Part shown: positions 1 to 64,000 of the stretch, in pieces
Numbering within the stretch: the stretch's first letter is position 1
Layout of the letters: each line of letters begins with the position of its first letter
Origin: Hymenobacter sp. APR13
GTDB taxonomy: Bacteria > Bacteroidota > Bacteroidia > Cytophagales > Hymenobacteraceae
Length of the DNA stretch: 64,000 nt
NCBI RefSeq assembly: GCF_000737515.1
Contig: NZ_CP006587.1
Span: 2,847,001 to 2,911,000 of the forward strand
Reading direction: 5' to 3'
The notes under the pieces: model-generated
What the model was told of the DNA's origin: nothing
What the model saw: only the letters and a program-made list of their open reading frames with translations
The model's database searches: none
Translations under genes and position numbers: made by a program

Positions 1-674
1 CTCTGGTACACGTCCTCGAAGAAGCCGCCCGACTCGGGGTCCTTCTCGCCGCCGGTAGAGCCCTGGCGGCGCGAGGTAAACAGCATCACCGACTCATCAG
101 CTGAAATAACCGGGCCGTAGTCGGGGTAGGGCGAGTTCACGCCCGGCCCGGCGTTGTCCACGAACACCCGGATGGGCTTGGCTTCCAGCAGGCGGCCATT
201 TTCACACTCCTTGATTTTCTTCTGGATGTCCTGGGTGAAGCCGGCTGTGTTTTTGGTGCCGGTGGCGGGCGTGGCCTGCTTGTACTCGGCAATGGCTGCG
301 GCCCACTTGCCGTTCAGGTGCAGCCCGCGCCCCAGCAGGTAGTGAATGCGCGGATCGACGCCCGAGTTGAGCTGGTAGGCTTTCTGCAGATACGCCAGCG
401 CCCGCGGCTTAAACCCCGAATGCAGGTAACAGTCCCCAATTTTCAGGTTCAGCTCGGCGTTTTCGGCGTTGAACTTCTGGGCTTCCAGGTAGTGCGTCAG
501 GGCCTGCTCGTAGCGGGGCGGGTCGGCCAGGTACCACTCGTCGCCAAGCTTGATTTCCTTGAGGGCCGCCCGCAGCCCGTCCTTGTCGTTGCCGAACCGG
601 TCTTTGCTGAACTCCACACTTTGGGCCTGCGCGGCCGAGGAAAGCAGGAGCAGGGCGAGTAGGTATTTATACAT
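1..674 (-). CDS. TPR/PD40 envelope protein (PorE/OmpA-PD40 type), 3' end outside window
   Basis: The frame stays open from the ATG at 674 to the left edge, so about 224 N-terminal residues are visible and the C-terminus is missing. It opens with a clear signal peptide (MYKYLLALLLLSSAAQA, then QS). Residues about 50-150 form TPR-like helical pairs (for example LNLKIGDCYLHSG and IHYLLGRGLHLNGKWAAAIA). A PD40/WD40-like propeller begins near residue 185 (YPDYGPVISADESVMLFTSR). TPR plus PD40 followed by an OmpA-like peptidoglycan-binding domain is the layout of PorE and related Bacteroidota outer-membrane proteins linked to type IX secretion. The OmpA part cannot be seen here, so PorE itself is only a possibility. 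The next upstream gene (810-1871) is on the same strand but separated by a palindromic repeat. Confidence 0.85.
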   Translation of the reverse strand, partial: MYKYLLALLLLSSAAQAQSVEFSKDRFGNDKDGLRAALKEIKLGDEWYLADPPRYEQALTHYLEAQKFNAENAELNLKIGDCYLHSGFKPRALAYLQKAYQLNSGVDPRIHYLLGRGLHLNGKWAAAIAEYKQATPATGTKNTAGFTQDIQKKIKECENGRLLEAKPIRVFVDNAGPGVNSPYPDYGPVISADESVMLFTSRRQGSTGGEKDPESGGFFEDVYQ

Positions 675-690
675 AGTGGTAGATGTCTGA

Positions 691-790
691 AAAAGAACGT
701 CATGCTGAGCTTGCCGAAGCATCTCGCGTGCTGACGTTGAGTTACTGGTGCGGTAGAGATGCTTCGGCAAGCTCAGCATGACGTTCTTTT
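691..790. repeat. Intergenic palindromic repeat, perfect 34-bp arms (family A)
   Basis: Positions 691-724 and 757-790 are perfect reverse complements, with a 32-base centre. The arms contain GTCATGCTGAGC and GCCGAAGCATCTC. The element fills most of the gap between two minus-strand genes. The arm pattern TCATnnnGAGCnnnnCGAA...ATCTC resembles the repeat at 58791-58884. No coding sequence is present. It could act as a transcript hairpin or be a small non-autonomous mobile element. Confidence 0.85.
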
Positions 791-809
791 ATCGTCTGAA
801 AGCACGCAC

Positions 810-1871
810 CTACTCGCCGCAACCGGAGTTGGCGGCGTAGCTGGTGCCAATTTCCAGGCCTAGCTCGGCGGCTTTGCGCCAGTCCTGGCAGGCGCCGTCG
901 GGGTTGCGCAGCATCTCGCGGGCGTGGCCGCGATTGAGGTAGGCCTCGGCGTACTGCGGGTTGAGGGCAATGGCTTTGCTGGCGTCAGCTTCGGCCTTTT
1001 TGTAGTCTTCCAGCTTGAGGAAGGCGGCGGCGCGGTTGTTCCAGGCAAAGGCGTAGGCACCGTCCAGCTCAATGGCGCGCCCGAAGTCTTCGGCGGCGCC
1101 TTTGTAATCGGCGGCTTCGTAGCGGGCGGCGCCGCGGTTGGTGTAGGCGATGGGATTGTCCTGCTTTTTCTGCAGATACTGGGTGTAGTCCTGCAGGGCG
1201 CCTTTCAGGTCGCCGGCGCGGCGCTTGGTGCCGGCGCGGTTCAGCAGGGCCGGCAGTAGCTCCGGCTGCAGCGTGAGGGCGCGGGTGTAGCTCTGGATGG
1301 CGGCCGGATACTCCTGCAGCTGGCGCTCGGCGCTGGCCCGGTCGTGCCAGGCGTAGGCGTAGGTGGGGTCGGCTTTGGTGGCCTGCTCGAAATCGGCCTT
1401 GGCCGCTTTGTACTCGCCTCTCTCGAAGCGTAGCGCGCCACGGTAGTACCAAGCCGGGGCGTAGGCGGGGTTGGTTTCCACGGCTTTGGAATAGTCCTGC
1501 TCGGCCTCGGCGGGCTGCTTCAGCGCCTCCCGCGCCTGGCCGCGTCCGAAGTAGGCGGTGCCGCTGGCCGGGTCCAGCTTGAGGGCGGCGTCGTAGTCCT
1601 GCACGGCCGGCTGGTATTCCTGCAGCTCGTAGCGGACGGCGGCGCGGTTGTAGTAGGCCTTGGCGAAGTCGGGCTTGGCCGCCAGCGCCCGGTCGAAATC
1701 CTGCAGGGCGGCGCGGTAGCTTTTCTGGTTGAACTTGGCCACGCCGCTGTTGTAGAGCTTTTCGGCCTGCTGGGCGGGCGGCAGGGTGGAGGCACGCACA
1801 GTATCTACCTGGGCCGTGGCCACCAGTGGCAGCAGGCTGCCGGCCGCCAGCAAGAGTATGGGTTTTAACAT
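810..1871 (-). CDS. Secreted tetratricopeptide repeat protein (about nine TPRs)
   Basis: This 353-residue protein has a signal peptide (MLKPILLLAAGSLLPLVATAQ) followed by about nine consecutive 34-residue TPR units from residue 30 to 340. Repeating features are the A/G-8, Y-11 and A-20 positions (for example FNQKSYRAALQDFDRAL and YRGALRFERGEYKAAKADF). TPRs bind peptide or protein partners, so a periplasmic scaffold or assembly role is likely, but the partner cannot be read from sequence. The short tail has two cysteines and no membrane anchor. It lies upstream of a TPR/PD40 gene on the same strand, but the 135-base spacer carries a long palindrome, so co-transcription is uncertain. Confidence 0.9.
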   Translation of the reverse strand: MLKPILLLAAGSLLPLVATAQVDTVRASTLPPAQQAEKLYNSGVAKFNQKSYRAALQDFDRALAAKPDFAKAYYNRAAVRYELQEYQPAVQDYDAALKLDPASGTAYFGRGQAREALKQPAEAEQDYSKAVETNPAYAPAWYYRGALRFERGEYKAAKADFEQATKADPTYAYAWHDRASAERQLQEYPAAIQSYTRALTLQPELLPALLNRAGTKRRAGDLKGALQDYTQYLQKKQDNPIAYTNRGAARYEAADYKGAAEDFGRAIELDGAYAFAWNNRAAAFLKLEDYKKAEADASKAIALNPQYAEAYLNRGHAREMLRNPDGACQDWRKAAELGLEIGTSYAANSGCGE

Positions 1872-1999
1872 AGCATCCGGCCGTTTAGCTTCGGCCGGAT
1901 AAATGTAATTTTAATTGCGCAAACCACGCAAAAGGGTTTCGATTTTTGTTTCGTAGTAGAACTATGGCAAGAACCAGTAGCAGCCACGAGCCACTTCCG

Positions 2000-2290
2000 C
2001 TAAGGCAGCTGCGTCCGGACCAGCTGCTCCCACTCGGTCCGGACATTGCCCGCAAACACCGGCCGGCCGGCGTGGCGGTACCAGTAGGCCGCGTTGCCGG
2101 CGTCGCCTTCCTGGCGGTGAAGCAGCGCGTGCAGCCAATCGAAGAGCGGGTCGCCTTCGTGCTGCTGGGCGATGTCGTGGGCGCGGCTCCATTCGTCGCG
2201 GCCGGCGTACCATAGGGCCTGCAGCAGCGGCGTGAGGCCGGCCGGGGCCGTGTGCTGGGTGAGCGAGGTAGAAAATTCAGCGTAGGTCAT
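2000..2290 (-). CDS. Small conserved Bacteroidota protein of unknown function
   Basis: This 96-residue protein starts at the ATG at 2290 (MTYAEFSTSL). A longer in-frame extension to 2344 is possible but adds a basic segment that looks non-coding. It is rich in Trp, His and Arg, with the features ALWYAGRDEWSRAHDIAQ and LHRQEGDAGNAAYWYRHAG. I recall similar short proteins in many Bacteroidota and Proteobacteria genomes as conserved hypotheticals. It has no signal peptide or membrane segment, so it is probably cytoplasmic. The gene is divergent from the bacilliredoxin gene at 2470 and no operon partner is evident. Confidence 0.75.
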   Translation of the reverse strand: MTYAEFSTSLTQHTAPAGLTPLLQALWYAGRDEWSRAHDIAQQHEGDPLFDWLHALLHRQEGDAGNAAYWYRHAGRPVFAGNVRTEWEQLVRTQLP

Positions 2291-2404
2291 GGCGGTGGCA
2301 GAAAAAGGAAGAGGGAATGCAGGCAGTCGATGGCGCCTTCGCAAACTTCTCAGGGCGCATTTGGGTTGAATACGCCAGCTGCCGGATGACCGCCGTTTAT
2401 TGCG

Positions 2405-2412
2405 TAATTTTG
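2405..2412 (+). promoter_or_regulatory. Putative Bacteroidota -7 promoter box TAATTTTG
   Basis: TAATTTTG followed by C fits the primary-sigma -7 element TAnnTTTG and lies 57 bases before the bacilliredoxin ATG at 2470. No TTTG -33 element is visible at the usual distance. Confidence 0.5.
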
Positions 2413-2469
2413 CGGCAGCGGTGGCCGTCCGTCACCCATCATTTTTCCCTTAACGCCTAGCTTTTACCT

Positions 2470-2892
2470 ATGGCTACGTACCCCGAATACATGGTTGCCC
2501 CCATCCGCCAGGACCTCACCGAGGCTGGTTTCGAGCAACTGATGACCCCCGAAGAAGTGGACGCCGTCCTCAACGAGCAGAGCGGTACCGTGCTGGTAGC
2601 CGTTAACTCGGTGTGCGGCTGCGCGGCTTCCAAAGCCCGCCCGGCCCTGAAAATGGCCGTGTCCAGCTCCGACAAGAAGCCCGCCAAGCTCGTGACGGTA
2701 TTTGCCGGCATGGAAACCGACGCCGTAGCCAAGGTGCGCGAGCACCTGCTGCCGTATCCGCCCAGCAGCCCCAGCATTGCCCTGTTCAAAGACGGCGAGC
2801 TGGTGCACATGATTGAGCGCTACCACATCGAGGGCAACGACCTGATGCGCATCGTAAACAACCTGCAAGGCGCGTTTGAGGAGTACTGCTAA
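2470..2892 (+). CDS. Bacilliredoxin BrxA/BrxB-type protein (YphP/YqiW family)
   Basis: This 140-residue thioredoxin-fold protein has the redox motif Cys-Gly-Cys at residues 49-51 within NSVCGCAASKARP, which marks the bacilliredoxin family. It also has the family's C-terminal cysteine (FEEYC, residue 140) and normal length. Bacilliredoxins remove bacillithiol from protein cysteines after oxidative stress. Whether this host makes bacillithiol cannot be judged from this window. The gene appears monocistronic: a TAATTTTG box precedes it and a hairpin follows at 2972. In such Bacteroidota genes the start is set by the promoter rather than by a Shine-Dalgarno sequence, and none is visible here. Confidence 0.93.
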   Translation: MATYPEYMVAPIRQDLTEAGFEQLMTPEEVDAVLNEQSGTVLVAVNSVCGCAASKARPALKMAVSSSDKKPAKLVTVFAGMETDAVAKVREHLLPYPPSSPSIALFKDGELVHMIERYHIEGNDLMRIVNNLQGAFEEYC

Positions 2893-2895
2893 TCA

Positions 2896-2929
2896 CGGAT
2901 TTTTTCGGATTGGGCGGATTAGTCGGATT
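2896..2929. repeat. Four spaced copies of CGGATT
   Basis: CGGATT occurs at 2896, 2906, 2915 and 2924, a spacing of 9-10 bases, just after the bacilliredoxin stop codon. This resembles a short dispersed intergenic repeat. Its position between a stop codon and a terminator makes a transcription-factor array unlikely. Confidence 0.5.
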
Positions 2930-2971
2930 TTGTAGACGAGTATCCGTACTGTTTCCGAGTTCATCCAAGCA

Positions 2972-2999
2972 AAAAGGCTTGCCATATGGCAAGCCTTTT
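2972..2999. terminator. Bidirectional hairpin terminator
   Basis: A near-perfect palindrome (AAAAGGCTTGCC and its complement around ATAT) with A and T tracts on both sides lies between the convergent bacilliredoxin gene and the membrane-protein gene ending at 3026. Confidence 0.8.
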
Positions 3000-3025
3000 C
3001 TGTTTTCTGGCAAGCGCCAGCCCGC

Positions 3026-3925
3026 TTAGCCCCGGATAGCGGGCTTTTTGCTGGTGAGCATGGCTACGGCGCACACAATGCCCAGCCCGAGCACGATCCA
3101 GCGGGTGTAGGGGTTGGCAGGTCTGAAGCTGCCGTCGATTACTTCCTGGTCGTCGAGCACGTAGTAGGGAGAGGCCAGCGTGAGGCCCTGGCGGGTGTAG
3201 TCCTGCGCTACGTAGGTGGGCAGTGCGTCAGGGGCCAGGGTGCCGTCGTAGGCCACGGGGAAGCGCGCATCCTGGTCGAAGAGGTACACTTTCTGCTGCA
3301 GCGAGTCGTAGTAGGCGGCCTGCAGGGTTTTCAGTACAAACGTTACCGGCTGGCCCGGCTGCCAGCTGGCCGGCACCAGTGGCACGTAGCGTGTGCGGTT
3401 CACAGTCTCACCGGCCCGCTGCTTTTCCAGCACAAACTGATGCTCGGCCGCCAACTCGCCCTTGATGCGGGCCAGCCCGCCGCCGGTGCCGGTAGCGCCC
3501 GGTCGGTTCAGGTTGATCTGGCTGACCGGGCTTGCTGCTCCTGCCTGCTCCCGGCTGGACATCACCCAGAAAATCACCCCGGAAACAACCAGAAAAATCA
3601 GGGCCATTACGCGCTTCATTTTCTGCTCCTGCATGGGCTGCGGGGCCGTGCCGCTCATGTCGGGCACGTAGCCTTCGCGCTGGTTGAGGCGCATCAGCAG
3701 CCAGAACAGCGGCGCGATGCCCGCCACAAACACCACCAGATTGCCCAGCATCGTGACGTTGCGGCGCGTGGCGTCCAGGTAGCGCAGCTGCCAGTCGATC
3801 AGCCAGCCGCTCACGCCGGTTTCTGTCACGAAGCCATATATCAGGTAGCCGCCCACCCCCAGCAGGTAGGCAAACAGCAACACAGTGAGAATAAGCCGGG
3901 CCGGCGTCAGGCGGGGAGCTGCCAT
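3026..3925 (-). CDS. Integral membrane protein of unknown function
   Basis: The protein is 299 residues from the ATG at 3925 (MAAPRLTPARLILTVLL); an upstream extension to 3994 is possible but less likely. Four hydrophobic segments are visible at about residues 11-32, 60-80, 108-126 and 274-293. Between the third and fourth lies a soluble region of about 140 residues. That region mentions charged and aromatic motifs (LAAEHQFVLEKQRAGETVN and AAYYDSLQQKVYLFDQDARF) but matches no family I recognise. No signal-peptide cleavage site is evident. It lies just downstream of recQ on the same strand (gap 113 bases) with no functional link apparent. Confidence 0.8.
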   Translation of the reverse strand: MAAPRLTPARLILTVLLFAYLLGVGGYLIYGFVTETGVSGWLIDWQLRYLDATRRNVTMLGNLVVFVAGIAPLFWLLMRLNQREGYVPDMSGTAPQPMQEQKMKRVMALIFLVVSGVIFWVMSSREQAGAASPVSQINLNRPGATGTGGGLARIKGELAAEHQFVLEKQRAGETVNRTRYVPLVPASWQPGQPVTFVLKTLQAAYYDSLQQKVYLFDQDARFPVAYDGTLAPDALPTYVAQDYTRQGLTLASPYYVLDDQEVIDGSFRPANPYTRWIVLGLGIVCAVAMLTSKKPAIRG

Positions 3926-4038
3926 AGGGAGTAAAGGGATAAAGACGAAAAGAATACAATACGGCCGGCAAGAAAGCAAAAAAGTCCTGACCACCCGCAG
4001 GCAGCCAGGACTTCTGGGCCGGAAAAGCCGCCAACAGA

Positions 4039-6240
4039 CTAGTTGGCCACCTCGCTCAGGAACTTGATGCGCATCAGGCGCAGGTCTTCCTCGGTGTATT
4101 CGTCGGTGCCGAGCTCCTTGAGGGCCACGGCAATGTTGTCGGTGCTGGCCGACATGAAGTAGTCGTAGATTTCCTCCTGGCGGTCTTCGTCCAGCACGCC
4201 GTCGATGTAGTAGTCGAGGTTGAGCTTGGTGCCAGAGTAGCAGATGTGCTCGATTTCCTCCATCAGCTCGCGCATATCGATGCCTTTTGAGGACGCAATT
4301 TCCTCCAGATCCATCTTCTTGTCGATCTGCTGAATGATGTAGATCTTGATTTTCGACTTGTTGACGGCCGATTTCACCACCACGTCGGTGGCGGTTTCGA
4401 TGTCGTTGTCGTCGACGTACTTCTTGATCAACGCCAGAAACGGCGTGCCGAACTTGGTGGCCTTGCCCTGCCCCACGCCGCCCACGTGGGCGAGGTCGTC
4501 CATCTTGAGCGGGAAGGTGGTGGCCATTTCCTTCAGGCTTGGGTCCTGGAAGAGCACGTACGGCGGCAGGTTTTTCTCCTTGGCCATCTTCTTGCGCAAA
4601 TCCTTGAGCATCTGGAACAGCGTTTCGTCGTGGCCGGCGGCCTGCTGCACCTCTTCCTGCTCCAGCTCCTCCTTCACCTCCTCGTCGTAGTCGTGGTCTT
4701 TGGTGAGCTTGATCGAATGGGGATTGTCGATGAATTCCATACCCTTGTCGGTGATTTTTACAACGCCAAAGCTTTCAATATCCTTCTCCAATAAACCGAA
4801 AATCAAGCACTGGCGCAGCAGCGAGTGCCAGAACTGCGCGTCTTTGTGCTTGCCCTGGCCGTAGATCGGCAGGCCATTGTGGCCGTAGCTCTCCACGTGC
4901 GCGTTGTTCATGCCCATCAATACGGTGCCGATGTGGTCGAGGCCGAAGCGCTGCTCGGTTTGCACCACGGCCTTCAGGGCCATAGCTACCTCATCCTTGG
5001 CCTCAAACCGCTCCTTGGGGTGTTTGCAGTTGTCGCAGAAGCCGCAGTCGGTCGGGTAGGTTTCGCCGAAATAGTGCAGCAGCTGCTTGCGGCGGCACAC
5101 GGCCGAGTCGGCGTAGTTGGCCATTTCCTGGAGCAGCAGCTTGCTGTTGTCGCGCTCCGTCACGGGCTTGTCCTTGTTGAACTTCTCCAGCTTCACGATG
5201 TCGTCGTAGCTGTAGAACATCAGGCAGTCGCCGTCGAGGCCGTCGCGGCCGCCACGGCCGGTTTCCTGGTAGTAGCCCTCGATGCTCTTGGGCGTGTCGT
5301 AGTGAATCACGAAGCGCACGTCGGGCTTGTCGATGCCCATGCCGAAGGCAATGGTGGCCACAATCACGTCGGCGTCTTCATTCAGGAAGGCGTCCTGGTT
5401 GGCCATGCGTACGTGCGGGTCGAGACCGGCGTGGTAGGGCAGGGCCCGCACGTCGTTCACCTTCAGCAGCTCGGCAATTTCTTCTACTTTCTTGCGGCTC
5501 AGGCAATATATGATGCCGGCCAGGCCCTTGCGCTGCTTCACGTACTGAATCAGCTGCTTTTTGGTGTTGTGCTTGGGCCGCACCTCATAGTAAAGGTTGG
5601 TACGGTTGAAGCTGGTCTTGAACACCGAGGCGTCGTCCATCTGCAGGTTTTTCTGGATGTCCAGCTGCACTTTGGGCGTGGCCGTGGCCGTGAGAGCAAT
5701 GATAGGCACCTGCCCGATGTTGTCGATGATGCCCCGGATGCGGCGGTACTCGGGCCGGAAGTCGTGGCCCCACTCCGAGATGCAGTGGGCCTCATCAATG
5801 GCCACGAAGCTGATGGTGGCCTTCTGCAGAAACTCGATGGTCTCGTCTTTGGTAAGGCTCTCGGGCGCTACGTATAGTAGCTTCACCTCGCCGCTGATAA
5901 CGTCCTTCTTCACCCGGTTCATCTCCGCCTTGGTGAGCGTAGAGTTCAGAAACTGAGCATTCACGCCGAAGGCGTTGAGCTGATCAACCTGGTTTTTCAT
6001 CAGGGCAATCAGGGGCGAAATAACGATGGCCGTGCCGGGCAGCACCAGCGCGGGCAGCTGATAGCAAAGGCTCTTGCCGGCGCCGGTGGGCATAATTACG
6101 AAGGTGTTGTGGCCTTCAATGACGTTCTGGATAATGGCTTCCTGCGTACCACGGAACTGCCCGTACCCAAAAACTTCCTTTAATTTGCCCTTCAAATCAG
6201 GTGTTGAACTGACTGCGGTATTCACGGCTGGCATCGGCAT
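4039..6240 (-). CDS. recQ: ATP-dependent DNA helicase RecQ
   Basis: The 733-residue protein unwinds DNA 3'-5' in recombination and fork repair. Walker A is MPTGAGKS (about residues 50-57) and Walker B is DEAH (about 149-152), followed by the aromatic-loop region CISEWGHDFRP. The helicase C domain contains QETGRGGRDG (arginine finger motif VI). Next comes the RecQ zinc site (CRR..., then CGFCDNC), the RQC winged helix and an HRDC domain at about 520-600. The C-terminus is an HTH segment (EEIASSKGIDMRELMEEI), a normal extension in Bacteroidota RecQ. The first in-frame codon is GTG at 6246; I prefer the ATG at 6240. It is divergent from kpsF. Confidence 0.96.
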   Translation of the reverse strand: MPMPAVNTAVSSTPDLKGKLKEVFGYGQFRGTQEAIIQNVIEGHNTFVIMPTGAGKSLCYQLPALVLPGTAIVISPLIALMKNQVDQLNAFGVNAQFLNSTLTKAEMNRVKKDVISGEVKLLYVAPESLTKDETIEFLQKATISFVAIDEAHCISEWGHDFRPEYRRIRGIIDNIGQVPIIALTATATPKVQLDIQKNLQMDDASVFKTSFNRTNLYYEVRPKHNTKKQLIQYVKQRKGLAGIIYCLSRKKVEEIAELLKVNDVRALPYHAGLDPHVRMANQDAFLNEDADVIVATIAFGMGIDKPDVRFVIHYDTPKSIEGYYQETGRGGRDGLDGDCLMFYSYDDIVKLEKFNKDKPVTERDNSKLLLQEMANYADSAVCRRKQLLHYFGETYPTDCGFCDNCKHPKERFEAKDEVAMALKAVVQTEQRFGLDHIGTVLMGMNNAHVESYGHNGLPIYGQGKHKDAQFWHSLLRQCLIFGLLEKDIESFGVVKITDKGMEFIDNPHSIKLTKDHDYDEEVKEELEQEEVQQAAGHDETLFQMLKDLRKKMAKEKNLPPYVLFQDPSLKEMATTFPLKMDDLAHVGGVGQGKATKFGTPFLALIKKYVDDNDIETATDVVVKSAVNKSKIKIYIIQQIDKKMDLEEIASSKGIDMRELMEEIEHICYSGTKLNLDYYIDGVLDEDRQEEIYDYFMSASTDNIAVALKELGTDEYTEEDLRLMRIKFLSEVAN

Positions 6241-6311
6241 CCTCACTTACTCGGTTGGGAAATTCAGACAGGACTTCGACGCGTAGCGCGGGTTGCCTAT
6301 CTCAATCTAAG

Positions 6312-6319
6312 TATTTTTG
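6312..6319 (+). promoter_or_regulatory. Putative -7 box TATTTTTG for kpsF
   Basis: TATTTTTG fits TAnnTTTG. A TTG at 6293-6295 lies 16 bases upstream, somewhat closer than the usual -33 spacing. The predicted transcript would begin about 80 bases before the kpsF start. Confidence 0.4.
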
Positions 6320-6405
6320 AAGTATTCGGTAATGGGTAGCGGGTAAAAAGACAAAACCTTGTTTCGCCGGTAGACCTCAACACGCAATACTTAATCAAAT
6401 TTAGA

Positions 6406-7383
6406 TTGAAAGCACAGAACGAGCTTCATTCCATCGCAAAAAAAGTGCTTCTGCAGGAAGCAGAAGCCATCCAGGGGGTAGCCGACGCCATTGCCCTGAC
6501 ACCGGATTTTGCATTATGCGTAGAGGCGATTTTGTCTTTGCGAGGACGGGTGGTGGTAACCGGCATTGGTAAGAGCGCCCACATTGCCGGGAAAATAGTG
6601 GCCACGCTCAACTCTACGGGCACCCCGGCGCTGTTTATGCACGCCGCCGACGCCATCCACGGCGACCTGGGCATGATCCAGCCCGACGACTTTGTGGTGG
6701 CCATCAGCAAGAGCGGCGACACGCCCGAAATAAAAGTGCTGGTGCCGCTGCTCAAGCGCAAAGGCGTGCCGCTGGCGGCGCTCGTCAGCAACGCCGACTC
6801 CTACCTGGCCCAGCAGGCCACCTACGTGCTGCATGCGCCCGTCACACGTGAGGCTTGCCCCCACAACCTGGCGCCCACCACCAGCACCACCGCCGCCCTG
6901 GCCCTGGGCGACGCGCTGGCCGTGTGCCTGCTCGAAAGCCGCGACTTCTCGCGCCAGGATTTTGCCCGTCTGCACCCCGGTGGCACGCTCGGCAAGCAGC
7001 TCTACCTGAAAGTCGGGGACCTGAGCCGCCAGAACCAGCAGCCCCAGGTGCAGGACGACGCCCTGCTCAAGGACATCATCCTGGAGATATCCGGCAAGCG
7101 CCTCGGCGCCACCGCCGTGCTCGACGCCACCGGCCAGCTGCAGGGCATCATCACCGACGGCGACCTGCGCCGCATGCTCAGCACCTTCGCCGGCCGCCTG
7201 GAAGACGTGCGCGCCCGCGACATTCTCACGCCCCAGCCCATGAGCGTGGACATCGACGATTTTGCGGTAGAGGCCCTGGCCCGCATGCAGCAGCGCAACA
7301 TCACCCAGCTCATCGTGACGGAGCAGGGCCGTTTCAGCGGCTTCATCCACCTGCACGATCTGCTGCGGGAAGGGTTGGTGTAG
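6406..7383 (+). CDS. kpsF: KpsF/GutQ-type arabinose-5-phosphate isomerase, TTG start
   Basis: The 325-residue enzyme interconverts ribulose-5-phosphate and arabinose-5-phosphate, the first step to KDO for lipopolysaccharide. A SIS sugar-isomerase domain covers about residues 35-170 (VVTGIGKSAHIAGK, HAADAIHGDLGMI, ISKSGDTPE, HNLAPTTSTT). A pair of CBS domains covers about 205-325. No ATG lies in frame before the SIS domain, and an upstream stop occurs at 6337. The TTG at 6406 gives the usual family N-terminus (IAKKVLLQEAEAI), so a TTG start is the best choice. A GDP-mannose pyrophosphorylase gene follows 126 bases downstream, consistent with surface-glycan precursor supply. Confidence 0.95.
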   Translation: MKAQNELHSIAKKVLLQEAEAIQGVADAIALTPDFALCVEAILSLRGRVVVTGIGKSAHIAGKIVATLNSTGTPALFMHAADAIHGDLGMIQPDDFVVAISKSGDTPEIKVLVPLLKRKGVPLAALVSNADSYLAQQATYVLHAPVTREACPHNLAPTTSTTAALALGDALAVCLLESRDFSRQDFARLHPGGTLGKQLYLKVGDLSRQNQQPQVQDDALLKDIILEISGKRLGATAVLDATGQLQGIITDGDLRRMLSTFAGRLEDVRARDILTPQPMSVDIDDFAVEALARMQQRNITQLIVTEQGRFSGFIHLHDLLREGLV

Positions 7384-7509
7384 TAGAAACTTAAACTTCG
7401 GTTATCGAACCTTAACGGAAACTGTTCCCGGGTAAAGTCAGATATTTGTGCATCCGTAACTCTTAGCCTGCGCCATTTAAGGCGCAGCAGGCATATTCGG
7501 GTTTGCACT

Positions 7510-8598
7510 ATGAATCAACACACGTACCTCGTCGTCATGGCGGGCGGCATCGGGAGCCGTTTCTGGCCTTTCAGCCGCACCAATCATCCCAAACAATTCC
7601 ATGACGTGCTAGGCGTCGGAAGGTCAATGCTGCAGCTGACCGTTGACCGTTTCGCCGGAATATGCCCCGCCGAGAATGTATTTGTGGTGACCAATCGTGA
7701 TTATAAAGAACTGGTACAGCAGCATTTGCCTGCTATGCCGGTTAGCCAGATTTTAGGTGAACCCATCGGCCGGAACACAGCGCCATGCATTGCTTATGCC
7801 AGCTACCGCATTGCACAACAGGATCCACAAGCGGTTATTATTGTGACCCCCGCAGATCATGCTGTGCAACGAGAAGAGGAGTTTCGGCGGGTGATTTCAC
7901 TTGCAGTGGATGCGGCCCGCACGCACGAAGTACTTATTACCCTAGGAATTCAGCCTTCACGCCCGGATACGGGATACGGCTATATTCAATATATGGAGGA
8001 CGCCGACATCGGATTGCCGAATGGCTTGCGGAAGGTGAAAACCTTTACGGAAAAGCCCAATCTAGAGCTAGCAAATATGTTCCTTTCCAGCGGGGACTTC
8101 CTGTGGAACTCAGGGCTGTTCGTGTGGCGGGCTGATGTGATTCTAAAAGCGTTCCACAACTACCTAAGCGACATTGCAGAGGTATTTGAAGAAGGAACAG
8201 CTCAACTAGGAACGGTGCAGGAGGAAGAATTCATTTTAGAAGCCTATTCCCGCTGCCGCAACATCAGCATCGACTACGGGGTGATGGAAAAGGCTGATAA
8301 CGTATATGTGCTGCCTGCTGACTTCGGCTGGAGCGACCTGGGCACCTGGGACTCGCTGCACCGTATGGGCCGTCGTGACGAAAACAATAACGTTATTGAT
8401 GGCGACGCCATACTTTACGACACACAGGAATGCGTCATCAAGACGCCGGCCGAGCGTTTGGTGGTAGTGCAAGGGCTGGATGGCTACATCATTGCGGAGT
8501 ATGACAACGTGCTGCTGATCTGCAAGCGCACGGAAGAACAGCGCGTGAAGGATTTTGTGGCCGATGTGAAGGCCAAGAAGGGCTTAGGGTACAACTAA
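7510..8598 (+). CDS. manC: Mannose-1-phosphate guanylyltransferase (GDP-mannose pyrophosphorylase)
   Basis: The 362-residue enzyme makes GDP-mannose from GTP and mannose-1-phosphate. It has the nucleotidyltransferase signature MAGGIGSRFWPFSR...PKQF (residues 13-35), followed by GEPIGRNTAPCIAYAS and TFTEKPN. The substrate-site region is WNSGLFVWRAD and FGWSDLGTWDSL. The length matches the single-domain form; the C-terminal phosphomannose-isomerase domain of long ManC/AlgA proteins is absent. The first two-thirds of the gene use visibly more A/T-rich codons than the flanking genes, which could reflect relaxed selection or transfer. It ends in a 74-base bidirectional terminator. Confidence 0.95.
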   Translation: MNQHTYLVVMAGGIGSRFWPFSRTNHPKQFHDVLGVGRSMLQLTVDRFAGICPAENVFVVTNRDYKELVQQHLPAMPVSQILGEPIGRNTAPCIAYASYRIAQQDPQAVIIVTPADHAVQREEEFRRVISLAVDAARTHEVLITLGIQPSRPDTGYGYIQYMEDADIGLPNGLRKVKTFTEKPNLELANMFLSSGDFLWNSGLFVWRADVILKAFHNYLSDIAEVFEEGTAQLGTVQEEEFILEAYSRCRNISIDYGVMEKADNVYVLPADFGWSDLGTWDSLHRMGRRDENNNVIDGDAILYDTQECVIKTPAERLVVVQGLDGYIIAEYDNVLLICKRTEEQRVKDFVADVKAKKGLGYN

Positions 8599-8670
8599 CC
8601 CGCATCCACAAAGAAGCCGGCCCATTCTCTCAGTTGAGAGAATGGGCCGGCTTCTTTGTGGATGCGGGTT
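8597..8670. terminator. 74-base bidirectional terminator overlapping both stop codons
   Basis: Two 35-base arms pair perfectly around an AGTT loop. The left arm begins inside the manC stop codon (TAA 8596-8598) and the right arm ends inside the stop codon of the convergent methylase gene (8669-8671). Confidence 0.9.
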
Positions 8671-9703
8671 ATTTACCTGAGGTGAGGCGCTGGCGCAGCA
8701 CTTCAAACAGCATGATGCCGCTGGCCACCGACACGTTGAGCGAGCCAATCTGGCCGGTCATCGGGATGCGGAGGCGGTGATCGGCGAGCTGCAGGTACTC
8801 GGGGCTGATGCCGTCTTCCTCGCTGCCCATGAGCACGGCCACGGGGCCGGTCATGTCGACAGTGGCGGCTTCCAGGCTGGCGTCGGATTTCTCGGTGCAG
8901 GCCACAATCTGCACGCCGGACTGGCGCAGGAAATTGAGGCTGTCGCGCAGGTTGGCTTCGCGGCACACCGGAATCAGGTTCAGGGCGCCGGCCGAGGTTT
9001 TCACGGCGTCGCCGTTGATCTGGGCGGCGCCGCGGGCGGGCACCACAATGGCGTGCACGCCCATACACTCGGCGTTGCGGGCAATGGCGCCGAAGTTACG
9101 CACATCGGTTACGCGGTCCAGAATCAGCAGGAAAGGCACTTTGCCTTCTTCGTAGAGCCCGGCCAGAATGCTGTCCAGCGGCATGTAGTCGATGGGCGAC
9201 ACGAAGGCTACCGCGCCCTGGTGGTTTTTGCGGGTGAGGCCGTCGAGTTTTTCGGTGGGCACCATCGAAACGGGTGTGCCCCGCTCACGGGCCAGGTCGT
9301 TGATTTCCTGGGTGATGCTGTTCTTGGTGCCCCGCAGCAGGAAAATCTTCTCCAGCGTGCGGCCGGCGTGCAGCGCTTCCAGGATGGGGCGCAGGCCGAA
9401 GAGCATGTCAATGTTGTGGTCGGCAGCCGGGCGGTGCGAGTAAAAGGGCTTGTCGCCGCCGGCGGAGGGGCGGTTGGCATTGCCACGTGGACCGTCGAAG
9501 CGCTGGTTGCCGCGGCTATCAGGACGGCTGACGGGGCGGTTGTCGTCGCGGCCTTCAGGGCGGGCGTCGGGGCGGCGGTAGCCACCGGGTGAGTCGTCGC
9601 CGAAGTCGCGGCGCGGGGTGCGCGGCACAGGGCGGTTTTCCGAGTCAAAGAATGTGCGGCGCGGTTTTAGCGGCCGGGGGCGGTCGTCGTTGCTTTTCTC
9701 CAT
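8669..9703 (-). CDS. rlmB: RlmB-type 23S rRNA (guanosine-2'-O)-methyltransferase, SPOUT family
   Basis: The 344-residue protein begins with about 95 basic, Arg/Pro/Asp-rich residues that look disordered. A substrate-binding domain (MLFGLRPILEALHAGRTLEK) and a SpoU/TrmH methylase domain follow. The three SPOUT motifs are present: LDRVTDVRNFGAIARNAE, LMGSEEDGIS and IGSLNVSVASGI. RlmB methylates G2251 of E. coli 23S rRNA; the target here is inferred from family, and another TrmH-type RNA target is possible. The start overlaps the 3' end of the GWxTD gene by 37 bases, so the two are probably transcribed together. Confidence 0.92.
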   Translation of the reverse strand: MEKSNDDRPRPLKPRRTFFDSENRPVPRTPRRDFGDDSPGGYRRPDARPEGRDDNRPVSRPDSRGNQRFDGPRGNANRPSAGGDKPFYSHRPAADHNIDMLFGLRPILEALHAGRTLEKIFLLRGTKNSITQEINDLARERGTPVSMVPTEKLDGLTRKNHQGAVAFVSPIDYMPLDSILAGLYEEGKVPFLLILDRVTDVRNFGAIARNAECMGVHAIVVPARGAAQINGDAVKTSAGALNLIPVCREANLRDSLNFLRQSGVQIVACTEKSDASLEAATVDMTGPVAVLMGSEEDGISPEYLQLADHRLRIPMTGQIGSLNVSVASGIMLFEVLRQRLTSGK

Positions 9704-10891
9704 TGCTCCACGGCGGCATACCAGAGACGTTCTTGCTCGGGATGGCGCACCAGTTCATAGTGTTCGGGGGCAAAGGTACTCGGTTTGGGCCGGAACGTAT
9801 ACGTGGCGGAAGAGCCGTCGTCGGAACCGTGGTAAACCCAGCGCTCCTCCTGCGCGGTGCGGTACACGGCATCGGGGGCACCCAGCACCATGTAGAGCAT
9901 GCCCCGGTCGGTCATCCAGCCGGCTTTGTGGGCCGCAAACAGCTCGTTGGCCACGGCAGCCCGGCCGTAATAGGTGCGAATGGCCTGCCGGGCCAGCGTC
10001 TGCTGGCCAGCCGTAGCGGCCAGCCAGAACTCGTCGACGGCCCGCTTGGGGTTGGGGGCGGCGTACAGCTTTGCCCGCTCCGTGGAGGTCGTTAAGTAAA
10101 TCAGCGGCTGAATGAGCGCGTCGGCGGAAGTCAGGTTGGGGTAGTTGCTATCCGTGACCAGCAAACCCAGCGTGCTAGGCTCGCCGGGCAGCCGCAGCGT
10201 GTAGAGGCCAGGCTCCGGCAGGGCCAACGCCGCCCCGGCGCGGGCAAACAGAGAATCCAGCACCGGCAGCCGGGGCGGGGCAGCCGACTGCCGGGTGGGG
10301 TCGGCGTGGGGCGGCAGGGCGGCCACGAATGGGCTGGCGTAGCGGCGTAGGTTCACGGGCTGGTCGGGGCCGTAGCGGTCCACAAAAAAACGGCTCGTTG
10401 GCGCGCACCATGGCCCGCAGTAGGGGCGCGCCCAGGCTGTCGGTGAGCACGAAAGGGCGCGCCAGCCGGGCCGGCGTGAGCAGCAGCCAGGCCGCATCGC
10501 CGGACGAGGCTTCGGCGGCGGGGCCGCTGGCTATGCTGAGCACCGTGCCGGCCTGGAGCCGGGCCAGGGGCAGGCAGAACTCCAGGCGGGCGGCCTCTCC
10601 GTCGGGCCGGATGCGGCGGGCCAGGTGCCGCACCGTATCGGTCCAGAGCGGGCGTTTGGCATCGTAGGAAGCCCAGGCCATCACGCGCAGCGGCTGGCCC
10701 TGCCGCAGGACATTGGCATCCGAAAAAAGCAGATAGATTCGCAGGCTGTCGCCTTCCCGGCGCGAGTCGGCCAGCAGCTGGCGGCTGGGGCGGTACTGGC
10801 CGGCAAAGTCGCGGCGCTGGGCCTGGGTGAGCGGGGCCAGCAGCAGGCCGCAGCAGAGCAGAAGCAGACGAATGAAAAAGCGCACAGACAT
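9667..10891 (-). pseudogene. GWxTD domain protein gene, reading frame split by one extra base
   Basis: Two overlapping minus-strand frames together make one recognisable protein. The first, from the ATG at 10891, gives a signal peptide (IRLLLLCCGLLLAPLTQAQ) and about 167 residues ending ...RANEPFF. The second continues ...VDRYGPDQPVNLRRYAS and carries the defining GWMTDRG motif near the end, followed by GAPDAVYRTAQEERWVYHG. The break is a run of seven A on the plus strand (seven T in the mRNA sense) at 10384-10390; with six, the frames join seamlessly as a protein of about 405 residues, normal for this family. The cause could be a sequencing or assembly error, a real mutation, or slippage on the homopolymer. 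Function in the family is unknown, but it is envelope-located and Bacteroidota-specific. Confidence 0.85.
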
Positions 10892-10959
10892 AGGATAGGG
10901 AATAACAGCAAGATGGGACTATAAACCAATACCCGGGCAGCGAATGCCGTGCCGAAACG

Positions 10960-10991
10960 AAAAACGCCAGCCCCGCAGGGCTGGCGTTTTT
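10960..10991. terminator. Hairpin terminator after the DUF2723 gene
   Basis: AAAAACGCCAGCCC pairs with its complement around GCA-like loop bases, with T runs on both strands. It lies between the 3' end of the DUF2723 gene (11016) and the start of the GWxTD gene. Confidence 0.8.
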
Positions 10992-11015
10992 GCGAATTGG
11001 GGTGCTTCGGCGCTG

Positions 11016-14015
11016 CTACTGACGCGGATAATACTGCTGCAGCAGCTCCAGGGCCTTGGTAGCGCGGGCCTGGTCGCCCACCTGCTCGGCGGCGCGGTAC
11101 ACGCCCTGCAGGCCCATGAGGTAGGTCTGGCTTTCGATGTCGAACAGGGCCGGGTTATGGGTCTGGTAGTAGGCCAGGGCCACCTGGGCGCGGCCGGTCA
11201 TCTTGTCCATGATGTCCTGGGCGCGGGCCTGGTCGCCCACGGTCACCAGGGCCGGCACAAGCTGCGGCGAGTAGTAGTCGTAGGGAATCGTGGCGTCGGG
11301 CATCACCTCGAAGGCTTTGTCGAGCACCTGCTTGGCCTTGGCTTTGTCGCCGGCGGCCAGGTAGGCGTTGGCCAGGCGCGCGAACTTGTCGCGGTAGTTG
11401 GCGGGGAAGCGCAGGTTGTTTTCGTCGTAGAAGATGCCGGGCTTGTTGAGGTTGCGGAAGGCGAACTTCTTCATCATGTTCTCAAACATGAGGTCTTTGT
11501 TCACATAGCCCTCATCCGACGAGCGGGGCTCGTAGTTGGGGTCTTTGAGCGGCAGCACGCGGTAGGCCATGCCTTCGAGCTGGAAGTACGGCTGCAGGTT
11601 CATGAAATCGGAGCCGGCCACGGTGCTGGAGAAATAGATGGGGCGTTTCCAGTTGTTGGTGGCCAGCATGTCCAGAATCACCAGGTTTTTCTTCTCGATG
11701 GCGCCTTTGCCCATGTCCCACTCCATGCGGCTTACCAGCTGCTTGCGGCGGTCGGCCGGAATCAGGCCCAGCTTTTCCACCGCCGCCGTGTCCACGTCGA
11801 GGTAGAACTTGCGGGTCGGGAACGACATCATGGAGGGCTGGCCTTCGCCGTAGGATACCTTCAGCAGGTCGCTGTTCTGCTTCACCAAATCCACAAACTG
11901 CTTGAGGTTCACTTCCTGCACGGCCGGGTTTTCGGCGTAGGGCAGGTAGTCGTTGGTGCCTTGCTTGTAGCGGTCGGCCGGCATGGAAATCGGCAGCGGC
12001 TGCGACTCGTAGGCGCGGCGGCGCATCTGCTCGATGTACCAGTCGGTGTTGAGGTAGCTAAGCACGGCCACGCGCACGTCGGTGCGCACGCCTTCCACCT
12101 CCTGGGCGTACCAGAGCGGGAAGGTGTCGTTGTCGCCGTTGGTGAATACAATGGCGTTCGGCTGCAGCGAGTTCAGCAGGTTTTTGGCCGAATCCACGGA
12201 GTTGTAGCGGTCCGAACGGTCGTGGTCGTTCCAGCCCTGCGCCACCAGAATGGCCGGGGCCAGCAAACCGATGGCACTGGCGGCAATGGCGCGGGCGGTA
12301 TCAGCCTGCAGCACTTTGCGCAGCAGCTCGGCAATGCCCAGCACGCTCAGGCCAATCCAGATGGCAAAGGCGTAGGTAGCACCCGTGAAGGTGTAGTCCC
12401 GCTCGCGGGGCTCGATGGGCGGCTGGTTGAGGTACACCACAATGGCCAGACCCGTGAACACGAATAGCAAGCCCACGATGAAGGCGTTGCGCGAGTCGCG
12501 GCGGGCGTGGAAAAACAGGCCAATCAAACCCAGAATCAGCGGAATGGCGAAGAAATTGTTGCGGGCCGGGCTTTCAGCCACGCGCTCCGGCAGGCCGGCT
12601 TTGCCGGCGTTCCACGGCCACAGGCCACCCGACTGCTGAATGTCGCTTTCGCGGCCCACATAGTTCCAGAGGAAGTAGCGCCAGAACTGGTGGCCCATCT
12701 GGTAGCGGAACAGGAACGAGAGGTTCTGGCCCATGGTCGGCTTCACGCCTTCGCGCACGTCCACCCATTTCTGGTAGTTGTAGAGGTGCTCAGGCTGGGG
12801 GCTGTAGATGCGCGGCAGCAGCATCTTGTCGGCATCGTCGTACACGATGTTCTGGCGCTTCTCGGCCACCACGTACTTGTCGCCTTCACGCACGTAGCGC
12901 GGGGCGCCGTCCTCGTAGCGGATGGGGCGGGCGTTGAACTGCGGGCCATAGAGCAGGGGCCGGTCGCCGTACTGCTCACGCTTGAGGTAGCTCACGAAGC
13001 TGAGCACATCCTCGGGGTTGTTTTCGTTGATGGTTGGGTGGTAGCTGCTCCGGATCGGGATGATGAGGTAGCTGGTGTAGCCAATCAGGATAAACACCAG
13101 ACTCAGCATGGCCGTGTTGACGAGGCGGCTCTTTTTGCTGAACGAGTAGCGGAAGCCAAACCACAGCAACCCAATGAACAGCACCAGGAAAATGATGATG
13201 CCCGAGTTGAAGGGCAGGCCCGCGATATTCACGAAGAACACCTCGAAGCTGCCGGCCAGCGTGGGCAGGCCCGGGATGATGCCGGCCAGAATCAGGCCCA
13301 CAATCACAAGGCTCACGGCCAGCGTAATCACGCCGCCCATAGTGGTAGGGTTCTGCGTGCGGCGGTAGTAGTAGATGAAGGCCAGCGCCGGCACGGCCAG
13401 CAGGTTCAGCAGATGGACCCCGATGCTGAGGCCGATGACGTAGGCAATCAGAATCAGCCATTTGTCGGAATCGACCTCGTGGGCGCGGTTTTCCCACTTC
13501 AGCATGATCCACACCACCGCCGCCGTGCACAACGACGACATGGCGTATACCTCGCCTTCCACGGCATTAAACCAGAACGAGTCGGAGAAGGCGAAGCTCA
13601 GCGCACCAACTACGCCGGCGCCCAGAATCAGCAGCGTCTGGCCCTGGGTGGGCTCGGGCGTGCCGGGCACCGTGTGGCCCGCTACCGGGCGGTGCAGCAC
13701 TAGCTTCTTGGCCAGCATGGTGATACTCCAGAACAGAAACAGCACCGTAAACGAGCTGCTCAGCGCCGACAGCGCATTCACCAGCACCGACACCTTGGTG
13801 ACGTCGCCGAAGGAGAACAGCGAGAAGATGCGGCCCAGCAGCAGGAACGTGGGTGCCCCGGGAGGGTGCGGCACCAGCAGCTTGTAGGAGCAGGCAATGA
13901 ACTCGCCACAGTCCCAGAACGAGGCCGTGGGTTCGAGCGTGAGCAGATAGGTGAGGGTGGCAATGGCAAAAACCAGCCAGCCCACTACGTCATTCAGGCT
14001 TTTGTAGGAGCGCAT
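11016..14015 (-). CDS. DUF2723 membrane protein (TMEM260-like, probable O-mannosyltransferase) with TPR tail
   Basis: The 999-residue protein starts at the ATG at 14015 (MRSYKSLNDVVGWLVFAIATL). The N-terminal part has the DUF2723 hallmarks SFWDCGEFIACSYKL and HPPGAPTFLLLGRIFS. About twelve membrane segments follow over residues 1-600. A long periplasmic region contains IVFTNGDNDTFPLWYAQE, and the C-terminus (about 860-990) is TPR-like helices (ANAYLAAGDKAKAKQVLDKA). DUF2723 includes human TMEM260, a GT-C O-mannosyltransferase (CAZy GT117). Bacterial members are therefore inferred to transfer sugars from a lipid donor in the periplasm; donor and acceptor are unknown. The nearby GDP-mannose pyrophosphorylase is suggestive but not proof of linkage. 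Confidence 0.92.
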   Translation of the reverse strand: MRSYKSLNDVVGWLVFAIATLTYLLTLEPTASFWDCGEFIACSYKLLVPHPPGAPTFLLLGRIFSLFSFGDVTKVSVLVNALSALSSSFTVLFLFWSITMLAKKLVLHRPVAGHTVPGTPEPTQGQTLLILGAGVVGALSFAFSDSFWFNAVEGEVYAMSSLCTAAVVWIMLKWENRAHEVDSDKWLILIAYVIGLSIGVHLLNLLAVPALAFIYYYRRTQNPTTMGGVITLAVSLVIVGLILAGIIPGLPTLAGSFEVFFVNIAGLPFNSGIIIFLVLFIGLLWFGFRYSFSKKSRLVNTAMLSLVFILIGYTSYLIIPIRSSYHPTINENNPEDVLSFVSYLKREQYGDRPLLYGPQFNARPIRYEDGAPRYVREGDKYVVAEKRQNIVYDDADKMLLPRIYSPQPEHLYNYQKWVDVREGVKPTMGQNLSFLFRYQMGHQFWRYFLWNYVGRESDIQQSGGLWPWNAGKAGLPERVAESPARNNFFAIPLILGLIGLFFHARRDSRNAFIVGLLFVFTGLAIVVYLNQPPIEPRERDYTFTGATYAFAIWIGLSVLGIAELLRKVLQADTARAIAASAIGLLAPAILVAQGWNDHDRSDRYNSVDSAKNLLNSLQPNAIVFTNGDNDTFPLWYAQEVEGVRTDVRVAVLSYLNTDWYIEQMRRRAYESQPLPISMPADRYKQGTNDYLPYAENPAVQEVNLKQFVDLVKQNSDLLKVSYGEGQPSMMSFPTRKFYLDVDTAAVEKLGLIPADRRKQLVSRMEWDMGKGAIEKKNLVILDMLATNNWKRPIYFSSTVAGSDFMNLQPYFQLEGMAYRVLPLKDPNYEPRSSDEGYVNKDLMFENMMKKFAFRNLNKPGIFYDENNLRFPANYRDKFARLANAYLAAGDKAKAKQVLDKAFEVMPDATIPYDYYSPQLVPALVTVGDQARAQDIMDKMTGRAQVALAYYQTHNPALFDIESQTYLMGLQGVYRAAEQVGDQARATKALELLQQYYPRQ

Positions 14016-14033
14016 ACGTCTTGGGGTAGGGCG

Positions 14034-14054
14034 GGGCAAGCCCCGTCCGCCGGG
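14034..14054. repeat. Short GC-rich palindrome upstream of the DUF2723 gene
   Basis: GGGCGGGGCAAGCCCCGTCC is a nearly self-complementary sequence 20 bases upstream of the DUF2723 start. It could form a 5'-leader hairpin. It looks like a further short dispersed repeat type, which only a genome-wide search could show. Confidence 0.4.
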
Positions 14055-14172
14055 CGTGACCCGATGGGATTAAAGTGATGCAGAAAGTAGAGAATGCCAA
14101 AAGTAGAGAATTAATCCGGCCGCGCCGCACCCGTCCAAACGCCCAAAAGCCCGGCTGGCATGCAAGGCGCAC

Positions 14173-14213
14173 AAAAAAAGCAGCCGGAGCAGTCGGCCGC
14201 TTTCTTCGGAAAG
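14173..14213 (-). terminator. Imperfect hairpin terminator after the cupredoxin gene
   Basis: AAAGCAGCCG pairs with CGGCCGCTTT with one mismatch, next to a run of seven A on the plus strand, that is, a T run in the direction of the minus-strand gene ending at 14231. Confidence 0.55.
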
Positions 14214-14230
14214 GAACAAAAGGAATCAGG

Positions 14231-14881
14231 TTAGTTCTGCAGTACCAGCCGCTTGGTGGCCACCACCTTGTCGTGCAGCAACAGGCTGTACACGTACATA
14301 CCGGCGGGCAGGTCGGAGAGGTTCAGGGGCATGCCGTTGGTGGCCGCTTCGGGGCGCAGCGTGAACGTGCGCACTTCCCGCCCGATGATGTTGCTCAGGC
14401 GCAGCTTGTACTCAGCGCCGGGTTTCTGATTCACTGTCAGCATCACCATGCCCTTGCTGGGGTTGGGGTAGAGGCTGAGGCCCACGCCGGCCGCTTTCGA
14501 GTCGAGCGTGGCTAGCGGCGCGTTGCTGACGGTGATGCTACCTATCATGCCCTGCCACGGCCCGCCCGGCGTAGCCTGGAAGGCGTGCGGCTGGCAGTGG
14601 TAGGTGATGGTGCCCAGCGCCGTGAACGGCCCGCGCGTGGCCGGTGCATTGGCCGCCACATTGAAAGCGGCAAACGACACGCCGTCATCGGCCACCGAAG
14701 GATGGAAGCCCGATACCCACTCCCAGCGCACCTGGTCGCCGGGGCGGATGGTGACGTTCTGGGGCGAGAAGACGTTGGAGCCGTCGGCGCCACCCACCTG
14801 CACCACCACCGTGGCCGCGTAGCCCGTGAGTGAGGCCAGCAGCAAGCTTACCATCCCAAAAAAACGTGTAGAAATTCTCAT
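14231..14881 (-). CDS. Secreted cupredoxin (plastocyanin-like) with T9SS C-terminal sorting domain
   Basis: The 216-residue protein starts at the ATG at 14881 with signal peptide MRISTRFFGMVSLLLASLTGYAA. Residues about 25-130 form a cupredoxin domain: VTIRPGDQVRWEWVSGFHPS supplies the first His ligand, and YHCQPHAFQ...GM supplies Cys, His and a possible Met, the type-1 copper set. Residues about 140-216 form a type A T9SS sorting domain (LSLYPNPSKG, then IIGREV, LPAGMYVYSL and KRLVLQN). This implies export across the outer membrane and surface anchoring or release. An electron-transfer or copper-handling role is inferred. A TATATTTG box lies about 44 bases upstream. Confidence 0.9.
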   Translation of the reverse strand: MRISTRFFGMVSLLLASLTGYAATVVVQVGGADGSNVFSPQNVTIRPGDQVRWEWVSGFHPSVADDGVSFAAFNVAANAPATRGPFTALGTITYHCQPHAFQATPGGPWQGMIGSITVSNAPLATLDSKAAGVGLSLYPNPSKGMVMLTVNQKPGAEYKLRLSNIIGREVRTFTLRPEAATNGMPLNLSDLPAGMYVYSLLLHDKVVATKRLVLQN

Positions 14882-14924
14882 GACATTCAGGGTTGAGGAA
14901 CAGCGAGCTGGCAGCAGGCCATTC

Positions 14925-14932
14925 CAAATATA
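14925..14932 (-). promoter_or_regulatory. Putative -7 box TATATTTG for the cupredoxin gene
   Basis: The plus strand reads CAAATATA, which is TATATTTG on the coding strand, 44 bases before the ATG at 14881. No clear -33 TTG was found. Confidence 0.45.
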
Positions 14933-15172
14933 GTGTTTTTGCACTTAAGAAAACGGCCAGGCCTCAGGAGGCCGAGGCCAGCGCTGCCGCCCGTAAATCA
15001 AGCACCATGCCTAATTGCCGGCCGCGCACCGAAAGCACAGATGCCAATTGGAGGTAAACGGTTGCGTTGGGTTTAACGCCTGCCTGGCTACTCGGGTAAA
15101 TACGCGGATGGGTTGCCTGATGATCAATAAAATACGGGCATTTCCCGGGTGCCGCCCCGGCCTGCTGAACTG

Positions 15173-15964
15173 TCAGAGCAAATACCGGATTTCTTTCAGG
15201 TCGAAGTGCCGGAGCTGGTCCTGCACCCGAAGCGCCAGCCGGCCGGCATCGTCGACGCCCACAATCTCGCCGGTGATTTGCTGGCCGCCCACTTCAAAGG
15301 AATGCGGCTCCTGGTAGCGGTACAGCACGTGCAGGTAGTCGTAGCGCAGGGCCGCAATGCGGCCGGCCCGCAACTGCAGGTAGCGCCGCTCCAGGCACTC
15401 CAGCAGCCGCGAGGCCAGCGGCGCCAGGGCATAAGCGCGCCCGGTCAGCAGCCCCAGCGACGTAGCCGTGGGCACCCCAAACTCCTGCTGGTTCACGTTC
15501 AGCCCAATCCCGACCACACTATGCTGAATCATTGTGCCGTTGAGCGTGTTTTCTATCAGGATGCCGCCAAACTTCTGGTTGCCATACAGCAGGTCGTTGG
15601 GCCACTTCACCCGCAGGGCGTTCCCGAAGCCCAGCAGCGTGCCGGCCCAGTCGTGCACGCCCAGCGCCACGGCCTGGCTGAGCAAGAACTGGTCCTGGGC
15701 CGCCAGGAAGGCCGGCCGCCAGATGACCGAAAGCGTCAGGTTTTCGCCGGGCTGGGCCTCCCAGCTGTTGCCCCGCTGACCTTTTCCGGCCGTCTGTTTG
15801 TCGGTAATTACCACGCAGCCGTCGGTGGCGCGGTTTTCGCCAAGCAATTGCTGTGCTTCGCTGTTTGTGGAGGCACATTCGGGCAACCAATGCACTTGGC
15901 GGCCCGTGAAGAGAGTATGCGGGGAAAGAGGCTCCACTTGATTTTCGTACTTTGTGACGTTCAA
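15173..15964 (-). CDS. birA: Biotin--[acetyl-CoA-carboxylase] ligase, probable TTG start
   Basis: The enzyme activates biotin as biotinyl-AMP and attaches it to the carrier protein of acetyl-CoA carboxylase. Motifs are ECASTN (adenylate/biotin loop), TAGKGQRGNSWEAQPGENL (the GRGRxGRxW-type glycine-rich loop) and RVKWPNDLLYGNQKFGGILIE with the catalytic KWPND. A short C-terminal domain follows (ITGEIVGVDDAGRLAL). There is no N-terminal DNA-binding domain, so this is the non-repressor class. No ATG exists near the N-terminus; a longer frame would run antisense through rsfS. The TTG at 15964 gives 263 residues, and a GTG at 15937 gives 254. The start is only 15 bases from the divergent rsfS ATG. 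Confidence 0.9.
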   Translation of the reverse strand: MNVTKYENQVEPLSPHTLFTGRQVHWLPECASTNSEAQQLLGENRATDGCVVITDKQTAGKGQRGNSWEAQPGENLTLSVIWRPAFLAAQDQFLLSQAVALGVHDWAGTLLGFGNALRVKWPNDLLYGNQKFGGILIENTLNGTMIQHSVVGIGLNVNQQEFGVPTATSLGLLTGRAYALAPLASRLLECLERRYLQLRAGRIAALRYDYLHVLYRYQEPHSFEVGGQQITGEIVGVDDAGRLALRVQDQLRHFDLKEIRYLL

Positions 15965-15979
15965 ACCTAATAATACCCC

Positions 15980-16369
15980 ATGAAAAGTACCCTGGTTCGA
16001 CAGGATTCGGACAAGTTGGCAGATGTAGTCGTGCGCGGCATGCAGGAAAAGAAGGCGCTCGACATCGTGGTGCTCAATCTTAAAGAACTTAAAAACGCTG
16101 TAGCGGATTATTTCATCATCTGCTCGGCTTCCTCCGATACTCAAATCGACGCTATTGCGCGCTCGGTGGAAGAAGAAGTGGAAAAGCTCACCGGCCAGAG
16201 CCCCTGGCAGACCGAAGGGCGCACCAACCGTGAGTGGGTGCTGCTCGACTACGTGGACGTGGTGGTGCACGTGTTCCTGCGCGACCGACGCCAGTTTTAC
16301 GCGCTGGAAGAGTTGTGGGGCGATGCCGAAATCCGGTACGTAGAGGAAGAGACGGTGCCGGCCCGGTAA
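15980..16369 (+). CDS. rsfS: Ribosome silencing factor RsfS
   Basis: The 129-residue Iojap-family protein binds ribosomal protein L14 and blocks subunit joining during starvation. The visible family motifs are VLNLKELKNAVADYFIICSASSD-like segments (about residues 32-52), the TEGRTNREWVLLDYVDVVVHVF region (about 75-96) and the C-terminal YALEELWGDAE. Length is normal. It is divergent from birA and 90 bases upstream of ftsH on the same strand, a gene neighbourhood I recall from other Bacteroidota. No terminator separates it from ftsH, so co-transcription is plausible. Confidence 0.95.
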   Translation: MKSTLVRQDSDKLADVVVRGMQEKKALDIVVLNLKELKNAVADYFIICSASSDTQIDAIARSVEEEVEKLTGQSPWQTEGRTNREWVLLDYVDVVVHVFLRDRRQFYALEELWGDAEIRYVEEETVPAR

Positions 16370-16459
16370 GGTAAAAGCCGGCGGATTGCGTCTGCTTCCA
16401 GGAACAAACGTTCGGGTGGGGTGTTCCGCCTTTGTTTTGTGCTTTAGCTAACCTTATTC

Positions 16460-18580
16460 ATGTCTGATAACACGCCCAAAAAGAAAAAGCCAATGCTGCC
16501 CACGCCTGCGCCCAAACCTGGGATGCAGCTGTGGCTGCTGGCGGGGTTGGTGCTGTTTCTGTGCGCTTGGTTGTTTTTCAACCAGAGCGGCAGCACGGTA
16601 GAAATCAACCAGCAAAAATTCGAGCAGATGTACGCCGCCGGCGATGTGCGCGACGTGAAACTTCTCACCGACCGCCGCGTGGTGGAGGTGGCGTTGCGCA
16701 ACGAAGCCATCAAGTCGGGTCGCTACAACCAGCTGCTCAGTCGCCGTGGCCCGCTCACGCTGGATACCAGCCCGCAGTTTGGTTTCCAAGTGGTCGACGG
16801 TAAAACCTTTAAAGAAGACTTCGAGAAGCTGCAGGCCAACGTGCCGCTGGACAAGCGCATCGGCCTGAGCTTTGACACGCGCACCGGCTACGGGGACTTT
16901 ATTGCTACCTGGGGCCTATCCATCCTGCTTTTAGTAGGCTTCTTTTTCCTGATGCGCCGCATGAGCGGTGGGGCAGGGGCCGGCGGCCAGATCTTCAACA
17001 TCGGCAAGAGCCGCGCGGCGCTGTTTGACGGCGGCGACAAGGTGAAAATTACGTTCAAGGACGTGGCCGGTCTGGAAGAAGCTAAAGAGGAAGTGCAGGA
17101 GATTGTGGAGTTCCTCAAGAACCCCAGCAAGTTCACCGTACTTGGCGGCAAAATCCCGAAAGGCGCGCTGCTGGTAGGCCCTCCTGGTACCGGTAAAACC
17201 CTGCTGGCCAAGGCTGTAGCCGGCGAAGCAGACGTACCGTTCTTCTCGCTGTCGGGCTCCGACTTCGTGGAGATGTTCGTAGGTGTGGGCGCGGCCCGGG
17301 TTCGGGACCTGTTCAAGCAGGCCAAAGCTAAGGCACCCTGCATCATCTTTATTGATGAGATTGACGCCATCGGCCGCAGCCGTAGCCGCGGCAACGTGCC
17401 CGGCGGCAACGACGAGCGCGAAAACACGCTCAACTCGCTGCTGGTGGAAATGGACGGCTTTGGCACCGACTCCGGGGTTATCATCCTGGCCGCCACCAAC
17501 CGTCCTGATACGCTGGACTCTGCCCTGCTGCGTCCCGGTCGCTTCGACCGTCAGATCAGCATCGACAAGCCCGACATCAACGGCCGCACCGAGATTTTCC
17601 AGGTGCACCTGAAGCCGATTACGCTCGGCACCGACGTGGAAGCCCGCAAGCTGGCGGCCATGACGCCCGGTTTCGCCGGCGCCGAAATTGCCAACGTCTG
17701 CAACGAAGCCGCCCTCATTGCCGCCCGCCGCGACAAGAAGATGGTAACCATGCAGGACTTCACCGACGCCGTTGACCGCGTAATCGGGGGCTTGGAGAAG
17801 AAAAACAAGATCATCAGCCCCGACGAGAAGCGAATTGTGGCCTACCACGAAGCCGGCCACGCCATTGCTGGCTGGTTCCTAGAGCACGCCGACCCGTTGG
17901 TGAAGGTGAGCATCGTGCCCCGTGGGGTGGCGGCGCTGGGCTACGCGCAGTATCTGCCGCGGGAGCAGTTCCTCTACAACACCGAGCAGCTCACCGACGA
18001 AATGTGCATGACCCTGGGTGGCCGTGCCGCCGAGGAGCTGGTGTTCGGCAAGATTTCCACTGGTGCGCTGTCTGATCTGGAGCGCATCACCAAGATGGCC
18101 TACAGCATCGTGACGATGTATGGCATGAACGCCAAGCTGGGCAACATTTCCTTCTATGACTCGAAGGGGCAAAATGAGTACGGTTTTTCGAAGCCGTATT
18201 CGGAGGCTACTTCGCAGATGATTGACGAGGAAGTGCGCACCATCATCGAAAACGCCTACATCCGTACCAAGGAACTGCTGACCGAGCGTCGGCACGAGCT
18301 GGAAGTGGTGGCCAAGGAGCTGCTGGAGAAGGAAGTGCTGCTGCAGGATGATTTGGAGCGCCTCGTGGGCAAACGCCCGCACGGCGTGCAAACCAACTAC
18401 CAGGCCCACATGGCCGGCACCGACCGCTCGGAAACCCTGAGCGAGCGGAAGCAGGAGCACCCTGGCGTGCCTCTCAGCAACGACTTGCCCGACCTTAACC
18501 TGCCCGGCGTCGACGCCGACCGCCCCGGTTCAACCGGCGCTACTTCCGAACCTAGCGGTTCGGCCGTGACGCCCATGTAA
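16460..18580 (+). CDS. ftsH: ATP-dependent zinc metalloprotease FtsH
   Basis: The 706-residue inner-membrane AAA+ protease degrades misfolded and regulatory proteins. Two membrane segments lie at about residues 15-35 and 148-168, with a periplasmic domain between them. The AAA module has Walker A GPPGTGKT (about 240-247), Walker [12 protein letters not shown], and the second region of homology [20 protein letters not shown]. The protease zinc site is HEAGH at about 462-466. The C-terminal 60 residues are Pro/Ser/Thr-rich. A strong hairpin terminator follows at 18598. Confidence 0.97.
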
Positions 18581-18597
18581 GCCGGAACGCTGTTCCT

Positions 18598-18641
18598 ACA
18601 AACAAAGAAGCCAGCCCTGAGGGGCTGGCTTCTTTGTTTGT
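18598..18641. terminator. Bidirectional terminator after ftsH
   Basis: Twenty-base perfect arms (ending in CCAGCCC) flank a TGAG loop, with A- and T-rich ends. It separates ftsH from the convergent TPR gene. The remaining bases up to 18800 hold no recognisable feature. Confidence 0.85.
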
Positions 18642-18800
18642 GAACTGTGCTGAAACTAGATCGTTTGTCTGCCGCCTGTGCGGTAGACGAAGGTTCTGCT
18701 TTGTGTCGTCGTATCAGGTATGGTTGCTAGATGAGGCTTGGCGCTGCTTATCTGGCTAAGTGCTAAGCAGAGGCTTTGCGTTATGAGCCTGTAACCGGCG

Positions 18801-20162
18801 CTACTGCCGGGCCTTTCCTTTGCCTTCCTGCGACGCCTGCGGCCTGGCGTTGGCCTTCGGCTGGCGCTTGAAGCCGGCCGAGTATTCGGTGTTCTGGCGC
18901 GTGCCGGAATCGGCTTTCAGGTTGCGGCGGTTTTTCAGGTAGTCGCGTGCTTCGGTGTAGATGTCGGATTTGCGCTCGGCTTTATCCATCACCACCTGAT
19001 AGTAGCGGCGTGCGGCGGCGACGTTGTGCTCTTCGTCGGCAATGCGGGCAAGGTTGTAGTTGGCATGCACGTAATAGCCCGGGCCCATCTGGTCGGTTAC
19101 TTCTGAGAAGACAATACAGCGCTGGAAATACTCCTTTGCCTTAGTGTTGTTCTTGTATTTGTTGCGGTTCAGCCAGCCCAGATAATAGGTAGCGTAGCGG
19201 CCGCCGAAGCCCTCATAGCCGGGCATACCGCGGTTGAGCTTGTCCAGAATGTCGAGGCTGATTTGCTCACACTTGCGGAACTCGCCATTGTTGAAGCTGA
19301 GCATGGCGTAGCACCGCTCGAAGTAGCCATTGTCGGGATAGGCGGTGTTGAGCTGACGGGCTACTTGTAGCGCGGCAGCGGGGTTATTTTCCCGCTCGCT
19401 GCTCAGGATTTTCAGCAGGAAAAACCGCGCCTCAGGGCCAGTGTAAAAGCCGTTGGCCGCCACACTGCGAATCTGCTGAAGGCCCAGCTGGCGGTTGCCC
19501 TTGGGAAACAGCAGCAGAATCGGCCGCAGCCACGGATGCTCCTCGGAAATCCAGGCAGCATAATAGTTGAACATACCCTGGCCCAACAGGAACTCCGGGC
19601 TCAGGCCGTTGGCTTCCTTGCTGCGCTCCAGATAATCGAGGGCGCGCTTGCTGCTGACGGTGGCCTTGCGCAGGTTGTGGCGCTCGGCGTTCAGGCGGGC
19701 ATCGAAGCCGTAAGCGGCAGCCAGGAAAAAGCAGGCCTCGTAGTTCTTCTTGTCAAGTTCATACAGCCGCTCCCCCTTGGTGATGGCAGTATCCATGTAC
19801 GCAAAGAAAATCTTGTCGTGCAGCGGGTTGGTGGCGTTGCTGGGCATGATCTTCCACCACGCGCTCAGCCCCATCAGGAAATAGGGCATCGGATGCTGTG
19901 GGTAGCGGCGGCGCAACGAGCGAAACTGCTTCTCGGCTTGGTCGTGCTTGGAGTTGTAGAGATTGGTAACCGCCCCGTCCAGTTCAGTCTGAATATCCTT
20001 GTCGAGCAGCAGCCAGCCTTTGGTATCGACGGCGGCCGGTGCCACGTCGATATTTTCCAGCGAGATATTGCGCATACCATCTACCAGCGCACTATCCGGC
20101 GTCTGACCAAAGGTGCGCAGGCTCAGTAGGATGAAAGCCATTAGCAGCCCCGCCCCCGCCAC
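18801..20162 (-). CDS. TPR-containing exported protein, conserved in Cytophagales
   Basis: The protein is 453 residues from the GTG at 20162; an ATG at 20141 would leave a very short signal peptide (MAFILLSLRTFGQ), so the GTG is preferred. After the signal come TPR-like helical pairs (NLYNSKHDQAEKQFRSLRRR at about 67-86, and ATYYLGWLNRNKYKNNTKAKEYF at about 340-362). The aromatic-rich middle includes MFNYYAAWISEEHPWLRP. The final 50 residues are basic and low in complexity. It has no catalytic motif and no identifiable partner. It lies between ftsH and the LUD gene on the opposite strand, interrupting an arrangement that I recall as contiguous in some relatives. Confidence 0.85.
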   Translation of the reverse strand: MAGAGLLMAFILLSLRTFGQTPDSALVDGMRNISLENIDVAPAAVDTKGWLLLDKDIQTELDGAVTNLYNSKHDQAEKQFRSLRRRYPQHPMPYFLMGLSAWWKIMPSNATNPLHDKIFFAYMDTAITKGERLYELDKKNYEACFFLAAAYGFDARLNAERHNLRKATVSSKRALDYLERSKEANGLSPEFLLGQGMFNYYAAWISEEHPWLRPILLLFPKGNRQLGLQQIRSVAANGFYTGPEARFFLLKILSSERENNPAAALQVARQLNTAYPDNGYFERCYAMLSFNNGEFRKCEQISLDILDKLNRGMPGYEGFGGRYATYYLGWLNRNKYKNNTKAKEYFQRCIVFSEVTDQMGPGYYVHANYNLARIADEEHNVAAARRYYQVVMDKAERKSDIYTEARDYLKNRRNLKADSGTRQNTEYSAGFKRQPKANARPQASQEGKGKARQ

Positions 20163-20240
20163 GAGCGTGCGGAAGTTGTGATACTAGACAATACCTGTAT
20201 AAAATAGTAATTTTTATCCATAGACAGAGTCGGTGAAAGG

Positions 20241-20248
20241 CAAAATTA
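20241..20248 (-). promoter_or_regulatory. Putative -7 box TAATTTTG for the TPR gene
   Basis: Plus-strand CAAAATTA reads TAATTTTG towards the TPR gene, 79 bases before its start at 20162. The surrounding A/T-rich stretch is typical of a promoter, but no -33 TTG is clear. Confidence 0.4.
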
Positions 20249-20425
20249 AGTCTATTTGGCTGATTTTAGGTGTTCTAAGCGTTAAGAAATATAGGATATA
20301 ATTCAGCGACATGAAAATGAGACCGGCCAGAATATCAGGGCCATACAGCAAAATGTCGCTGAAACCCTATCTGATACTATTCCAATACCCTGAATTTGTC
20401 GGCCAGCACCGGATCTGCTGTTTTA

Positions 20426-20513
20426 GCCGGCGTTTTTGCGGGCTTCGCACTTCCCAAAATGGGCCAGATAATCAGGCCGTTTTGGGCAGTGCGAAGTCCG
20501 CAAAAATGCCGGC
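20426..20513. repeat. Intergenic inverted repeat, 38-base imperfect arms (family E)
   Basis: Positions 20426-20463 and 20476-20513 are reverse complements with about five mismatches. Both contain TTTTTGCGG and CTTCGCACT. It lies upstream of the LUD promoter and is unlike the other repeats in the window. Confidence 0.8.
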
Positions 20514-20539
20514 AAAGCTGCAGGTCCGGGCGGGCCTGC

Positions 20540-20547
20540 TATCTTTG
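20540..20547 (+). promoter_or_regulatory. Putative -7 box TATCTTTG immediately before the LUD start
   Basis: TATCTTTG ends only four bases before the ATG at 20552. A start site about seven bases after the box would fall on the start codon, giving a leaderless mRNA. Confidence 0.5.
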
Positions 20548-20551
20548 GGCT

Positions 20552-21217
20552 ATGCCCGAATCGTCCCGCGATATTGTTCTGCGCCGCATCCGCGAAGCGC
20601 TCCGGCAGCCTACGCCGCCCAAGCCCGCGCCCGACTTCACGGCTCCGCTCCACCCGGCGGCGGCCGACGACCTGGCTGTGGCCTTTGCCGAGAGCTTCGT
20701 ACGTGTGGGCGGGCAGCTATATTTCTGCGAGTCGGAAGAACACTTCTACGACCAGCTTTTTGCCTACAAGAAGGAAAAAGAGCTCGATAACCTCTACGTG
20801 TGGGAGCCGGAGTTGAAGAAGCTGCTGCACGCGGGCGGCCTCGTGTTCCGGCAAGACGAAACCGACTTTCTGGCTCACGCCGATGCCGGCCTGACCACCT
20901 GTGAGGCCTTGGTGGCCCGCACCGGCAGCGTGCTGGTGAGCGCCGCCACAGGCAGCGGCCGCCGCCTCAGTATCTACCCCGATCAGCACTTGGTGTTTGC
21001 CCGCACCTCGCAGGTAGTGGCCGACATCGGCGACGCGCTGCAGCGCCTGCAAACCCACTACGGCCCCGACCATCTGCCGTCGATGATTTCGCTCACGACC
21101 GGCCCCAGCCGCACGGCCGACATTGAAAAGACCCTTGTGCTCGGTGCCCACGGCCCGCGCAGCCTCGCCCTGTTTTTGCTGGATGACGAAACCGACCCCG
21201 CCACCCCGCCTGCCTGA
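20552..21217 (+). CDS. LUD domain protein (LutC/YkgG-like)
   Basis: The 221-residue protein starts at MPESSRDIVLRRIREAL; the frame stays open further upstream but runs through the inverted repeat and promoter. It has the LUD domain features of the LutC family: ADAGLTTCEALVARTGSVLVSAA and a TGPSRTADIEKTLVLGAHGP motif near the C-terminus. In Bacillus, LutC belongs to an iron-sulfur lactate oxidase with LutA and LutB. Neither partner is here, so its role in this locus is unclear. The gene overlaps lpxH by 35 bases, implying translational coupling. Start site and promoter suggest a leaderless transcript. Confidence 0.92.
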   Translation: MPESSRDIVLRRIREALRQPTPPKPAPDFTAPLHPAAADDLAVAFAESFVRVGGQLYFCESEEHFYDQLFAYKKEKELDNLYVWEPELKKLLHAGGLVFRQDETDFLAHADAGLTTCEALVARTGSVLVSAATGSGRRLSIYPDQHLVFARTSQVVADIGDALQRLQTHYGPDHLPSMISLTTGPSRTADIEKTLVLGAHGPRSLALFLLDDETDPATPPA

Positions 21218-21977
21218 TCTGGCGCTGCCGCCCGGCCGCCGCATCTATTTCGCTTCCGATTTCCATTTGGGTGCCCCCGATGCCGCCAGCTCGCTGGCCC
21301 GGGAGCGACGCATTGTGCGCTGGCTGGACGAGGCCGCTAAAGACGCCGCCGCCATCTACCTGCTCGGCGACATCTTCGACTTCTGGTTTGAGTACCGGCA
21401 TGCCATTCCGCGGGGCTTTATCCGGCTGCAGGGTAAACTAGCCGAGCTAACCGACACCGGCCTGCCTATCATCTTCTTCACCGGCAACCACGATATGTGG
21501 ATGTTCGACTACTTCACCAAGGAGCTGGGCATCCCGATTCTGCGGCACCCGGTGAGCCAGCAGATTGGCGGGCGCGAGTTCCACATCGGCCACGGCGACG
21601 GCCTGGGCCCCAAGGACTACACCTATAAGATGCTGAAGCGCGTGTTTGCCTCGCCGATGTCGCAGTGGCTGTTTGCGCGGCTACACCCCAACCTGGGTAT
21701 CGGCATTGCCAACCGCTGGAGCCGCCGCAGCCGCATTCAGAACGCCGCCGCTGATGCGCAGTATTTCGGCGAGGACGAGTGGCTGCTGATATATTGCCGG
21801 GAGCTGGAAAAGCGTTTCCACCACGACTATTACGTGTTCGGCCACCGCCATCTGCCGCTCGACGTATCGGTAGCCGCCGGCAGCCGCTACGTCAACCTCG
21901 GCGAGTGGGTCAATTATTGCTCCTATGGCGTCTATGATGGTACGGACCTGGCACTGCAGCATTTCGAGAAGGCCTGA
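21183..21977 (+). CDS. lpxH: UDP-2,3-diacylglucosamine diphosphatase LpxH
   Basis: The 264-residue calcineurin-like phosphoesterase makes lipid X (2,3-diacylglucosamine-1-phosphate) in lipid A synthesis, at the membrane surface. The metal-binding motifs are all visible: FASDFHLG, GDIFDFWFEY, FTGNHDMW, HIGHGDG and VFGHRHLPL. I start it at the ATG at 21183 (MTKPTPPPRLPD), inside the 3' end of the LUD gene. An ATG at 21123 would deepen the overlap and add residues that do not resemble the family. A secreted propeller gene follows within 50 bases. Confidence 0.94.
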   Translation: MTKPTPPPRLPDLALPPGRRIYFASDFHLGAPDAASSLARERRIVRWLDEAAKDAAAIYLLGDIFDFWFEYRHAIPRGFIRLQGKLAELTDTGLPIIFFTGNHDMWMFDYFTKELGIPILRHPVSQQIGGREFHIGHGDGLGPKDYTYKMLKRVFASPMSQWLFARLHPNLGIGIANRWSRRSRIQNAAADAQYFGEDEWLLIYCRELEKRFHHDYYVFGHRHLPLDVSVAAGSRYVNLGEWVNYCSYGVYDGTDLALQHFEKA

Positions 21978-22023
21978 TTTAGCGCTGCCTGCGCGTAATG
22001 AGCCACGCAAGTGGCTGCGGCAG

Positions 22024-22923
22024 ATGATGCTTTCCGGCCTGCTGGCTACGCAGTGCGGGCTTGCTGCTGCCCAAACCACGGCGCCCACGCCGGCCTCGGT
22101 GGCGCCGCCCGGCAAGCCCGCGCCGGCTGCCGCTGCCCCGGCCGGGGCGCCGCGCCCGGCCGCCACGCCCGGCAGCACCTGGCAGCTGGTGCGCACTGTT
22201 GCGCTGCCCCAGCCCGGCGTGGCGTCGCTGGACCGGCGCGGCAACCTTTACGTGGCCGACTCGCGCGACAACATCCACCAGTACGGCCCCGACGGGCAGG
22301 CCCTGAACGTGTATTCGGCGCCCCAGCCTGGGCACGTGGCGCAGCTCGAAGCCTGGAACACCACCAAGATTCTGGTTTTTTACGACGACCGCCAGCAGCT
22401 GCTGCTGCTCGACCGTTTTGCGGCACCGCTGGGCGAGTTCAACCTGCTCGACCTGCTCGACGGCACCGCCCGGGCCGCTACCCTGGCGCCTGATGACCGG
22501 CTCTGGCTGCTCAACGAGTCGGACCTGACGCTGCGGCAGTTTGATGCCGCCACCCGGCGCTTCACCGTGTCCACGCCGCTCGACCTGCTGATTGGCCGCT
22601 CCCGGCCCGATTTCCGGTTTCTGCGCGAGTACCAGAACAACCTCTACCTGGTAGACCGGGTGAACGGCATTTACGTGTTCGACAACCTGGGGAACTACCG
22701 CAAAAAGCTGCCGTTTGCGGGCCTCAGCACGATAGGTTTCCGCGCCGATGAGCTGTATTTCCTGGCCGATGGCGCCGTGCAGCTCTTGCAGCTCTATACG
22801 CTGGCGCAGCGTACGGTGCCCCTGCCCACTGGCGTGCCGGCCGCAGAAGTGCGCCAGGTGCTGCTGGGCGAGAACTACGCTTATCTGTTCACGAAGGCAG
22901 GCCTGCAGGTATATAAGTTATAG
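22024..22923 (+). CDS. Secreted propeller-like protein of unknown function
   Basis: The protein is about 299 residues from the ATG at 22024 (MMLSGLLATQCGLAAAQ). An in-frame ATG at 21925 inside lpxH would add a basic stretch, so the start is uncertain. After a signal sequence comes an Ala/Pro-rich linker (about 18-55). Repeats then suggest NHL or beta-propeller blades: GNLYVADSRDNIHQYGPDG, NNLYLVDRVNGIYVFDNLG and DELYFLADGAVQLLQL. The protein probably sits in the periplasm or outer membrane. It follows lpxH closely and may share its transcript. No enzymatic residues are recognisable. Confidence 0.82.
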   Translation: MMLSGLLATQCGLAAAQTTAPTPASVAPPGKPAPAAAAPAGAPRPAATPGSTWQLVRTVALPQPGVASLDRRGNLYVADSRDNIHQYGPDGQALNVYSAPQPGHVAQLEAWNTTKILVFYDDRQQLLLLDRFAAPLGEFNLLDLLDGTARAATLAPDDRLWLLNESDLTLRQFDAATRRFTVSTPLDLLIGRSRPDFRFLREYQNNLYLVDRVNGIYVFDNLGNYRKKLPFAGLSTIGFRADELYFLADGAVQLLQLYTLAQRTVPLPTGVPAAEVRQVLLGENYAYLFTKAGLQVYKL

Positions 22924-23056
22924 GGTGAGCAGCGGGAAAGCAGCTTTCGTTGGCGAAGCTGGGCAATAACTCTGGCAGAAGTAGGCCGTTAGGAAGAAAG
23001 AGTGGCTGCGTTGGATGCGTGGCTCTTATCTTTTCTTCCTTTCTATTTCGCTGCTT

Positions 23057-24220
23057 ATGAAAGCTCTCGTGTATCATGGAATGAGGGATGTCCGCGTAGA
23101 CACCGTGGATGATCCGAAGATTGAAGACGCCCGCGACGCCATTATTCGGGTAACCAGTACGGCTATCTGTGGGTCCGATCTGCACATCTACAACGGGAGC
23201 ATTCCGCAGCCCCGGCCCATGGTGCTGGGGCACGAGTTCATGGGAATTGTAGAGGAGGTTGGCAAAGGCGTCGGTGGCAAGCTGAAAGTGGGCGACCGGG
23301 TGGTAGTGCCGTTCCCGATTGCCTGCGGTACCTGCTACTTCTGCAACCACGAGCTGCCCGGACACTGCGAGAACTCCAACCCCGACCACTACGGCCCCGA
23401 AGGCGGACTGCTAACCGAAAAAGGCGGCGCCCTGTTCGGCTACACCGACCTCTACGGCGGCTACAACGGCGGCCAGGCCGAGTATGTGCGTGTGCCCTAC
23501 GCCGACTTTGGTCCCCGCGTCATTCCCGATTCACTGACCGACGAGCAGGCGCTGTTCCTGACGGATATCTTCCCAACGGGGTACTCGGGCATCGACTGGG
23601 CCGACGTGAAGGGCGGCGAGTTCGTGGCCATTTTCGGAGCCGGGCCAGTGGGCATCATGGCTGCCAAGTCGGCATGGCTGCGTGGGGCCGGCCGGGTCGT
23701 CATCGTCGATACCCAGCAGTACCGGCTGGACCTAGCGAAGAAGTCGGCCCAGGCCGAAACCATCCTCTGGGACAACGCCAAAGACGTCATCGAGCAGATC
23801 CGGGCCATGAGCGAGGGACGTGGCGCCGACGTGTGCGTGGAATGCGTAGGCTTCGAGCCTGACCGTGACCTGCTGGACCGCGCCAAGGCCGTGCTCAACC
23901 TCGAAAAAGGCTCTCCCAAAGTACTGGAGGCCTGTATGAGCGCCGTGCGCCGGGGCGGCATCGTGACGGTGCTGGGCGTGTACGCCACGCCGTTCGACAA
24001 TTTCCCCATCGGCCAGTTTTTCGACAAAGGCATCACCCTGCGCGGCGGCCAGGCTCCCGCCCAGAAGCATATCGACAAGCTGCTGCAGTATGTGATAGAA
24101 GGCAAAGTGGTGCTCGACGACATTATCTCGCACCGCCTGCCGCTGTCGGAAGCCGCCCACGGCTACGACATCTTCCGCAACAAGAAAGACAACTGCACCA
24201 AAGTGGTGCTGAAGCCCTAG
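23057..24220 (+). CDS. Zinc-dependent alcohol dehydrogenase, FDH-like subgroup
   Basis: The 387-residue medium-chain dehydrogenase starts at MKALVYHGMRDVRVD. The catalytic zinc ligands are Cys in ICGSDLHIYNG and His-Glu in GHEFMGIVEEVG. The structural zinc site is the four-Cys lobe CGTCYFCNHELPGHC (about 97-111). The nucleotide fold has GAGPVGIMAAKSAW (about 195-210). An insert (GGYNGGQAEYVRVPYAD) is typical of the glutathione-independent formaldehyde-dehydrogenase-like branch. The natural substrate is not known; many relatives act on aldehydes or alcohols. It is monocistronic and ends at a hairpin. Confidence 0.92.
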   Translation: MKALVYHGMRDVRVDTVDDPKIEDARDAIIRVTSTAICGSDLHIYNGSIPQPRPMVLGHEFMGIVEEVGKGVGGKLKVGDRVVVPFPIACGTCYFCNHELPGHCENSNPDHYGPEGGLLTEKGGALFGYTDLYGGYNGGQAEYVRVPYADFGPRVIPDSLTDEQALFLTDIFPTGYSGIDWADVKGGEFVAIFGAGPVGIMAAKSAWLRGAGRVVIVDTQQYRLDLAKKSAQAETILWDNAKDVIEQIRAMSEGRGADVCVECVGFEPDRDLLDRAKAVLNLEKGSPKVLEACMSAVRRGGIVTVLGVYATPFDNFPIGQFFDKGITLRGGQAPAQKHIDKLLQYVIEGKVVLDDIISHRLPLSEAAHGYDIFRNKKDNCTKVVLKP

Positions 24221-24248
24221 GACTGGCATAGCTGGTTGCCGCTTCTGC

Positions 24249-24283
24249 AAAAGAGCCTACCCCGCTGGTAGGCTCTTTTTTTG
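24249..24283 (+). terminator. Hairpin terminator after the alcohol dehydrogenase
   Basis: AAAAGAGCCTACC and GGTAGGCTCTTTT flank a CCGCT-like loop and are followed by a T run ending at 24283. Confidence 0.85.
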
Positions 24284-24351
24284 AGCTAACCGGCCGTTGA
24301 ACCGACGGTTTTGGTGTGCTGTTACACCAGCCGGACTGGCAGATTTCTGCC

Positions 24352-24359
24352 TACATTTG
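24352..24359 (+). promoter_or_regulatory. Putative -7 box TACATTTG for the subtilase
   Basis: TACATTTG fits TAnnTTTG, 62 bases before the chosen ATG at 24422. A -33 TTG at the usual spacing is not visible. Confidence 0.45.
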
Positions 24360-24421
24360 GATAGAACGACGCTGGTTGTTCTTTACCGTCCTGTTTGCTC
24401 TGCCACAACCATTTCTCCGTC

Positions 24422-27046
24422 ATGTCTGCTGCTCTTTTCCGCCGAATCAGGTTCCGTTTATTCATGGGAATACTGGCGGCCGGAGCAGGCCTGAGCACCG
24501 GGCAGGCCCAGCAGCAAAACCGGCCCGAAGGCCGGCTGGCGCCCGGCCTCGCCGAAGCCCGCGCCCCGCGCCTGCTGCGCGTGAGCGTAACCGATGCTGC
24601 TGCGTTCTGGGAGTGGCTGGCGCGCACGTACCCGGCCGCCACCGTGCAGCCCGAGCCGCGCCAGCCCCGGCTGCTGCGCGTGCGCGGCGTGGCTGCTCCC
24701 GCGCTGGCCGCCTGCCCTTGGGTGAGCTTCGTGCAGGCCGCTGACCGGGAGGCCCGGCCCGAGCGGCTGGTCAACGGAACCGACTTCACGGCCAATAAGG
24801 TCACGGCCGTGCACGCCCGCTACCCCCAGCTTACCGGGCAGGGCCTCACGGTTTCGGTGAAGGAAGCCCCCCTCGACCTCAACGACCTCGACTTCCGGGG
24901 CCGCCTCGTAAACCCTGATCCGCAGGCCGCGCTGCTGAACTCGCACGCCACCACCATGGCCACCCTGATTGCGGGCGGCGGCAACTCCAGCCCCAATGGC
25001 AAAGGCGCCGCCTGGCAGGCCCGCATTGCCCAGTCCAGCTACGCCAACCTGCTGCCCGACGACGGCCCCGGCCTGGCGGCGCAGGGCGTGTCGGTGCAGA
25101 ACCATTCCTACGGGGTGAGCGTGGAGAACTTCTACGGCCAGGAGGCCCGCGCCTACGACGAGCAGGCCGCGCAGTATCCGACGCTGCTGCACGTATTCTC
25201 GGCCGGCAACTCCGGCAACCGGCCCGCGCCGGCCGGCCCCTACGCCGGGCTGGCGGCCACCGCCAACCTCACCGGGGAGTTCAAAAACGCCAAAAACACC
25301 CTGAGCGTGGGCGCTACCGATGCCTTGGGCCAGGTGGCCCCGCTCAGCTCCCGCGGCCCCGCCGCCGACGGCCGCGTGAAGCCCGAATTGGTGGCCTTCG
25401 GCGAGGGCGGCAGCTCCGATGCGGCGGCGCTGGTGTCGGGCGTGAGCTTGCTGGCCCAGCACGCGCATCGGCAGCGCAGCGGCGCGTTGCCCTCGGCGGC
25501 GCTGCTGCGGGCCGTGCTGCTGAACACGGCCGATGACACCGGCCGGCCCAACGTCGATTTTGTGGCCGGCTACGGCCAGGTAGATGCCTTGGGCGCCGTG
25601 CAGACCATGCTCGACGGCCGGTTTCGGGGCGGCAGTGTAGCGGCCGGGCAGGAGCAGGTGTTCACGCTGACGGTGCCGGCCGGCGTGCACCGGCTCAAGG
25701 CCACCCTGTGCTGGACCGACCCCGCTGCCGCTGCCAACGCCGCCACCCCGCTGCTCAACGACCTGGATCTGACCCTGGTGCGCCCCACTGACGGCCAGCG
25801 CTGGCTGCCCTGGACGCTGAGCGCCTATCCGCACCCCGATTCGCTGGCCCGCCCCGCCCGCCGCCGCCCCAACCACCGCGACAACGCCGAGCAAATCACC
25901 CTCGACCTGCCCGCCGCCGGCACCTACGAGCTGCGCGTGCGGGGCTACCAGCTAGCGCAGGGCCCCCAGGCCTACAGCCTGGCCTTCGAGCTGGAATCGG
26001 GGCTGACGTGGGTGCACCCGACTTCGGCCCGCAACCTGCGGGCGGCGGAGGCGGCGCTGCTGCGCTGGCAGTGGGCCGGCCCGGCCACTACCGCCCGGCT
26101 GGAGTTTCAGCCGGTGGGCCAGACCGCCTGGAGTTTGGTGAGTAACACAGATCTGGCCCCGCAGACGCTGCGCTGGACCACCCCCGCCACGCCCACGCTG
26201 GGCCGGCTGCGGCTGCAGTCGGGCTCAGAAACGGTGGCGTCGGATACGTTTTTTGTGGCCGCGCCTCCAACTCTGCAGGTGCTCTACAGCTGCCCCGAGG
26301 AAACCCGGCTGGCCTGGAGCCGCGTGCCCGGCGCCACCCAGTACCAGCTGTACCGCCTCGGCGCCACCCACCTCGAGCCCTTCCGCCTGCTCACAGATAC
26401 TACCCTGACCCTGCTGCCCGCCGATGCCGCCGCCCGCTACTTCGCCGTGGCGCCCCGCGTTGGCGGCCGGCTGCGCGAGCAAAGCCTGACCGTGGATGCC
26501 GGGCCCGCCAATAACGGCTGCTATATCCGCTCGTTTCTGCCAGTGCAGCCCGTAGCCGACACCGTGCGTTTCCGGCTGCTGCTGAGCAGCACCTACCAGC
26601 TGCGGCAGGTGGCCCTGGAGCGCCGCGCCTCCGATGGCAGCTTCGGGCCGGTGCAAACCGTCAGCCCCGTGCCTGGCCTAACCCTGCTCCTGACCGACCC
26701 CAACCCCGCGCCCGGGCGCGCCGAGTACCGGGCCCGGCTGGAGCTCGACAACGGCCGCGTGTACTACAGCGCGGTGGAAGCCGCCTTCTTCCTGCGCGCC
26801 CCGGCCGATGTGCTGGTGTATCCGGTGCCGGTGACGGCCGGCGAGCCCCTCACCATCGTCGGGCCCCGCGACCAGGCCCTACGCATCCGGCTGTTCGACC
26901 TGACCGGCCGCCTGCGCCTCGACCTGACCACCGAAAACACCGCCCAGCAGACTCTCGACACCCGGGGCCTGGAGCCGGGCACGTTCCTGCTGCGCATCGG
27001 CGCCCTAGGCGGCCGCGAGGTCACGCGCCGCATTGTGGTGCTGTAA
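24422..27046 (+). CDS. S8-family subtilisin-like protease with T9SS sorting domain
   Basis: The 874-residue protein begins MSAALFRRIRFRLFMGILA, a signal peptide. The S8 domain spans about residues 115-400. By alignment with the subtilisin pattern VxDTGV, the acidic residue is Glu-148 (TVSVKEAPLDLNDLDF), His-175 lies in SHATTMATLIAGG, and Ser-332 lies in GGSSDAAALVSG, where the usual GTSMAxP proline is Ala. Glu replaces Asp, and I recall similar sites in some Bacteroidota T9SS peptidases. A jelly-roll P-domain (about 410-540) follows (CWTDPAAAANAATPLLNDL-like), then fibronectin-like repeats. The C-terminal 75 residues form a type A T9SS domain (YPVPVTAGEPL... GREVTRRIVVL). It is therefore exported to the cell surface or medium. 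Confidence 0.9.
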   Translation: MSAALFRRIRFRLFMGILAAGAGLSTGQAQQQNRPEGRLAPGLAEARAPRLLRVSVTDAAAFWEWLARTYPAATVQPEPRQPRLLRVRGVAAPALAACPWVSFVQAADREARPERLVNGTDFTANKVTAVHARYPQLTGQGLTVSVKEAPLDLNDLDFRGRLVNPDPQAALLNSHATTMATLIAGGGNSSPNGKGAAWQARIAQSSYANLLPDDGPGLAAQGVSVQNHSYGVSVENFYGQEARAYDEQAAQYPTLLHVFSAGNSGNRPAPAGPYAGLAATANLTGEFKNAKNTLSVGATDALGQVAPLSSRGPAADGRVKPELVAFGEGGSSDAAALVSGVSLLAQHAHRQRSGALPSAALLRAVLLNTADDTGRPNVDFVAGYGQVDALGAVQTMLDGRFRGGSVAAGQEQVFTLTVPAGVHRLKATLCWTDPAAAANAATPLLNDLDLTLVRPTDGQRWLPWTLSAYPHPDSLARPARRRPNHRDNAEQITLDLPAAGTYELRVRGYQLAQGPQAYSLAFELESGLTWVHPTSARNLRAAEAALLRWQWAGPATTARLEFQPVGQTAWSLVSNTDLAPQTLRWTTPATPTLGRLRLQSGSETVASDTFFVAAPPTLQVLYSCPEETRLAWSRVPGATQYQLYRLGATHLEPFRLLTDTTLTLLPADAAARYFAVAPRVGGRLREQSLTVDAGPANNGCYIRSFLPVQPVADTVRFRLLLSSTYQLRQVALERRASDGSFGPVQTVSPVPGLTLLLTDPNPAPGRAEYRARLELDNGRVYYSAVEAAFFLRAPADVLVYPVPVTAGEPLTIVGPRDQALRIRLFDLTGRLRLDLTTENTAQQTLDTRGLEPGTFLLRIGALGGREVTRRIVVL

Positions 27047-27172
27047 GCCGGCCGCCGAAGCGCCCCAGCCAACGCCCCTGCCGGGCTCCGGGCTACTTCG
27101 CCATGCGTTGGGCCCGGGGCGCGCACAAGCCGCGTAGTGGCACCCGGGCATGGCCACCTATAAACGAATGCA

Positions 27173-27229
27173 GGCCGGATATCGGCGCCAGGGCTGCGTA
27201 GCCCCGGCGCCGATATCCGGCCTTTTTTT
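27173..27229 (+). terminator. Long GC-rich hairpin terminator after the subtilase
   Basis: GGCCGGATATCGGCGCC pairs with GGCGCCGATATCCGGCC around a short loop and is followed by seven T. It lies about 125 bases after the stop codon, so the transcript tail is long. Confidence 0.8.
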
Positions 27230-27381
27230 CGGAGCGCGGCGTGGGCTTTGCTGGTACCCGGCGCCACCGGCGGCATGTGCGCCGCCGGGAGGGCTGCACC
27301 CAGAAGGGCTGGCCAAAGGGCGGTGGCACGCGGTGAGGGCAGGCAGCGGGGCGGCCAGTGTGCGCCGCGTGTGTCCCACAA

Positions 27382-27419
27382 AAAACGGCCCCGGTTCTTG
27401 GTAGAACCGGGGCCGTTTT
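27382..27419. terminator. Bidirectional terminator after the M57 peptidase
   Basis: AAAACGGCCCCGGTTCT and its complement flank TGGT, with A and T runs outside. It ends transcription from the minus-strand gene at 27446. Confidence 0.85.
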
Positions 27420-27445
27420 AGGTCAGGCTATGCCTGAATTAGCGC

Positions 27446-28252
27446 TTAGTACACGTAGTTGAGGGCAGTTACGTCGTTCGCATTGAACGGACGGTTTACG
27501 CCGTTGCCTACGCAGGCCAGCATCCACGAGCTTGGATCGGGGCCCGAAGGGGTGCCGGGGATGTAGACAGCACCTACCGTGCTGGCGCCTTCGTTCACAG
27601 CCGTACCACCGCAGCTGTAAGCACGGTTCATGTAGTCGGTGTGGCGGAAGCCGATGGCGTGCCCGATTTCGTGCGCCATGATGGTGGCGATGTAGTTCAC
27701 GTTGGTGCTGTTGATGGCCGTAGGCGACAGTTTGAAGCCAGGCGCAGGGTTGCCACCCGAGGGGAAGCCACCCGACTGACCCAATACACCGGCACCCAGG
27801 TAGGCCGACGTAATTGGCAGGTTGGCCGTGCCCGAGGTGATGCGTACGAAACGAAGACGCAGGTTTCTGGCGTTGTAGCGACGGATGGCTTCGTCAGCCG
27901 CCGACACATAAGCCGAAGGGAAAGAGCCTTCCAGCTTCACGGTGAGGGTGCGGGGCAGGCCGGTCACCAGGTTGGTGGTGCGGTACTGCTCGTCTTCGCC
28001 CACGCGCATAAACTGGCTCTCTGGCTTGCTGGCCAGCATTTCGTTGGTCAGCAGAATGTCGCCTTCCACCACTACGCCGTCTTCCACTTTGCGGGCATCC
28101 GAAGTACCAAAGCCGAGGGCCCGAATCTGGCCGATAGTTTCTTCGGATAATTCATTTTTGGCAAGTACTTCCTGTTTCTTTTCGCAAGAGGAAAGAGACA
28201 TGGCGGCGCCGATCATCAGGGCCAAAGGAGTCAGTAAACGGGGTGCTTTCAT
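27446..28252 (-). CDS. M57-type zinc metallopeptidase lipoprotein (HEIGH motif)
   Basis: The 268-residue protein has a lipoprotein signal (MKAPRLLTPLALMIGAAMSLSSC, lipid-modified Cys near residue 23). The zinc-binding metzincin-like motif is HEIGHAIGFRH at residues 194-204. The protein matches the myxobacterial-type M57 peptidases, which are short and usually extracytoplasmic. Residues about 90-185 form the rest of the catalytic domain (ISAADEAIRRYNARNLRLRF-like). Two Cys pairs may form disulfides. Its role is inferred to be surface or periplasmic proteolysis; no inhibitor or substrate gene is adjacent. Confidence 0.9.
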   Translation of the reverse strand: MKAPRLLTPLALMIGAAMSLSSCEKKQEVLAKNELSEETIGQIRALGFGTSDARKVEDGVVVEGDILLTNEMLASKPESQFMRVGEDEQYRTTNLVTGLPRTLTVKLEGSFPSAYVSAADEAIRRYNARNLRLRFVRITSGTANLPITSAYLGAGVLGQSGGFPSGGNPAPGFKLSPTAINSTNVNYIATIMAHEIGHAIGFRHTDYMNRAYSCGGTAVNEGASTVGAVYIPGTPSGPDPSSWMLACVGNGVNRPFNANDVTALNYVY

Positions 28253-28513
28253 GGAAATGGTTTAGTTGGTTGTGGGAGTGAAAGAACGAATTGCGCTGAA
28301 AACTTACGAACTTATTGATGATATCACAAAATATGTTTGATATGATTGACAGAATTATACACATAGGGCCTTTTTATTATTCTTTCTGTGATATCCCAAA
28401 AAGCTGGCTTTCCGTGCGTTGCTGAAGGAATGATAAATATTGAGGCGGAATAAGTATTTCATTATTCTGACTACTCTGCATACCGTGCCGTCTCATTGGT
28501 TTTGCCCTATCGA

Positions 28514-28551
28514 TGTGAGGCCTGGCGGAGGCCGGCGTGGTGGGCCTCACA
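28514..28551. repeat. 9-base inverted repeat upstream of the PSP1 promoter
   Basis: TGTGAGGCC (28514-28522) and GGCCTCACA (28543-28551) are perfect complements, 31 bases before the PSP1 -7 box. It could be a repressor site; no regulator is linked. Confidence 0.45.
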
Positions 28552-28581
28552 CCAGGCACGGCCATCCGTAGCTGTTTTCTG

Positions 28582-28589
28582 TATCTTTG
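28582..28589 (+). promoter_or_regulatory. Putative -7 box TATCTTTG for the PSP1-gldH operon
   Basis: TATCTTTG fits TAnnTTTG. It overlaps the first in-frame TTG (28587-28589), so that codon cannot be the start. The transcript would begin near 28596, leaving about 50 bases before the GTG at 28647. Confidence 0.5.
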
Positions 28590-28646
28590 TCTGAAACCGA
28601 TTTTTCGCGGCGCACCGCGCCGCTTCACTATATAGATACCTCACCA

Positions 28647-30329
28647 GTGGCCTGTTCTACTTGCTCATCCGGCTCATCCGGTGGAGGCTGCTCTACCAAT
28701 TCTGCCTCGGGCTGCGGCTCGAAAGGCAGCTGTAGCAGCGGCTGTACGCGTCTCAATGTCTTCGACTGGCTCCAGGATTTAGATACCCCCAGTGACTTCA
28801 AGGGCTTCGACCTGGTCGAAATCCGCTTTAAAGGCGGCCGAAAGGACTTCTACCGCAACGCCAGCCATCTGCCCCTCATCACCGGCGACGCCGTGGTGAT
28901 TGAGGCCGGCGGCAGCGGCTGGCATCTGGGCCACGTCTCGCTCAAGGGCGAGCTGGTGCGCCTGCAGATGAAAAAGAAGAAGGTGCCCACCGACTCCAAG
29001 GACATCCGCAACATTCTGCGGGTGGCTACCGAGCAGGACGTGGAGCGCTGGAACGCCGTGCGCGACCTGGAAACCGGCACCATGTTCCGGGCCCGCACCG
29101 TGGTAGACGAGCTGCGCCTGAAAATGAAGCTCTCCGACGTGGAGTATCAGGCCGACCGCACCCGCGCTACGTTCTTCTACTCGGCCGAAGACCGGGTGGA
29201 CTTCCGCGACCTGATCAAGCGCCTCGCCGACGAGTTTCGGGTGCGCGTGGAGATGCGCCAGATTTCGTTGCGCCACGAGGCCGGCCGCCTGGGCGGTATC
29301 GGGGTGTGCGGGCGCGAGCTGTGCTGCTCTACCTGGCTCACCGACTTTAAGAGCGTGAGCACCACCGCGGCCCGCTACCAGAACCTGAGCCTCAACCCGG
29401 CCAAGCTCTCGGGCCAATGCGGCCGCCTTAAGTGCTGCCTCAACTACGAGCTCGACACCTACCTCGACGCCCTCAAGGACATCCCGCAGGTGCAGCGCCC
29501 GCTCATCACCAGCAAGGGCGAGTACGTGCTGCAGAAAACCGACATCTTCCGCCGTAAAATGTGGTTTGCCGTGCGCGGCGACAACAACTGGGTGGTGCTG
29601 ACCACTGACCGGGTGCGCGAGGTGCAGGACATGAACAAGCGCGGCGAAGTGGTGGATACGCTGCTGGTAGCCCTGCGCGAAGAAGAAAAGGCGCCCGACG
29701 TGACGGCCATCGTGGAAGGCTCATTGGAGCGCCTCGATGACAAGATCAAAGCGGGCAAGCGCCTGAAGCGCACCAAGAAGAAAGGCCGCTCCGAGGCACC
29801 TGCCGAGGAGCGCCCAGCCGCCGCCCCACGCGGCAGCGGCCGGCCGCGCCCGGCCGCCACGGCCGTGCCAGCCTCTTCCGATGCCGACGGCCCTGCCGCC
29901 ACGCCCGCAGCTGAAGGCGCCGCCGAAGAAACGCGCCGGCCGCGCGGGGCAGCTGCCCGCCCTCTAAACCGCCGCAACAACCGCAACCGTGGCGGCAACA
30001 GCGCCGAAGGCAGCCCCCGCGACGACGCCAGCCGTGGCGAAGGCCGCGAGGGCCGTGAAAGCCGCCGCAATGCCGACGGCAGTGCCGCCGAGCCCCGCCA
30101 GGGCCGGAGCGGCAGTGAGCGGCGCGGTGGCCGGGGCAACTCGGGCACTCCGGCCTCCGGTGATGCCAGCACCCGCCCAACTCCGCCCGAAGGCAGCGCA
30201 GGCAGCCCCGAGCGGCCCGCCCGCGAAGGCCGCGAAGGTGGCCGCGGCCGCCGCGGCGGCCGCCGGGGTGAAGGCGGTAACCGCGGCGAAAACCGAGGCC
30301 CGGCCGCTACTCCGCCCAGCGCTTCCTAG
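28647..30329 (+). CDS. PSP1 domain protein (RicT/YaaT-like), GTG start, Arg/Gly-rich tail
   Basis: The 560-residue protein is read from the GTG at 28647, which gives the N-terminus VACSTCSSGSSGGGCS seen in relatives. A Cys-rich N-terminus precedes TRLNVFDWLQDL. The PSP1 core runs from about 40 to 280. It holds RICT-type cysteine motifs CGRELCCSTWL and CGRLKCCLNYE. In Bacillus, RicT forms an iron-sulfur complex that directs RNA maturation. The last 230 residues are Arg/Gly/Ala/Pro-rich, probably disordered and RNA-binding. It directly precedes gldH, separated by 12 bases, a common Bacteroidota pairing. Confidence 0.92.
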   Translation: MACSTCSSGSSGGGCSTNSASGCGSKGSCSSGCTRLNVFDWLQDLDTPSDFKGFDLVEIRFKGGRKDFYRNASHLPLITGDAVVIEAGGSGWHLGHVSLKGELVRLQMKKKKVPTDSKDIRNILRVATEQDVERWNAVRDLETGTMFRARTVVDELRLKMKLSDVEYQADRTRATFFYSAEDRVDFRDLIKRLADEFRVRVEMRQISLRHEAGRLGGIGVCGRELCCSTWLTDFKSVSTTAARYQNLSLNPAKLSGQCGRLKCCLNYELDTYLDALKDIPQVQRPLITSKGEYVLQKTDIFRRKMWFAVRGDNNWVVLTTDRVREVQDMNKRGEVVDTLLVALREEEKAPDVTAIVEGSLERLDDKIKAGKRLKRTKKKGRSEAPAEERPAAAPRGSGRPRPAATAVPASSDADGPAATPAAEGAAEETRRPRGAAARPLNRRNNRNRGGNSAEGSPRDDASRGEGREGRESRRNADGSAAEPRQGRSGSERRGGRGNSGTPASGDASTRPTPPEGSAGSPERPAREGREGGRGRRGGRRGEGGNRGENRGPAATPPSAS

Positions 30330-30341
30330 AGTCAGTTGTTG

Positions 30342-30836
30342 ATGTCTATGCTCAAGCTATTTCGTTTGCTGCCCTTGTTGGCTTTGGTATCGGGTCTGAC
30401 GGCCTGCGACCAAAGCCAGCTCTATGAAAAGAACGTCGATTTTGAAGGCTACACCTGGTCGGTGCGGCAGAAGCCGGCTTTCACGTTCGACATTGCCGAC
30501 ACCACCCAGCGGTACGACGTGTACTTCAACGTGCGCAATGCCTCCGCCTACGGCTACTACAACCTGTACCTGAAGCATACGCTCACGGCCCCCGACGGCA
30601 AGCCCGTGTCGCAGCTGCTGCACCAGATGCTGCTCATGGACCCGCAAACCGGCGAGCCCCGCGGCCGCGGCACCGGCGACATCTACGACCACCAGTTTCT
30701 GGCCCTGCCCAACCAGCGGTTCCGGCAGACGGGCACCTACAAGCTGGTGCTGGAGCAGTACATGCGCCAAGACCAGCTGCCTGGTCTGATGGCTGTAGGG
30801 GTGCGGGTGGCGCAGGCAGTTGCGCGCAAGCCGTAG
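30342..30836 (+). CDS. gldH: Gliding motility lipoprotein GldH
   Basis: The 164-residue protein starts at the ATG at 30342 and has a lipoprotein signal (MSMLKLFRLLPLLALVSGLTAC). The mature domain begins DQSQLYEKNVDFEGYTW and has the GldH features FNVRNASAYGYYNLYLKHTL and PRGRGTGDIYDHQFLALP. GldH is needed for gliding in Flavobacterium johnsoniae and sits in the outer-membrane or periplasmic gliding/T9SS machinery. Other strains carry it without visible gliding. It is co-transcribed with the PSP1 gene. A strong terminator follows. Confidence 0.95.
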   Translation: MSMLKLFRLLPLLALVSGLTACDQSQLYEKNVDFEGYTWSVRQKPAFTFDIADTTQRYDVYFNVRNASAYGYYNLYLKHTLTAPDGKPVSQLLHQMLLMDPQTGEPRGRGTGDIYDHQFLALPNQRFRQTGTYKLVLEQYMRQDQLPGLMAVGVRVAQAVARKP

Positions 30837-30851
30837 CTGCCCCCCCCCAAT

Positions 30852-30906
30852 AAAAAAAAGGCCGCCGCACTTACACTCTATAGGAGTTGGTGCGGCGGCC
30901 TTTTTT
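30852..30906 (+). terminator. Strong hairpin terminator after gldH
   Basis: AAAAAAAAGGCCGCCGCAC and its complement enclose about 20 bases and are followed by a T run. It is preceded by nine C in the spacer. Confidence 0.88.
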
Positions 30907-30941
30907 ATGCGGCAGGGCGTAGCCTTATTACCTGCTGTTAT

Positions 30942-31041
30942 GCCGGGGCAGTAGCGCGAGCTTTGTAGTTCGCGGCCCCGCGCCGTCCGGGCGATTGTCG
31001 TTCTGGGGCGCGAACTACAAAGTTCGCGCTACTGCCCCGGC
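30942..31041. repeat. Intergenic palindromic repeat, 37-base arms (family D)
   Basis: Positions 30942-30979 and 31005-31041 are reverse complements with one mismatch and one extra base. Both contain CAGTAGCGCGA and TTTGTAGTTCGCG. It lies between gldH and the cold-shock gene and has no coding potential. Confidence 0.82.
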
Positions 31042-31085
31042 GCCACTGAGGCCAATGCTCTGCGTGACGCTAGGTAGTAAAACAA

Positions 31086-31113
31086 GAAGCTCCGACCCTG
31101 AGGCCGGAGCTTT
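31086..31113 (-). terminator. Hairpin terminator after the cold-shock gene
   Basis: AAGCTCCG pairs with CGGAGCTT around a GACCCTGAGG-type loop. Moderate T richness follows in the minus direction. Confidence 0.6.
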
Positions 31114-31138
31114 TGCAGATAGCCAACGGAAGACGGTA

Positions 31139-31339
31139 TTACACGGCGGCAATACGCTCTACTTTCACGGCATTGAGGCCTTTCTTACCTTCAATTACCT
31201 CAAAGGAAACCCGGTCGTTTTCACGGATTTCGTGAATCAGACCCGTTTGGTGCACGAAAATATCCTGCTCGTTTTCGTCCTGGATGATAAAACCGAAGCC
31301 CTTCGATTCGTTGAAGAACTTCACTTTGCCTGTTTTCAT
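31139..31339 (-). CDS. Cold-shock domain protein (CspA family)
   Basis: The 66-residue protein is read from the ATG at 31339 (MKTGKVKFFNESKGFGFI). The nucleic-acid binding motifs RNP1 (KGFGFI) and RNP2 (IFVHQT) are present. Longer upstream in-frame sequence is GC-skewed and antisense to the hydrophilin gene, so it is not coding. Cold-shock proteins act as RNA chaperones that melt mRNA structure. No second domain is present. The gene is divergent from the hydrophilin-like gene at 31587. Confidence 0.95.
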   Translation of the reverse strand: MKTGKVKFFNESKGFGFIIQDENEQDIFVHQTGLIHEIRENDRVSFEVIEGKKGLNAVKVERIAAV

Positions 31340-31586
31340 AGAAGAACCTGCTTGTAGTGGAAGTGTGGAAAAGACGCCGGTAAATCTAATAGCTATTTCG
31401 AATAATCGGGCACGAAGGGACAGTGGCGCCGGGTGCGCCCTCCCCGCTGCTGCCGCTGGCGGCCCGGCGTAAGGCGGCTGGCCCAGGCGACCGGGGGCTT
31501 GCCAGTCAGCACGAACCATGCGGGAAATGGCCCCGTATAGCACGGTAGCTGCCGCACTTATTCCCGCCAACATGGCAGCCCCGCTC

Positions 31587-32480
31587 ATGGAAAACGACGA
31601 AAAAAAACCGCATAACACCGCCCCCGATTCGGCCGCGCCAGCTGCCGCCGACAACAGCAACTCCACCGTAGGGAGCGAAGGCAGCCGCTACGACAACAGC
31701 AGCACGCAGGCCAGCTTCCAGGACCCCGACCGGCTCGAAAACCAGCAAAGCAGCCCCGATCGGGGCGAATTTGGCGCCCACGGCCACCTCGGCCACACGC
31801 ACGGCGGCTACGGCAACCAGGTGCGTAACCTCACGCCGGAGCCCGCTCGCGAGGCCGCCCCGCCCTCCGATACCACTGCCCACCACGACGGCTACCAGGC
31901 CCGGCAAGGCAACGGTGACAACGGCCAGGGCATGGGAGGAGCCACCAGCCAGCAAAACGACAACGGCTCGGACGTAAGCCGTGGCGAAGGCTACAGCGCC
32001 GACTACGGCAACACCTCCGGCGGCAGCCCGCTGCAAGCCGAAGCACCCAGCTCGGCACAGGGCGCCCGCAACCAGCGCGAAGACGACCACTCGTCCCGCG
32101 GCGGCTACGACAACCAAGGCCACCCCGACGACAGCAACTACCGCCAGCCCACCCCCGGTGCCGCCGCTGCCTCTGGCACGGCCAGCGCCCAGGACGAAGC
32201 CGGCCGCCCCGCTGCCATGCCTGAAGAAGCCAACGCCGGCGCCGGCAGCAGCTACAGCGGCAGCACCCAGGACGGCCACGGCTCGCGCGGCGGCTCCTAC
32301 AACGACGAATACGACGCCGCCAACGACAACAGCCAGGCCGGCTCGCCCGCCCGCGGCGACTACGACAGCCAGGACCAGAGCCAGAACTACGGGCAGCAAA
32401 GCCGCCAGGAAAACCGCCCGGCCGGCGGAAAGGATACCGACTATGGCGCCACCCCCAAGCGCACCGGCACCCAGGAATAA
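31587..32480 (+). CDS. Hydrophilin-like, probably disordered protein
   Basis: The 297-residue protein (ATG at 31587; an ATG at 31572 adds five residues) is dominated by Gly, Ser, Asn, Gln, Asp, Ala and Pro, with almost no large hydrophobic residues. It has no signal peptide, domain or Cys. Patterned blocks such as NQREDDHSSRGGYDNQGH and DGHGSRGGSYNDEYDAAND recur. This composition fits hydrophilins, which protect against desiccation, osmotic stress or freezing. Adjacency to a cold-shock gene fits but does not prove this. The coding direction is supported by codon usage: the reverse frame would give an implausible hydrophobic product. Confidence 0.7.
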   Translation: MENDEKKPHNTAPDSAAPAAADNSNSTVGSEGSRYDNSSTQASFQDPDRLENQQSSPDRGEFGAHGHLGHTHGGYGNQVRNLTPEPAREAAPPSDTTAHHDGYQARQGNGDNGQGMGGATSQQNDNGSDVSRGEGYSADYGNTSGGSPLQAEAPSSAQGARNQREDDHSSRGGYDNQGHPDDSNYRQPTPGAAAASGTASAQDEAGRPAAMPEEANAGAGSSYSGSTQDGHGSRGGSYNDEYDAANDNSQAGSPARGDYDSQDQSQNYGQQSRQENRPAGGKDTDYGATPKRTGTQE

Positions 32481-32505
32481 GACGTAATCGGCTGCCTCGG
32501 CACCA

Positions 32506-32546
32506 AGCAAAACGGCCCGCTACCTCAGGTAGCGGGCCGTTTTGCT
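32506..32546. terminator. Bidirectional terminator
   Basis: An almost perfect 41-base palindrome (AGCAAAACGGCCCGC and its complement) ends both the hydrophilin gene and the convergent propeller lipoprotein gene at 32556. Confidence 0.85.
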
Positions 32547-32555
32547 GTAAAGGTG

Positions 32556-33425
32556 TTACCTGGCTTTGCGGGTGGCGCGGTAGATGCGGCCCTTCTCGTT
32601 GCTGACCATGAAGTCGGTGTTGTTGAGGAAGGCCAGCGCCTCGGCCTGCCCGGTGGTGGGCAGCGCCAGGCAGGACTTGGGGCCATCGAACAGGCGGCGG
32701 CCGGGCTGGCGCTCCAGCAGATACACGTGGCCGTAGCCGAGCAGCGCCACCGTGCGGCCGTCGGGGCTGATGTCGGCGGCCGTAACCCAGGTGTTGATGC
32801 GGAGGCTGTCGAGCAGATTGGCTACGTGGGTGCCGGGGCGGGCGGGCAAGGAGTAGAGCTTTACATAGTGGCCCTTGCTCCGGTTTTTGGTGAACAGATA
32901 GAGGCTGTCCTGATGATAATAAAAAGCTTCGCAGTCGAAGTTGCGGGCGGCTTTGCGGGGCGGAAACTGGCGCTGGTCGGAGTAGCGGAACCGGATGGTG
33001 TCTACCTGATCGAGCTTGGGGCCGCTGAGGCGGTAGATGGCTAGGTTGCGCCGCTTGTTCTGGTTGTTGCCGAAGTCGCCGATGTAGAAGCGGCCGGCGT
33101 TGTCGCGGGCCAGGTCTTCCCAGTCGATGTTGGTGAGTGGAGCCAGGTTCAGGGTTTGCAGCACGTCGCCCTGGGGCGTCACCCGGAACAGCGACTGCGC
33201 GCTGCCGCCGTCGCCGTGGGTCCACAGGTCTTCCTGCACCCCGGCCAAGGCAAAGCCCGAGCTTTCCTTCACCAGTGGCTGGCGCATGCGGCCCGTTTGC
33301 TCTACTTTATAGTTTGTGTTGACCTTGACAAACTCGCCCCGGCCATCCTGGGGGCCACAGCCACATACCACCGACTGCAGGAAAACGAGAACAGGAAACA
33401 GCTTGTCGCGCAGCAAAAACAGCAT
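32556..33425 (-). CDS. Propeller-type lipoprotein of unknown function
   Basis: The 289-residue protein starts at the ATG at 33425 (MLFLLRDKLFPVLVFLQSVVC), with a lipobox-like C near residue 20-22. After the signal, the motifs KESSGFALAGVQEDLWTHG, DWEDLARDNAGRFYIGDFGNN, AADISPDGRTVALLGYGHVY and AEALAFLNNTDFMVSNEKGR repeat as propeller blades. It resembles proteins that hold a six- or seven-bladed propeller near the outer membrane, often of esterase or SMP-30-like type. No catalytic residues can be assigned. A TAGCTTTG box lies 57 bases upstream. Confidence 0.82.
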   Translation of the reverse strand: MLFLLRDKLFPVLVFLQSVVCGCGPQDGRGEFVKVNTNYKVEQTGRMRQPLVKESSGFALAGVQEDLWTHGDGGSAQSLFRVTPQGDVLQTLNLAPLTNIDWEDLARDNAGRFYIGDFGNNQNKRRNLAIYRLSGPKLDQVDTIRFRYSDQRQFPPRKAARNFDCEAFYYHQDSLYLFTKNRSKGHYVKLYSLPARPGTHVANLLDSLRINTWVTAADISPDGRTVALLGYGHVYLLERQPGRRLFDGPKSCLALPTTGQAEALAFLNNTDFMVSNEKGRIYRATRKAR

Positions 33426-33481
33426 GAAAATCAAGAAAGGTTAGCCGTTTAACTCCCGGCAGGCCCGGAGGGTTGGGCCCG

Positions 33482-33489
33482 CAAAGCTA
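33482..33489 (-). promoter_or_regulatory. Putative -7 box TAGCTTTG for the propeller lipoprotein
   Basis: Plus-strand CAAAGCTA reads TAGCTTTG towards the lipoprotein gene, 57 bases before its ATG at 33425. Confidence 0.45.
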
Positions 33490-33509
33490 CTGCGCTGGCT
33501 GAAGCGGCC

Positions 33510-34583
33510 TCATTTAATCAGCAGATAGGGCAGCAGCTTCTCGTAGGTGGCCTCGTCGAGGATGCGGATCTGGCGCAGGTCGCCCGGCTGCCGGAACGGG
33601 CCGTGCTGCTGGCGGAAGGCCACCACCACCCGGGCCAGGCGCTTGCCCACGTAGGGGTGGCTCTGTAGCACTTCAAACGGCGCATTGTTGATATCCACAC
33701 CCTCCGGCACGAAACCAGGCCGCACGAACGTGTACTTGCGCAGGCTGTCCACCAGATCGGGCGCGTCGCGCAAGCTGTAGAGCTCCGCCAGTTGACCGGC
33801 CTCGCGGAAGCCGCCCAGCCGCTGCCGGTAGTCTACCACCCGCGCCGAAAGCCCCCGCCCGATGCCCCGGATCTGCATCAGCTGGGTGGTATCGGCCGTG
33901 TTCAGGTCGAAGGGCTGCAGGTTGCGGGGCTTGCGAGGGTAGGCACTGGCGGCGGCCGGCCCGCCGGCCCCGAAGCGGCGGCTGGCCGGGTCGGTGGCGC
34001 GGTCAGGGTAGGGGCGGGCGGCGTAGGTGTGCGGCTCGCGCGGCGGCAGAGCCTCGGGTAGCTGGATGTAGGGCGCGAGACGGGCGTAGGTGGTGTCGGA
34101 GAGGCCGTAGGCGCGCCGGAGCTGCTCTTTGGCCCGGAAGCCGCCCACGGCGTCGCGGTATTTCACCAGCCGCTCGCCCAGCCAGGCCGGCAGCCCGCGC
34201 GCCTGCCAGTCGAGGCTGGAAAACTGGTTGGGGTCGAAGGGAGCCAGAGCCACCTGCGGCACGCGGGGCCGACGTGGGTAGGCGCGGCGCGGGTAGCGGC
34301 TGCCGGTGCCCGCATATGCCGGCCGGGGCTGGCGTTTGGCGGCCAGCTCGGTGGCCCACTGGTTGAGCTGGCGCTGGTCGGCGGCGGGATTATAGGAGGG
34401 CAGGTGCGGCCGCAGCAGCAAAGGCGCCACCAGCAGCCCCAAAAGCAGCGTCAGGAGCACCGCAAAACCGGTGGTTTCGCGGCGCGAAAACCCGAAGTAG
34501 CGCCGCCGTGCCACCCGAAAACGGGCCCTAAAACCAGTAGCGGGCGCCTGGGCCCTGGTGGGGGGAGGAGAAGATAGCGGCAT
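33510..34583 (-). CDS. ComEA-like helix-hairpin-helix protein with membrane anchor
   Basis: The 357-residue protein has a basic N-terminus and one membrane segment (about 39-60, TGFAVLLTLLLGLLVAPLLL). It then carries three helix-hairpin-helix units: FDPNQFSSLDWQARGLPAW (about 115), FDLNTADTTQLMQIRGIGRG (about 226) and VDINNAPFEVLQSHPYVGKR (about 292). Helix-hairpin-helix repeats of this kind bind DNA non-specifically in ComEA, but whether DNA uptake occurs here is unknown. Tandem repeats with lost glycines in the first unit suggest divergence. It probably faces the periplasm. Confidence 0.87.
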   Translation of the reverse strand: MPLSSPPPTRAQAPATGFRARFRVARRRYFGFSRRETTGFAVLLTLLLGLLVAPLLLRPHLPSYNPAADQRQLNQWATELAAKRQPRPAYAGTGSRYPRRAYPRRPRVPQVALAPFDPNQFSSLDWQARGLPAWLGERLVKYRDAVGGFRAKEQLRRAYGLSDTTYARLAPYIQLPEALPPREPHTYAARPYPDRATDPASRRFGAGGPAAASAYPRKPRNLQPFDLNTADTTQLMQIRGIGRGLSARVVDYRQRLGGFREAGQLAELYSLRDAPDLVDSLRKYTFVRPGFVPEGVDINNAPFEVLQSHPYVGKRLARVVVAFRQQHGPFRQPGDLRQIRILDEATYEKLLPYLLIK

Positions 34584-34667
34584 ACCGGGTAAGCATAGGA
34601 TATTGGTACAGAATAAGCTGCAATCAATATAGCAAGCAGCCTATTCATCCCCAAGCCCGGCCGGCGG

Positions 34668-35627
34668 CTACTTCCGGATTTTCACGTCCACGTCGTAGCG
34701 GTAGCGCGGCGGCCCGCCCAGCGGAATGGCGAAAAACGGCAGCGCCACGTCGTACTGGTCCGTGACGTAGAACACCAGGTCGTTGCCTTCCTTGGTGAGC
34801 GAGGTCAGGCGCATGTCCAGCGAGAGGCCGTGCTCTTTGCTGCTGATGGGGTGCTGGCTGCGGGCCCACACGTTGTCCTGGCTCACGCTGGCCGGGTGGC
34901 CGTTTTTAGCCACGCTGAAGATCTTGATGGTCACGTCGCCGTCGAGGTCGAAGTTGCTTTGCGTGATGCTTACCACCCGGTCGTTGACGTAGGGGTAGAG
35001 GTGCGTAATGGCGCGCCGCGTGGGCACCAGCCGGAAGGCGTATTCGTAGGTGAAGGCGTTGCCGCCCTCCACGGCCACGTTCTGGGTGGGGCTGGTGCTG
35101 AAAAAGTAGCGGTACAGGTTGCCGTCGTCGCCGGCTTTGCCCTGCGTAATCACCTTGAATACGTAGCCATCAAACTCCGGCACGTACTCGCCCTCCAGCG
35201 GGTTGAGCGGCCCGAACGTGTACCACTGGCCGTCGTATTTCGCGTCGGCCCCGAACTTCACCTGCTTGAGCAAGGTGCCGGAGCGAAAGTTGCCGCCGGG
35301 CTTGGGCTTGCGGGCGTCGGGGGCGGAGTGGGTGCCGGGGCCGCCGTAGAGGCTGAACTCGGTGGTGGTGTTCCAGGTGAAGCGCTTTTCGTCGAGCTGG
35401 CCGCCGCAGTCGGGGTCGAAGACCCGGATGTACACCGGCTGGCGGTTTTGCTTGGGCACCAGAAAGAAAAAGGTCTGGGTGAAGTCGTCGTCGCCCCAGC
35501 TGGGGTCGGCCTGGGCCCCGAACGTGACGAGCGACGCAATATTTTCGCCGGGGTTGGGTACGGCCTGGGCTCTGGCCAAAAACCCGGTCATAGTCAGCAG
35601 AAACAGGCCAGCTAAAAATCGGAACAT
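34668..35627 (-). CDS. Secreted protein of unknown function
   Basis: The 319-residue protein has a signal peptide (MFRFLAGLFLLTMTGFLARAQA) and an otherwise soluble, beta-rich sequence. Recognisable features are SWGDDDFTQTFFFLVPKQN, VYIRVFDPDCGGQLDEKRF and GNLYRYFFSTSPTQN, which look like beta-sandwich strands. I do not recognise the family. No lipobox, T9SS tail or catalytic motif is visible. Genes of this sort occur as conserved hypotheticals in Bacteroidota envelopes. It lies alone between the HHH gene and the DinB gene. Confidence 0.8.
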   Translation of the reverse strand: MFRFLAGLFLLTMTGFLARAQAVPNPGENIASLVTFGAQADPSWGDDDFTQTFFFLVPKQNRQPVYIRVFDPDCGGQLDEKRFTWNTTTEFSLYGGPGTHSAPDARKPKPGGNFRSGTLLKQVKFGADAKYDGQWYTFGPLNPLEGEYVPEFDGYVFKVITQGKAGDDGNLYRYFFSTSPTQNVAVEGGNAFTYEYAFRLVPTRRAITHLYPYVNDRVVSITQSNFDLDGDVTIKIFSVAKNGHPASVSQDNVWARSQHPISSKEHGLSLDMRLTSLTKEGNDLVFYVTDQYDVALPFFAIPLGGPPRYRYDVDVKIRK

Positions 35628-35750
35628 AGTACCAAGGTATCAGAAAAAGGCGTGAATCTTCCGGATTCGCGGCTGCGTAATTGCCGATGCCGCCCCGGGC
35701 CCGTATCATTACGCGCCGTTCGGCTGTTTTTCCTCCTGTTTGCCCCCGTG

Positions 35751-36332
35751 ATGAGTCAGTCCCCCACCCGCACCACTGCCTTCTTCGATGGCCTGACGGC
35801 CGAGCTCACCGCCCTGCGTGACGTGACGCAGCAGCGTTTCCGGCCCCTGACCGACGACCAGCTCAACCGCCGCCCCTCGCCCGACACCTGGAGCGTGGGC
35901 CAGTGCCTGGAGCACCTCAACATCATCGGCGGCTTCTACCTGCCCACCATCACGCGCAAGCTCAAGCAGGCCCAGGAGCGCGGCAGCACCCCCGCCGAAT
36001 CCGTGAAGCACGGTTACATCGGCCAGAAAATGACGGCCGCCCTGAAGGCGCCGCCTGCGGAAAAAGCCATGAAAACGCCCCAGCAGTACGCGCCCAGCGG
36101 CTCGCGGCTGCCGCGCACCGTGGTGGAAGTGTTCGGCCGCCAGCTTGAGGAGCTGCTGCAGCTGCTGGAGCAGGCCCGCCGCGTCAATGCCAACGCCGTG
36201 CGCATCCCCAACCCCATCATTCCGCTGCTCTGGCCCCGCCTGCCCGACGTGCTGGAAATGCTGGTGGTGCACATCCGCCGTCACGTAACGCAGGCCGAGC
36301 GGGTGCTGCAGGGCCACGGCGTGGTGGCCTGA
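35751..36332 (+). CDS. DinB-like four-helix-bundle protein
   Basis: The 193-residue protein starts at the ATG at 35751 (MSQSPTRTTAFFDGL). The frame extends upstream, but the added sequence looks non-coding. The family pattern is present: DTWSVGQCLEHLNIIGGFYL holds the first metal-binding His and VVHIRRHVTQAERVL holds the paired His ligands. DinB proteins are metal-binding thiol- or stress-linked enzymes of largely unknown reactions, found often in Bacteroidota and Firmicutes. A terminator follows. Confidence 0.88.
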   Translation: MSQSPTRTTAFFDGLTAELTALRDVTQQRFRPLTDDQLNRRPSPDTWSVGQCLEHLNIIGGFYLPTITRKLKQAQERGSTPAESVKHGYIGQKMTAALKAPPAEKAMKTPQQYAPSGSRLPRTVVEVFGRQLEELLQLLEQARRVNANAVRIPNPIIPLLWPRLPDVLEMLVVHIRRHVTQAERVLQGHGVVA

Positions 36333-36363
36333 GCGGCGCAGTACCAAAGTGGTAAAATCCATC

Positions 36364-36406
36364 ACAAAAAGAGCTTCCGGTCGTACCCGGAAGCTCTTTT
36401 TTTGTG
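36364..36406. terminator. Bidirectional hairpin terminator
   Basis: CACAAAAAGAGCTTCCGG and its complement flank TCGTAC, with T-rich ends. It separates the DinB gene and the convergent outer-membrane gene. Confidence 0.85.
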
Positions 36407-36419
36407 CAGAAAGTACTTC

Positions 36420-37127
36420 TTACTCGGCCCCGAAAAAATAGGTGAGGCTGAGTTGGAGGTTGCGGTTGCGGATTTTGTCTCTGGGCTCGTCGTTATTTCG
36501 GTCGTTGGGGGCAATGTTGCTGATACCCATGGCATAGCCGAGCTGTGCCTGCATTGGGTCAACCTTGTAGCCCACGCCAAATGTGGCGCCCAGGTCGAGG
36601 CGGCGGTAATAAGCTTTTGAATTGTCGGTACCGGCCTGCTCAGCGAATTCTACGTCGTATTTCCCTTCAAGAATATCGTTAAGGCTGCCAGTAGTATACT
36701 TCAGCTCCTCTTTGCCCTTGCCACTCAGTGCCAGCCCGAAGTATGGACCAGCAAATACTTGCAAGCCTGTGGCTCCGTTAGCGGTATACACCACATTCAG
36801 GGGTACTTCCAGATAGTTGAGGCGTAGTTCTTCCTGATGAGACGAGAACCTGTTAGGGCTGGAATCTTCCAAATCAACCCGGTAGCCCTTTTGGCTGTAG
36901 AGCAACGCCGGCTGGAAGGCAAAATTGCCGAAGCCAATGTTGGCCGCTACGCCAGCCTGCGCACCAAGGCGCATTTGCGAGTTTAGAACATACGACGCTT
37001 GAGTGTGGTATCTGAAATCGGCGAAATTAGCCCCGATGCGCGGGCCAAAGCTGATTTGAGCCTCAGCGGCAGGAGTAGCCAGGGTTACAGTTGCCATACC
37101 CAGTAGGGCGGTGAATAGGGACTTCAT
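36420..37127 (-). CDS. Outer-membrane beta-barrel protein (PorT-like)
   Basis: The 235-residue protein has a signal peptide (MKSLFTALLGMATVTLATPAAEA) and alternating beta-strand sequence ending in aromatic LSLTYFFGAE. Strand-like segments are QISFGPRIGANFADF, LGAQAGVAANIGFG and VFAGPYFGLALSG. This matches the outer-membrane beta-barrel (OMP_b-brl_2 type) proteins common in Bacteroidota. It lies immediately upstream of the macroglobulin gene in the opposite direction. Codon and base composition are lower in GC than the neighbours. PorT itself has a defined partner set that is not here, so the name is only a structural class. Confidence 0.87.
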   Translation of the reverse strand: MKSLFTALLGMATVTLATPAAEAQISFGPRIGANFADFRYHTQASYVLNSQMRLGAQAGVAANIGFGNFAFQPALLYSQKGYRVDLEDSSPNRFSSHQEELRLNYLEVPLNVVYTANGATGLQVFAGPYFGLALSGKGKEELKYTTGSLNDILEGKYDVEFAEQAGTDNSKAYYRRLDLGATFGVGYKVDPMQAQLGYAMGISNIAPNDRNNDEPRDKIRNRNLQLSLTYFFGAE

Positions 37128-37316
37128 AAAAAAGAGGAAAATAGGGGGTAAGTGAACCTGTGTGGTTGTATTCAGCGCGAATATAGACTGCTTCGCTACG
37201 GGCTTTCCTTCCGACGCAGGAGCTAGCCGCCAACTTTCTGCCAGAGTGAATATGGAATTGCTCAGGAACAGGCATCTGGATTTTACCAACTTGCCGTTTC
37301 CCGTCGTTTCCATCCT

Positions 37317-40300
37317 ATGCGTTCCTTCCTCTTTAGTTTGCTGGCCCTGCTGATGCTGCTCCCTGGCTCCTCCCAAAACCCTCCGGCGGGTGCCGGCCCC
37401 GGTACCCCCGCCGCCTGGAAGAAAATCGACCAGCTGCTGGCCAAAGACCAGACCGCCTCGGCCGGGAAGCTGGTAGATGCCCTCTACCAGCAGGCCCGCC
37501 AGCGCCAGGATACGCCCGAGTACTTGCGCGCCCTGCTCTACAAGCTGCGCCTGCTGGATGAGCGCGAAGAAGAGTCCGACGAAAAGGCCATTGCCCTGGT
37601 GGAGGCCGACCTGAAAACGGCCCGGTTTCCGGCCCGGCCCATCCTGCACAGCCTGCTGGCCCAACTCTACGCCAACTACTACCAGCAGCACCGCTACCAA
37701 CTCTACGACCGGACCCGCGCCGCCGCGCCCGACCCCGCCGATGCCAGCCAAGCTGATATCCGCACCTGGGATGCCGCCCGCCTGGGCAGCGCCGTGCTGC
37801 AGCACTACCGCGCCTCTTTGCTCGATGAGCCCCAACGCCAGCAGCAGCTGAAGCTGGCCGCCCTGGGCTACGCCATAACCGGCGGCGACGCCGAAAGCCG
37901 CGCCCTTGCGCCCACGCTCTACGACCTGCTGGCCCGCCGCGCCATCGAGGGCCTCGGCAACGATGAGTTCTACGTCACGAAGCCCGCTGAGCAGTTTGAG
38001 TTGACTGATCCGGCCCTGTTCGGCCCCGTCGCTGAGTTTGTGCAGCTAAAGCTGACTGCGCCGCCGGCTGACTCGCTGAACGGGCAGCTGCAGGTGTTGC
38101 GGGTGCTGCAGCAGCTCACCGCCTTCCGCCTCCGGGAAGCCGCCGCCAACCCCGCCGCCCTGGCCGACGTGGACCTGGCCCGCCTGCGCTTCGTGCGCGA
38201 GCACGCAACCCTGCCCGACGAGGACGCGCTGTACCGCGCCGCCTTGCTGCGCGCCATCGACACCTACAAAGCCTTGCCGATTGCCAGCCGGTTTATGTTC
38301 GAGCAAGCCAACAGCCTGCAAGAAACCGACCCCGCCCAGGCGAGGGAGCTGGCCCTGGCCGCCGAAAAAGCCTGGCCGAAGTCGCAGGGTGCTCAGCAGG
38401 CCCGCAACCTGCGGCTGGGAATCGAGGCCCTGGAGCTGCGCTTCACTACCGAAGAAGTGGTGCTGCCCGCCCAGCCCTGGCTGTTGAAGCTGACCGTGCG
38501 CAACGTGCCGAAGCTGTACGCCAAGGCTTACCGCATCAGCACGGCCCGGCAGCTGCGGGAGCTGGAAAAGCCAACTCCCTACGACGAAAACCGCTTTCAG
38601 AAGCGCTACGCCCGCGTGCTGGCCGGCAAGCCTGCCGCCGCCTGGGCGCTGGAGCTGCCCGGCCCCGCCGACTACCGCCCCCACACCGTGCAGCACGCCG
38701 GCCCGGCGCTGCCGCTGGGCCACTACCTCATCGTGCTGAGCACCGCTGAGGAAGCGGCTACCAAAGAAAAGCCTGGCGTGGCTACTGCCTACGCCGAGCT
38801 GAGCGTGAGCGAGCTGAGCGAATTGCGCCGCAACGCCGCCGCTCAGGAAGGACCCGAGGTGCTGGTACTGCACCGCCAGACCGGCATCCCCCAGGCCGGC
38901 GTGCAGGTGCTGCCCTTCTTTCAGTATTACGACCAGAAGGCGGACCAATACAAGCAGCGGCGCGGCCCCGCGCAAACTACCACCGCCGAGGGCCTGACCC
39001 AGATTGCGCTGGGTACCGCCACCGGCCAGAACACCCAGCTCCGGGCCCTGCTGCTCACCCAGGGCCGCGACTCGCTGCTGACCACGCAAAGCGGCTACTA
39101 CGGTCCGCGCCGGGGCCCGCGGGATCTGGAGCAGCCCCAGCGCCGCACCTTCCTCTACACCGACCGCGCCATCTACCGGCCCGGCCAGACGCTGTACTTC
39201 AAAGGCATCTTCACCGAAACCCGCGCCGGCAAGTCGCAGCTGCTCACCAAACAGGCTGTGTCGGTGCGGCTCGTGGACGTGAACGGCCAGACCATACAGA
39301 CGCTGCCCTTCACCACGTCGGATTTCGGCTCTTTCCACGGCTCTGTGGTGCTGCCTACCGGGTTGCTTAATGGTGAAATGAGCTTGCAGACCGATGCCGG
39401 CAGCGTCAGCTTTGCCGTCGAGGACTACAAGCGGCCCACGTTTCAGGTGACGTTTGAGCCGGTGGCGGGCACGCCCGTGCTGGGCCAATCCGTGACGGTG
39501 CGCGGCAAGGCTACCGCCTACGCCGGCCAGCCCATCGATGGCGCCACGGTGCAGTATCGTGTGGTGCGGCGCACGTTCTGGCCTTTCTTCGGCCGGGGCT
39601 TCTACGGCGGCGACCAGCCCGAGCTGGAAATCCTCAGCGGCACAACCCGGACCGACTCGGCCGGCGGTTTCGTCGTGACGTTTGTGGCGAAAGGGGAAAC
39701 CGCGGCCGGCCCCGGCAAGCGCGGCTGGGGCCCCGGCTACGCGTTTGAGGTGACGGCCGACGTGACCGACGCGGCCGGCGAAACCCGCACCGGCCAGCAG
39801 CGCGTGAGCCTCGGCACCAGCGCCCTCACGCTCCGCCTCGACGCGCCCGAGCAGCTCAACCGCGAGCAGCTGCCGCCGTTGCAGCTCCTGAGCACCAACG
39901 CGGCCGGCGAGCCGCGCCCGGCCCGGAGCACCCTGCGCCTCTACCGCCTCACGCCGCCCACCCGCGCCCTGCGCCCCCGCGTCTGGGAGCAGCCCGAGTA
40001 CGAAGCCCTGACGCAGGAAGAGTTCCGCCGCCTGTTCCCGCTGGATGCCTACGCCCGCGACGACAACGACAGCACCTGGGCCCGCACCCTCGTGCTCACC
40101 CAGGAATTCGACACCGACAAAACACCGCTGCTGCCCAACCTGCGCGCCGCGCTGGCCACCCAGGAGCCCGGCCGCTACCTGCTGGAAGCCACCGCGCCGG
40201 CCGCCACCGCCACCGAGCCGGAGGCGAAAGTCGAGCAGCGCTTCACGCTCTTTTCGGCCACCGCCGCCACGCTGCCTGTGCCCACCTTCGACTGGTTTGT

Positions 40301-43300
40301 GGCCCTGCAGGACAGCGTACTGCCCGGCCAGCCAGCCCGCTTCCTGGTAGGCAGCGCCGCCGGCGCGCGGGTGCTGCTGGAAGTGGAAGCCAAGGGCGAA
40401 ACCCTGCGCCATGAGTGGCTCACCTTGGCCGCCAACGAGCAGCGCGTGGTGGAAATCCCGACCACCGCCGCCCTCGACGGCGCGCAGCTACACTTGCACC
40501 TCACGCAGATCCGCGACAACCGCCTCTACCGCCATGAAGCCACCGTGCAGGTAGCCACGCCGTCCGCGCCACTAACCCTCAGCATCGCCACCTTCCGCGA
40601 CAAGCTGCAGCCCGGCCAACAGGAAACCTGGCGCGTCACCATCCGCCAGGCCAACGGCCAGCCCGCCGCGGCCGAGCTACTGGCCTCGCTCTACGATAAG
40701 TCGCTGGACGTTTTCCGGCCGCACTCCTTCGCGGAGCTGGAGTTTGCCCGGCCATACTATCCCGCCGTGCTGGCCTGGAACGGCCGGTTCGGCGTGGAGG
40801 AATCCACGGAGCTGTTTGACGGCAACCCCGTGACCGGGACAGTCTGGAGCCTCGTCTACCCGCACCTCAATATGTGGGGCTTTATGGGCGAGGACGAAAT
40901 TCCGGACCAGACAGAGCTTGCTGATAAAGTGGTGTCAACCCGAGTGGTAAGAGGCAATGCGCCTATGGAAGAACGGCTTGAGTCTGCTGCTATGGCGGCA
41001 GCTCCAGGCAGTGCGAATAAGGTCCAAATGCGTATGGTTCCGCCTCCTCCTCCGCCACCCAATGCCCCACCACGCCCCGGAGAGACAGACGATATTCCAG
41101 ATATGGCTCAGTTGGTTGACAAGCCTAGTGCCGACCTCAGCAACGTGCAGGCCCGCACCGACTTCCGCGAAACGGCTTTGTGGGCGCCGGCCGTGCGCAC
41201 CAACGCCCAGGGCGAAACCGTGCTGGAGTTCCAGATGCCCGAGGCCGTAACCCGCTGGCAGCTGCTCACCCTAGCCCACGACCAGCAGCTGCACTCCGGC
41301 ATGCTGCAGCGCGAGCTGGTGACCCAGAAAAGCCTGCAGGTGACGCCCAACGCCCCGCGTTTCTTCCGCGAAGGCGACCAGCTCACCTTCTCGGCCAAGC
41401 TCAGCAACCTCACCGATGCGCCCATCAGCGGCCGCACCCAGCTGCTGCTGCTCGATGCCCGCACTCAGCATCCCATTGAGGCGAAAGTGCTGCAAAGCCC
41501 CGCCCAGCTGGCGTTCAATCTGCCCGCCCGCCAAAGCCAGGCCGTGAGCTGGAGCCTCACCATCCCCGAAACCGCCGAAGGTCAGCTGCCCATCGAAGCC
41601 ATAACCTACAAGGTGGTGGCGTCGGGAGAGTTGTCAGCTGTCGGTTCTCAGTTGTCAGGGACAGATAAGAAAGCGCAGAAAAAGGCCCGCCGCCAGAACA
41701 AACCGGCAACTGATAACCAACAACTAACAACCATCGAAGACGGCGAGCAGAACACGCTGCCGGTGCTGCCCAACCGCCTGCTGGTCACCGAAAGCCTGCC
41801 GCTGCCCATCGTGGGGCCGGCCACCCGGGAGTTTGAGCTGCAGAAGCTGACCAGCACCACCTCGCCCACCCGGCGCAACTACTCGCTCACGCTGGAAATG
41901 ACCGAAAACCCGGCCTGGTACGCCGTGCAGGCGCTGCCCTACCTGATGGAGTACCCCTACGAGTGCTCCGAGCAGGTGTTCAGCCGCCTCTACGCCAACC
42001 TGCTGGCCGCCAAAATCCTGCAAAGCAATCCGCGCTTCAAGGCCATGCTGGCCGAGTGGCAGCGCGCTGCCCAAAGCGGCGACAAAACCTCCCTCACCAG
42101 CAAGCTCGACCAGAACCCCGAACTGAAAGCCCTGCTGCTGCAGGAAACGCCCTGGGTGCGCGACGCCCAGAGTGAAACCGAGCGGATGCGCCGCCTTACC
42201 GAGCTGTTCGATGAGCCCCGCCTGAAGGCCGAAACCGCCCGCGCCCTCACCAAGCTGGCCGCCATGCAGCAGCCTAACGGCGCGTTTCCGTGGTTTGAGA
42301 AGATGCCCGCTGACCGCTACATCACCCAGCTCATCGTGGCCGGCTTCGGCAAGCTGCGCAAGCTCGGCGCCTTCGATGCCAGCCAGGACGAGCGCGCCGC
42401 CCCCATCCTGCGCCAGGCCCTGGCCTACCTCGATGGCGAGCTGCAGCGTGACTACGCCGACCTGCGCAAACAAAAGGGCGTAAATCTGAAGCAGGACCAT
42501 CTTTCCGATCTGCAGATTCAGGCGCTGTATGCCCGCAGCTTCTGGGTTGCGCCGGCCGTAGCCAAGGCCACGCAGCCCGCCTTGGCCTACTATCAGAAGC
42601 AGGCCGCCGCCTTCTGGCCCGCCCGCACCCGCTACCTGCAGGCCCAGATGGCCTTGGCCCTGCACCGCCAGCAGCAACCCGCCGCGCCCCGCGCCATCCT
42701 CACGGCCCTCACCGAAAATGCCCTGCACTCGCCCGAGCTGGGCATGTACTGGAAGGAAGTGCGCGGCGGCTACTACTGGCGCGAAGCCCCCACCGAAACC
42801 CAAGCCACCCTCATCGAGGCCTTCGACGAGGTGCAGAACGACCAGAAAGCCGTGGATGAAATGAAGCTCTGGCTGCTCAAGCAGAAGCAGACCCAGAGCT
42901 GGCCCAGCACCCGTGCCACCGCCGACGCCTGCTACGCTCTGCTGCTGCGTGGCTCCGACTGGCTGCAGCCCACCCAGCCCCTGCGCGTGACGGTGGGAGG
43001 GAAGCCCGTGGCGCCTACCACCCAGCAGGCCGGCACTGGCTACTACAAAGTCAGCTGGCCCGCCGCCGAAGTGCAGCCCGCGCAGGGCCGCGTATCGGTG
43101 CAGAAAACCGATGCGGGCGTGGCCTGGGGTGCGCTCTATTGGCAGTATTTCGAGCAGCTGGATAAGATAACGCCCGCCGCCACCGGCCTGCAGCTGGAGC
43201 GCCAGCTCTACCGCGAGCAGCGCACCACCGGCGGCCCCGTGCTGGAGCGCCTCACCGCCGCCAGCCCCCTGCGCGTCGGCGACGTGCTGGTGGTGCGCCT

Positions 43301-43613
43301 AGTGCTGCGCGCCGACCGCGACCTGGAATACGTGCACCTCAAAGACCAGCGCGCCGCTGGCCTGGAGCTCATCGGCCAGACCTCCGGCTACCGCTACCAG
43401 GGCGGCCTGGGCTACTACGAGAGCCCCCGCGACGCGGCCACCAACTTCTTCATCGGCTTTTTCCCCAAAGGCACCCACACCTTCGAGTACCGGCTGCGGG
43501 CGGCGCAGGCCGGCAACTTCTCGGGTGGCCTGAGCCAGCTGCAGTGCCTGTACGCGCCGGAGTTCACAACCCACTCGGCTGGCACGCGGGTGCAGATTGC
43601 GGGGCAGCCGTAG
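37317..43613 (+). CDS. Alpha-2-macroglobulin family protein with thioester motif
   Basis: This 2098-residue exported protein is the largest in the window. A hydrophobic N-terminus (MRSFLFSLLALLMLLPGSS) lacks a lipobox Cys. A helical region covers about 30-420, an MG2 domain follows at about 600-700 (FLYTDRAIYRPGQTLYFKG), and A2M features lie at about 1285-1380. The thioester motif is YECSEQ with Cys-1550, which can trap attacking proteases or nucleophiles. A Pro-rich stretch lies at about 1225-1255 (VPPPPPPPNAPPRPG). Residues about 1438-1472 are encoded by an intergenic repeat arm pair (see repeats). Bacterial macroglobulins usually pair with a PbpC-like protein; none is nearby. Confidence 0.93.
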   Translation: MRSFLFSLLALLMLLPGSSQNPPAGAGPGTPAAWKKIDQLLAKDQTASAGKLVDALYQQARQRQDTPEYLRALLYKLRLLDEREEESDEKAIALVEADLKTARFPARPILHSLLAQLYANYYQQHRYQLYDRTRAAAPDPADASQADIRTWDAARLGSAVLQHYRASLLDEPQRQQQLKLAALGYAITGGDAESRALAPTLYDLLARRAIEGLGNDEFYVTKPAEQFELTDPALFGPVAEFVQLKLTAPPADSLNGQLQVLRVLQQLTAFRLREAAANPAALADVDLARLRFVREHATLPDEDALYRAALLRAIDTYKALPIASRFMFEQANSLQETDPAQARELALAAEKAWPKSQGAQQARNLRLGIEALELRFTTEEVVLPAQPWLLKLTVRNVPKLYAKAYRISTARQLRELEKPTPYDENRFQKRYARVLAGKPAAAWALELPGPADYRPHTVQHAGPALPLGHYLIVLSTAEEAATKEKPGVATAYAELSVSELSELRRNAAAQEGPEVLVLHRQTGIPQAGVQVLPFFQYYDQKADQYKQRRGPAQTTTAEGLTQIALGTATGQNTQLRALLLTQGRDSLLTTQSGYYGPRRGPRDLEQPQRRTFLYTDRAIYRPGQTLYFKGIFTETRAGKSQLLTKQAVSVRLVDVNGQTIQTLPFTTSDFGSFHGSVVLPTGLLNGEMSLQTDAGSVSFAVEDYKRPTFQVTFEPVAGTPVLGQSVTVRGKATAYAGQPIDGATVQYRVVRRTFWPFFGRGFYGGDQPELEILSGTTRTDSAGGFVVTFVAKGETAAGPGKRGWGPGYAFEVTADVTDAAGETRTGQQRVSLGTSALTLRLDAPEQLNREQLPPLQLLSTNAAGEPRPARSTLRLYRLTPPTRALRPRVWEQPEYEALTQEEFRRLFPLDAYARDDNDSTWARTLVLTQEFDTDKTPLLPNLRAALATQEPGRYLLEATAPAATATEPEAKVEQRFTLFSATAATLPVPTFDWFVALQDSVLPGQPARFLVGSAAGARVLLEVEAKGETLRHEWLTLAANEQRVVEIPTTAALDGAQLHLHLTQIRDNRLYRHEATVQVATPSAPLTLSIATFRDKLQPGQQETWRVTIRQANGQPAAAELLASLYDKSLDVFRPHSFAELEFARPYYPAVLAWNGRFGVEESTELFDGNPVTGTVWSLVYPHLNMWGFMGEDEIPDQTELADKVVSTRVVRGNAPMEERLESAAMAAAPGSANKVQMRMVPPPPPPPNAPPRPGETDDIPDMAQLVDKPSADLSNVQARTDFRETALWAPAVRTNAQGETVLEFQMPEAVTRWQLLTLAHDQQLHSGMLQRELVTQKSLQVTPNAPRFFREGDQLTFSAKLSNLTDAPISGRTQLLLLDARTQHPIEAKVLQSPAQLAFNLPARQSQAVSWSLTIPETAEGQLPIEAITYKVVASGELSAVGSQLSGTDKKAQKKARRQNKPATDNQQLTTIEDGEQNTLPVLPNRLLVTESLPLPIVGPATREFELQKLTSTTSPTRRNYSLTLEMTENPAWYAVQALPYLMEYPYECSEQVFSRLYANLLAAKILQSNPRFKAMLAEWQRAAQSGDKTSLTSKLDQNPELKALLLQETPWVRDAQSETERMRRLTELFDEPRLKAETARALTKLAAMQQPNGAFPWFEKMPADRYITQLIVAGFGKLRKLGAFDASQDERAAPILRQALAYLDGELQRDYADLRKQKGVNLKQDHLSDLQIQALYARSFWVAPAVAKATQPALAYYQKQAAAFWPARTRYLQAQMALALHRQQQPAAPRAILTALTENALHSPELGMYWKEVRGGYYWREAPTETQATLIEAFDEVQNDQKAVDEMKLWLLKQKQTQSWPSTRATADACYALLLRGSDWLQPTQPLRVTVGGKPVAPTTQQAGTGYYKVSWPAAEVQPAQGRVSVQKTDAGVAWGALYWQYFEQLDKITPAATGLQLERQLYREQRTTGGPVLERLTAASPLRVGDVLVVRLVLRADRDLEYVHLKDQRAAGLELIGQTSGYRYQGGLGYYESPRDAATNFFIGFFPKGTHTFEYRLRAAQAGNFSGGLSQLQCLYAPEFTTHSAGTRVQIAGQP
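41629..41732. repeat. Inverted repeat absorbed in frame into the macroglobulin gene (family G)
   Basis: The arms at 41629-41659 and 41701-41732 are imperfect complements (about 25 of 31 positions) and contain the GTTGTCAG/CAACTGATAA pattern. It adds about 35 residues (left arm ELSAVGSQLSG, right arm PATDNQQLTT) between A2M domains. This resembles intergenic repeats of related genomes, not a protein module. The frame is preserved across it. Confidence 0.7.
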
Positions 43614-43620
43614 CGGCTAT

Positions 43621-43660
43621 AGCTACCGGCTGCTATATAGTGGCGGTCGGTAGCTTTTTT
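43621..43660 (+). terminator. Hairpin terminator after the macroglobulin gene
   Basis: AGCTACCG pairs with CGGTAGCT across about 20 bases and is followed by six T. Confidence 0.75.
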
Positions 43661-43723
43661 GCCGGTGAAATCGCGCGTCAGCTCGACCAAAATGGCTTTC
43701 TGCCAGCATGGTACGTGGTCGGC

Positions 43724-43756
43724 TTTGGATTTTGTGGCCGGGGGGTGGTAATTTTG
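43724..43756 (+). promoter_or_regulatory. Putative promoter: TTTG, 21-base spacer, TAATTTTG
   Basis: TTTG at 43724-43727 and TAATTTTG at 43749-43756 are separated by 21 bases, close to the Bacteroidota consensus. The gene starts at 43784, 27 bases after the box. Confidence 0.6.
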
Positions 43757-43783
43757 AAGTTCCGTTTAGCCCCTGTTGGAACA

Positions 43784-44218
43784 ATGAAGAGACTGATTGT
43801 GATGATAACCGGCCTGCTGCTGAGCAGCACGGCCCTGATGGCCCAAAGCGAAAAGAAGACCACCTCCGTAACCCCTACCGCGCTGCCCGGCGAAGAGAAA
43901 CTGACTCCCCGCGAGCGGGCCGAGCGCGATTTCCTGATGCCCGCCCGCCGCAAGCAGGATGCCGTGCTGAAGGCCGCCGCCCGCGAAGAAGCCGCCGCCC
44001 AAGCCGACACCGAAGCTTCAGCTTACCACGCCGAAGCCGCCCCGGAGCCGAAAGCCCCGGAAGCTGCCCCAAATGCCAGCGCTCCGGCTGCCGCCCCGCG
44101 TCATGTGGCTTCGCGCAGCCGCCACCGCTCCACCAGCAGCAAAAAGAAAGTGGTTCATAAGTCGTCGGCTGGCAAGCGCAAGACGGCCACCAAAAGCAGC
44201 CGCTCGCGCCGGCGCTAA
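43784..44218 (+). CDS. Small secreted basic protein of unknown function
   Basis: The 144-residue protein starts at the ATG at 43784 (MKRLIVMITGLLLSSTALMAQ), with a good signal peptide and a well-placed promoter. The middle is Ala/Glu/Pro-rich (ERAERDFLMPARRKQDAVLK). The last 35 residues are Ser/Lys/Arg-rich (RSRHRSTSSKKKVVHKSS). It is probably disordered and could bind acidic polymers such as LPS or nucleic acid; this is only inferred from charge. No homologue is recognised. A terminator follows at 44241. Confidence 0.8.
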   Translation: MKRLIVMITGLLLSSTALMAQSEKKTTSVTPTALPGEEKLTPRERAERDFLMPARRKQDAVLKAAAREEAAAQADTEASAYHAEAAPEPKAPEAAPNASAPAAAPRHVASRSRHRSTSSKKKVVHKSSAGKRKTATKSSRSRRR

Positions 44219-44240
44219 CCACAATCCTTGATCTTACCCC

Positions 44241-44281
44241 AAAAAAGAAGCGGCACCCGTTCTGGTTGCCGCTTCTTTTTT
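44241..44281. terminator. Bidirectional hairpin terminator
   Basis: AAAAAAGAAGCGGCA and its complement flank ACCCGTTCTGGT, with A and T tracts. It separates the small secreted gene from the convergent DoxX-like gene. Confidence 0.85.
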
Positions 44282-44326
44282 GGAATGAAATCCGGTGGTA
44301 GTTTTCTGGGCTGAACCCTCCGGCTG

Positions 44327-44695
44327 CTACATGGTGGAGGTGGTGGGGCGGCGCAGCCAGAACACTACCAGCAACAGCACTAGCAGCGCAATGGCCGGTA
44401 CGCCATTGGCCAACCCGCCCGGAATTTTGGTGGCGTGCATCACCACCGCGCCCACCATGATGATTATCAGTCCCAGCGCGGCCGGCCGCACAAAGCGCGG
44501 TATCAGCAGCCCGATGCCGCCCAGCAGCTCGCCACCAGCTACCAAATAGGCCACCACGGCGGGCATGCCCATACTGCCGAACATGGCCACCGTGCCCGGC
44601 AGATCCATGAGTTTTCGGCCGCCGGATGCAATAAAGGCCAGGCCCAGCAGGCCCTGCAGAATCCAGGCAATGATGTTGCGGGTAGAAGCTGTCAT
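44327..44695 (-). CDS. DoxX-like small membrane protein
   Basis: The 122-residue protein (start at MTASTRN, ATG at 44695) has four membrane segments: about 9-26, 45-65, 75-94 and 98-115. The family pattern appears in the first helix and loop (LLGLAFIASGGRKLMD) and in the glycine-rich GGELLGGIGLLIPR stretch. DoxX/DoxD family members act in redox or thiol-linked membrane complexes, but many have no known function. It is separated from neighbours by a terminator and is monocistronic. Confidence 0.87.
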   Translation of the reverse strand: MTASTRNIIAWILQGLLGLAFIASGGRKLMDLPGTVAMFGSMGMPAVVAYLVAGGELLGGIGLLIPRFVRPAALGLIIIMVGAVVMHATKIPGGLANGVPAIALLVLLLVVFWLRRPTTSTM

Positions 44696-44849
44696 ACGAA
44701 AAGTGGGTTGGTGGAAGTGAGAGAAACTCGGAGCCCGTTTTGAACTGAGCTGCTGCACAATATGGCGGATTCAGGCAATAATTCATACCACCGACCTCTT
44801 TGCTCCAATCAATCTAACGGGCCGCCGTTCTGTTAGCGTCACTGGCGTG

Positions 44850-45713
44850 CTACTCGGTTTCCGGCGTCGTGTCCGGGTCGGTATCGTCGGGGTCGAGGCT
44901 GTAGCGGGGGGGTGGGTTGCGGCGGGTGGCACCAGCCAGCTGGCCCAGGCGTAGGCCGTAGCCGAGCTGCACCGTGGCGTAAGAGCCCCGGCTGACGATC
45001 GTCAGGCTGCCCTGCTGCACGGTGCCGTTGTCATCAATGTATTCCAGCCGAGTGGAGTTGATTTCCTCGAGCGGACTCAGCCCTCGCTGGTAGGTGGCCG
45101 TGAGCAGCAGCATGTGGCGTAGCCCCAGTTCGTAGCGCAACAGTCCCTCCACGCCCACCATGGCCGTGCCCCGTCCGCCGACGTTGCGCACCAGCACCAG
45201 CGGATTGCCGGGCTGAGGGAGTTGAGAAATGTCGCTATACCAGAGTGGACCTTCGTAGGCGTAGCGGCCGCCGTAAGTCCACGTATAGGAGCCAGTTAGT
45301 GCCAGATCAAGTCCCCAGTGTGGCCCTGGGCTCCACACATCGTAGAGCCGCAAGCTTATCCCCGAGTGATGTATCGTCTGATCCCCAATGCCCTTGCTAA
45401 AGCCGTTGCCCCGGGTACCGTAGCGCACACTTTGGGGCAGCCCCGTAACGCGCTCCTCCACACCTATACCCAGCCGCTCAGTCAGCGGCACCACTAGGCG
45501 CAGAGCGGCCCCGGTATTGAAGCTGCCGACCGTCCGGAACTGCCTGGTTATGTTCTGCCGCTCCATAGTGGGGTGAGCCAGCGTTACGCCGCCACTGATG
45601 TTCAGCTCCACTTCTCGTTGCGCCCACGCGCTACCGCTGGAACCAAGCAATAAAAAACCGCAGCCCAGCAGGCCGCGGTACAGGATATCAAAAGTAAAAG
45701 TAGTTGTAGCCAT
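44850..45713 (-). CDS. Outer-membrane barrel-like protein of unknown function
   Basis: The 287-residue protein (ATG at 45713; an in-frame codon at 45743 is less likely) has a signal region ending SSGSAWA. Beta-strand periodicity is strong: VELNISGGVTLAHP, GLDLALTGSYTWTYGG and SYATVQLGYGLRLGQ. The tail is acidic (DPDDTDPDTTPETE). It resembles outer-membrane barrels of Bacteroidota, but no family or function is recognisable. It lies 45 bases downstream of the ferredoxin gene, on the same strand. Confidence 0.8.
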   Translation of the reverse strand: MATTTFTFDILYRGLLGCGFLLLGSSGSAWAQREVELNISGGVTLAHPTMERQNITRQFRTVGSFNTGAALRLVVPLTERLGIGVEERVTGLPQSVRYGTRGNGFSKGIGDQTIHHSGISLRLYDVWSPGPHWGLDLALTGSYTWTYGGRYAYEGPLWYSDISQLPQPGNPLVLVRNVGGRGTAMVGVEGLLRYELGLRHMLLLTATYQRGLSPLEEINSTRLEYIDDNGTVQQGSLTIVSRGSYATVQLGYGLRLGQLAGATRRNPPPRYSLDPDDTDPDTTPETE

Positions 45714-45758
45714 CGGCAGCCTAACGCCGCCGGCCGGCCGCAAATTGCGGCTGGCAGC

Positions 45759-46085
45759 CTACGTATTTTGCGGCATCAGGCGCAGCACCAGGCCGTCGAG
45801 GCGCTCGGTGAGGCGGATCTGGCAGGAGAGGCGGCTGCCCTGGCTCATCACCGGCAGGCTTTCCAGCATGGCCAGCTCGTCGTCGGAGGGCTCGTCGAGG
45901 GCAGGGCCGGCCAGCACCTCAATGTGGCAGGTGCCGCACAGCGCCATGCCGCCGCAGGTGGCCTGAATGTCGTAGCCGCTGGCCTTGAGCAGCTCCATAA
46001 GGCTCAGGCCCATGTCGGTGGGGCCGCTTACTTCGGTGCGCTGGCCGGGCGCTTCCTCCACGTATACGCGTACGTCTTCGGTCAT
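45759..46085 (-). CDS. [2Fe-2S] ferredoxin
   Basis: The 108-residue protein has the four cluster Cys at 44, 50, 53 and 88 in CGGMALCGTC and LSCQI. This is the adrenodoxin/ISC-type spacing. It transfers electrons and is preceded on the same strand by its probable reductase (46200-47213). The 114-base gap between them is filled by a tandem/palindromic repeat, so they are probably one transcript with that repeat between them. The downstream barrel gene may also be included. Confidence 0.93.
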   Translation of the reverse strand: MTEDVRVYVEEAPGQRTEVSGPTDMGLSLMELLKASGYDIQATCGGMALCGTCHIEVLAGPALDEPSDDELAMLESLPVMSQGSRLSCQIRLTERLDGLVLRLMPQNT

Positions 46086-46090
46086 TGAGT

Positions 46091-46196
46091 GCGTGATGAA
46101 GTGATGGGGTAATAGCGTGATGAAGTGATGAGGTGATGGAGTGATGAGGGAAGAACGTCATTCCCTCATCACTCCATCACTTCATATCCTCATCAC
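46091..46196. repeat. GTGATGAAG-type tandem and inverted repeat between reductase and ferredoxin (family F)
   Basis: GCGTGATGAAGTGATG appears at 46091 and again at 46115, a 24-base period. Arms at 46117-46152 and 46161-46196 are imperfect reverse complements of 36 bases. It fills the spacer of the ferredoxin operon from just before the ferredoxin start to four bases before the reductase stop, so the mRNA could fold into a long hairpin. Confidence 0.85.
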
Positions 46197-46199
46197 CAA

Positions 46200-47213
46200 T
46201 TACAGCGTCGGAACGCCGTTGACGGTGGTGTACTTGAGGGTGTATTTCTTCTCGGGGAAGATGTGCTTGAAGGCGCCCTGGCACATGAGGGCCGCTTCGT
46301 GGAAGCCGCACAGAATCAGCTTCAGCTTACCCGGATACGTGTTGATGTCGCCGATGGCGAAGATGCCGGGCTCCGAGGTGGAGTAGTCCAGCGTGTTCAC
46401 CTTCACGGCGTTGTCTTCCAGCTCCAGGCCCCAGTCCTCAATCGGGCCGAGCTTGGGCGTGAGGCCGAACAGCGGAATGAACGAGTCCACGGGCAGCTCG
46501 GTGGCGGTGCCGTCGTTGGCCGTGATGGTCACGGCGTGCAGCTGGCCGTTGCCGTGCACGTGCGTCACGTTGCTGCTCAGCACCAGGTTCACCTTGCCAG
46601 CCTCGTGCAGGTGTTTCACTTTCTCGGCCGAGTCGGCGGCGCCGCGGAAGGTGGTGCCGCGGTGCACGAGCGTCACTTCCTTGGCTACGTTAGCCAGGAA
46701 AATAGTCCAGTCGAGGGCCGAGTCGCCGCCGCCGGCAATGACGAGGCGCTGGTCGCGGAAGGTTTCGGGGTCGCGCACCATGTAGTACACGCCCTTGCCC
46801 TGCTCGAAGCTCTCCAGCTGCTCGATGGCCGGTTTGCGGGGCTCAAATGAGCCCAGACCGCCGGCAATGGCAATGGCTTTGCAGTTGATTTCGGTGCCGT
46901 CGATGGTGGTCACCACAAACGAGCCGTCGTCGAGCTTGCGGTAGCCTTCCACCCGCTCGCCCAGCGTGAAGGTGGGGTGGAAAGGTTCGATCTGGCGCAT
47001 CAGGTTGTTGACCAGGTCACCGGCCAGAATATCCGGGAAGCCTGGGATGTCGTAGATGGGCTTCTTGGGGTAAATCTCGGACAGCTGCCCGCCTACCTGA
47101 GGCAGAGCGTCTACTACATGGCAGCGCAGCTTCAGCAGCCCGGCTTCAAATACAGCAAACAGCCCCACCGGGCCGGCCCCGATGATGCAGATATCGGTCG
47201 AAATAGAATTCAT
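46200..47213 (-). CDS. Ferredoxin--NADP+ reductase, TrxR-like type 2
   Basis: The 337-residue flavoprotein has an FAD site (CIIGAGPVGLFAVFEAG) and an NADPH site (IAGGGDSALDW). Residues such as PQVGGQLSEIYPKKPIYD fit the thioredoxin-reductase-like ferredoxin-NADP reductases, which lack the CxxC redox pair of true thioredoxin reductase. It passes electrons between NADPH and ferredoxin. The adjacent [2Fe-2S] ferredoxin makes the pairing likely. A TATCTTTGC box lies about 93 bases upstream. Confidence 0.93.
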   Translation of the reverse strand: MNSISTDICIIGAGPVGLFAVFEAGLLKLRCHVVDALPQVGGQLSEIYPKKPIYDIPGFPDILAGDLVNNLMRQIEPFHPTFTLGERVEGYRKLDDGSFVVTTIDGTEINCKAIAIAGGLGSFEPRKPAIEQLESFEQGKGVYYMVRDPETFRDQRLVIAGGGDSALDWTIFLANVAKEVTLVHRGTTFRGAADSAEKVKHLHEAGKVNLVLSSNVTHVHGNGQLHAVTITANDGTATELPVDSFIPLFGLTPKLGPIEDWGLELEDNAVKVNTLDYSTSEPGIFAIGDINTYPGKLKLILCGFHEAALMCQGAFKHIFPEKKYTLKYTTVNGVPTL

Positions 47214-47305
47214 CAGTGAAGGGTGAGTTCAAACAAATGGCCAACAGGGCCCTGGGCATAACAGCCAACTAGGCCAAATCGTTGGCCCGGCCTGACAATA
47301 CCGCC

Positions 47306-47314
47306 GCAAAGATA
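47306..47314 (-). promoter_or_regulatory. Putative -7 box TATCTTTGC for the reductase-ferredoxin operon
   Basis: Plus-strand GCAAAGATA reads TATCTTTGC towards the reductase gene, 93 bases before its ATG. It fully matches TAnnTTTGC. Confidence 0.5.
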
Positions 47315-47369
47315 GGCACCCGGCTCCAACCCGCACTTTCGCTGCGGTACTTTCGCCCCCGACCTGGTA

Positions 47370-47780
47370 TCAGGAAGGTTGCTGCGCCCAGAACTGCTGC
47401 AGGAAGGCGTCAGCTTCGTTCCTGTCAGTAAAGATATAGGTCGGGATTTCCTCCGACTGGGCCCGCACCTGCTGCATGAACTTGGGCACGCTGGCTGAAG
47501 GCGGGTGTACTTCCACCACCAAGCCCACCCCGGAAGCCTGCAGCATCTGGCGCACCTGCCGGAACACGGGCAGCATATGAAGATTGGGCCCCAAAGTGCG
47601 CCGCAGATCCGACAGCACCGTGAAACCTGGCTTCACCAGCTTCAGGGCCCGTTCGATATCAGCCACATAGTGCGGCAGCTCCGTGGCCAGCGTCATTTCT
47701 TCCAGACGCTCATAAACGATATGGTTGCCGGCCGTATGCAGGTAAATCCGGTACTGTGGGCGGTAGGCAATAAGGTCCAT
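47370..47780 (-). CDS. Small protein of unknown function, possibly STAS-like
   Basis: The 136-residue protein starts at MDLIAYRPQYRIYL. The alternation of strands and helices (NHIVYERLEEMT, KPGFTVLSDLRRTLG, GVGLVVEVHPP) suggests a compact alpha/beta fold of SpoIIAA/STAS type. I do not recognise specific residues. It has no signal peptide or membrane segment. It is isolated, with no clear operon partner. Function is unknown. Confidence 0.75.
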   Translation of the reverse strand: MDLIAYRPQYRIYLHTAGNHIVYERLEEMTLATELPHYVADIERALKLVKPGFTVLSDLRRTLGPNLHMLPVFRQVRQMLQASGVGLVVEVHPPSASVPKFMQQVRAQSEEIPTYIFTDRNEADAFLQQFWAQQPS

Positions 47781-47919
47781 AAACGGCGTGTGAATAACGG
47801 AATATCGATAAGTGGCGGAGAGGATAGTGGCCGGCTAACGTCGTAAATATCGGTACTATTCCGGGCGCACAACATTAGTGCCTTTTCTGCTATATGCTTT
47901 AGCTGGCCTATAAACTATA

Positions 47920-47950
47920 CATGCTCCGCAAACATTGTTCGCGGAGCATG
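47920..47950. repeat. Perfect 10-base inverted repeat
   Basis: CATGCTCCGC (47920-47929) and GCGGAGCATG (47941-47950) flank an 11-base loop. It lies between the divergent genes at 47780 and 48017 and could be an operator or a small terminator. Confidence 0.5.
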
Positions 47951-48016
47951 CAGCAGAAGCAATAATGTTGGGCAGGCCCTATCTTGGGGCACCTGTTATC
48001 GGCAATCAGGCCCCGT

Positions 48017-48457
48017 ATGCACTCAGAAAACGCCCAACATCCTCAGCAGGCCGCCGCCGCTGACCCGGACAGCAAAAGAAATGTTGCCTCGGCCATGCTG
48101 CGCCGGCGTCGGCAGCGGCTGGAAGGCACTGTGGTATCCACGGCCACCCAACTGCTGCCGCTGCTGAAGCTGCTCGATGCCATCAAGCCCCACGCGGCCA
48201 ACGAGTCGGTTTTTCGGACGCGGCGCAAAAAAATCAATGTACAGCTAGCCCTGGCTTACGCCCAGCTGAAGCAGGAGCGTCCGAAGCGCGAAACGCTCGT
48301 GCTGGCTTTACAGACGATAGGCGAGTTGGTGCGCGAAGAGGCGCACGACATCAGTAAGGATGAGTTAAAGGAAGCCGCCCGGGAGTTTGTGCTGGCTACG
48401 CTCAAAAATGCGCCGGCCATCATCAACGCGGCCCACCAAGCGAAGCTGCTCTCGTAG
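48017..48457 (+). CDS. Small helical protein of unknown function
   Basis: The 146-residue protein (ATG at 48017, MHSENAQHPQQAAAA) is predicted helical and basic: RRRRQRLEGTVVSTATQLLP and NVQLALAYAQLKQERPKRE. I do not recognise the family. No signal or membrane segment is evident. It is convergent with the gene at 48469. An alternative TTG start at 47984 adds 11 residues. Confidence 0.7.
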   Translation: MHSENAQHPQQAAAADPDSKRNVASAMLRRRRQRLEGTVVSTATQLLPLLKLLDAIKPHAANESVFRTRRKKINVQLALAYAQLKQERPKRETLVLALQTIGELVREEAHDISKDELKEAAREFVLATLKNAPAIINAAHQAKLLS

Positions 48458-48468
48458 CGGCAGCAGGG

Positions 48469-48867
48469 CTAGGCCTGCCGGTCGCTGTATTCGCTGAGCT
48501 GGCTGAATTGCGCAAAGTTGGCGTCGTCCTGCCAATAGGCGCGGCATTCGGTTCGCAGGTTTTTCAGGAAGTCTTCCTGGCGGCGCAGGTCGCGCCATTC
48601 GCCCAGGCCCAGCTGCTCGCAGAGCTTGTAGAAGGTGTCGCCCTGGCCTTTGTGGCCCGCCACGGTTACCAGGCAGCTCAGGATGGGCCGCCCGGCCGCA
48701 TACTCCGCTTCCGAAATTTCGGCCAGAACTTCTTTCAGGCGTTTTTTCTCGTGGGTGTTGTCGAGGTTGAAACCCAGATCGGCTTCCTGTACAAGATTCA
48801 GGTAGCTGGTGGTGCCTACCTGCTGTCGGGCGAAGAGGATGAGGTGTTTTCTAATTCGATCCAGCAT
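48469..48867 (-). CDS. Small protein of unknown function
   Basis: The 132-residue protein starts at the ATG at 48867 (MLDRIRKHLILFARQQVG). It is charged and helical, with HEKKRLKEVLAEISEAEYA and KLCEQLGLGEWRDLRRQ. The sequence AAGRPILSCLVTVAGHKGQG could be a strand-turn that binds nucleic acid, but no named domain is recognised. The frame extends upstream for 26 residues without a plausible start. It has no operon partner: the neighbour at 48457 is convergent. Confidence 0.7.
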   Translation of the reverse strand: MLDRIRKHLILFARQQVGTTSYLNLVQEADLGFNLDNTHEKKRLKEVLAEISEAEYAAGRPILSCLVTVAGHKGQGDTFYKLCEQLGLGEWRDLRRQEDFLKNLRTECRAYWQDDANFAQFSQLSEYSDRQA

Positions 48868-49115
48868 GTTGGTTGTTAGGGGTTGGGACAAAACGGTGAA
48901 TAGGAACTGTACTGCTCTTGCGAGCAGTGCGTGCCGAAATCCCAAAACCTTGCCAATCTGGCCCTGTGAAATTTTAAGTTCTGATGGTGAACTATTTATC
49001 GGGTTTCAAATCTGGAAACAAGGCCTGTTGAGTTGCTGATAAAGCGCAGCCTTAAGGCCGGTCGCCGCTGGGCCCAGAAACCGGACTTCGCGTGGTGCCC
49101 GGAGGAAAAATGCAT

Positions 49116-49150
49116 AAAAAAAGCCCCTCAGCAGGCTGCTGAGGGGCTTT
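49116..49150 (-). terminator. Terminator of the tRNA-Arg gene
   Basis: AAAGCCCCTCAGCAG and CTGCTGAGGGGCTTT form a perfect hairpin next to an A tract on the plus strand, that is, a T tract after the tRNA on the minus strand. Confidence 0.85.
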
Positions 49151-49155
49151 GTTCG

Positions 49156-49229
49156 TGGTCGTGTAAGGAGTCGAACCTTAAACCTTCTGATTCGTAGTCA
49201 GATGCTCTATCCAATTGAGCTACACAACC
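49156..49229 (-). tRNA. tRNA-Arg (ACG anticodon)
   Basis: The minus strand folds into a 74-base cloverleaf: acceptor GGTTGTG with CACGACC, D-arm GCTC...GAGC, anticodon stem TCTGA/TCAGA around CTACGAA, and T-arm TAAGG/CCTTA around TTCGACT. The anticodon is ACG, expected to become ICG and read CGN codons. The 3' CCA is not encoded. A promoter lies at 49270-49302 and a terminator at 49116. It is a single-gene transcript. Confidence 0.97.
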
Positions 49230-49269
49230 ATTTTTACCGTTTGGCGGATCGTTTATCCGTTTTGGTTGT

Positions 49270-49302
49270 GCAAAGATAGCAGGGAAAATTCCGGCGGTGC
49301 AA
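49270..49302 (-). promoter_or_regulatory. Promoter of tRNA-Arg: TTG, 21-base spacer, TATCTTTGC
   Basis: On the minus strand TTG (49302-49300) is followed after 21 bases by TATCTTTGC (49278-49270), a full match to the Bacteroidota consensus. A start site near 49263 would leave a short leader before the tRNA at 49229. Confidence 0.7.
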
Positions 49303-49373
49303 GCCGGGTCCCGCATTTTGCTTGGTTTTTTTTCGCGAAAGACTGCAAGATGCTGAATTTCAGTTGAATTTTT

Positions 49374-50084
49374 TTACTCGATTTTCGTGCCCTGGCGCAG
49401 GGTTCGCTGCATGGCGCGGTTGAAAAGGTAGTACAGGCCAAAAAACGACACCGCCACCAGCACCGCTACCAGTACCTTGCCGGTGTTGCCAGTGCCCGGG
49501 TCGCGGAGCAGCAGCATAATATCCTGGGCTTTGGTGCCGAGCCAGTAGAAAAACAGGCTGCGCGGCAGCATGCCCACGATGGAAGCCAGCAGAAACCGGC
49601 GCCGGTCCACGCCCATCACGGCCAGAATGAACGTCATCAGGGCAAACGGCGTGACCGGGGAGATGCGCAGCAGAAACACCAGCTTCCAGCTGTCGGTCTT
49701 CATTTCCTGCATCACGGCGGCGGCTTTGGGGAAGCGCTGCAGAAACGCCAGCATCTTGCCGTGGTCGAGGCTGGAGGCTACCTGGTAGCCGGTGAGGGCC
49801 GCCAGTGTGTAGGCGATGAGCATACCCGGGAAGCCCGCCCAGCCGAAGTAAAACCCGGTGATGAGCACGGCCAGCGTGGTGTGCAGCAGCGAAAACGCCA
49901 TGGCCACCCCGATAACCACGAAGTACAGCACCGCCTGCAGCAGCGTGGGGTGCTGCAGCAGCTCCTGGTTGCGGTAGAGCAGGAATCCCAGCGACGAGCT
50001 GCCCACAAACGGCAAACCCGCCAGCAGTACCATGGAAAGGAAAGTAGAGGCGTTTTTTTGAAAAAGCTCCCGGAGAAAAGCCAT
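49374..50084 (-). CDS. TVP38/TMEM64 (VTT domain) membrane protein
   Basis: The 236-residue protein (ATG at 50084, MAFLRELFQKN) has about six membrane segments. The central VTT core is visible: FYFGWAGFPGMLIAYTLAALTGY and RISPVTPFALMTFILAVMGV. Such DedA/VTT-type proteins are lipid scramblases or flippases for membrane lipids; the substrate here is not known. It is next to a DUF2167 gene, separated by a terminator. Confidence 0.9.
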   Translation of the reverse strand: MAFLRELFQKNASTFLSMVLLAGLPFVGSSSLGFLLYRNQELLQHPTLLQAVLYFVVIGVAMAFSLLHTTLAVLITGFYFGWAGFPGMLIAYTLAALTGYQVASSLDHGKMLAFLQRFPKAAAVMQEMKTDSWKLVFLLRISPVTPFALMTFILAVMGVDRRRFLLASIVGMLPRSLFFYWLGTKAQDIMLLLRDPGTGNTGKVLVAVLVAVSFFGLYYLFNRAMQRTLRQGTKIE

Positions 50085-50106
50085 AGACTGCAAGTGAAAA
50101 ACAAAC

Positions 50107-50130
50107 GGGCCGGCGTGAAGGCGCCGGCCC
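50107..50130 (-). terminator. Hairpin terminator after the DUF2167 gene
   Basis: GGGCCGGCG pairs with CGCCGGCCC around TGAAGG, with A-rich plus-strand sequence outside (T-rich on the minus strand). It separates the DUF2167 gene from the TVP38 gene downstream. Confidence 0.75.
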
Positions 50131-50182
50131 GAAGGTAGAACGTAAGAACGGGGCAGAAGGCTACATAGCGTGGCCGGCCCGC

Positions 50183-51076
50183 CTACTCGTCGGAGGAGCT
50201 GCCGCCGAAGAACCGGCGGATGGTAGCCCAGCCGCCGGCCACCACCGCCAGAATCACCTTCCAGAACTTGGCCAGCAGCGCAAAGGCGCCCACCTTGGCC
50301 AGCACCTTGCCCGCCACTAGCCCGCCGATGCCGTAGGCGGCCACCTCGTCGATTTTGGGGTCGAAGTCGGCGTATTGCTGGCCTTGGGCAAACTCCACGC
50401 TCTTGATCATCTGCGGGATGCTGCGCCGGATTTCCGGCAGCTGGCCCATGTCGCCGATGGCGTTGAGGTTGAGCACGCCTTTGCGGCCGAGCACGCGCAC
50501 GTTGTAGTTGAGCGTGTTGTAGTCGGTGCCGGCAAAGCGCAGCTCCTTGGCCCAGTGCAGCACGTTGAGCTTGGCATCGTAGAAGGGCTTGGAAGCCCAG
50601 CCGATGAGCATGATGCGGCCGAAGCCGGCTTCCTCGCGCTCGGCGTTGCTTTCCTCGGTTGCCTCCTTCATGTCCTCCAGCAGGTCGTCGTAGTCGATTT
50701 CGGCGGCGTCGGTGTCTTCCACGTAGCCCGAAGGGTCGTACTCGACGGCGAAGGCCCAGTTGTTTTCATCGAGTGGGCCGCGGTCGGCCGGGAACAGCAT
50801 GCCCAGCGACTCGCCATCGGGATTGCCCCAGAGCTTGGTCAGCACGTATTCGCTCTGCTTGGCATCGAGGTAGCGGAAGCCGGTCGGCACCGTAATGGAG
50901 CCCAGCCCGTCGGGCAGCGTAATCAGGCCGGTCTGGTAGTGCAGGGTGGCCTGCACCGAGTCGATGTAGTGCCGCTCACTGTCGATGGAGTCGGCGGGGG
51001 CGGGTGGGGTGGGGGCGGCCAGGGCAGCGGCGGCGGGCAGGCCCAGCAGGGCCCATAGGAGTAGGAGTGTTTTCAA
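50183..51076 (-). CDS. DUF2167 membrane protein, TTG start
   Basis: The 297-residue protein has a signal-like N-terminus (KTLLLLWALLGLPAAAALA), a DUF2167 domain, and a C-terminal membrane segment (AKFWKVILAVVAGGWATIRRFF) with a charged end. Family motifs are FRYLDAKQSEYVLTKLWGNP and NNWAFAVEYDPSGYVEDTDA. No ATG is available at the N-terminus; the TTG at 51076 fits the signal peptide. DUF2167 proteins are widespread envelope proteins with no established function. Confidence 0.9.
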   Translation of the reverse strand: MKTLLLLWALLGLPAAAALAAPTPPAPADSIDSERHYIDSVQATLHYQTGLITLPDGLGSITVPTGFRYLDAKQSEYVLTKLWGNPDGESLGMLFPADRGPLDENNWAFAVEYDPSGYVEDTDAAEIDYDDLLEDMKEATEESNAEREEAGFGRIMLIGWASKPFYDAKLNVLHWAKELRFAGTDYNTLNYNVRVLGRKGVLNLNAIGDMGQLPEIRRSIPQMIKSVEFAQGQQYADFDPKIDEVAAYGIGGLVAGKVLAKVGAFALLAKFWKVILAVVAGGWATIRRFFGGSSSDE

Positions 51077-51097
51077 GCGGATAAAAAAAGTGTGAAT

Positions 51098-51161
51098 AGA
51101 ATTTTGCCAACAAGATAGAACGCCGTCCGGAGGATTTGGCCACCGCAGCCGGCAAAATTCT
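51098..51161. repeat. Perfect 11-base inverted repeat between divergent genes
   Basis: AGAATTTTGCC (51098-51108) and GGCAAAATTCT (51151-51161) flank about 42 bases between the DUF2167 gene and the metabolic gene at 51277. This could be an operator for either promoter, or a leftover repeat. Confidence 0.5.
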
Positions 51162-51228
51162 GATTTTCAGGATTCGGCTTTCCGCCGGCCGGCCGAGGGC
51201 GCACCGGGCAATGCTACCGGCGCGTGGT

Positions 51229-51236
51229 TACCTTTG
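51229..51236 (+). promoter_or_regulatory. Putative -7 box TACCTTTG (followed by C)
   Basis: TACCTTTGC fits TAnnTTTGC, 41 bases before the ATG at 51277. No -33 TTG is seen at the usual spacing. Confidence 0.5.
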
Positions 51237-51276
51237 CGGGCCCAACCCCAGTTCCCCAGAAACTTAGTCGTACCAG

Positions 51277-52416
51277 ATGAAATTCGGAACCAAAGCCATC
51301 CATGCCGGCGTGCACCCCGACCCCGAAACCGGGGCCATCATGACGCCCATCTACCAGACCTCGACCTACGTGCAACGCTCGCCCGGCGACCACAAGGGCT
51401 ACGAGTACTCGCGCACGCACAACCCCACCCGCACCCAGCTCCAGGACGCGCTGGCGGCGCTGGAAAACGGCCAGCACGGCCTGGCTTTCGCCTCGGGCAT
51501 GGCCGCTATCGACTGCATCATCAAGCTGCTGCAGCCCGGCGACGAGGTCATCAGCACCAACGACCTGTACGGCGGTTCCTACCGCATCTTCACCAAGGTA
51601 TTCGCCAACTACGGCATCAAGTTTCACTTCGTGCCGATGCACGACATGGCGGCTGTAGAGGAGAAAGTGACGGCCAATACCAAGCTGATTTGGGTGGAAA
51701 CGCCTACGAATCCGCTGCTCAACGTCATCGATATTGAAGCCGCCGCCGCCGTGGCCAAAAAGGCCGGCGCGCTGCTGGTAGTGGACAATACCTTCTCGAC
51801 GCCGTACCTGCAGACGCCCCTGGACCTGGGCGCCGACATGGTGATGCACTCGCTGACCAAGTACATGGGCGGCCACTCCGACGTGGTGATGGGCGCCGTG
51901 ATTGTGAAGGACGACGAGCTGCACGAGCGGCTGCGTTTCCTGCAGAACGCCTGCGGCGGCACGCCCGGCCCGCAGGACTGCTTTCTGGTGCTGCGCGGCC
52001 TGAAAACCCTGCACCTGCGTATGCAGCGCCACTGCGAAAACGGCCGCGCCGTAGCCGAGTACCTCAAGAGCCACCCCAAAGTGGAGAAAGTGTTCTGGCC
52101 TGGCTTCGCGGAGCACCCCAACCACGCCGTGGCGGCCAAGCAGATGCGCGACTTCGGCGGCATGATTTCCTTCGTGCTCAAAGGCGACCGGAAAGAGGAC
52201 GCCGTGGCCGTGCTGGAGAAGTTCGAGCTGTTTTCGCTGGCCGAAAGCCTGGGCGGCGTGGAAAGCCTCTCGGGCCACCCCGCCACCATGACGCACGCCA
52301 GCATTCCGGCCGAGGAGCGCCGCAAGGCCGGCCTCTCCGACTCGCTGATTCGGCTGAGCGTGGGCATCGAGGACGTGGAAGATTTGATTGAAGATTTGAA
52401 GCAAGCCATCGGCTAG
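51277..52416 (+). CDS. Cystathionine gamma-synthase/lyase family PLP enzyme
   Basis: The 379-residue enzyme of the Cys/Met metabolism PLP family has the PLP-binding lysine at residue 195 (SLTKYMGGHSD). Other family features are QTSTYVQRSPGDHKGYEYSR, FASGMAAIDCIIKLLQPGD, WVETPTNPLLNVIDI and DNTFSTPYLQTPL. Sequence alone does not separate MetB (gamma-synthase), MetC (beta-lyase) and CGL (gamma-lyase). The gene is monocistronic and ends in a strong terminator. Confidence 0.92.
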   Translation: MKFGTKAIHAGVHPDPETGAIMTPIYQTSTYVQRSPGDHKGYEYSRTHNPTRTQLQDALAALENGQHGLAFASGMAAIDCIIKLLQPGDEVISTNDLYGGSYRIFTKVFANYGIKFHFVPMHDMAAVEEKVTANTKLIWVETPTNPLLNVIDIEAAAAVAKKAGALLVVDNTFSTPYLQTPLDLGADMVMHSLTKYMGGHSDVVMGAVIVKDDELHERLRFLQNACGGTPGPQDCFLVLRGLKTLHLRMQRHCENGRAVAEYLKSHPKVEKVFWPGFAEHPNHAVAAKQMRDFGGMISFVLKGDRKEDAVAVLEKFELFSLAESLGGVESLSGHPATMTHASIPAEERRKAGLSDSLIRLSVGIEDVEDLIEDLKQAIG

Positions 52417-52473
52417 CGTAGCGCAGCTGGCTGCCGGGGCGCTGCTGCGCCGGGGCTGGCTGTGGATTCTGTG

Positions 52474-52513
52474 AAAAAAGCGCCGTCCGATAGTTTCCGG
52501 GCGGCGCTTTTTT
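52474..52513 (+). terminator. Hairpin terminator after the cystathionine gene
   Basis: AAAAAAGCGCCG and CGGCGCTTTTTT enclose about 16 bases, with T on both ends. A strong rho-independent terminator. Confidence 0.85.
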
Positions 52514-52587
52514 GTGAGGTGATATGCCGGGCAATCTGGCGGCGCGGTGGGGCCGTACGTTGGCCTCACGTAGTTGCGCCGCTGCCC

Positions 52588-53298
52588 ATGTCCCGCTTGC
52601 TTGTTCTGCTTTCCGTCTGGCTGTTCACGTTGGGTTGTGGGGCCGAAACACCAGCGCCGGCCGCGCTGCCACCTGCGGCAGATCCGGTATCGGCGCCGGC
52701 GGGCACCCGGCGGTTTCTGGCCCTCGGCGACTCCTACACCATCGGGCAGGGCGTGCCGGCCGCCGACCGCTGGGGCGTGCAGCTGGCACGGCTGGCCCAG
52801 GCCGAGGGCCTGCGGAAGCCCGACATCATTGCCCGCACCGGCTGGACCACCGGGCAGCTCCGCGAAGCCATCATCGCCGCCAATCCGCCTGCGTCTTACG
52901 AGCTGGTGTCGTTGATGATTGGGGTGAACAACCAGTTTCAGGGGTTGCCGCTGGCAGAGTACCGCACCGACTTTCGGGAGCTGCTGCACACGGCCATCCG
53001 GCTGGCGGGCGGGCGGCCCGGGCGCGTGCTGGTGCTGTCCATTCCCGACTGGGGCCAGTCGCGGATGGGCCGCAGCTACCCGCAGGCCGCCATCAGCCAG
53101 GAAATAAACCAGTTCAACGCCGCCGCCCGGCAGGAGTGCGCGGCGGCCGGCGTGGCCTTCCTCGACATCACCGACCTGACCCGCGCCACCAGCTACGACC
53201 CCGCCCAGTTCGCGCCCGACGGCCTGCACTACTCCGGCCTGCATATGCAGCAGTGGGCCACCCGCGCCCTGCCGCTGGTGCGCCGTCTGGTGCAGTAG
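52588..53298 (+). CDS. SGNH/GDSL-hydrolase lipoprotein
   Basis: The 236-residue protein (ATG at 52588) has a lipobox (SRLLVLLSVWLFTLGC). The SGNH catalytic blocks are present: Ser in FLALGDSYTIG, Asn in GVNNQFQGL, and the Asp-His pair in DGLHYSGLH. Such enzymes deacylate lipids, carbohydrates or peptidoglycan esters at the cell surface. It lies downstream of the cystathionine gene with a terminator between them, so probably separate. Upstream in-frame sequence is not convincing. Confidence 0.9.
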   Translation: MSRLLVLLSVWLFTLGCGAETPAPAALPPAADPVSAPAGTRRFLALGDSYTIGQGVPAADRWGVQLARLAQAEGLRKPDIIARTGWTTGQLREAIIAANPPASYELVSLMIGVNNQFQGLPLAEYRTDFRELLHTAIRLAGGRPGRVLVLSIPDWGQSRMGRSYPQAAISQEINQFNAAARQECAAAGVAFLDITDLTRATSYDPAQFAPDGLHYSGLHMQQWATRALPLVRRLVQ

Positions 53299-53697
53299 GC
53301 GTGGCGCGCTGACAGTGGTTTTTTTCCGTTCGCGAAACATTCGGCGCCGTAAGCGGTAGTGCAGGGGTTGTTTTGGCGCGCGGTTGTGCGCCGGCACCTT
53401 GGTTTCTGTTTGCCCGCCTGATGTACTTGCTCAACCTGCCCGCTTTCTCCCCGATGCCGATTTGCCGGCCTGCTTCCGCAGGTGTGGCGGCGGGGTGCTG
53501 TTGCTGTTGTTGAGGCTGCGCCGGCCCGCGCCAACCGCCCGCGCGGTAGTGCGTACATAGAGCTGCGCTGATATTATTTCTTTTTCCGGATTGTGCTGAA
53601 CGGACCCCGCCGCGGGCGGTGCGTCGGATGTGTGAACGGCACGGCCGCCCCGCAGGGCGCGGCCGGCCCCTGGCTTGTTTTCCTTTTTCTTTCTGAC
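53299..53697. other. 399-base gap before the TonB-dependent receptor
   Basis: This region separates the SGNH gene from the receptor start at 53698. It holds no recognised hairpin terminator, riboswitch, repeat or promoter box of the TAnnTTTG type. A long 5' leader of the receptor is possible. Confidence 0.55.
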
Positions 53698-56478
53698 ATG
53701 AATACTCTATCCGCAACGCGGCTGGGCCTGGTCACGGCTTTGTCGGTGGCCAGCTACGCCGCCTTTGCCCAAACCGTGCCCGTGACGGGCCGCGTAACCA
53801 GCAGCACCGGTCAGGGCCAGCCCGGCGTGACGGTGCTGGAACAAGGCACCAGCAACGGCACCAGCACCGACGCCGACGGCCGCTACCGCCTGAGCGTGCA
53901 GCCCAACGCCACGCTGGTGGTGTCGGCCATTGGCTCCGTGACGCAGCAGGTGCAACTCAACGGCCGCACCACGCTGGACGTGCGCCTGACCGACAACCAA
54001 ACCGCCCTCAACGAGGTGGTCGTAACCGGCTCGCGGGCTACCGAAGGCCGCTCCAATATCCTGACCACGGCCCCGGTGGACGTTATTTCGGCCCGCGAAA
54101 TCAAGGCCTACGCCCAGACCGACGTCACGCAGATCCTGACTTACATCGCGCCTTCGTTTCAGAGCACGCGCCAGACCGTGACCGACGGTACCGACTTCGT
54201 GGACCCCGCCTCGCTGCGCGGCCTCGGGCCCGACCAGGTGCTGGTGCTCGTGAACGGCAAGCGGCGGCACAGCTCGGCGCTGGTGAACATCAACGGCACG
54301 CCCGGCCGCGGCTCGGTGGGCACGGATATGAACGTTATTCCGCCGGCCGCCATCAAGCGGATTGAGGTGCTGCGCGACGGGGCGGCGGCCCAGTACGGCT
54401 CCGACGCCATTGCCGGCGTCATCAACATTCAGCTCAAAGACGACACCACCGGCGTGAACGTAAGCAGCACCGCCGGCCAAACCACCGAGAGCGACGGACA
54501 GCTGTTTCAGGCCGACGCCAACGCCGGTTTCGGGCTCAATAAGCGGGGCTTCGTGAACGTGAGCGGGCAGTTCAGCAACCGCAGCTACTTCGACCGCAGT
54601 GGCGCCGACACGGCCCCGCTCATCTACAAAGGCACCAGCGCCGGCAACTACCCCGGCGGCCTCACCAACGACCAGAAGCTGGCCCTCAAGGCCCAGGACG
54701 ATGCGCTGGTTGCCCAGAACGGCTTCAACCGCCGCGACATCCGGGTAGGCGCTTCCGACACGCGCACCTACGGCGGCTTCCTGAACGCGGCTTACACGCT
54801 GCTGCCGGCCCAGGAGATGGAAGCCTACGTGGCCGGCGGCCTCACGCGCCGCACCGGCCGCGGCGGCGCCCTCTACCGCTTGCCCACCCAAACCACCCAA
54901 ATCGACCTGGGCCTCTACCCGAACGGCTACCTGCCGTTCATCAACAGCACCGTGGATGACGCCTCGCTGATTACGGGCGTGCGGGGCCGGGTGCTGGGTT
55001 TCCAGGCCGACCTGAGCAACACCTACGGCCGCAACAGCCTGCGCTACGACATCAGCAATACGCTCAACGCCTCGCTGCCGCTGGGCACCAGCCCCACCGA
55101 GTTCTACGCCGGCGAGCTGCTGTTTCAGCAGAATACCGTGAACCTGGGCTTCTCGCGCAAGTTCCTGGATATGCCGGTGCTGAGCACTCTCAACGTGGCC
55201 TTCGGGGGCGAATTCCGGGTGGATAACTTCCAGATTGAAGCCGGCGAGCTGGGCTCCTACGCCAACGGCCTCAATGAGCAGGGCCGCATCATCACGCCGG
55301 CGTCGGGCAACACGGCCGCTACGTACGCGGCGGCGGGTTCGCAGGGCTTTGCCGGCTACCGCCCGCAGGATGCCACGGACCGCTCGCGCACCAACGTGGC
55401 CGGCTACCTCGACCTGGAAAGCGACATCACCGAAAAGCTGCTGGTGAGCGTGGCCGGCCGCGCCGAGCGCTACTCCGATTTTGGGGGCAACGTGAGCGGC
55501 AAGCTGGCCGCCCGCTACAGCGTGCTGCCCGATGTGGCCGTGCGCGGCGCCATCAGCAACGGCTTCCGGGCGCCTTCGCTGCAGCAGCGCTACTTCACCA
55601 ACTCCAGCACCCAGTTCAACAGCGGCGAGCTGCGCGAAGTGCTGACCACCAACAACGACAGCCCGCTCACGCGCGCCTTCGGTATTGGCTCCCTGAAGCA
55701 GGAAAAATCCACGAACTACAGCCTGGGCCTGACGGCGCGGGTGCTGCGCACCATTACGCTTACCGTGGATGCCTACCAGATTGACATCCGGGACCGAATC
55801 GTGCTCAGCAGCCAGTACAACCGCGGCAACGCGGCTGTAGCTCAGATTCTGGGCACGCTGCCGGTGCAGGGCATCCAGTTCTTTGCCAACGCCGTGAACA
55901 CCCGCACCCGCGGCCTCGACGTGGTGGCCAACGAGCGCCTGACCCTGGGCACCGACAGCCGCCTGACTTTGACGGCCGCCGCCAACTTCAACGCCACTAC
56001 GGTGCGCAGCTTCAACAGCTCCGGCTTCATCGATGCCAACCCCACGCTGCAGAACACGCTGTTTGACCGGGCCCAGCGGACGCGCCTCGAAAACGGCCAG
56101 CCGCGCAGCAAAATCAACCTGAGCGCCGACTACGGCTACAAAATCTTTGCGGTGAACCTGCGCACCGTGCGCTTCGGCGAGGTGCAGACCAAGGACGCCA
56201 ACCCCGACCGCGCCTTCATCGACCAGACGTTTTCGGCCAAGTGGATTACCGACTTCGTGCTCAGCGCCCAGGTGCTGAAGAACGTGGGCGTGAGCGTGGG
56301 CGTCAACAACCTGTTCGATGTGTACCCCGACCGCCTCTACCAGGACCCCAACAACAACCCGCAAAGCCTGGCCTACTCCACCCTCGACGCCACCAACCGG
56401 GGCCGGTTCCTGTACAGCTCCAACCAGTTCGGCTACAGCGGTGCCTTCTACTTCTGCCGCTTGAACCTGACTTTGTAG
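53698..56478 (+). CDS. TonB-dependent outer-membrane receptor
   Basis: The 926-residue receptor begins MNTLSATRLGLVTALSVASYAAFA, a signal peptide. A carboxypeptidase-regulatory-like domain (about 25-105, GRVTSSTGQGQPGVTV and TDADGRYRLSV) precedes the plug (about 115-235, GSRATEGRSNILTTAPVDVIS and LRGLGPDQVLVLVNGKR). The rest is a 22-strand barrel ending in SGAFYFCRLNLTL. The substrate is not evident: no SusD-like partner, siderophore or cobalamin genes are adjacent. The start at 53698 is preferred over an earlier in-frame codon because of the signal peptide. Confidence 0.93.
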   Translation: MNTLSATRLGLVTALSVASYAAFAQTVPVTGRVTSSTGQGQPGVTVLEQGTSNGTSTDADGRYRLSVQPNATLVVSAIGSVTQQVQLNGRTTLDVRLTDNQTALNEVVVTGSRATEGRSNILTTAPVDVISAREIKAYAQTDVTQILTYIAPSFQSTRQTVTDGTDFVDPASLRGLGPDQVLVLVNGKRRHSSALVNINGTPGRGSVGTDMNVIPPAAIKRIEVLRDGAAAQYGSDAIAGVINIQLKDDTTGVNVSSTAGQTTESDGQLFQADANAGFGLNKRGFVNVSGQFSNRSYFDRSGADTAPLIYKGTSAGNYPGGLTNDQKLALKAQDDALVAQNGFNRRDIRVGASDTRTYGGFLNAAYTLLPAQEMEAYVAGGLTRRTGRGGALYRLPTQTTQIDLGLYPNGYLPFINSTVDDASLITGVRGRVLGFQADLSNTYGRNSLRYDISNTLNASLPLGTSPTEFYAGELLFQQNTVNLGFSRKFLDMPVLSTLNVAFGGEFRVDNFQIEAGELGSYANGLNEQGRIITPASGNTAATYAAAGSQGFAGYRPQDATDRSRTNVAGYLDLESDITEKLLVSVAGRAERYSDFGGNVSGKLAARYSVLPDVAVRGAISNGFRAPSLQQRYFTNSSTQFNSGELREVLTTNNDSPLTRAFGIGSLKQEKSTNYSLGLTARVLRTITLTVDAYQIDIRDRIVLSSQYNRGNAAVAQILGTLPVQGIQFFANAVNTRTRGLDVVANERLTLGTDSRLTLTAAANFNATTVRSFNSSGFIDANPTLQNTLFDRAQRTRLENGQPRSKINLSADYGYKIFAVNLRTVRFGEVQTKDANPDRAFIDQTFSAKWITDFVLSAQVLKNVGVSVGVNNLFDVYPDRLYQDPNNNPQSLAYSTLDATNRGRFLYSSNQFGYSGAFYFCRLNLTL

Positions 56479-56521
56479 TCATCTGGAAGCAGGCCCGTTA
56501 GGTTCTGCTGCCGAATATCCC

Positions 56522-56559
56522 ACGACCCGGAATAGGCCTTGTGCTTATTCCGGGTCGTA
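56522..56559. terminator. Bidirectional terminator overlapping the end of the MMPL gene
   Basis: ACGACCCGGAATA and its complement enclose 12 bases, followed by a T run to 56566. The right arm encodes the last residues of the MMPL exporter (stop at 56545), so it is coding on one strand and a terminator for both convergent genes. Confidence 0.85.
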
Positions 56560-58773
56560 TTTTTTCAGGACCAGCGGGAAGATGACCAGCTCGCCGTAGA
56601 AGGCGCCGGCCACGGCAATGGCTGTGAGCAGGCCGAACAGCTGCACGGTTTTCAGCGAGCCCAGCGTCATGACGGCGTAGCCCAGAAACAGCACCACGCT
56701 GGTCAGGACGATGGTGGGGCCGACGTGCGCAATGGTGGTGAGGCGGGCCTGGGCGGGTGTGAAGCCGTGGCGGCGGTGCTGCTGGTAGCTGTACACGAAA
56801 TGGATGGTGTCATCGACGCACAAGCTGAGCACGATGGAGGCAATGCTGGCCGTGGCCGTGTCGAGCGGGATGCCCAGCCAGCCCATGGCGCCCAGCAGCA
56901 CCAGCACCGGAAACAGGTTGGGAATGACGGTGAGCAGCGCCAGCCGGAAGCTGCGGATAAACGCCCACGTCAGGGCAAACACCAGCACAAAGGACAGCAG
57001 CAGGCTGTTGGTCTGCGACTCGGTGACGTAGGCCACAATGCCGGCGTAGAGCGGCTGGTAGCCGGCCGGCCGCACCGTGGCCACCCGCCCCAGCGTGGCC
57101 TGCGCAATCAGCAGCAGCGTATCTACCTTGGCCGTGAGCTGCCGCGCCGACAGCATCCGGCCTGAAACCGTGACGCGGCCGGTGCCGGAAGGCGCGTGCA
57201 CAAACTGCGCCAGCAGCGCCGGAAACTCCAGCCCCAGCTGCCGCTCCACGGCGTGTAGCGCGCCCTGGCTGGCCCGCAAACGGGTGGCTTTGTCCCCAAC
57301 CTGGGCTTCGAGGCCGGCCTGATACAAAGAGTGAAACCCCGTAACCTGGCCTACGCCGCTGAGCTGCCGCACGGAGTCGGCGAAGGCGAAGGCGGCCTGC
57401 ACCACGGCCACGTCTGATAGGGTGTGGCCGGGGCGGGGCTCCACCAGCAGCTCCAGCGGCATGTAAGGGCCCCAGTTGGCTTCAATGGCCTTGTGGTCCG
57501 TAACGACGCGGTGGTTGTCGGGCAGGTAGCCGAGCGTGTAGGTGTCGGAGCGGAGGCGGGGCAAGCCGGCGGCCAGCGCCAGCGTGAGCAGCACCGAGAG
57601 CGTAGCGAAAAAGCGCGGCCGGGCCAGCAGATACTGGTAAAACGCCACCATGCGGCTGGCGGCCGAGTACGTGGCGGCGGCGGTGCGGGCCGGGGCTTTG
57701 GCCAGCGGCAGCAGCAGCACACCCAGCACAAACGTGAACACCAGGCACAGCGCAATGCCCAGCGCCGCAAACACCCCGAAGTTGCGCAGAATGGCCATCG
57801 GGCACGACAGCAGCGCCAGGAAGCCGGCCACGGTGGTGAGCATGGTGAACAGGCAGGGCGCAAACACGTTGCGCAGGGCCTGCAGCGCGTCGTGGCGGGC
57901 GGGGCTGGTGGGTGTGCGCAGGCGGTTGCGCTCGTTGATGACGTGCATAGAATCCATGATGCCCAGCAGAATCAGCACGATGGGCAGCAGCACCGTCATC
58001 AGGTTTACGCGGTAGCCCAGCGCCCCGTACACGCCAAACGTGACGTAGGTGGCCAGCCCTACGATGCCCAGCGTGTACACGAGCAGCAGCAGGTTGCGGT
58101 AGATGAGCAGCAGCACCCCAAACATCAGCAGGTAGCCCAGCCCCAGGAATAGCCCGAAATCGTGCTGCGACAGCGCATTGAGGCCTGCGTACACGATGCC
58201 CACGCCGCCCAGGTGGGCCTGCTCTGGCCGGAAGTGCCGGTTCACCACCTGTTGCACCTGCGCCAGAATCTCGCCGCGCCGGTCGTCGAAATCAGGCATT
58301 TGCCGCAGCCGGATAATAAAGCGCGCGGTGCGGTAATCATTGGAAAACAGGCTCTGGCGCAGCGTGGGCAGCGGCTGCAGCGCTTGCCTCACTTCGGCGG
58401 CCGTGGTGCCGGACGCCAGCAGCGGCCGCGAGGAGCCAGCCAGGCCCCGGCCGGGCAGCCGGGTGTTGCCGGGTCCGTTCACACCTGCCACGGCGTGCAG
58501 GGCTTCCAGCTCGCGGGTGAGGCCCCGGAAGGCGGCCAGATACCCGGGCGAAAGCACCGGCTGCGCATCGTGCACGGCCAGAATCACCACCTCGTCGTTG
58601 CCGAAGCGCTGTTGGAAGGCGTGGTATTCGCGCAAAGCCGGGTCGCCGGATAGAAACCAGGTGGAAAGGCTGTTATCGACTACCATGGCGGCCTGCACGC
58701 TTGGCCACAGCGCCACGCAGGCTGCCACAATCAGCAGCAAGAGCAGGTAGCGGAGTTTGTGTAGATACAGCAT
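56545..58773 (-). CDS. MMPL/RND-superfamily transporter
   Basis: The 742-residue protein (ATG at 58773, MLYLHKLRYLLLLL) has two duplicated halves, each with an N-terminal membrane segment, a periplasmic region and a bundle of about five more segments. Half one shows GILLLIYRNLLLLVYTLGIVG-type helices and half two SIASIVLSLCVDDTIHF, with the conserved Asp pair (VDDTIHF) of MMPL/RND proteins. Such proteins export lipids, pigments or lipopeptides by proton motive force. It lies in a minus-strand run with a GNAT-like protein, a dikinase and a UbiA enzyme; a shared role is possible. Confidence 0.9.
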   Translation of the reverse strand: MLYLHKLRYLLLLLIVAACVALWPSVQAAMVVDNSLSTWFLSGDPALREYHAFQQRFGNDEVVILAVHDAQPVLSPGYLAAFRGLTRELEALHAVAGVNGPGNTRLPGRGLAGSSRPLLASGTTAAEVRQALQPLPTLRQSLFSNDYRTARFIIRLRQMPDFDDRRGEILAQVQQVVNRHFRPEQAHLGGVGIVYAGLNALSQHDFGLFLGLGYLLMFGVLLLIYRNLLLLVYTLGIVGLATYVTFGVYGALGYRVNLMTVLLPIVLILLGIMDSMHVINERNRLRTPTSPARHDALQALRNVFAPCLFTMLTTVAGFLALLSCPMAILRNFGVFAALGIALCLVFTFVLGVLLLPLAKAPARTAAATYSAASRMVAFYQYLLARPRFFATLSVLLTLALAAGLPRLRSDTYTLGYLPDNHRVVTDHKAIEANWGPYMPLELLVEPRPGHTLSDVAVVQAAFAFADSVRQLSGVGQVTGFHSLYQAGLEAQVGDKATRLRASQGALHAVERQLGLEFPALLAQFVHAPSGTGRVTVSGRMLSARQLTAKVDTLLLIAQATLGRVATVRPAGYQPLYAGIVAYVTESQTNSLLLSFVLVFALTWAFIRSFRLALLTVIPNLFPVLVLLGAMGWLGIPLDTATASIASIVLSLCVDDTIHFVYSYQQHRRHGFTPAQARLTTIAHVGPTIVLTSVVLFLGYAVMTLGSLKTVQLFGLLTAIAVAGAFYGELVIFPLVLKKYDPE

Positions 58774-58790
58774 AATGGGAATAGAGGATC

Positions 58791-58884
58791 TGTCATTCCG
58801 ACGCAGGAGGAATCTCACCTGAGTGGTAATTCTGTTGCCTTATTCAGTCCCCTGGCGAGATTCTTCGCTCAGCTCGAAATGACA
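58791..58884. repeat. Intergenic palindromic repeat, about 28-base arms (family B, related to A)
   Basis: Arms at 58791-58818 and 58856-58884 are imperfect complements (TGTCATTCCGACGC and its partner TGTCATTTCGAGCT). The right arm read on its reverse strand matches the family A arm in about 20 of 28 positions. It lies between the GNAT-like and MMPL genes. Confidence 0.8.
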
Positions 58885-58909
58885 GCTTTAGGCTACCTGG
58901 CATGAAAGC

Positions 58910-59977
58910 TCACGTCAGCGCCAGCTCATACAGCGCGTAACGGGCGGTTTCGGCGGGCAGGCCGTCGGTGAAGTGCAGGGAGAAATTGTCGGAGCGCATC
59001 AGGCAGAAGATGGCCTCGTCGTACAGCTCGCGGAAGGCCAGCATACCGTAGGCGCCCAGGTAGCTCATCAGCTGCTGGTTGCGAAAATCAGGGTGCACGC
59101 CGATGGTTTTGGCCAGTAGGGTTTTGCGCGGCAGGCGCGGGTAGTCGCGCTGGAAGCTGGGCGGCGCGGAACCCAGCTGCAAAGGCGCGTAGTTTGGGTG
59201 GCAGAGGCTGAGCGCCACCAGGCGGCCGTGCGCTTTTTCGCGCAGCAGCACCGAGGTGTGCGGGCAGAGCCGGGCGGCATACTGGGTGTTGTAGAGCTGC
59301 CGGAACTGGCTTTCCGGAATGGGCTGGTAGGCCGGGTTGGCGCTGAATACCTGGTGTACCAGCTCAAACAGCGCGGCCTCATGCTCCGGCCAGGTTTCCG
59401 GCGTGAGCGGCAGAAACTCGTAGGGCAGGCTCCGGACGGCAGCCAGCAGCGCCGCTTTGTCGTGGTACACGGCCGGCACCGTGGCGGGCGCAATCAGGCG
59501 GCTCTCGAAGGTGAGTACGGGCGCGAAGCCCAGCTGCTCCAGCAGTCCGGGGTAGTAGGTGGGGTTGACCGGCTCCCGGTCGAACTGCTGCCAGGAAGGC
59601 GCGCTGCCCAGGCGTAGGCGGTAGGAGTGGTAGGTGCTGAAGTTGAGCGGGCCCTGCAGGTGGGTGTAGCCGCGCTGCCGCGCCGCCTGCTGCAGCTGCG
59701 CAAAGGCCGCCGCGTTCAGGGCCACGTCGTCCACGGTTTCCCAGAACCCGAAGTAGGCAGTACGGCCGTTCTTGGGGAAGATACCTGCCAGCCGCAGCTG
59801 CGCGTGGTCGGTAAACAGCACGATGTCGTTGCGCTCCAGTTCCTGCCGAAACAGCTGCCGCACGGCCGCCGCGTCTTCCTGCGGCTGGTAGGGCAGCGCC
59901 GCGTACAGCGGGCCGGGAATCTGAAAGAACGAATCCGGCAAAGTGCCCTCAAAAAGCAGCTGGTGAATGGGGCTCAT
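58910..59977 (-). CDS. GNAT-family-like acyltransferase of unknown substrate
   Basis: The 355-residue protein (ATG at 59977, MSPIHQLLFEGTL) has a GNAT fold in its C-terminal half, with an acetyl-CoA-binding strand-helix (KTIGVHPDFRNQQLMSYLG) and EAIFCLMRSDNFSLHF near the end. The N-terminal half (GYTHLQGPLNFSTYHSYRLR) is typical of two-GNAT-domain proteins. The length suggests an acyl-ACP or acyl-CoA N-acyltransferase rather than a small acetyltransferase. The substrate is unknown. It may share a transcript with the dikinase and MMPL genes. Confidence 0.82.
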   Translation of the reverse strand: MSPIHQLLFEGTLPDSFFQIPGPLYAALPYQPQEDAAAVRQLFRQELERNDIVLFTDHAQLRLAGIFPKNGRTAYFGFWETVDDVALNAAAFAQLQQAARQRGYTHLQGPLNFSTYHSYRLRLGSAPSWQQFDREPVNPTYYPGLLEQLGFAPVLTFESRLIAPATVPAVYHDKAALLAAVRSLPYEFLPLTPETWPEHEAALFELVHQVFSANPAYQPIPESQFRQLYNTQYAARLCPHTSVLLREKAHGRLVALSLCHPNYAPLQLGSAPPSFQRDYPRLPRKTLLAKTIGVHPDFRNQQLMSYLGAYGMLAFRELYDEAIFCLMRSDNFSLHFTDGLPAETARYALYELALT

Positions 59978-60062
59978 AGGAGGAGTGTGGCTGATGCCTG
60001 CCGGTCCGGCGGCTGTTGAAGCCGTCAGGCCGGTCGTCGTAAGCTGATGTTGTTTATTATGA

Positions 60063-60155
60063 GTGTAGAGACGCGACACTTCGCGTCTCATCGTTGGTCA
60101 TCGGGCGCAGTTTTGGTCGTTCAAATAGCAGACGCGAAGTGTCGCGTCTCTACAC
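60063..60155. repeat. Intergenic palindromic repeat, perfect 26-base arms (family C)
   Basis: GTGTAGAGACGCGACACTTC-type arms at 60063-60088 and 60130-60155 are perfect complements. Related shorter copies occur at 62934-62957 and 63935-63980. It lies between the GNAT-like gene and the dikinase. Confidence 0.88.
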
Positions 60156-60211
60156 TGTTCTGGTAGCGGCTATGCCGTCCGGACAGCTACCGTACCGGAT
60201 CCGTTCGAGCG

Positions 60212-62755
60212 TCACTCCACCACCTCAATCCGGCCGGATTCGCCGTTCAAGCGCACTTGCTGGCCGGTGCGCAGGCGCTGCGTAACGTGCGGCACGTTGA
60301 TGATAGTGGGAATGCCCAGCTCGCGCAGCAGAATCACGGAGTGCGACAACGACGAGCCTTTCTCGATGATGACGCCGCGGCACATCGGGAACAGGGCCGC
60401 CCAGCCGGGGTCGGTGCGCAGGGCACACACGATTTTACCGCTCACGTTCAGGTCGCCGCCTGGGTCGGTGATGACGATTACCTCGCCCTCGGCCACGCCG
60501 GGGTAGCAGCCGGTGCCGGCTAGAGCGCCTGCAGGCAGGGGCGGGGCGGCAGCGGGGCGGGCGGGCAACGTCACGCGGGCCGGTACGTCTTCCCGGGTGT
60601 ACTGCCGGAACTCTTGGCGACGCTCGGCTACCAGCGGCAGCAGGGGAGTGGCGCCGTCGGCCAGGGCGGCCAGCAGCTCCGGCTCCGTCAGCCAGAATAC
60701 GTCTTCGGGAGCTGCCAGCTGGCCGCGCTCCGTGAGCTGGGCGCCCATGGCCCGGTAGAGCGCCCGGTACATGCCAAACAGCCGGGTGCGCTCCAGCCGC
60801 AGCGCCTCACGGTACCGGATGGCCTGCTGCAGCTGTCGGAGGCTGCGCTCCAGCCGCCACTTAAACCAGCGGCTGCGGCCGGCCAGCTTATCGGCCAGCT
60901 CCTGCCGGGCCTGCTGTTGCAGAGGGCTGCCAGCCTCAGTTTCCGGGGCGGGAGGCGCCAGCAGGAAGTTGCGCAGGTACTGGTAGAACACGGCGGGCTC
61001 CACGCGCATAGTGGCCGTTTCCAGCTTCAGCTCGCCCACCGTCCGGTCGCCGTACTGCCCGATAAACTCTTCTACGGCCCGGTGAAAATCCGGCGCCAGT
61101 TGGGCCACCTGGGCGTGCAGATCGGGCGGGGCGGCCAGCACCAGCTCGCGCAGGGCGGCCTGGGGCCACGCGGCGCGGGCCAGGGCCTGCAGCTGGCGCG
61201 TGGGCTGGGTGCTGGCCACCTGCTGGTCGCCGGACAAATACCGGCTCAGGAACTCGTCGGGCTGCGCAATACCGGCCCGCTGCAAACCCCGGTTCACGCG
61301 GCCGTTGGTGGTCATCACGAAGAAGTCGTTGATGATGGGCGTGGTCCATTTTTGCAGCAGCTGCGCATCCAGCAGGTCCTTTTGCTGCCGCAGCTCCGCG
61401 CCGCTGAGCGTGGCCAGCGGCAGGGAATAGAACCGCTGGTAGTGCGCCCGAAAGTGGGCGTGAAAGGCCGGCACGCGTTTCTTCAGCTGCCCGAAGGCCC
61501 GCAGCAGCCGCAGCAGATTCAAACCCAGGCCAGGCAGCAGCCGGAGCGTGGCGCCCAGCGTTTTGCGCTGGCTCACCACGAAATCCACGGGCTCTTCCAG
61601 GCCCATCATGCGCTCCATGTCGGCCTTGTTTTGGCGAAAGGAGGGCAGCAGCTGCAGGCCGCGGTACCAGTTGTTGATGTTGTAGTAGATGCGCCCCTTC
61701 ACCAGCCCCAGCAGCTGCGTGACGGTGCTTTCGTGGGCCTGAATGCGGGCCGGCGGCAGCCCCAGCACGTGCATGGTCTGGCGGTACACGGTGGCGTAGG
61801 CACGCTGCGCGAAGCTGAACGTGAGCGGCGTGGTGACCCCGCAGTAGCTTTCCTGAATGTTGGAGTTGTCGTAGACCACGACCTCCGGAATGGGCTGGGT
61901 GATAGGCCGGGCCTGCACCAGCCACGGCTGGCCGGCTTCCACCACAAACTCCAGGTCTTGGGGATGCCCGAACTGCTGCTCCAGCTGCGTGGCCGCCGCG
62001 AACAGCGTGGCCAGCTGGGCATCGGTGAGGCAGGCGGCGTGCTGCTGGCCGGCCGGCACGGCGGTTTGCCGGAGCCCATCGGCGCCGGCAGCGGGCTGAA
62101 ACTGGGTTTCCTTGGCGGCCAGCTGGGTGTGGCGGAGCGCGCCGGTAAGCTTGTTGAGGTAAAACTCGTCGGGCTGTAGCTGCCCGCCTACCAGACCCTC
62201 GCCGAAGCCCCAAACGGCGTGCACGGCCATTTCCTGCGGATACTCCGGAAACGTGGAAAACACTACGCCGCTGGTTTCGGCGGCCAGCTGCCGCTGAATG
62301 ATGACGGCCGGCCGCGCCGCCAGCGGCAGCTGTTTCTGGCGGCGGTAAGCCAGGGCCCGCTCGGAATAGGCGCTGGCCGCGCACTGGCCCACCGCCGCCC
62401 ACACCGCCGCCTCCGACGTCAGGTTCAGAAACGAATCCATAAGCCCCGCAAACGAGGCGCCTGCGCCGTCCTCATCAGCCACCGATGAGCGCACCACCAC
62501 CGGTTGCGCCGGAAACCCCCAGCCGGCCAGCACCTGCCGGATGGCCTGCTGGTCGGCGGCGGGCAGCTGGAACGCCTGCAGCAACTGCCGCTGCTGCGCC
62601 GCATTCGGTGCGGCCAGCAGCAGCGCATCGAAGGTTTCGGCGGGCAGCACCAGAAAATCCGGCACGCGCATGCCCGCTGCCTGTAGCCGGAACAGCCCGA
62701 GCGCCTTGTGGCCGATGGTGTACTGAGCAGACGGCGTGGAACCGTGAAGTATCAT
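60212..62755 (-). CDS. PEP-synthase-like dikinase (rifampin-phosphotransferase architecture)
   Basis: The 847-residue protein starts at the ATG at 62755 (MILHGSTPSAQYTIGHKAL). The N-terminus is a PEP-synthase/PPDK ATP-grasp domain (about 10-330, with RSSVADEDGAGASFAGLMDS and VVEAGQPWLVQARPI). The middle (about 340-730) lacks the PEP-binding TIM barrel and is an unassigned helical domain. The C-terminus is the swivelling His domain, with the phospho-His site SSLSHSVILLRE (His-805). The order ATP-grasp, substrate domain, His domain without the barrel matches rifampin phosphotransferase, which phosphorylates its substrate with ATP, releasing AMP and phosphate. The substrate is unknown, and PEP synthesis is unlikely because the barrel is absent. 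Confidence 0.88.
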   Translation of the reverse strand: MILHGSTPSAQYTIGHKALGLFRLQAAGMRVPDFLVLPAETFDALLLAAPNAAQQRQLLQAFQLPAADQQAIRQVLAGWGFPAQPVVVRSSVADEDGAGASFAGLMDSFLNLTSEAAVWAAVGQCAASAYSERALAYRRQKQLPLAARPAVIIQRQLAAETSGVVFSTFPEYPQEMAVHAVWGFGEGLVGGQLQPDEFYLNKLTGALRHTQLAAKETQFQPAAGADGLRQTAVPAGQQHAACLTDAQLATLFAAATQLEQQFGHPQDLEFVVEAGQPWLVQARPITQPIPEVVVYDNSNIQESYCGVTTPLTFSFAQRAYATVYRQTMHVLGLPPARIQAHESTVTQLLGLVKGRIYYNINNWYRGLQLLPSFRQNKADMERMMGLEEPVDFVVSQRKTLGATLRLLPGLGLNLLRLLRAFGQLKKRVPAFHAHFRAHYQRFYSLPLATLSGAELRQQKDLLDAQLLQKWTTPIINDFFVMTTNGRVNRGLQRAGIAQPDEFLSRYLSGDQQVASTQPTRQLQALARAAWPQAALRELVLAAPPDLHAQVAQLAPDFHRAVEEFIGQYGDRTVGELKLETATMRVEPAVFYQYLRNFLLAPPAPETEAGSPLQQQARQELADKLAGRSRWFKWRLERSLRQLQQAIRYREALRLERTRLFGMYRALYRAMGAQLTERGQLAAPEDVFWLTEPELLAALADGATPLLPLVAERRQEFRQYTREDVPARVTLPARPAAAPPLPAGALAGTGCYPGVAEGEVIVITDPGGDLNVSGKIVCALRTDPGWAALFPMCRGVIIEKGSSLSHSVILLRELGIPTIINVPHVTQRLRTGQQVRLNGESGRIEVVE

Positions 62756-62802
62756 GTGGGTAGTGAAATGGAACTGTGCTTTGGTACTCGTGCTGCCGGG
62801 CG

Positions 62803-62838
62803 CCTCACCCCCCGGCCCTCTCCAAAGAGAGGGGAGCC
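62803..62838. repeat. Short hairpin repeat (CCCTCTCC type)
   Basis: CCTCACCCCCCGGCCCTC precedes CCCTCTCCAAAGAGAGGG (62815-62832), a small hairpin. This resembles a short Bacteroidota intergenic repeat. It lies upstream of the dikinase start. Confidence 0.5.
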
Positions 62839-62933
62839 GAACGATTGTTGAGCAAGCCATGGTCATCAATCGGACTCTGTTGGAATCCTGCAACGGCTAA
62901 AAGATTCTGGTTTTGGCAGGCGGCGCGGACGAC

Positions 62934-62957
62934 GAGACGCGAATACGCGTCTCTACA
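62934..62957. repeat. Short copy of repeat family C
   Basis: GAGACGCGAATACGCGTCTC is a small palindrome related to the family C arm, followed by TACAG. It lies at the 3' end of the UbiA gene (stop at 62953) and overlaps it by a few bases, so it might serve as its transcript end. Confidence 0.7.
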
Positions 62958-63855
62958 GCAGAATAAGGCCGATGAGGGCCAGGTAGCTGGTCAGCATGAA
63001 CACCGATACCAGCAACTCGGCGGTGCGCAGCAGCTTTTCCTGGGGCTTGGCCGCCGCCCGGCCGTACACCAGCAGCGCCAGCCCAAACAGCCCCACCAGC
63101 AGCCCAAACGCCCACGCGCCGGCCTGCAGCTGCCGCAGCAGCACACCCTGCACCGCCATGCCGCCCAGCAGCACCAGCAGCACCGCCACAATGGCCCCGC
63201 GGTAGCTCAGCGTGCGGGAGTAGGAGTCGATGCCGGGGCGCTCGGCGGCGGGGGCGTGGGTTTTGCGGGCCAGCTCGAACGCAAAGCCGCCCAGCAAGCT
63301 CAGGGCCGCCAGCAGCCAGAACCGCGGCGGCATGGCGCCATCGGGCTGAAACAGCTGGTACGCCTGCCACAGCCAATACACGACGAGCGGCATAATCAGC
63401 ATGTGGCTGAAGGCGTACAGCACCAGCCGGCGCTTCAGAAACGCACTCACGCCGAACTCGTAGCGCATCAGCACACTGTAGCCCAGCGCCAGCACCCAGC
63501 CGCCCAGCGCCGCCCGCCCCATCTGCGCCGACCACGCCAGCTCGCCCGCCGCGCCCAGCCACGCCAGTTGCTGCAGCTGCGGCAGCGTCACGAGGCCGCG
63601 CTGCAGCACGCGGTGGGGGTGGTTGATGGCGTCGGCGGCGTAGTCCTTTAGCTCATCGAACACCCGCAGGCGAAAGAAGAAAGAGATGGTAGCCAGCCCG
63701 CCGCCCACCTCCAGCCACCGGAACCGGCCCGGTCCCTGGCCTCCCGCATCCAGCGTCGCCACGGCCCATACCGTCAGGAACAGAATGGCGAACAGGCCCA
63801 TGTTGACGGGTGGAAACCGCTGATTTAGGTACGCGGTCAGGTGGCGAATATTCAT
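62953..63855 (-). CDS. UbiA-family prenyltransferase
   Basis: The 300-residue protein starts at the ATG at 63855 (MNIRHLTAYLNQRFPP). It has about eight membrane helices. The first Asp-rich motif is FDELKDYAAD (Asp-67, Asp-71, Asp-75), which holds Mg2+ and prenyl diphosphate. The second motif is degraded: GIDSYSRTLSYRG has only one Asp of the usual pair. UbiA enzymes join prenyl chains to aromatic or sugar-phosphate acceptors. The acceptor cannot be assigned. It is upstream of the dikinase on the same strand, with a repeat between them. Confidence 0.85.
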   Translation of the reverse strand: MNIRHLTAYLNQRFPPVNMGLFAILFLTVWAVATLDAGGQGPGRFRWLEVGGGLATISFFFRLRVFDELKDYAADAINHPHRVLQRGLVTLPQLQQLAWLGAAGELAWSAQMGRAALGGWVLALGYSVLMRYEFGVSAFLKRRLVLYAFSHMLIMPLVVYWLWQAYQLFQPDGAMPPRFWLLAALSLLGGFAFELARKTHAPAAERPGIDSYSRTLSYRGAIVAVLLVLLGGMAVQGVLLRQLQAGAWAFGLLVGLFGLALLVYGRAAAKPQEKLLRTAELLVSVFMLTSYLALIGLILL

Positions 63856-63934
63856 CGGGAGAGTTGAGCGGCAGGAAGGAGTGGGCGGCTGTTTTTGCGG
63901 CACCTGTTAAGCTATTTGAGTTATCATCGAACGC

Positions 63935-63980
63935 TGTAGAGACGCAATATTTTGCGTCTCGTCGTTGGGCGACCGGAACC
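63935..63980. repeat. Copy of repeat family C at the right edge
   Basis: CTGTAGAGACGCAATATTTT and GCGTCTCGTCGTTGG match the family C arm and its flank at 60063-60112. The matching arm may lie beyond the window. It is upstream of the UbiA gene. Confidence 0.7.
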
Positions 63981-64000
63981 GTGCTGCCCAAACAACATCA

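Follow-up and report, generated by a model that had tools for sequence, protein, structure and literature searches.

Here we describe a group of minus-strand genes in Hymenobacter sp. APR13 that probably represents, in its Bacteroidota form, an undescribed cluster for the synthesis and export of an isoprenoid-containing envelope lipid. Seven genes recur as a neighbourhood, and a core of five is common to several phyla. Because this core recurs, because the modules that would attach a polar head are exchanged one for the other and because lipid-type exporters recur beside them, we read the cluster in terms of a lipid: most likely its product is an exported lipid that contains an isoprenoid and whose head group can be exchanged.

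Layout and recurrence of the neighbourhood

The window is the whole stretch of DNA analysed, 64,000 nucleotides of contig NZ_CP006587.1. Four consecutive minus-strand genes are found where the original prediction placed them. They encode an MMPL/RND (HAE3-like) exporter (56545..58818; 757 amino acids from a GTG, with an ATG 45 bases further in also possible), a tandem-GNAT protein (58910..59977; 355 amino acids, ATG start), an Rph-like dikinase (60212 to about 62755, the start codon being our choice in a frame open to 62893) and a UbiA-type prenyltransferase (62953..63855; 300 amino acids, ATG start, motif FDELKDYAAD). The run was expected to continue past the right edge of the window, and it does so with three further genes on the minus strand: an APH-family kinase (L009:11073-12281; PF01636, E 3.5e-12), a DUF3419/BtaA-like aminocarboxypropyl transferase (L009:12274-13422; PF11899, E 1.2e-43) and an acyl-AMP ligase (L009:13425-14960; PF00501, E 1.9e-34), for which the window coordinate is the L009 coordinate plus 52999. 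The four genes first singled out do belong together, but as a set they are incomplete without the AMP-ligase, the APH kinase and the DUF3419 transferase. The claim that no described pathway has this gene set still holds for the open-access literature, where none was found among the matches listed.

Comparison of the neighbourhood within the family, proposed at the outset, found the genes together and not scattered among relatives. Of 120 family genomes, 14 carry the GNAT, dikinase and UbiA genes under strict cut-offs, the same 14 for each gene, and in every one the three lie within about 6.5 kb; the contig that holds them also has a single DUF3419 gene close by. A wider search with the dikinase confirmed 100 loci, of which 80 were retained; they come from Bacteroidota, Gammaproteobacteria, Myxococcota, Spirochaetes and other phyla. 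The five-gene core of AMP-ligase, APH kinase, UbiA, dikinase and tandem GNAT is complete in 58 of the 80 and in 54 of the 63 loci that span at least 17.5 kb, counts in which the AMP-ligase rests on a large family. Since co-location is conserved across phyla, the grouping is more than chance. Among ORF families, only those of the cluster named here (AMP-ligase, APH, UbiA, dikinase, GNAT and the others) recur in more than 12 loci. APH and MMPL are absent from two of three Pedobacter loci, MMPL is absent from 12 Photorhabdus loci within the DNA covered, and a congeneric genome (G363) has retained nothing but the DUF3419-APH pair.

Bacteroidota loci do not as a rule have all the genes in one run on one strand. 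Of 23 such loci with six of the genes, 19 have UbiA-dikinase-GNAT on one strand and AMP-ligase-DUF3419-APH on the other.

Putative head-group modules and exporters

The cluster DUF3419 protein belongs to the family of BtaA, PF11899, and several of its homologues bear the name BtaA family from their sources. The copy of the window genome passes the cut-off of 28.2 bits with 150.2 bits (150.9, as G000, in a second search) and covers profile positions 7-326 of 385, short of a near-full profile. It differs from BtaA in this respect, as do the Bacteroidota copies generally, which match the profile only to about 320-332 of 385; this partial match suggests that the acceptor may not be diacylglycerol. 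The copy of a Myxococcota cluster (G013) scores 224.7 bits over positions 6-382, and two DUF3419 genes outside such clusters (G339, G012) reach 383-384. A further difference is that no BtaB methyltransferase is found among the ORF families present in more than 12 loci. A PDB search with the DUF3419 protein gave no match.

DUF3419 is present in 34 of the 80 loci and a CDP-alcohol transferase/CarS-like pair in another 34, the two together in none; L013 and L017 are counted as DUF3419 loci by tblastn, the gene having been missed in the ORF-based tally through overlapping ORFs. BtaA and CDP-lipid pathways are known alternative ways of putting a head on a lipid. On a quick dikinase tree the swap of head-group modules is a single change, and therefore one evolutionary event. 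The tree has 68 rows, with nine Photorhabdus loci and dikinase ORFs shorter than 750 amino acids left out and one of the two L074 dikinase ORFs included, on an implausibly long branch; rows with neither module were left out of the state-change count. Across whole genomes the exclusion has an exception: L063 is a locus of the CDP/CarS form, yet another contig of its genome (G012) carries a full-length DUF3419 gene.

The transporter was predicted to be an MMPL/RND exporter, and it matches PF03176 at E 4.8e-23; its best NCBIfam model is HAE3 (TIGR00921, E 1.5e-46, below cut-off). In some Gammaproteobacteria the MMPL gene has a LolA-like neighbour, and elsewhere the exporter type is a LolCE-like permease. 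Both arrangements are exporter types known for lipids. The cluster resembles the HpnN/MMPL lipid exporters in having an MMPL/HAE3-type transporter beside lipid-type genes, yet HpnN models match the cluster MMPL weakly, at 25.3 bits against 751.85.

Core enzymes and competing readings

The dikinase consists of an ATP-grasp domain, a helical middle and a phospho-His swivel domain with its His in SLSH. Its sole Pfam domains are PF01326 and PF00391, each only at E 0.001, and no PEP/pyruvate-binding barrel was found in the Pfam search, in agreement with the predicted ATP-grasp and phospho-His architecture. Foldseek aligns the model with Rph (5hv1) over its full length (E 1.5e-41, TM 0.47); with a TM of 0.47 despite full-length alignment, domain placement therefore differs. 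The two proteins share the order of ATP-grasp, helical and phospho-His domains and the lack of the barrel, but are only about 20% identical, and the dikinase sits in a biosynthetic cluster. Absence of the barrel led us to reject a PEP synthase role, and the firm grouping with a PEP-synthase subfamily that would have spoken against the original prediction did not occur. His808 of the 850-residue query is invariant in 32 aligned sequences. Curated models give about equal scores, each below its cut-off: 244.6 bits for Rph (far under 999), 231.8 for PigC (1300) and 246.9 for RedH (1350), the similarity to PigC and RedH extending across the whole dikinase. Since the three score alike, kinase and PigC-like ligase both remain candidate roles.

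The likeness to PigC and RedH also suits a different product, a secreted small molecule such as an antibiotic, pigment or metal chelator, for which the dikinase would ligate two halves, UbiA would prenylate, DUF3419 would add an aminocarboxypropyl arm and MMPL would export. The patchy spread (14 of 120 genomes in the family) fits accessory metabolism, and MMPL proteins also export small molecules. We nevertheless consider such a product unlikely: the LolA-like, LolCE-like, CarS-like and CDP-alcohol transferase partners seen elsewhere are lipid-type proteins, and the ORF families that recur in more than 12 loci include no PKS, NRPS or carrier-protein gene shared between loci.

The UbiA protein of the window has no Pfam match and reaches 76.9 bits against NCBIfam PRK05951 (cut-off 239). 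Its assignment as a UbiA enzyme is upheld by the Marinobacter counterpart, which passes that model with 285.6 bits, and by the first Asp-rich motif, R-x-x-D-x-x-x-D-x-x-x-D, present in 66 of 67 UbiA ORFs and missing only from L031, which is truncated. The only PDB match of the Marinobacter protein is to digeranylgeranylglyceryl phosphate synthase (DGGGPS), which raises the prospect of archaeal-type ether lipid synthesis, with UbiA as DGGGPS and the other genes decorating its product. The match is not significant (E 0.3), however, and the same protein scores 24.8 bits, against a cut-off of 269, with PRK12884, a model that we take to cover DGGGPS; for the UbiA of the window no PRK12884 match was listed in the NCBIfam search. 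UbiA, CarS-like and CDP-alcohol transferase genes do recur together in the gammaproteobacterial form, as in the archaeal phospholipid pathway (DGGGPS, CarS, archaetidyl transferases), and such lipids have been proposed for FCB bacteria (PMC7852524). Against this, the DUF3419 form, that of Hymenobacter included, is without CarS, the cluster has an extra kinase, dikinase, GNAT and AMP-ligase, and none of the ORF families that recur in more than 12 loci is a GGGP synthase, which makes ether lipid synthesis of this type improbable.

The GNAT-like protein has no significant Pfam match. Its AlphaFold2 model (pLDDT 94) matches the tandem GNATs 2wpw and 7q3a (E about 2e-11, TM 0.5-0.6), as the two-part GNAT of the original prediction should. 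Of 296 genomes of the phylum searched with this protein, 143 gave a match at E 0.001, all but its own genome weakly (best 8.3e-14); it says little on the cluster because the weak matches represent a widespread double-GNAT family.

The APH kinase, which finds only weak protein-kinase matches in the PDB, has the motif HNDLNPRN...YDWE as a pattern in 62 of 67 homologous ORFs. At the level of sequence, then, the UbiA Asp motif, the APH kinase motif and the dikinase His are conserved. A drug-resistance island, in which dikinase, APH and GNAT would inactivate drugs and MMPL pump them out, is very improbable and was rejected: the four families each contain resistance proteins and the dikinase matches Rph in structure, but its Rph score lies under the cut-off and the frequent company of UbiA, DUF3419 or CarS, and AMP-ligase makes little sense for drug inactivation.

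Outside Bacteroidota the APH kinase usually forms a fusion protein with an HMG-CoA-reductase-like enzyme, as it does in 40 of 42 such reductase ORFs. The catalytic Glu, Lys, Asp and His of HMG-CoA reductase are present in nearly all rows of these cluster enzymes of relatives (L057 is truncated, and single motifs were missed or misplaced by the patterns in L050, L055, L060-L062 and L064). At the HMG-binding Ser position, which like the HMG-binding Lys position we take from the human enzyme, every readable row (L057 and L060 excepted) has Glu or Asp, where four aligned enzymes of solved structure have Ser; at the Lys position, in columns read by eye, the cluster enzymes have no Lys. A mevalonate pathway role is unlikely, since PF08540, the HMG-CoA synthase family, matched nothing in 16 of 18 genomes examined. 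The window genome has an unlinked HMG-CoA reductase (G000:C1:2234371-2235483), which occurs in 48 of 120 family genomes (11 of 14 with the cluster, 37 of 106 without). A tie to the cluster is not supported: its occurrence follows genus, with 40 of 43 own-genus genomes having it, only five of them cluster-bearing, and three cluster-bearing g141 genomes lacking it.

Proposed pathway and significance

For the envelope lipid that we favour, the AMP-ligase would activate a carboxylic acid; outside Bacteroidota the HMG-CoA-reductase-like domain may reduce an acyl thioester to an alcohol, which the fused APH kinase would phosphorylate. UbiA would prenylate the core, the dikinase would pass a phosphate from ATP through its His to a hydroxyl or else activate a substrate for PigC-like ligation, and the tandem GNAT would acylate. 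The polar head could come in one of two ways, either from a BtaA-like DUF3419 protein adding aminocarboxypropyl from SAM to a hydroxyl, or by activation of a phosphate with CTP (CarS-like) followed by a CDP-alcohol transferase. Export of the lipid would fall to MMPL, in some Gammaproteobacteria together with a LolA-like partner.

More tentatively, the product may be a new class of envelope lipid, with a prenylated, acylated core from one old multi-phylum enzyme set and either, in the DUF3419 form of Bacteroidota and Myxococcota, an aminocarboxypropyl head in ether linkage or, in Gammaproteobacteria including Photorhabdus, a phosphodiester head via CarS-like chemistry, the HMG-CoA-reductase-like enzyme having been repurposed for another acyl-CoA.

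If this is true, one enzyme set spread over many phyla, and including the nematode-symbiotic Photorhabdus, makes an envelope lipid; we found no lipid study tied to the cluster. Functions would then be available for several genes annotated as PEP synthase, prenyltransferase or hypothetical, and for the HMG-CoA-reductase-like enzymes of bacteria without a recognisable HMG-CoA synthase. The cluster would also let two head-group chemistries on a shared core be compared as they occur in nature.

Gene run in the window and beyond its right edge

In the genome of Hymenobacter sp. APR13 the window corresponds to G000:C1:2847001-2911000, and the four minus-strand open reading frames of the original prediction, encoding an MMPL exporter, a tandem GNAT protein, an Rph-like dikinase and a UbiA prenyltransferase, are located exactly where it had placed them. 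Its further claim that the run passes the right edge is borne out by the next bases of the adjoining sequence, which hold three more minus-strand genes upstream, for an APH kinase, a DUF3419 protein and an AMP-ligase. Pfam finds an MMPL domain in the exporter, PPDK_N and PEP-utilizers domains in the dikinase, and no domain at E 0.001 in the GNAT-like and UbiA proteins. Among NCBIfam models, the exporter matches HAE3, the UbiA protein the PRK05951 prenyltransferase and the dikinase the PRK06241.2 'phosphoenolpyruvate synthase' models, all below cut-off. Among the matches listed in the open-access literature, most subscription papers lying outside this scope, no description of such a cluster was found.

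Only 2 bases separate the AMP-ligase gene from the downstream DUF3419 gene, which, with the GTG start that we chose, shares 8 bases with the APH frame. Gaps between the APH, UbiA, dikinase, GNAT and MMPL genes are wider, and some contain palindromic repeats also present elsewhere in the genome. A 7.3-kb query gave 75 genome matches (its own place included), many of them to the palindromic gap sequences. Repeats of the GAGACGC...GCGTCTC type lie in intergenic gaps at window positions 60080-60155 and at L009:9930-11050 (the window-genome locus). All seven genes may be co-transcribed.

Co-occurrence within the Hymenobacteraceae

One draw of 120 family genomes, searched three times with the GNAT (E 1e-30), dikinase (E 1e-30) and UbiA (E 1e-20) proteins, returned an identical 14 genomes and no others. 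Whether the genes stay together in other Hymenobacteraceae was the check named with the original prediction, and for GNAT, dikinase and UbiA they do: the three are clustered in 14 of 14 carriers, spanning about 6.5 kb at most. DUF3419 occurs in 16 of the 120 genomes, namely the same 14 (nearby, on the same contig), G363 and G339. The G363 gene adjoins APH, with the remaining cluster genes not found in 19 kb around the pair, which is perhaps a cluster remnant; the G339 gene covers almost the whole profile, and 18.5 kb around it contain no further gene of the cluster. Locus L134 of G363, from the same genus, keeps the DUF3419-APH pair alone. Given the 14 shared genomes and the few DUF3419 exceptions, the cluster has a patchy yet almost all-or-none distribution in the family. 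The dikinase was the entry point to most loci, which makes the GNAT-led search a useful check; in its short loci a dikinase or APH gene stands beside GNAT in 14/14.

Distribution and module exchange across phyla

Scanning one genome per species yielded 100 confirmed dikinase relatives, and the best 80 of these 100 were analysed, with locus gene content scored by tblastn and profile searches. AMP-ligase was found in 75 of the 80 loci, a count that may take in unrelated genes since AMP-ligases are a large family, followed by UbiA (72), GNAT (67), APH (66), the HMG-CoA-reductase-like domain (42), MMPL (41), DUF3419 (34), CDP-alcohol transferase (34) and CarS-like protein (32). The complete core of AMP-ligase, APH, UbiA, dikinase and GNAT is present in 58/80 loci and, since contig ends interrupt some of the 80, in 54/63 loci of at least 17.5 kb. 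Among the taxa with a dikinase relative are Hymenobacter, Pontibacter, Pedobacter, Gramella, Photorhabdus, Marinobacter, Thalassolituus, Endozoicomonas, Myxococcales and Spirochaetes. Both head-group modules (DUF3419 and the CDP-alcohol transferase/CarS-like pair) and most core genes are missing from three actinobacterial loci (L081, L082, L087), which may represent another version of the pathway. AMP-ligase-like proteins are encoded near the dikinase relatives of all three, and in L087 a thioester-reductase-like SDR and a LolCE-like permease as well.

Among 26 loci counted as Bacteroidota (L029 by its dikinase-tree position), 23 carry the six genes other than MMPL, and 17 MMPL as well. The six share one strand in only 4 of the 23 (L010, L011, L033, L077); in the other 19, UbiA-dikinase-GNAT lies opposite in strand to AMP-ligase-DUF3419-APH, and the cluster thus consists of two half-modules. 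Many Bacteroidota also have a double-GNAT family, mostly of ~380 aa (e.g. L092-L120), distantly related to the cluster GNAT; its gene lies beside an AMP-ligase-like gene in 5 of 29 fetched loci.

Marinobacter and Photorhabdus encode the APH kinase as the C-terminal half of a fusion protein, with an HMG-CoA-reductase domain (E about 1e-114) as the N-terminal half. The AMP-ligase gene is followed there by genes for a CDP-alcohol transferase and a CarS-like protein, the latter identified by Pfam in Thiomargarita (L057), by a sub-cut-off NCBIfam match in Marinobacter and through profile searches elsewhere. None of the 80 loci combines DUF3419 with the CDP-alcohol/CarS pair. A genome-wide DUF3419 search of seven CDP/CarS-form genomes gave no match in five (G006-G010), a match below cut-off in G011, and in G012 a full-length gene on a different contig from the cluster. 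The head-group swap is one change on the tree of 68 dikinases and is therefore read as one old event. Export genes vary too: in some Gammaproteobacteria MMPL is accompanied by a LolA-like gene and by one for a protein of 411 aa that has no Pfam match, MMPL was not found in 12 Photorhabdus loci, and one actinobacterial locus has a LolCE-like permease, matched below cut-off.

Predicted chemistry

Models for Rph, RedH and PigC score the dikinase alike, so that it may act either as a phosphotransferase or as a ligase. Its fold match is Rph, with no PigC or RedH structure among the best 50 matches listed. HpeI of Rhodococcus, which we take to be a member of a phenol-phosphorylating system, resembles it over the ATP-binding part.

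In the HMG-CoA-reductase-like domain, found in 0 of the 26 Bacteroidota loci, the catalytic Glu, DKK, GQD and His motifs are retained in nearly all aligned rows (patterns missed a few; L057 is incomplete). Human Ser684 and Lys735 are presumably HMG-binding residues. All readable rows carry Glu or Asp at the Ser684 position, where aligned solved HMG-CoA reductases have Ser; by eye Lys is absent at the Lys735 position, a placement that hangs on a small gap. HMG-CoA synthase had no match in 16 of 18 genomes examined, from which we infer that the domain would act on an acyl-CoA other than HMG-CoA. The window genome has a lone gene of this type (L090:9863-11419; G000:C1:2234371-2235483) and no HMG-CoA synthase match. 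The lone gene occurs in 48 of the 120 family genomes, with the Ser position altered as in the cluster reductases of other phyla.

Bacteroidota DUF3419 proteins match PF11899 with 118-156 bits, reaching profile positions 320-332 of 385, as against 224.7 bits and position 382 for a Myxococcota cluster protein (G013). These matches make the family relationship to BtaA firm; by the same comparison the Bacteroidota branch is divergent, and its acceptor may be a different one.
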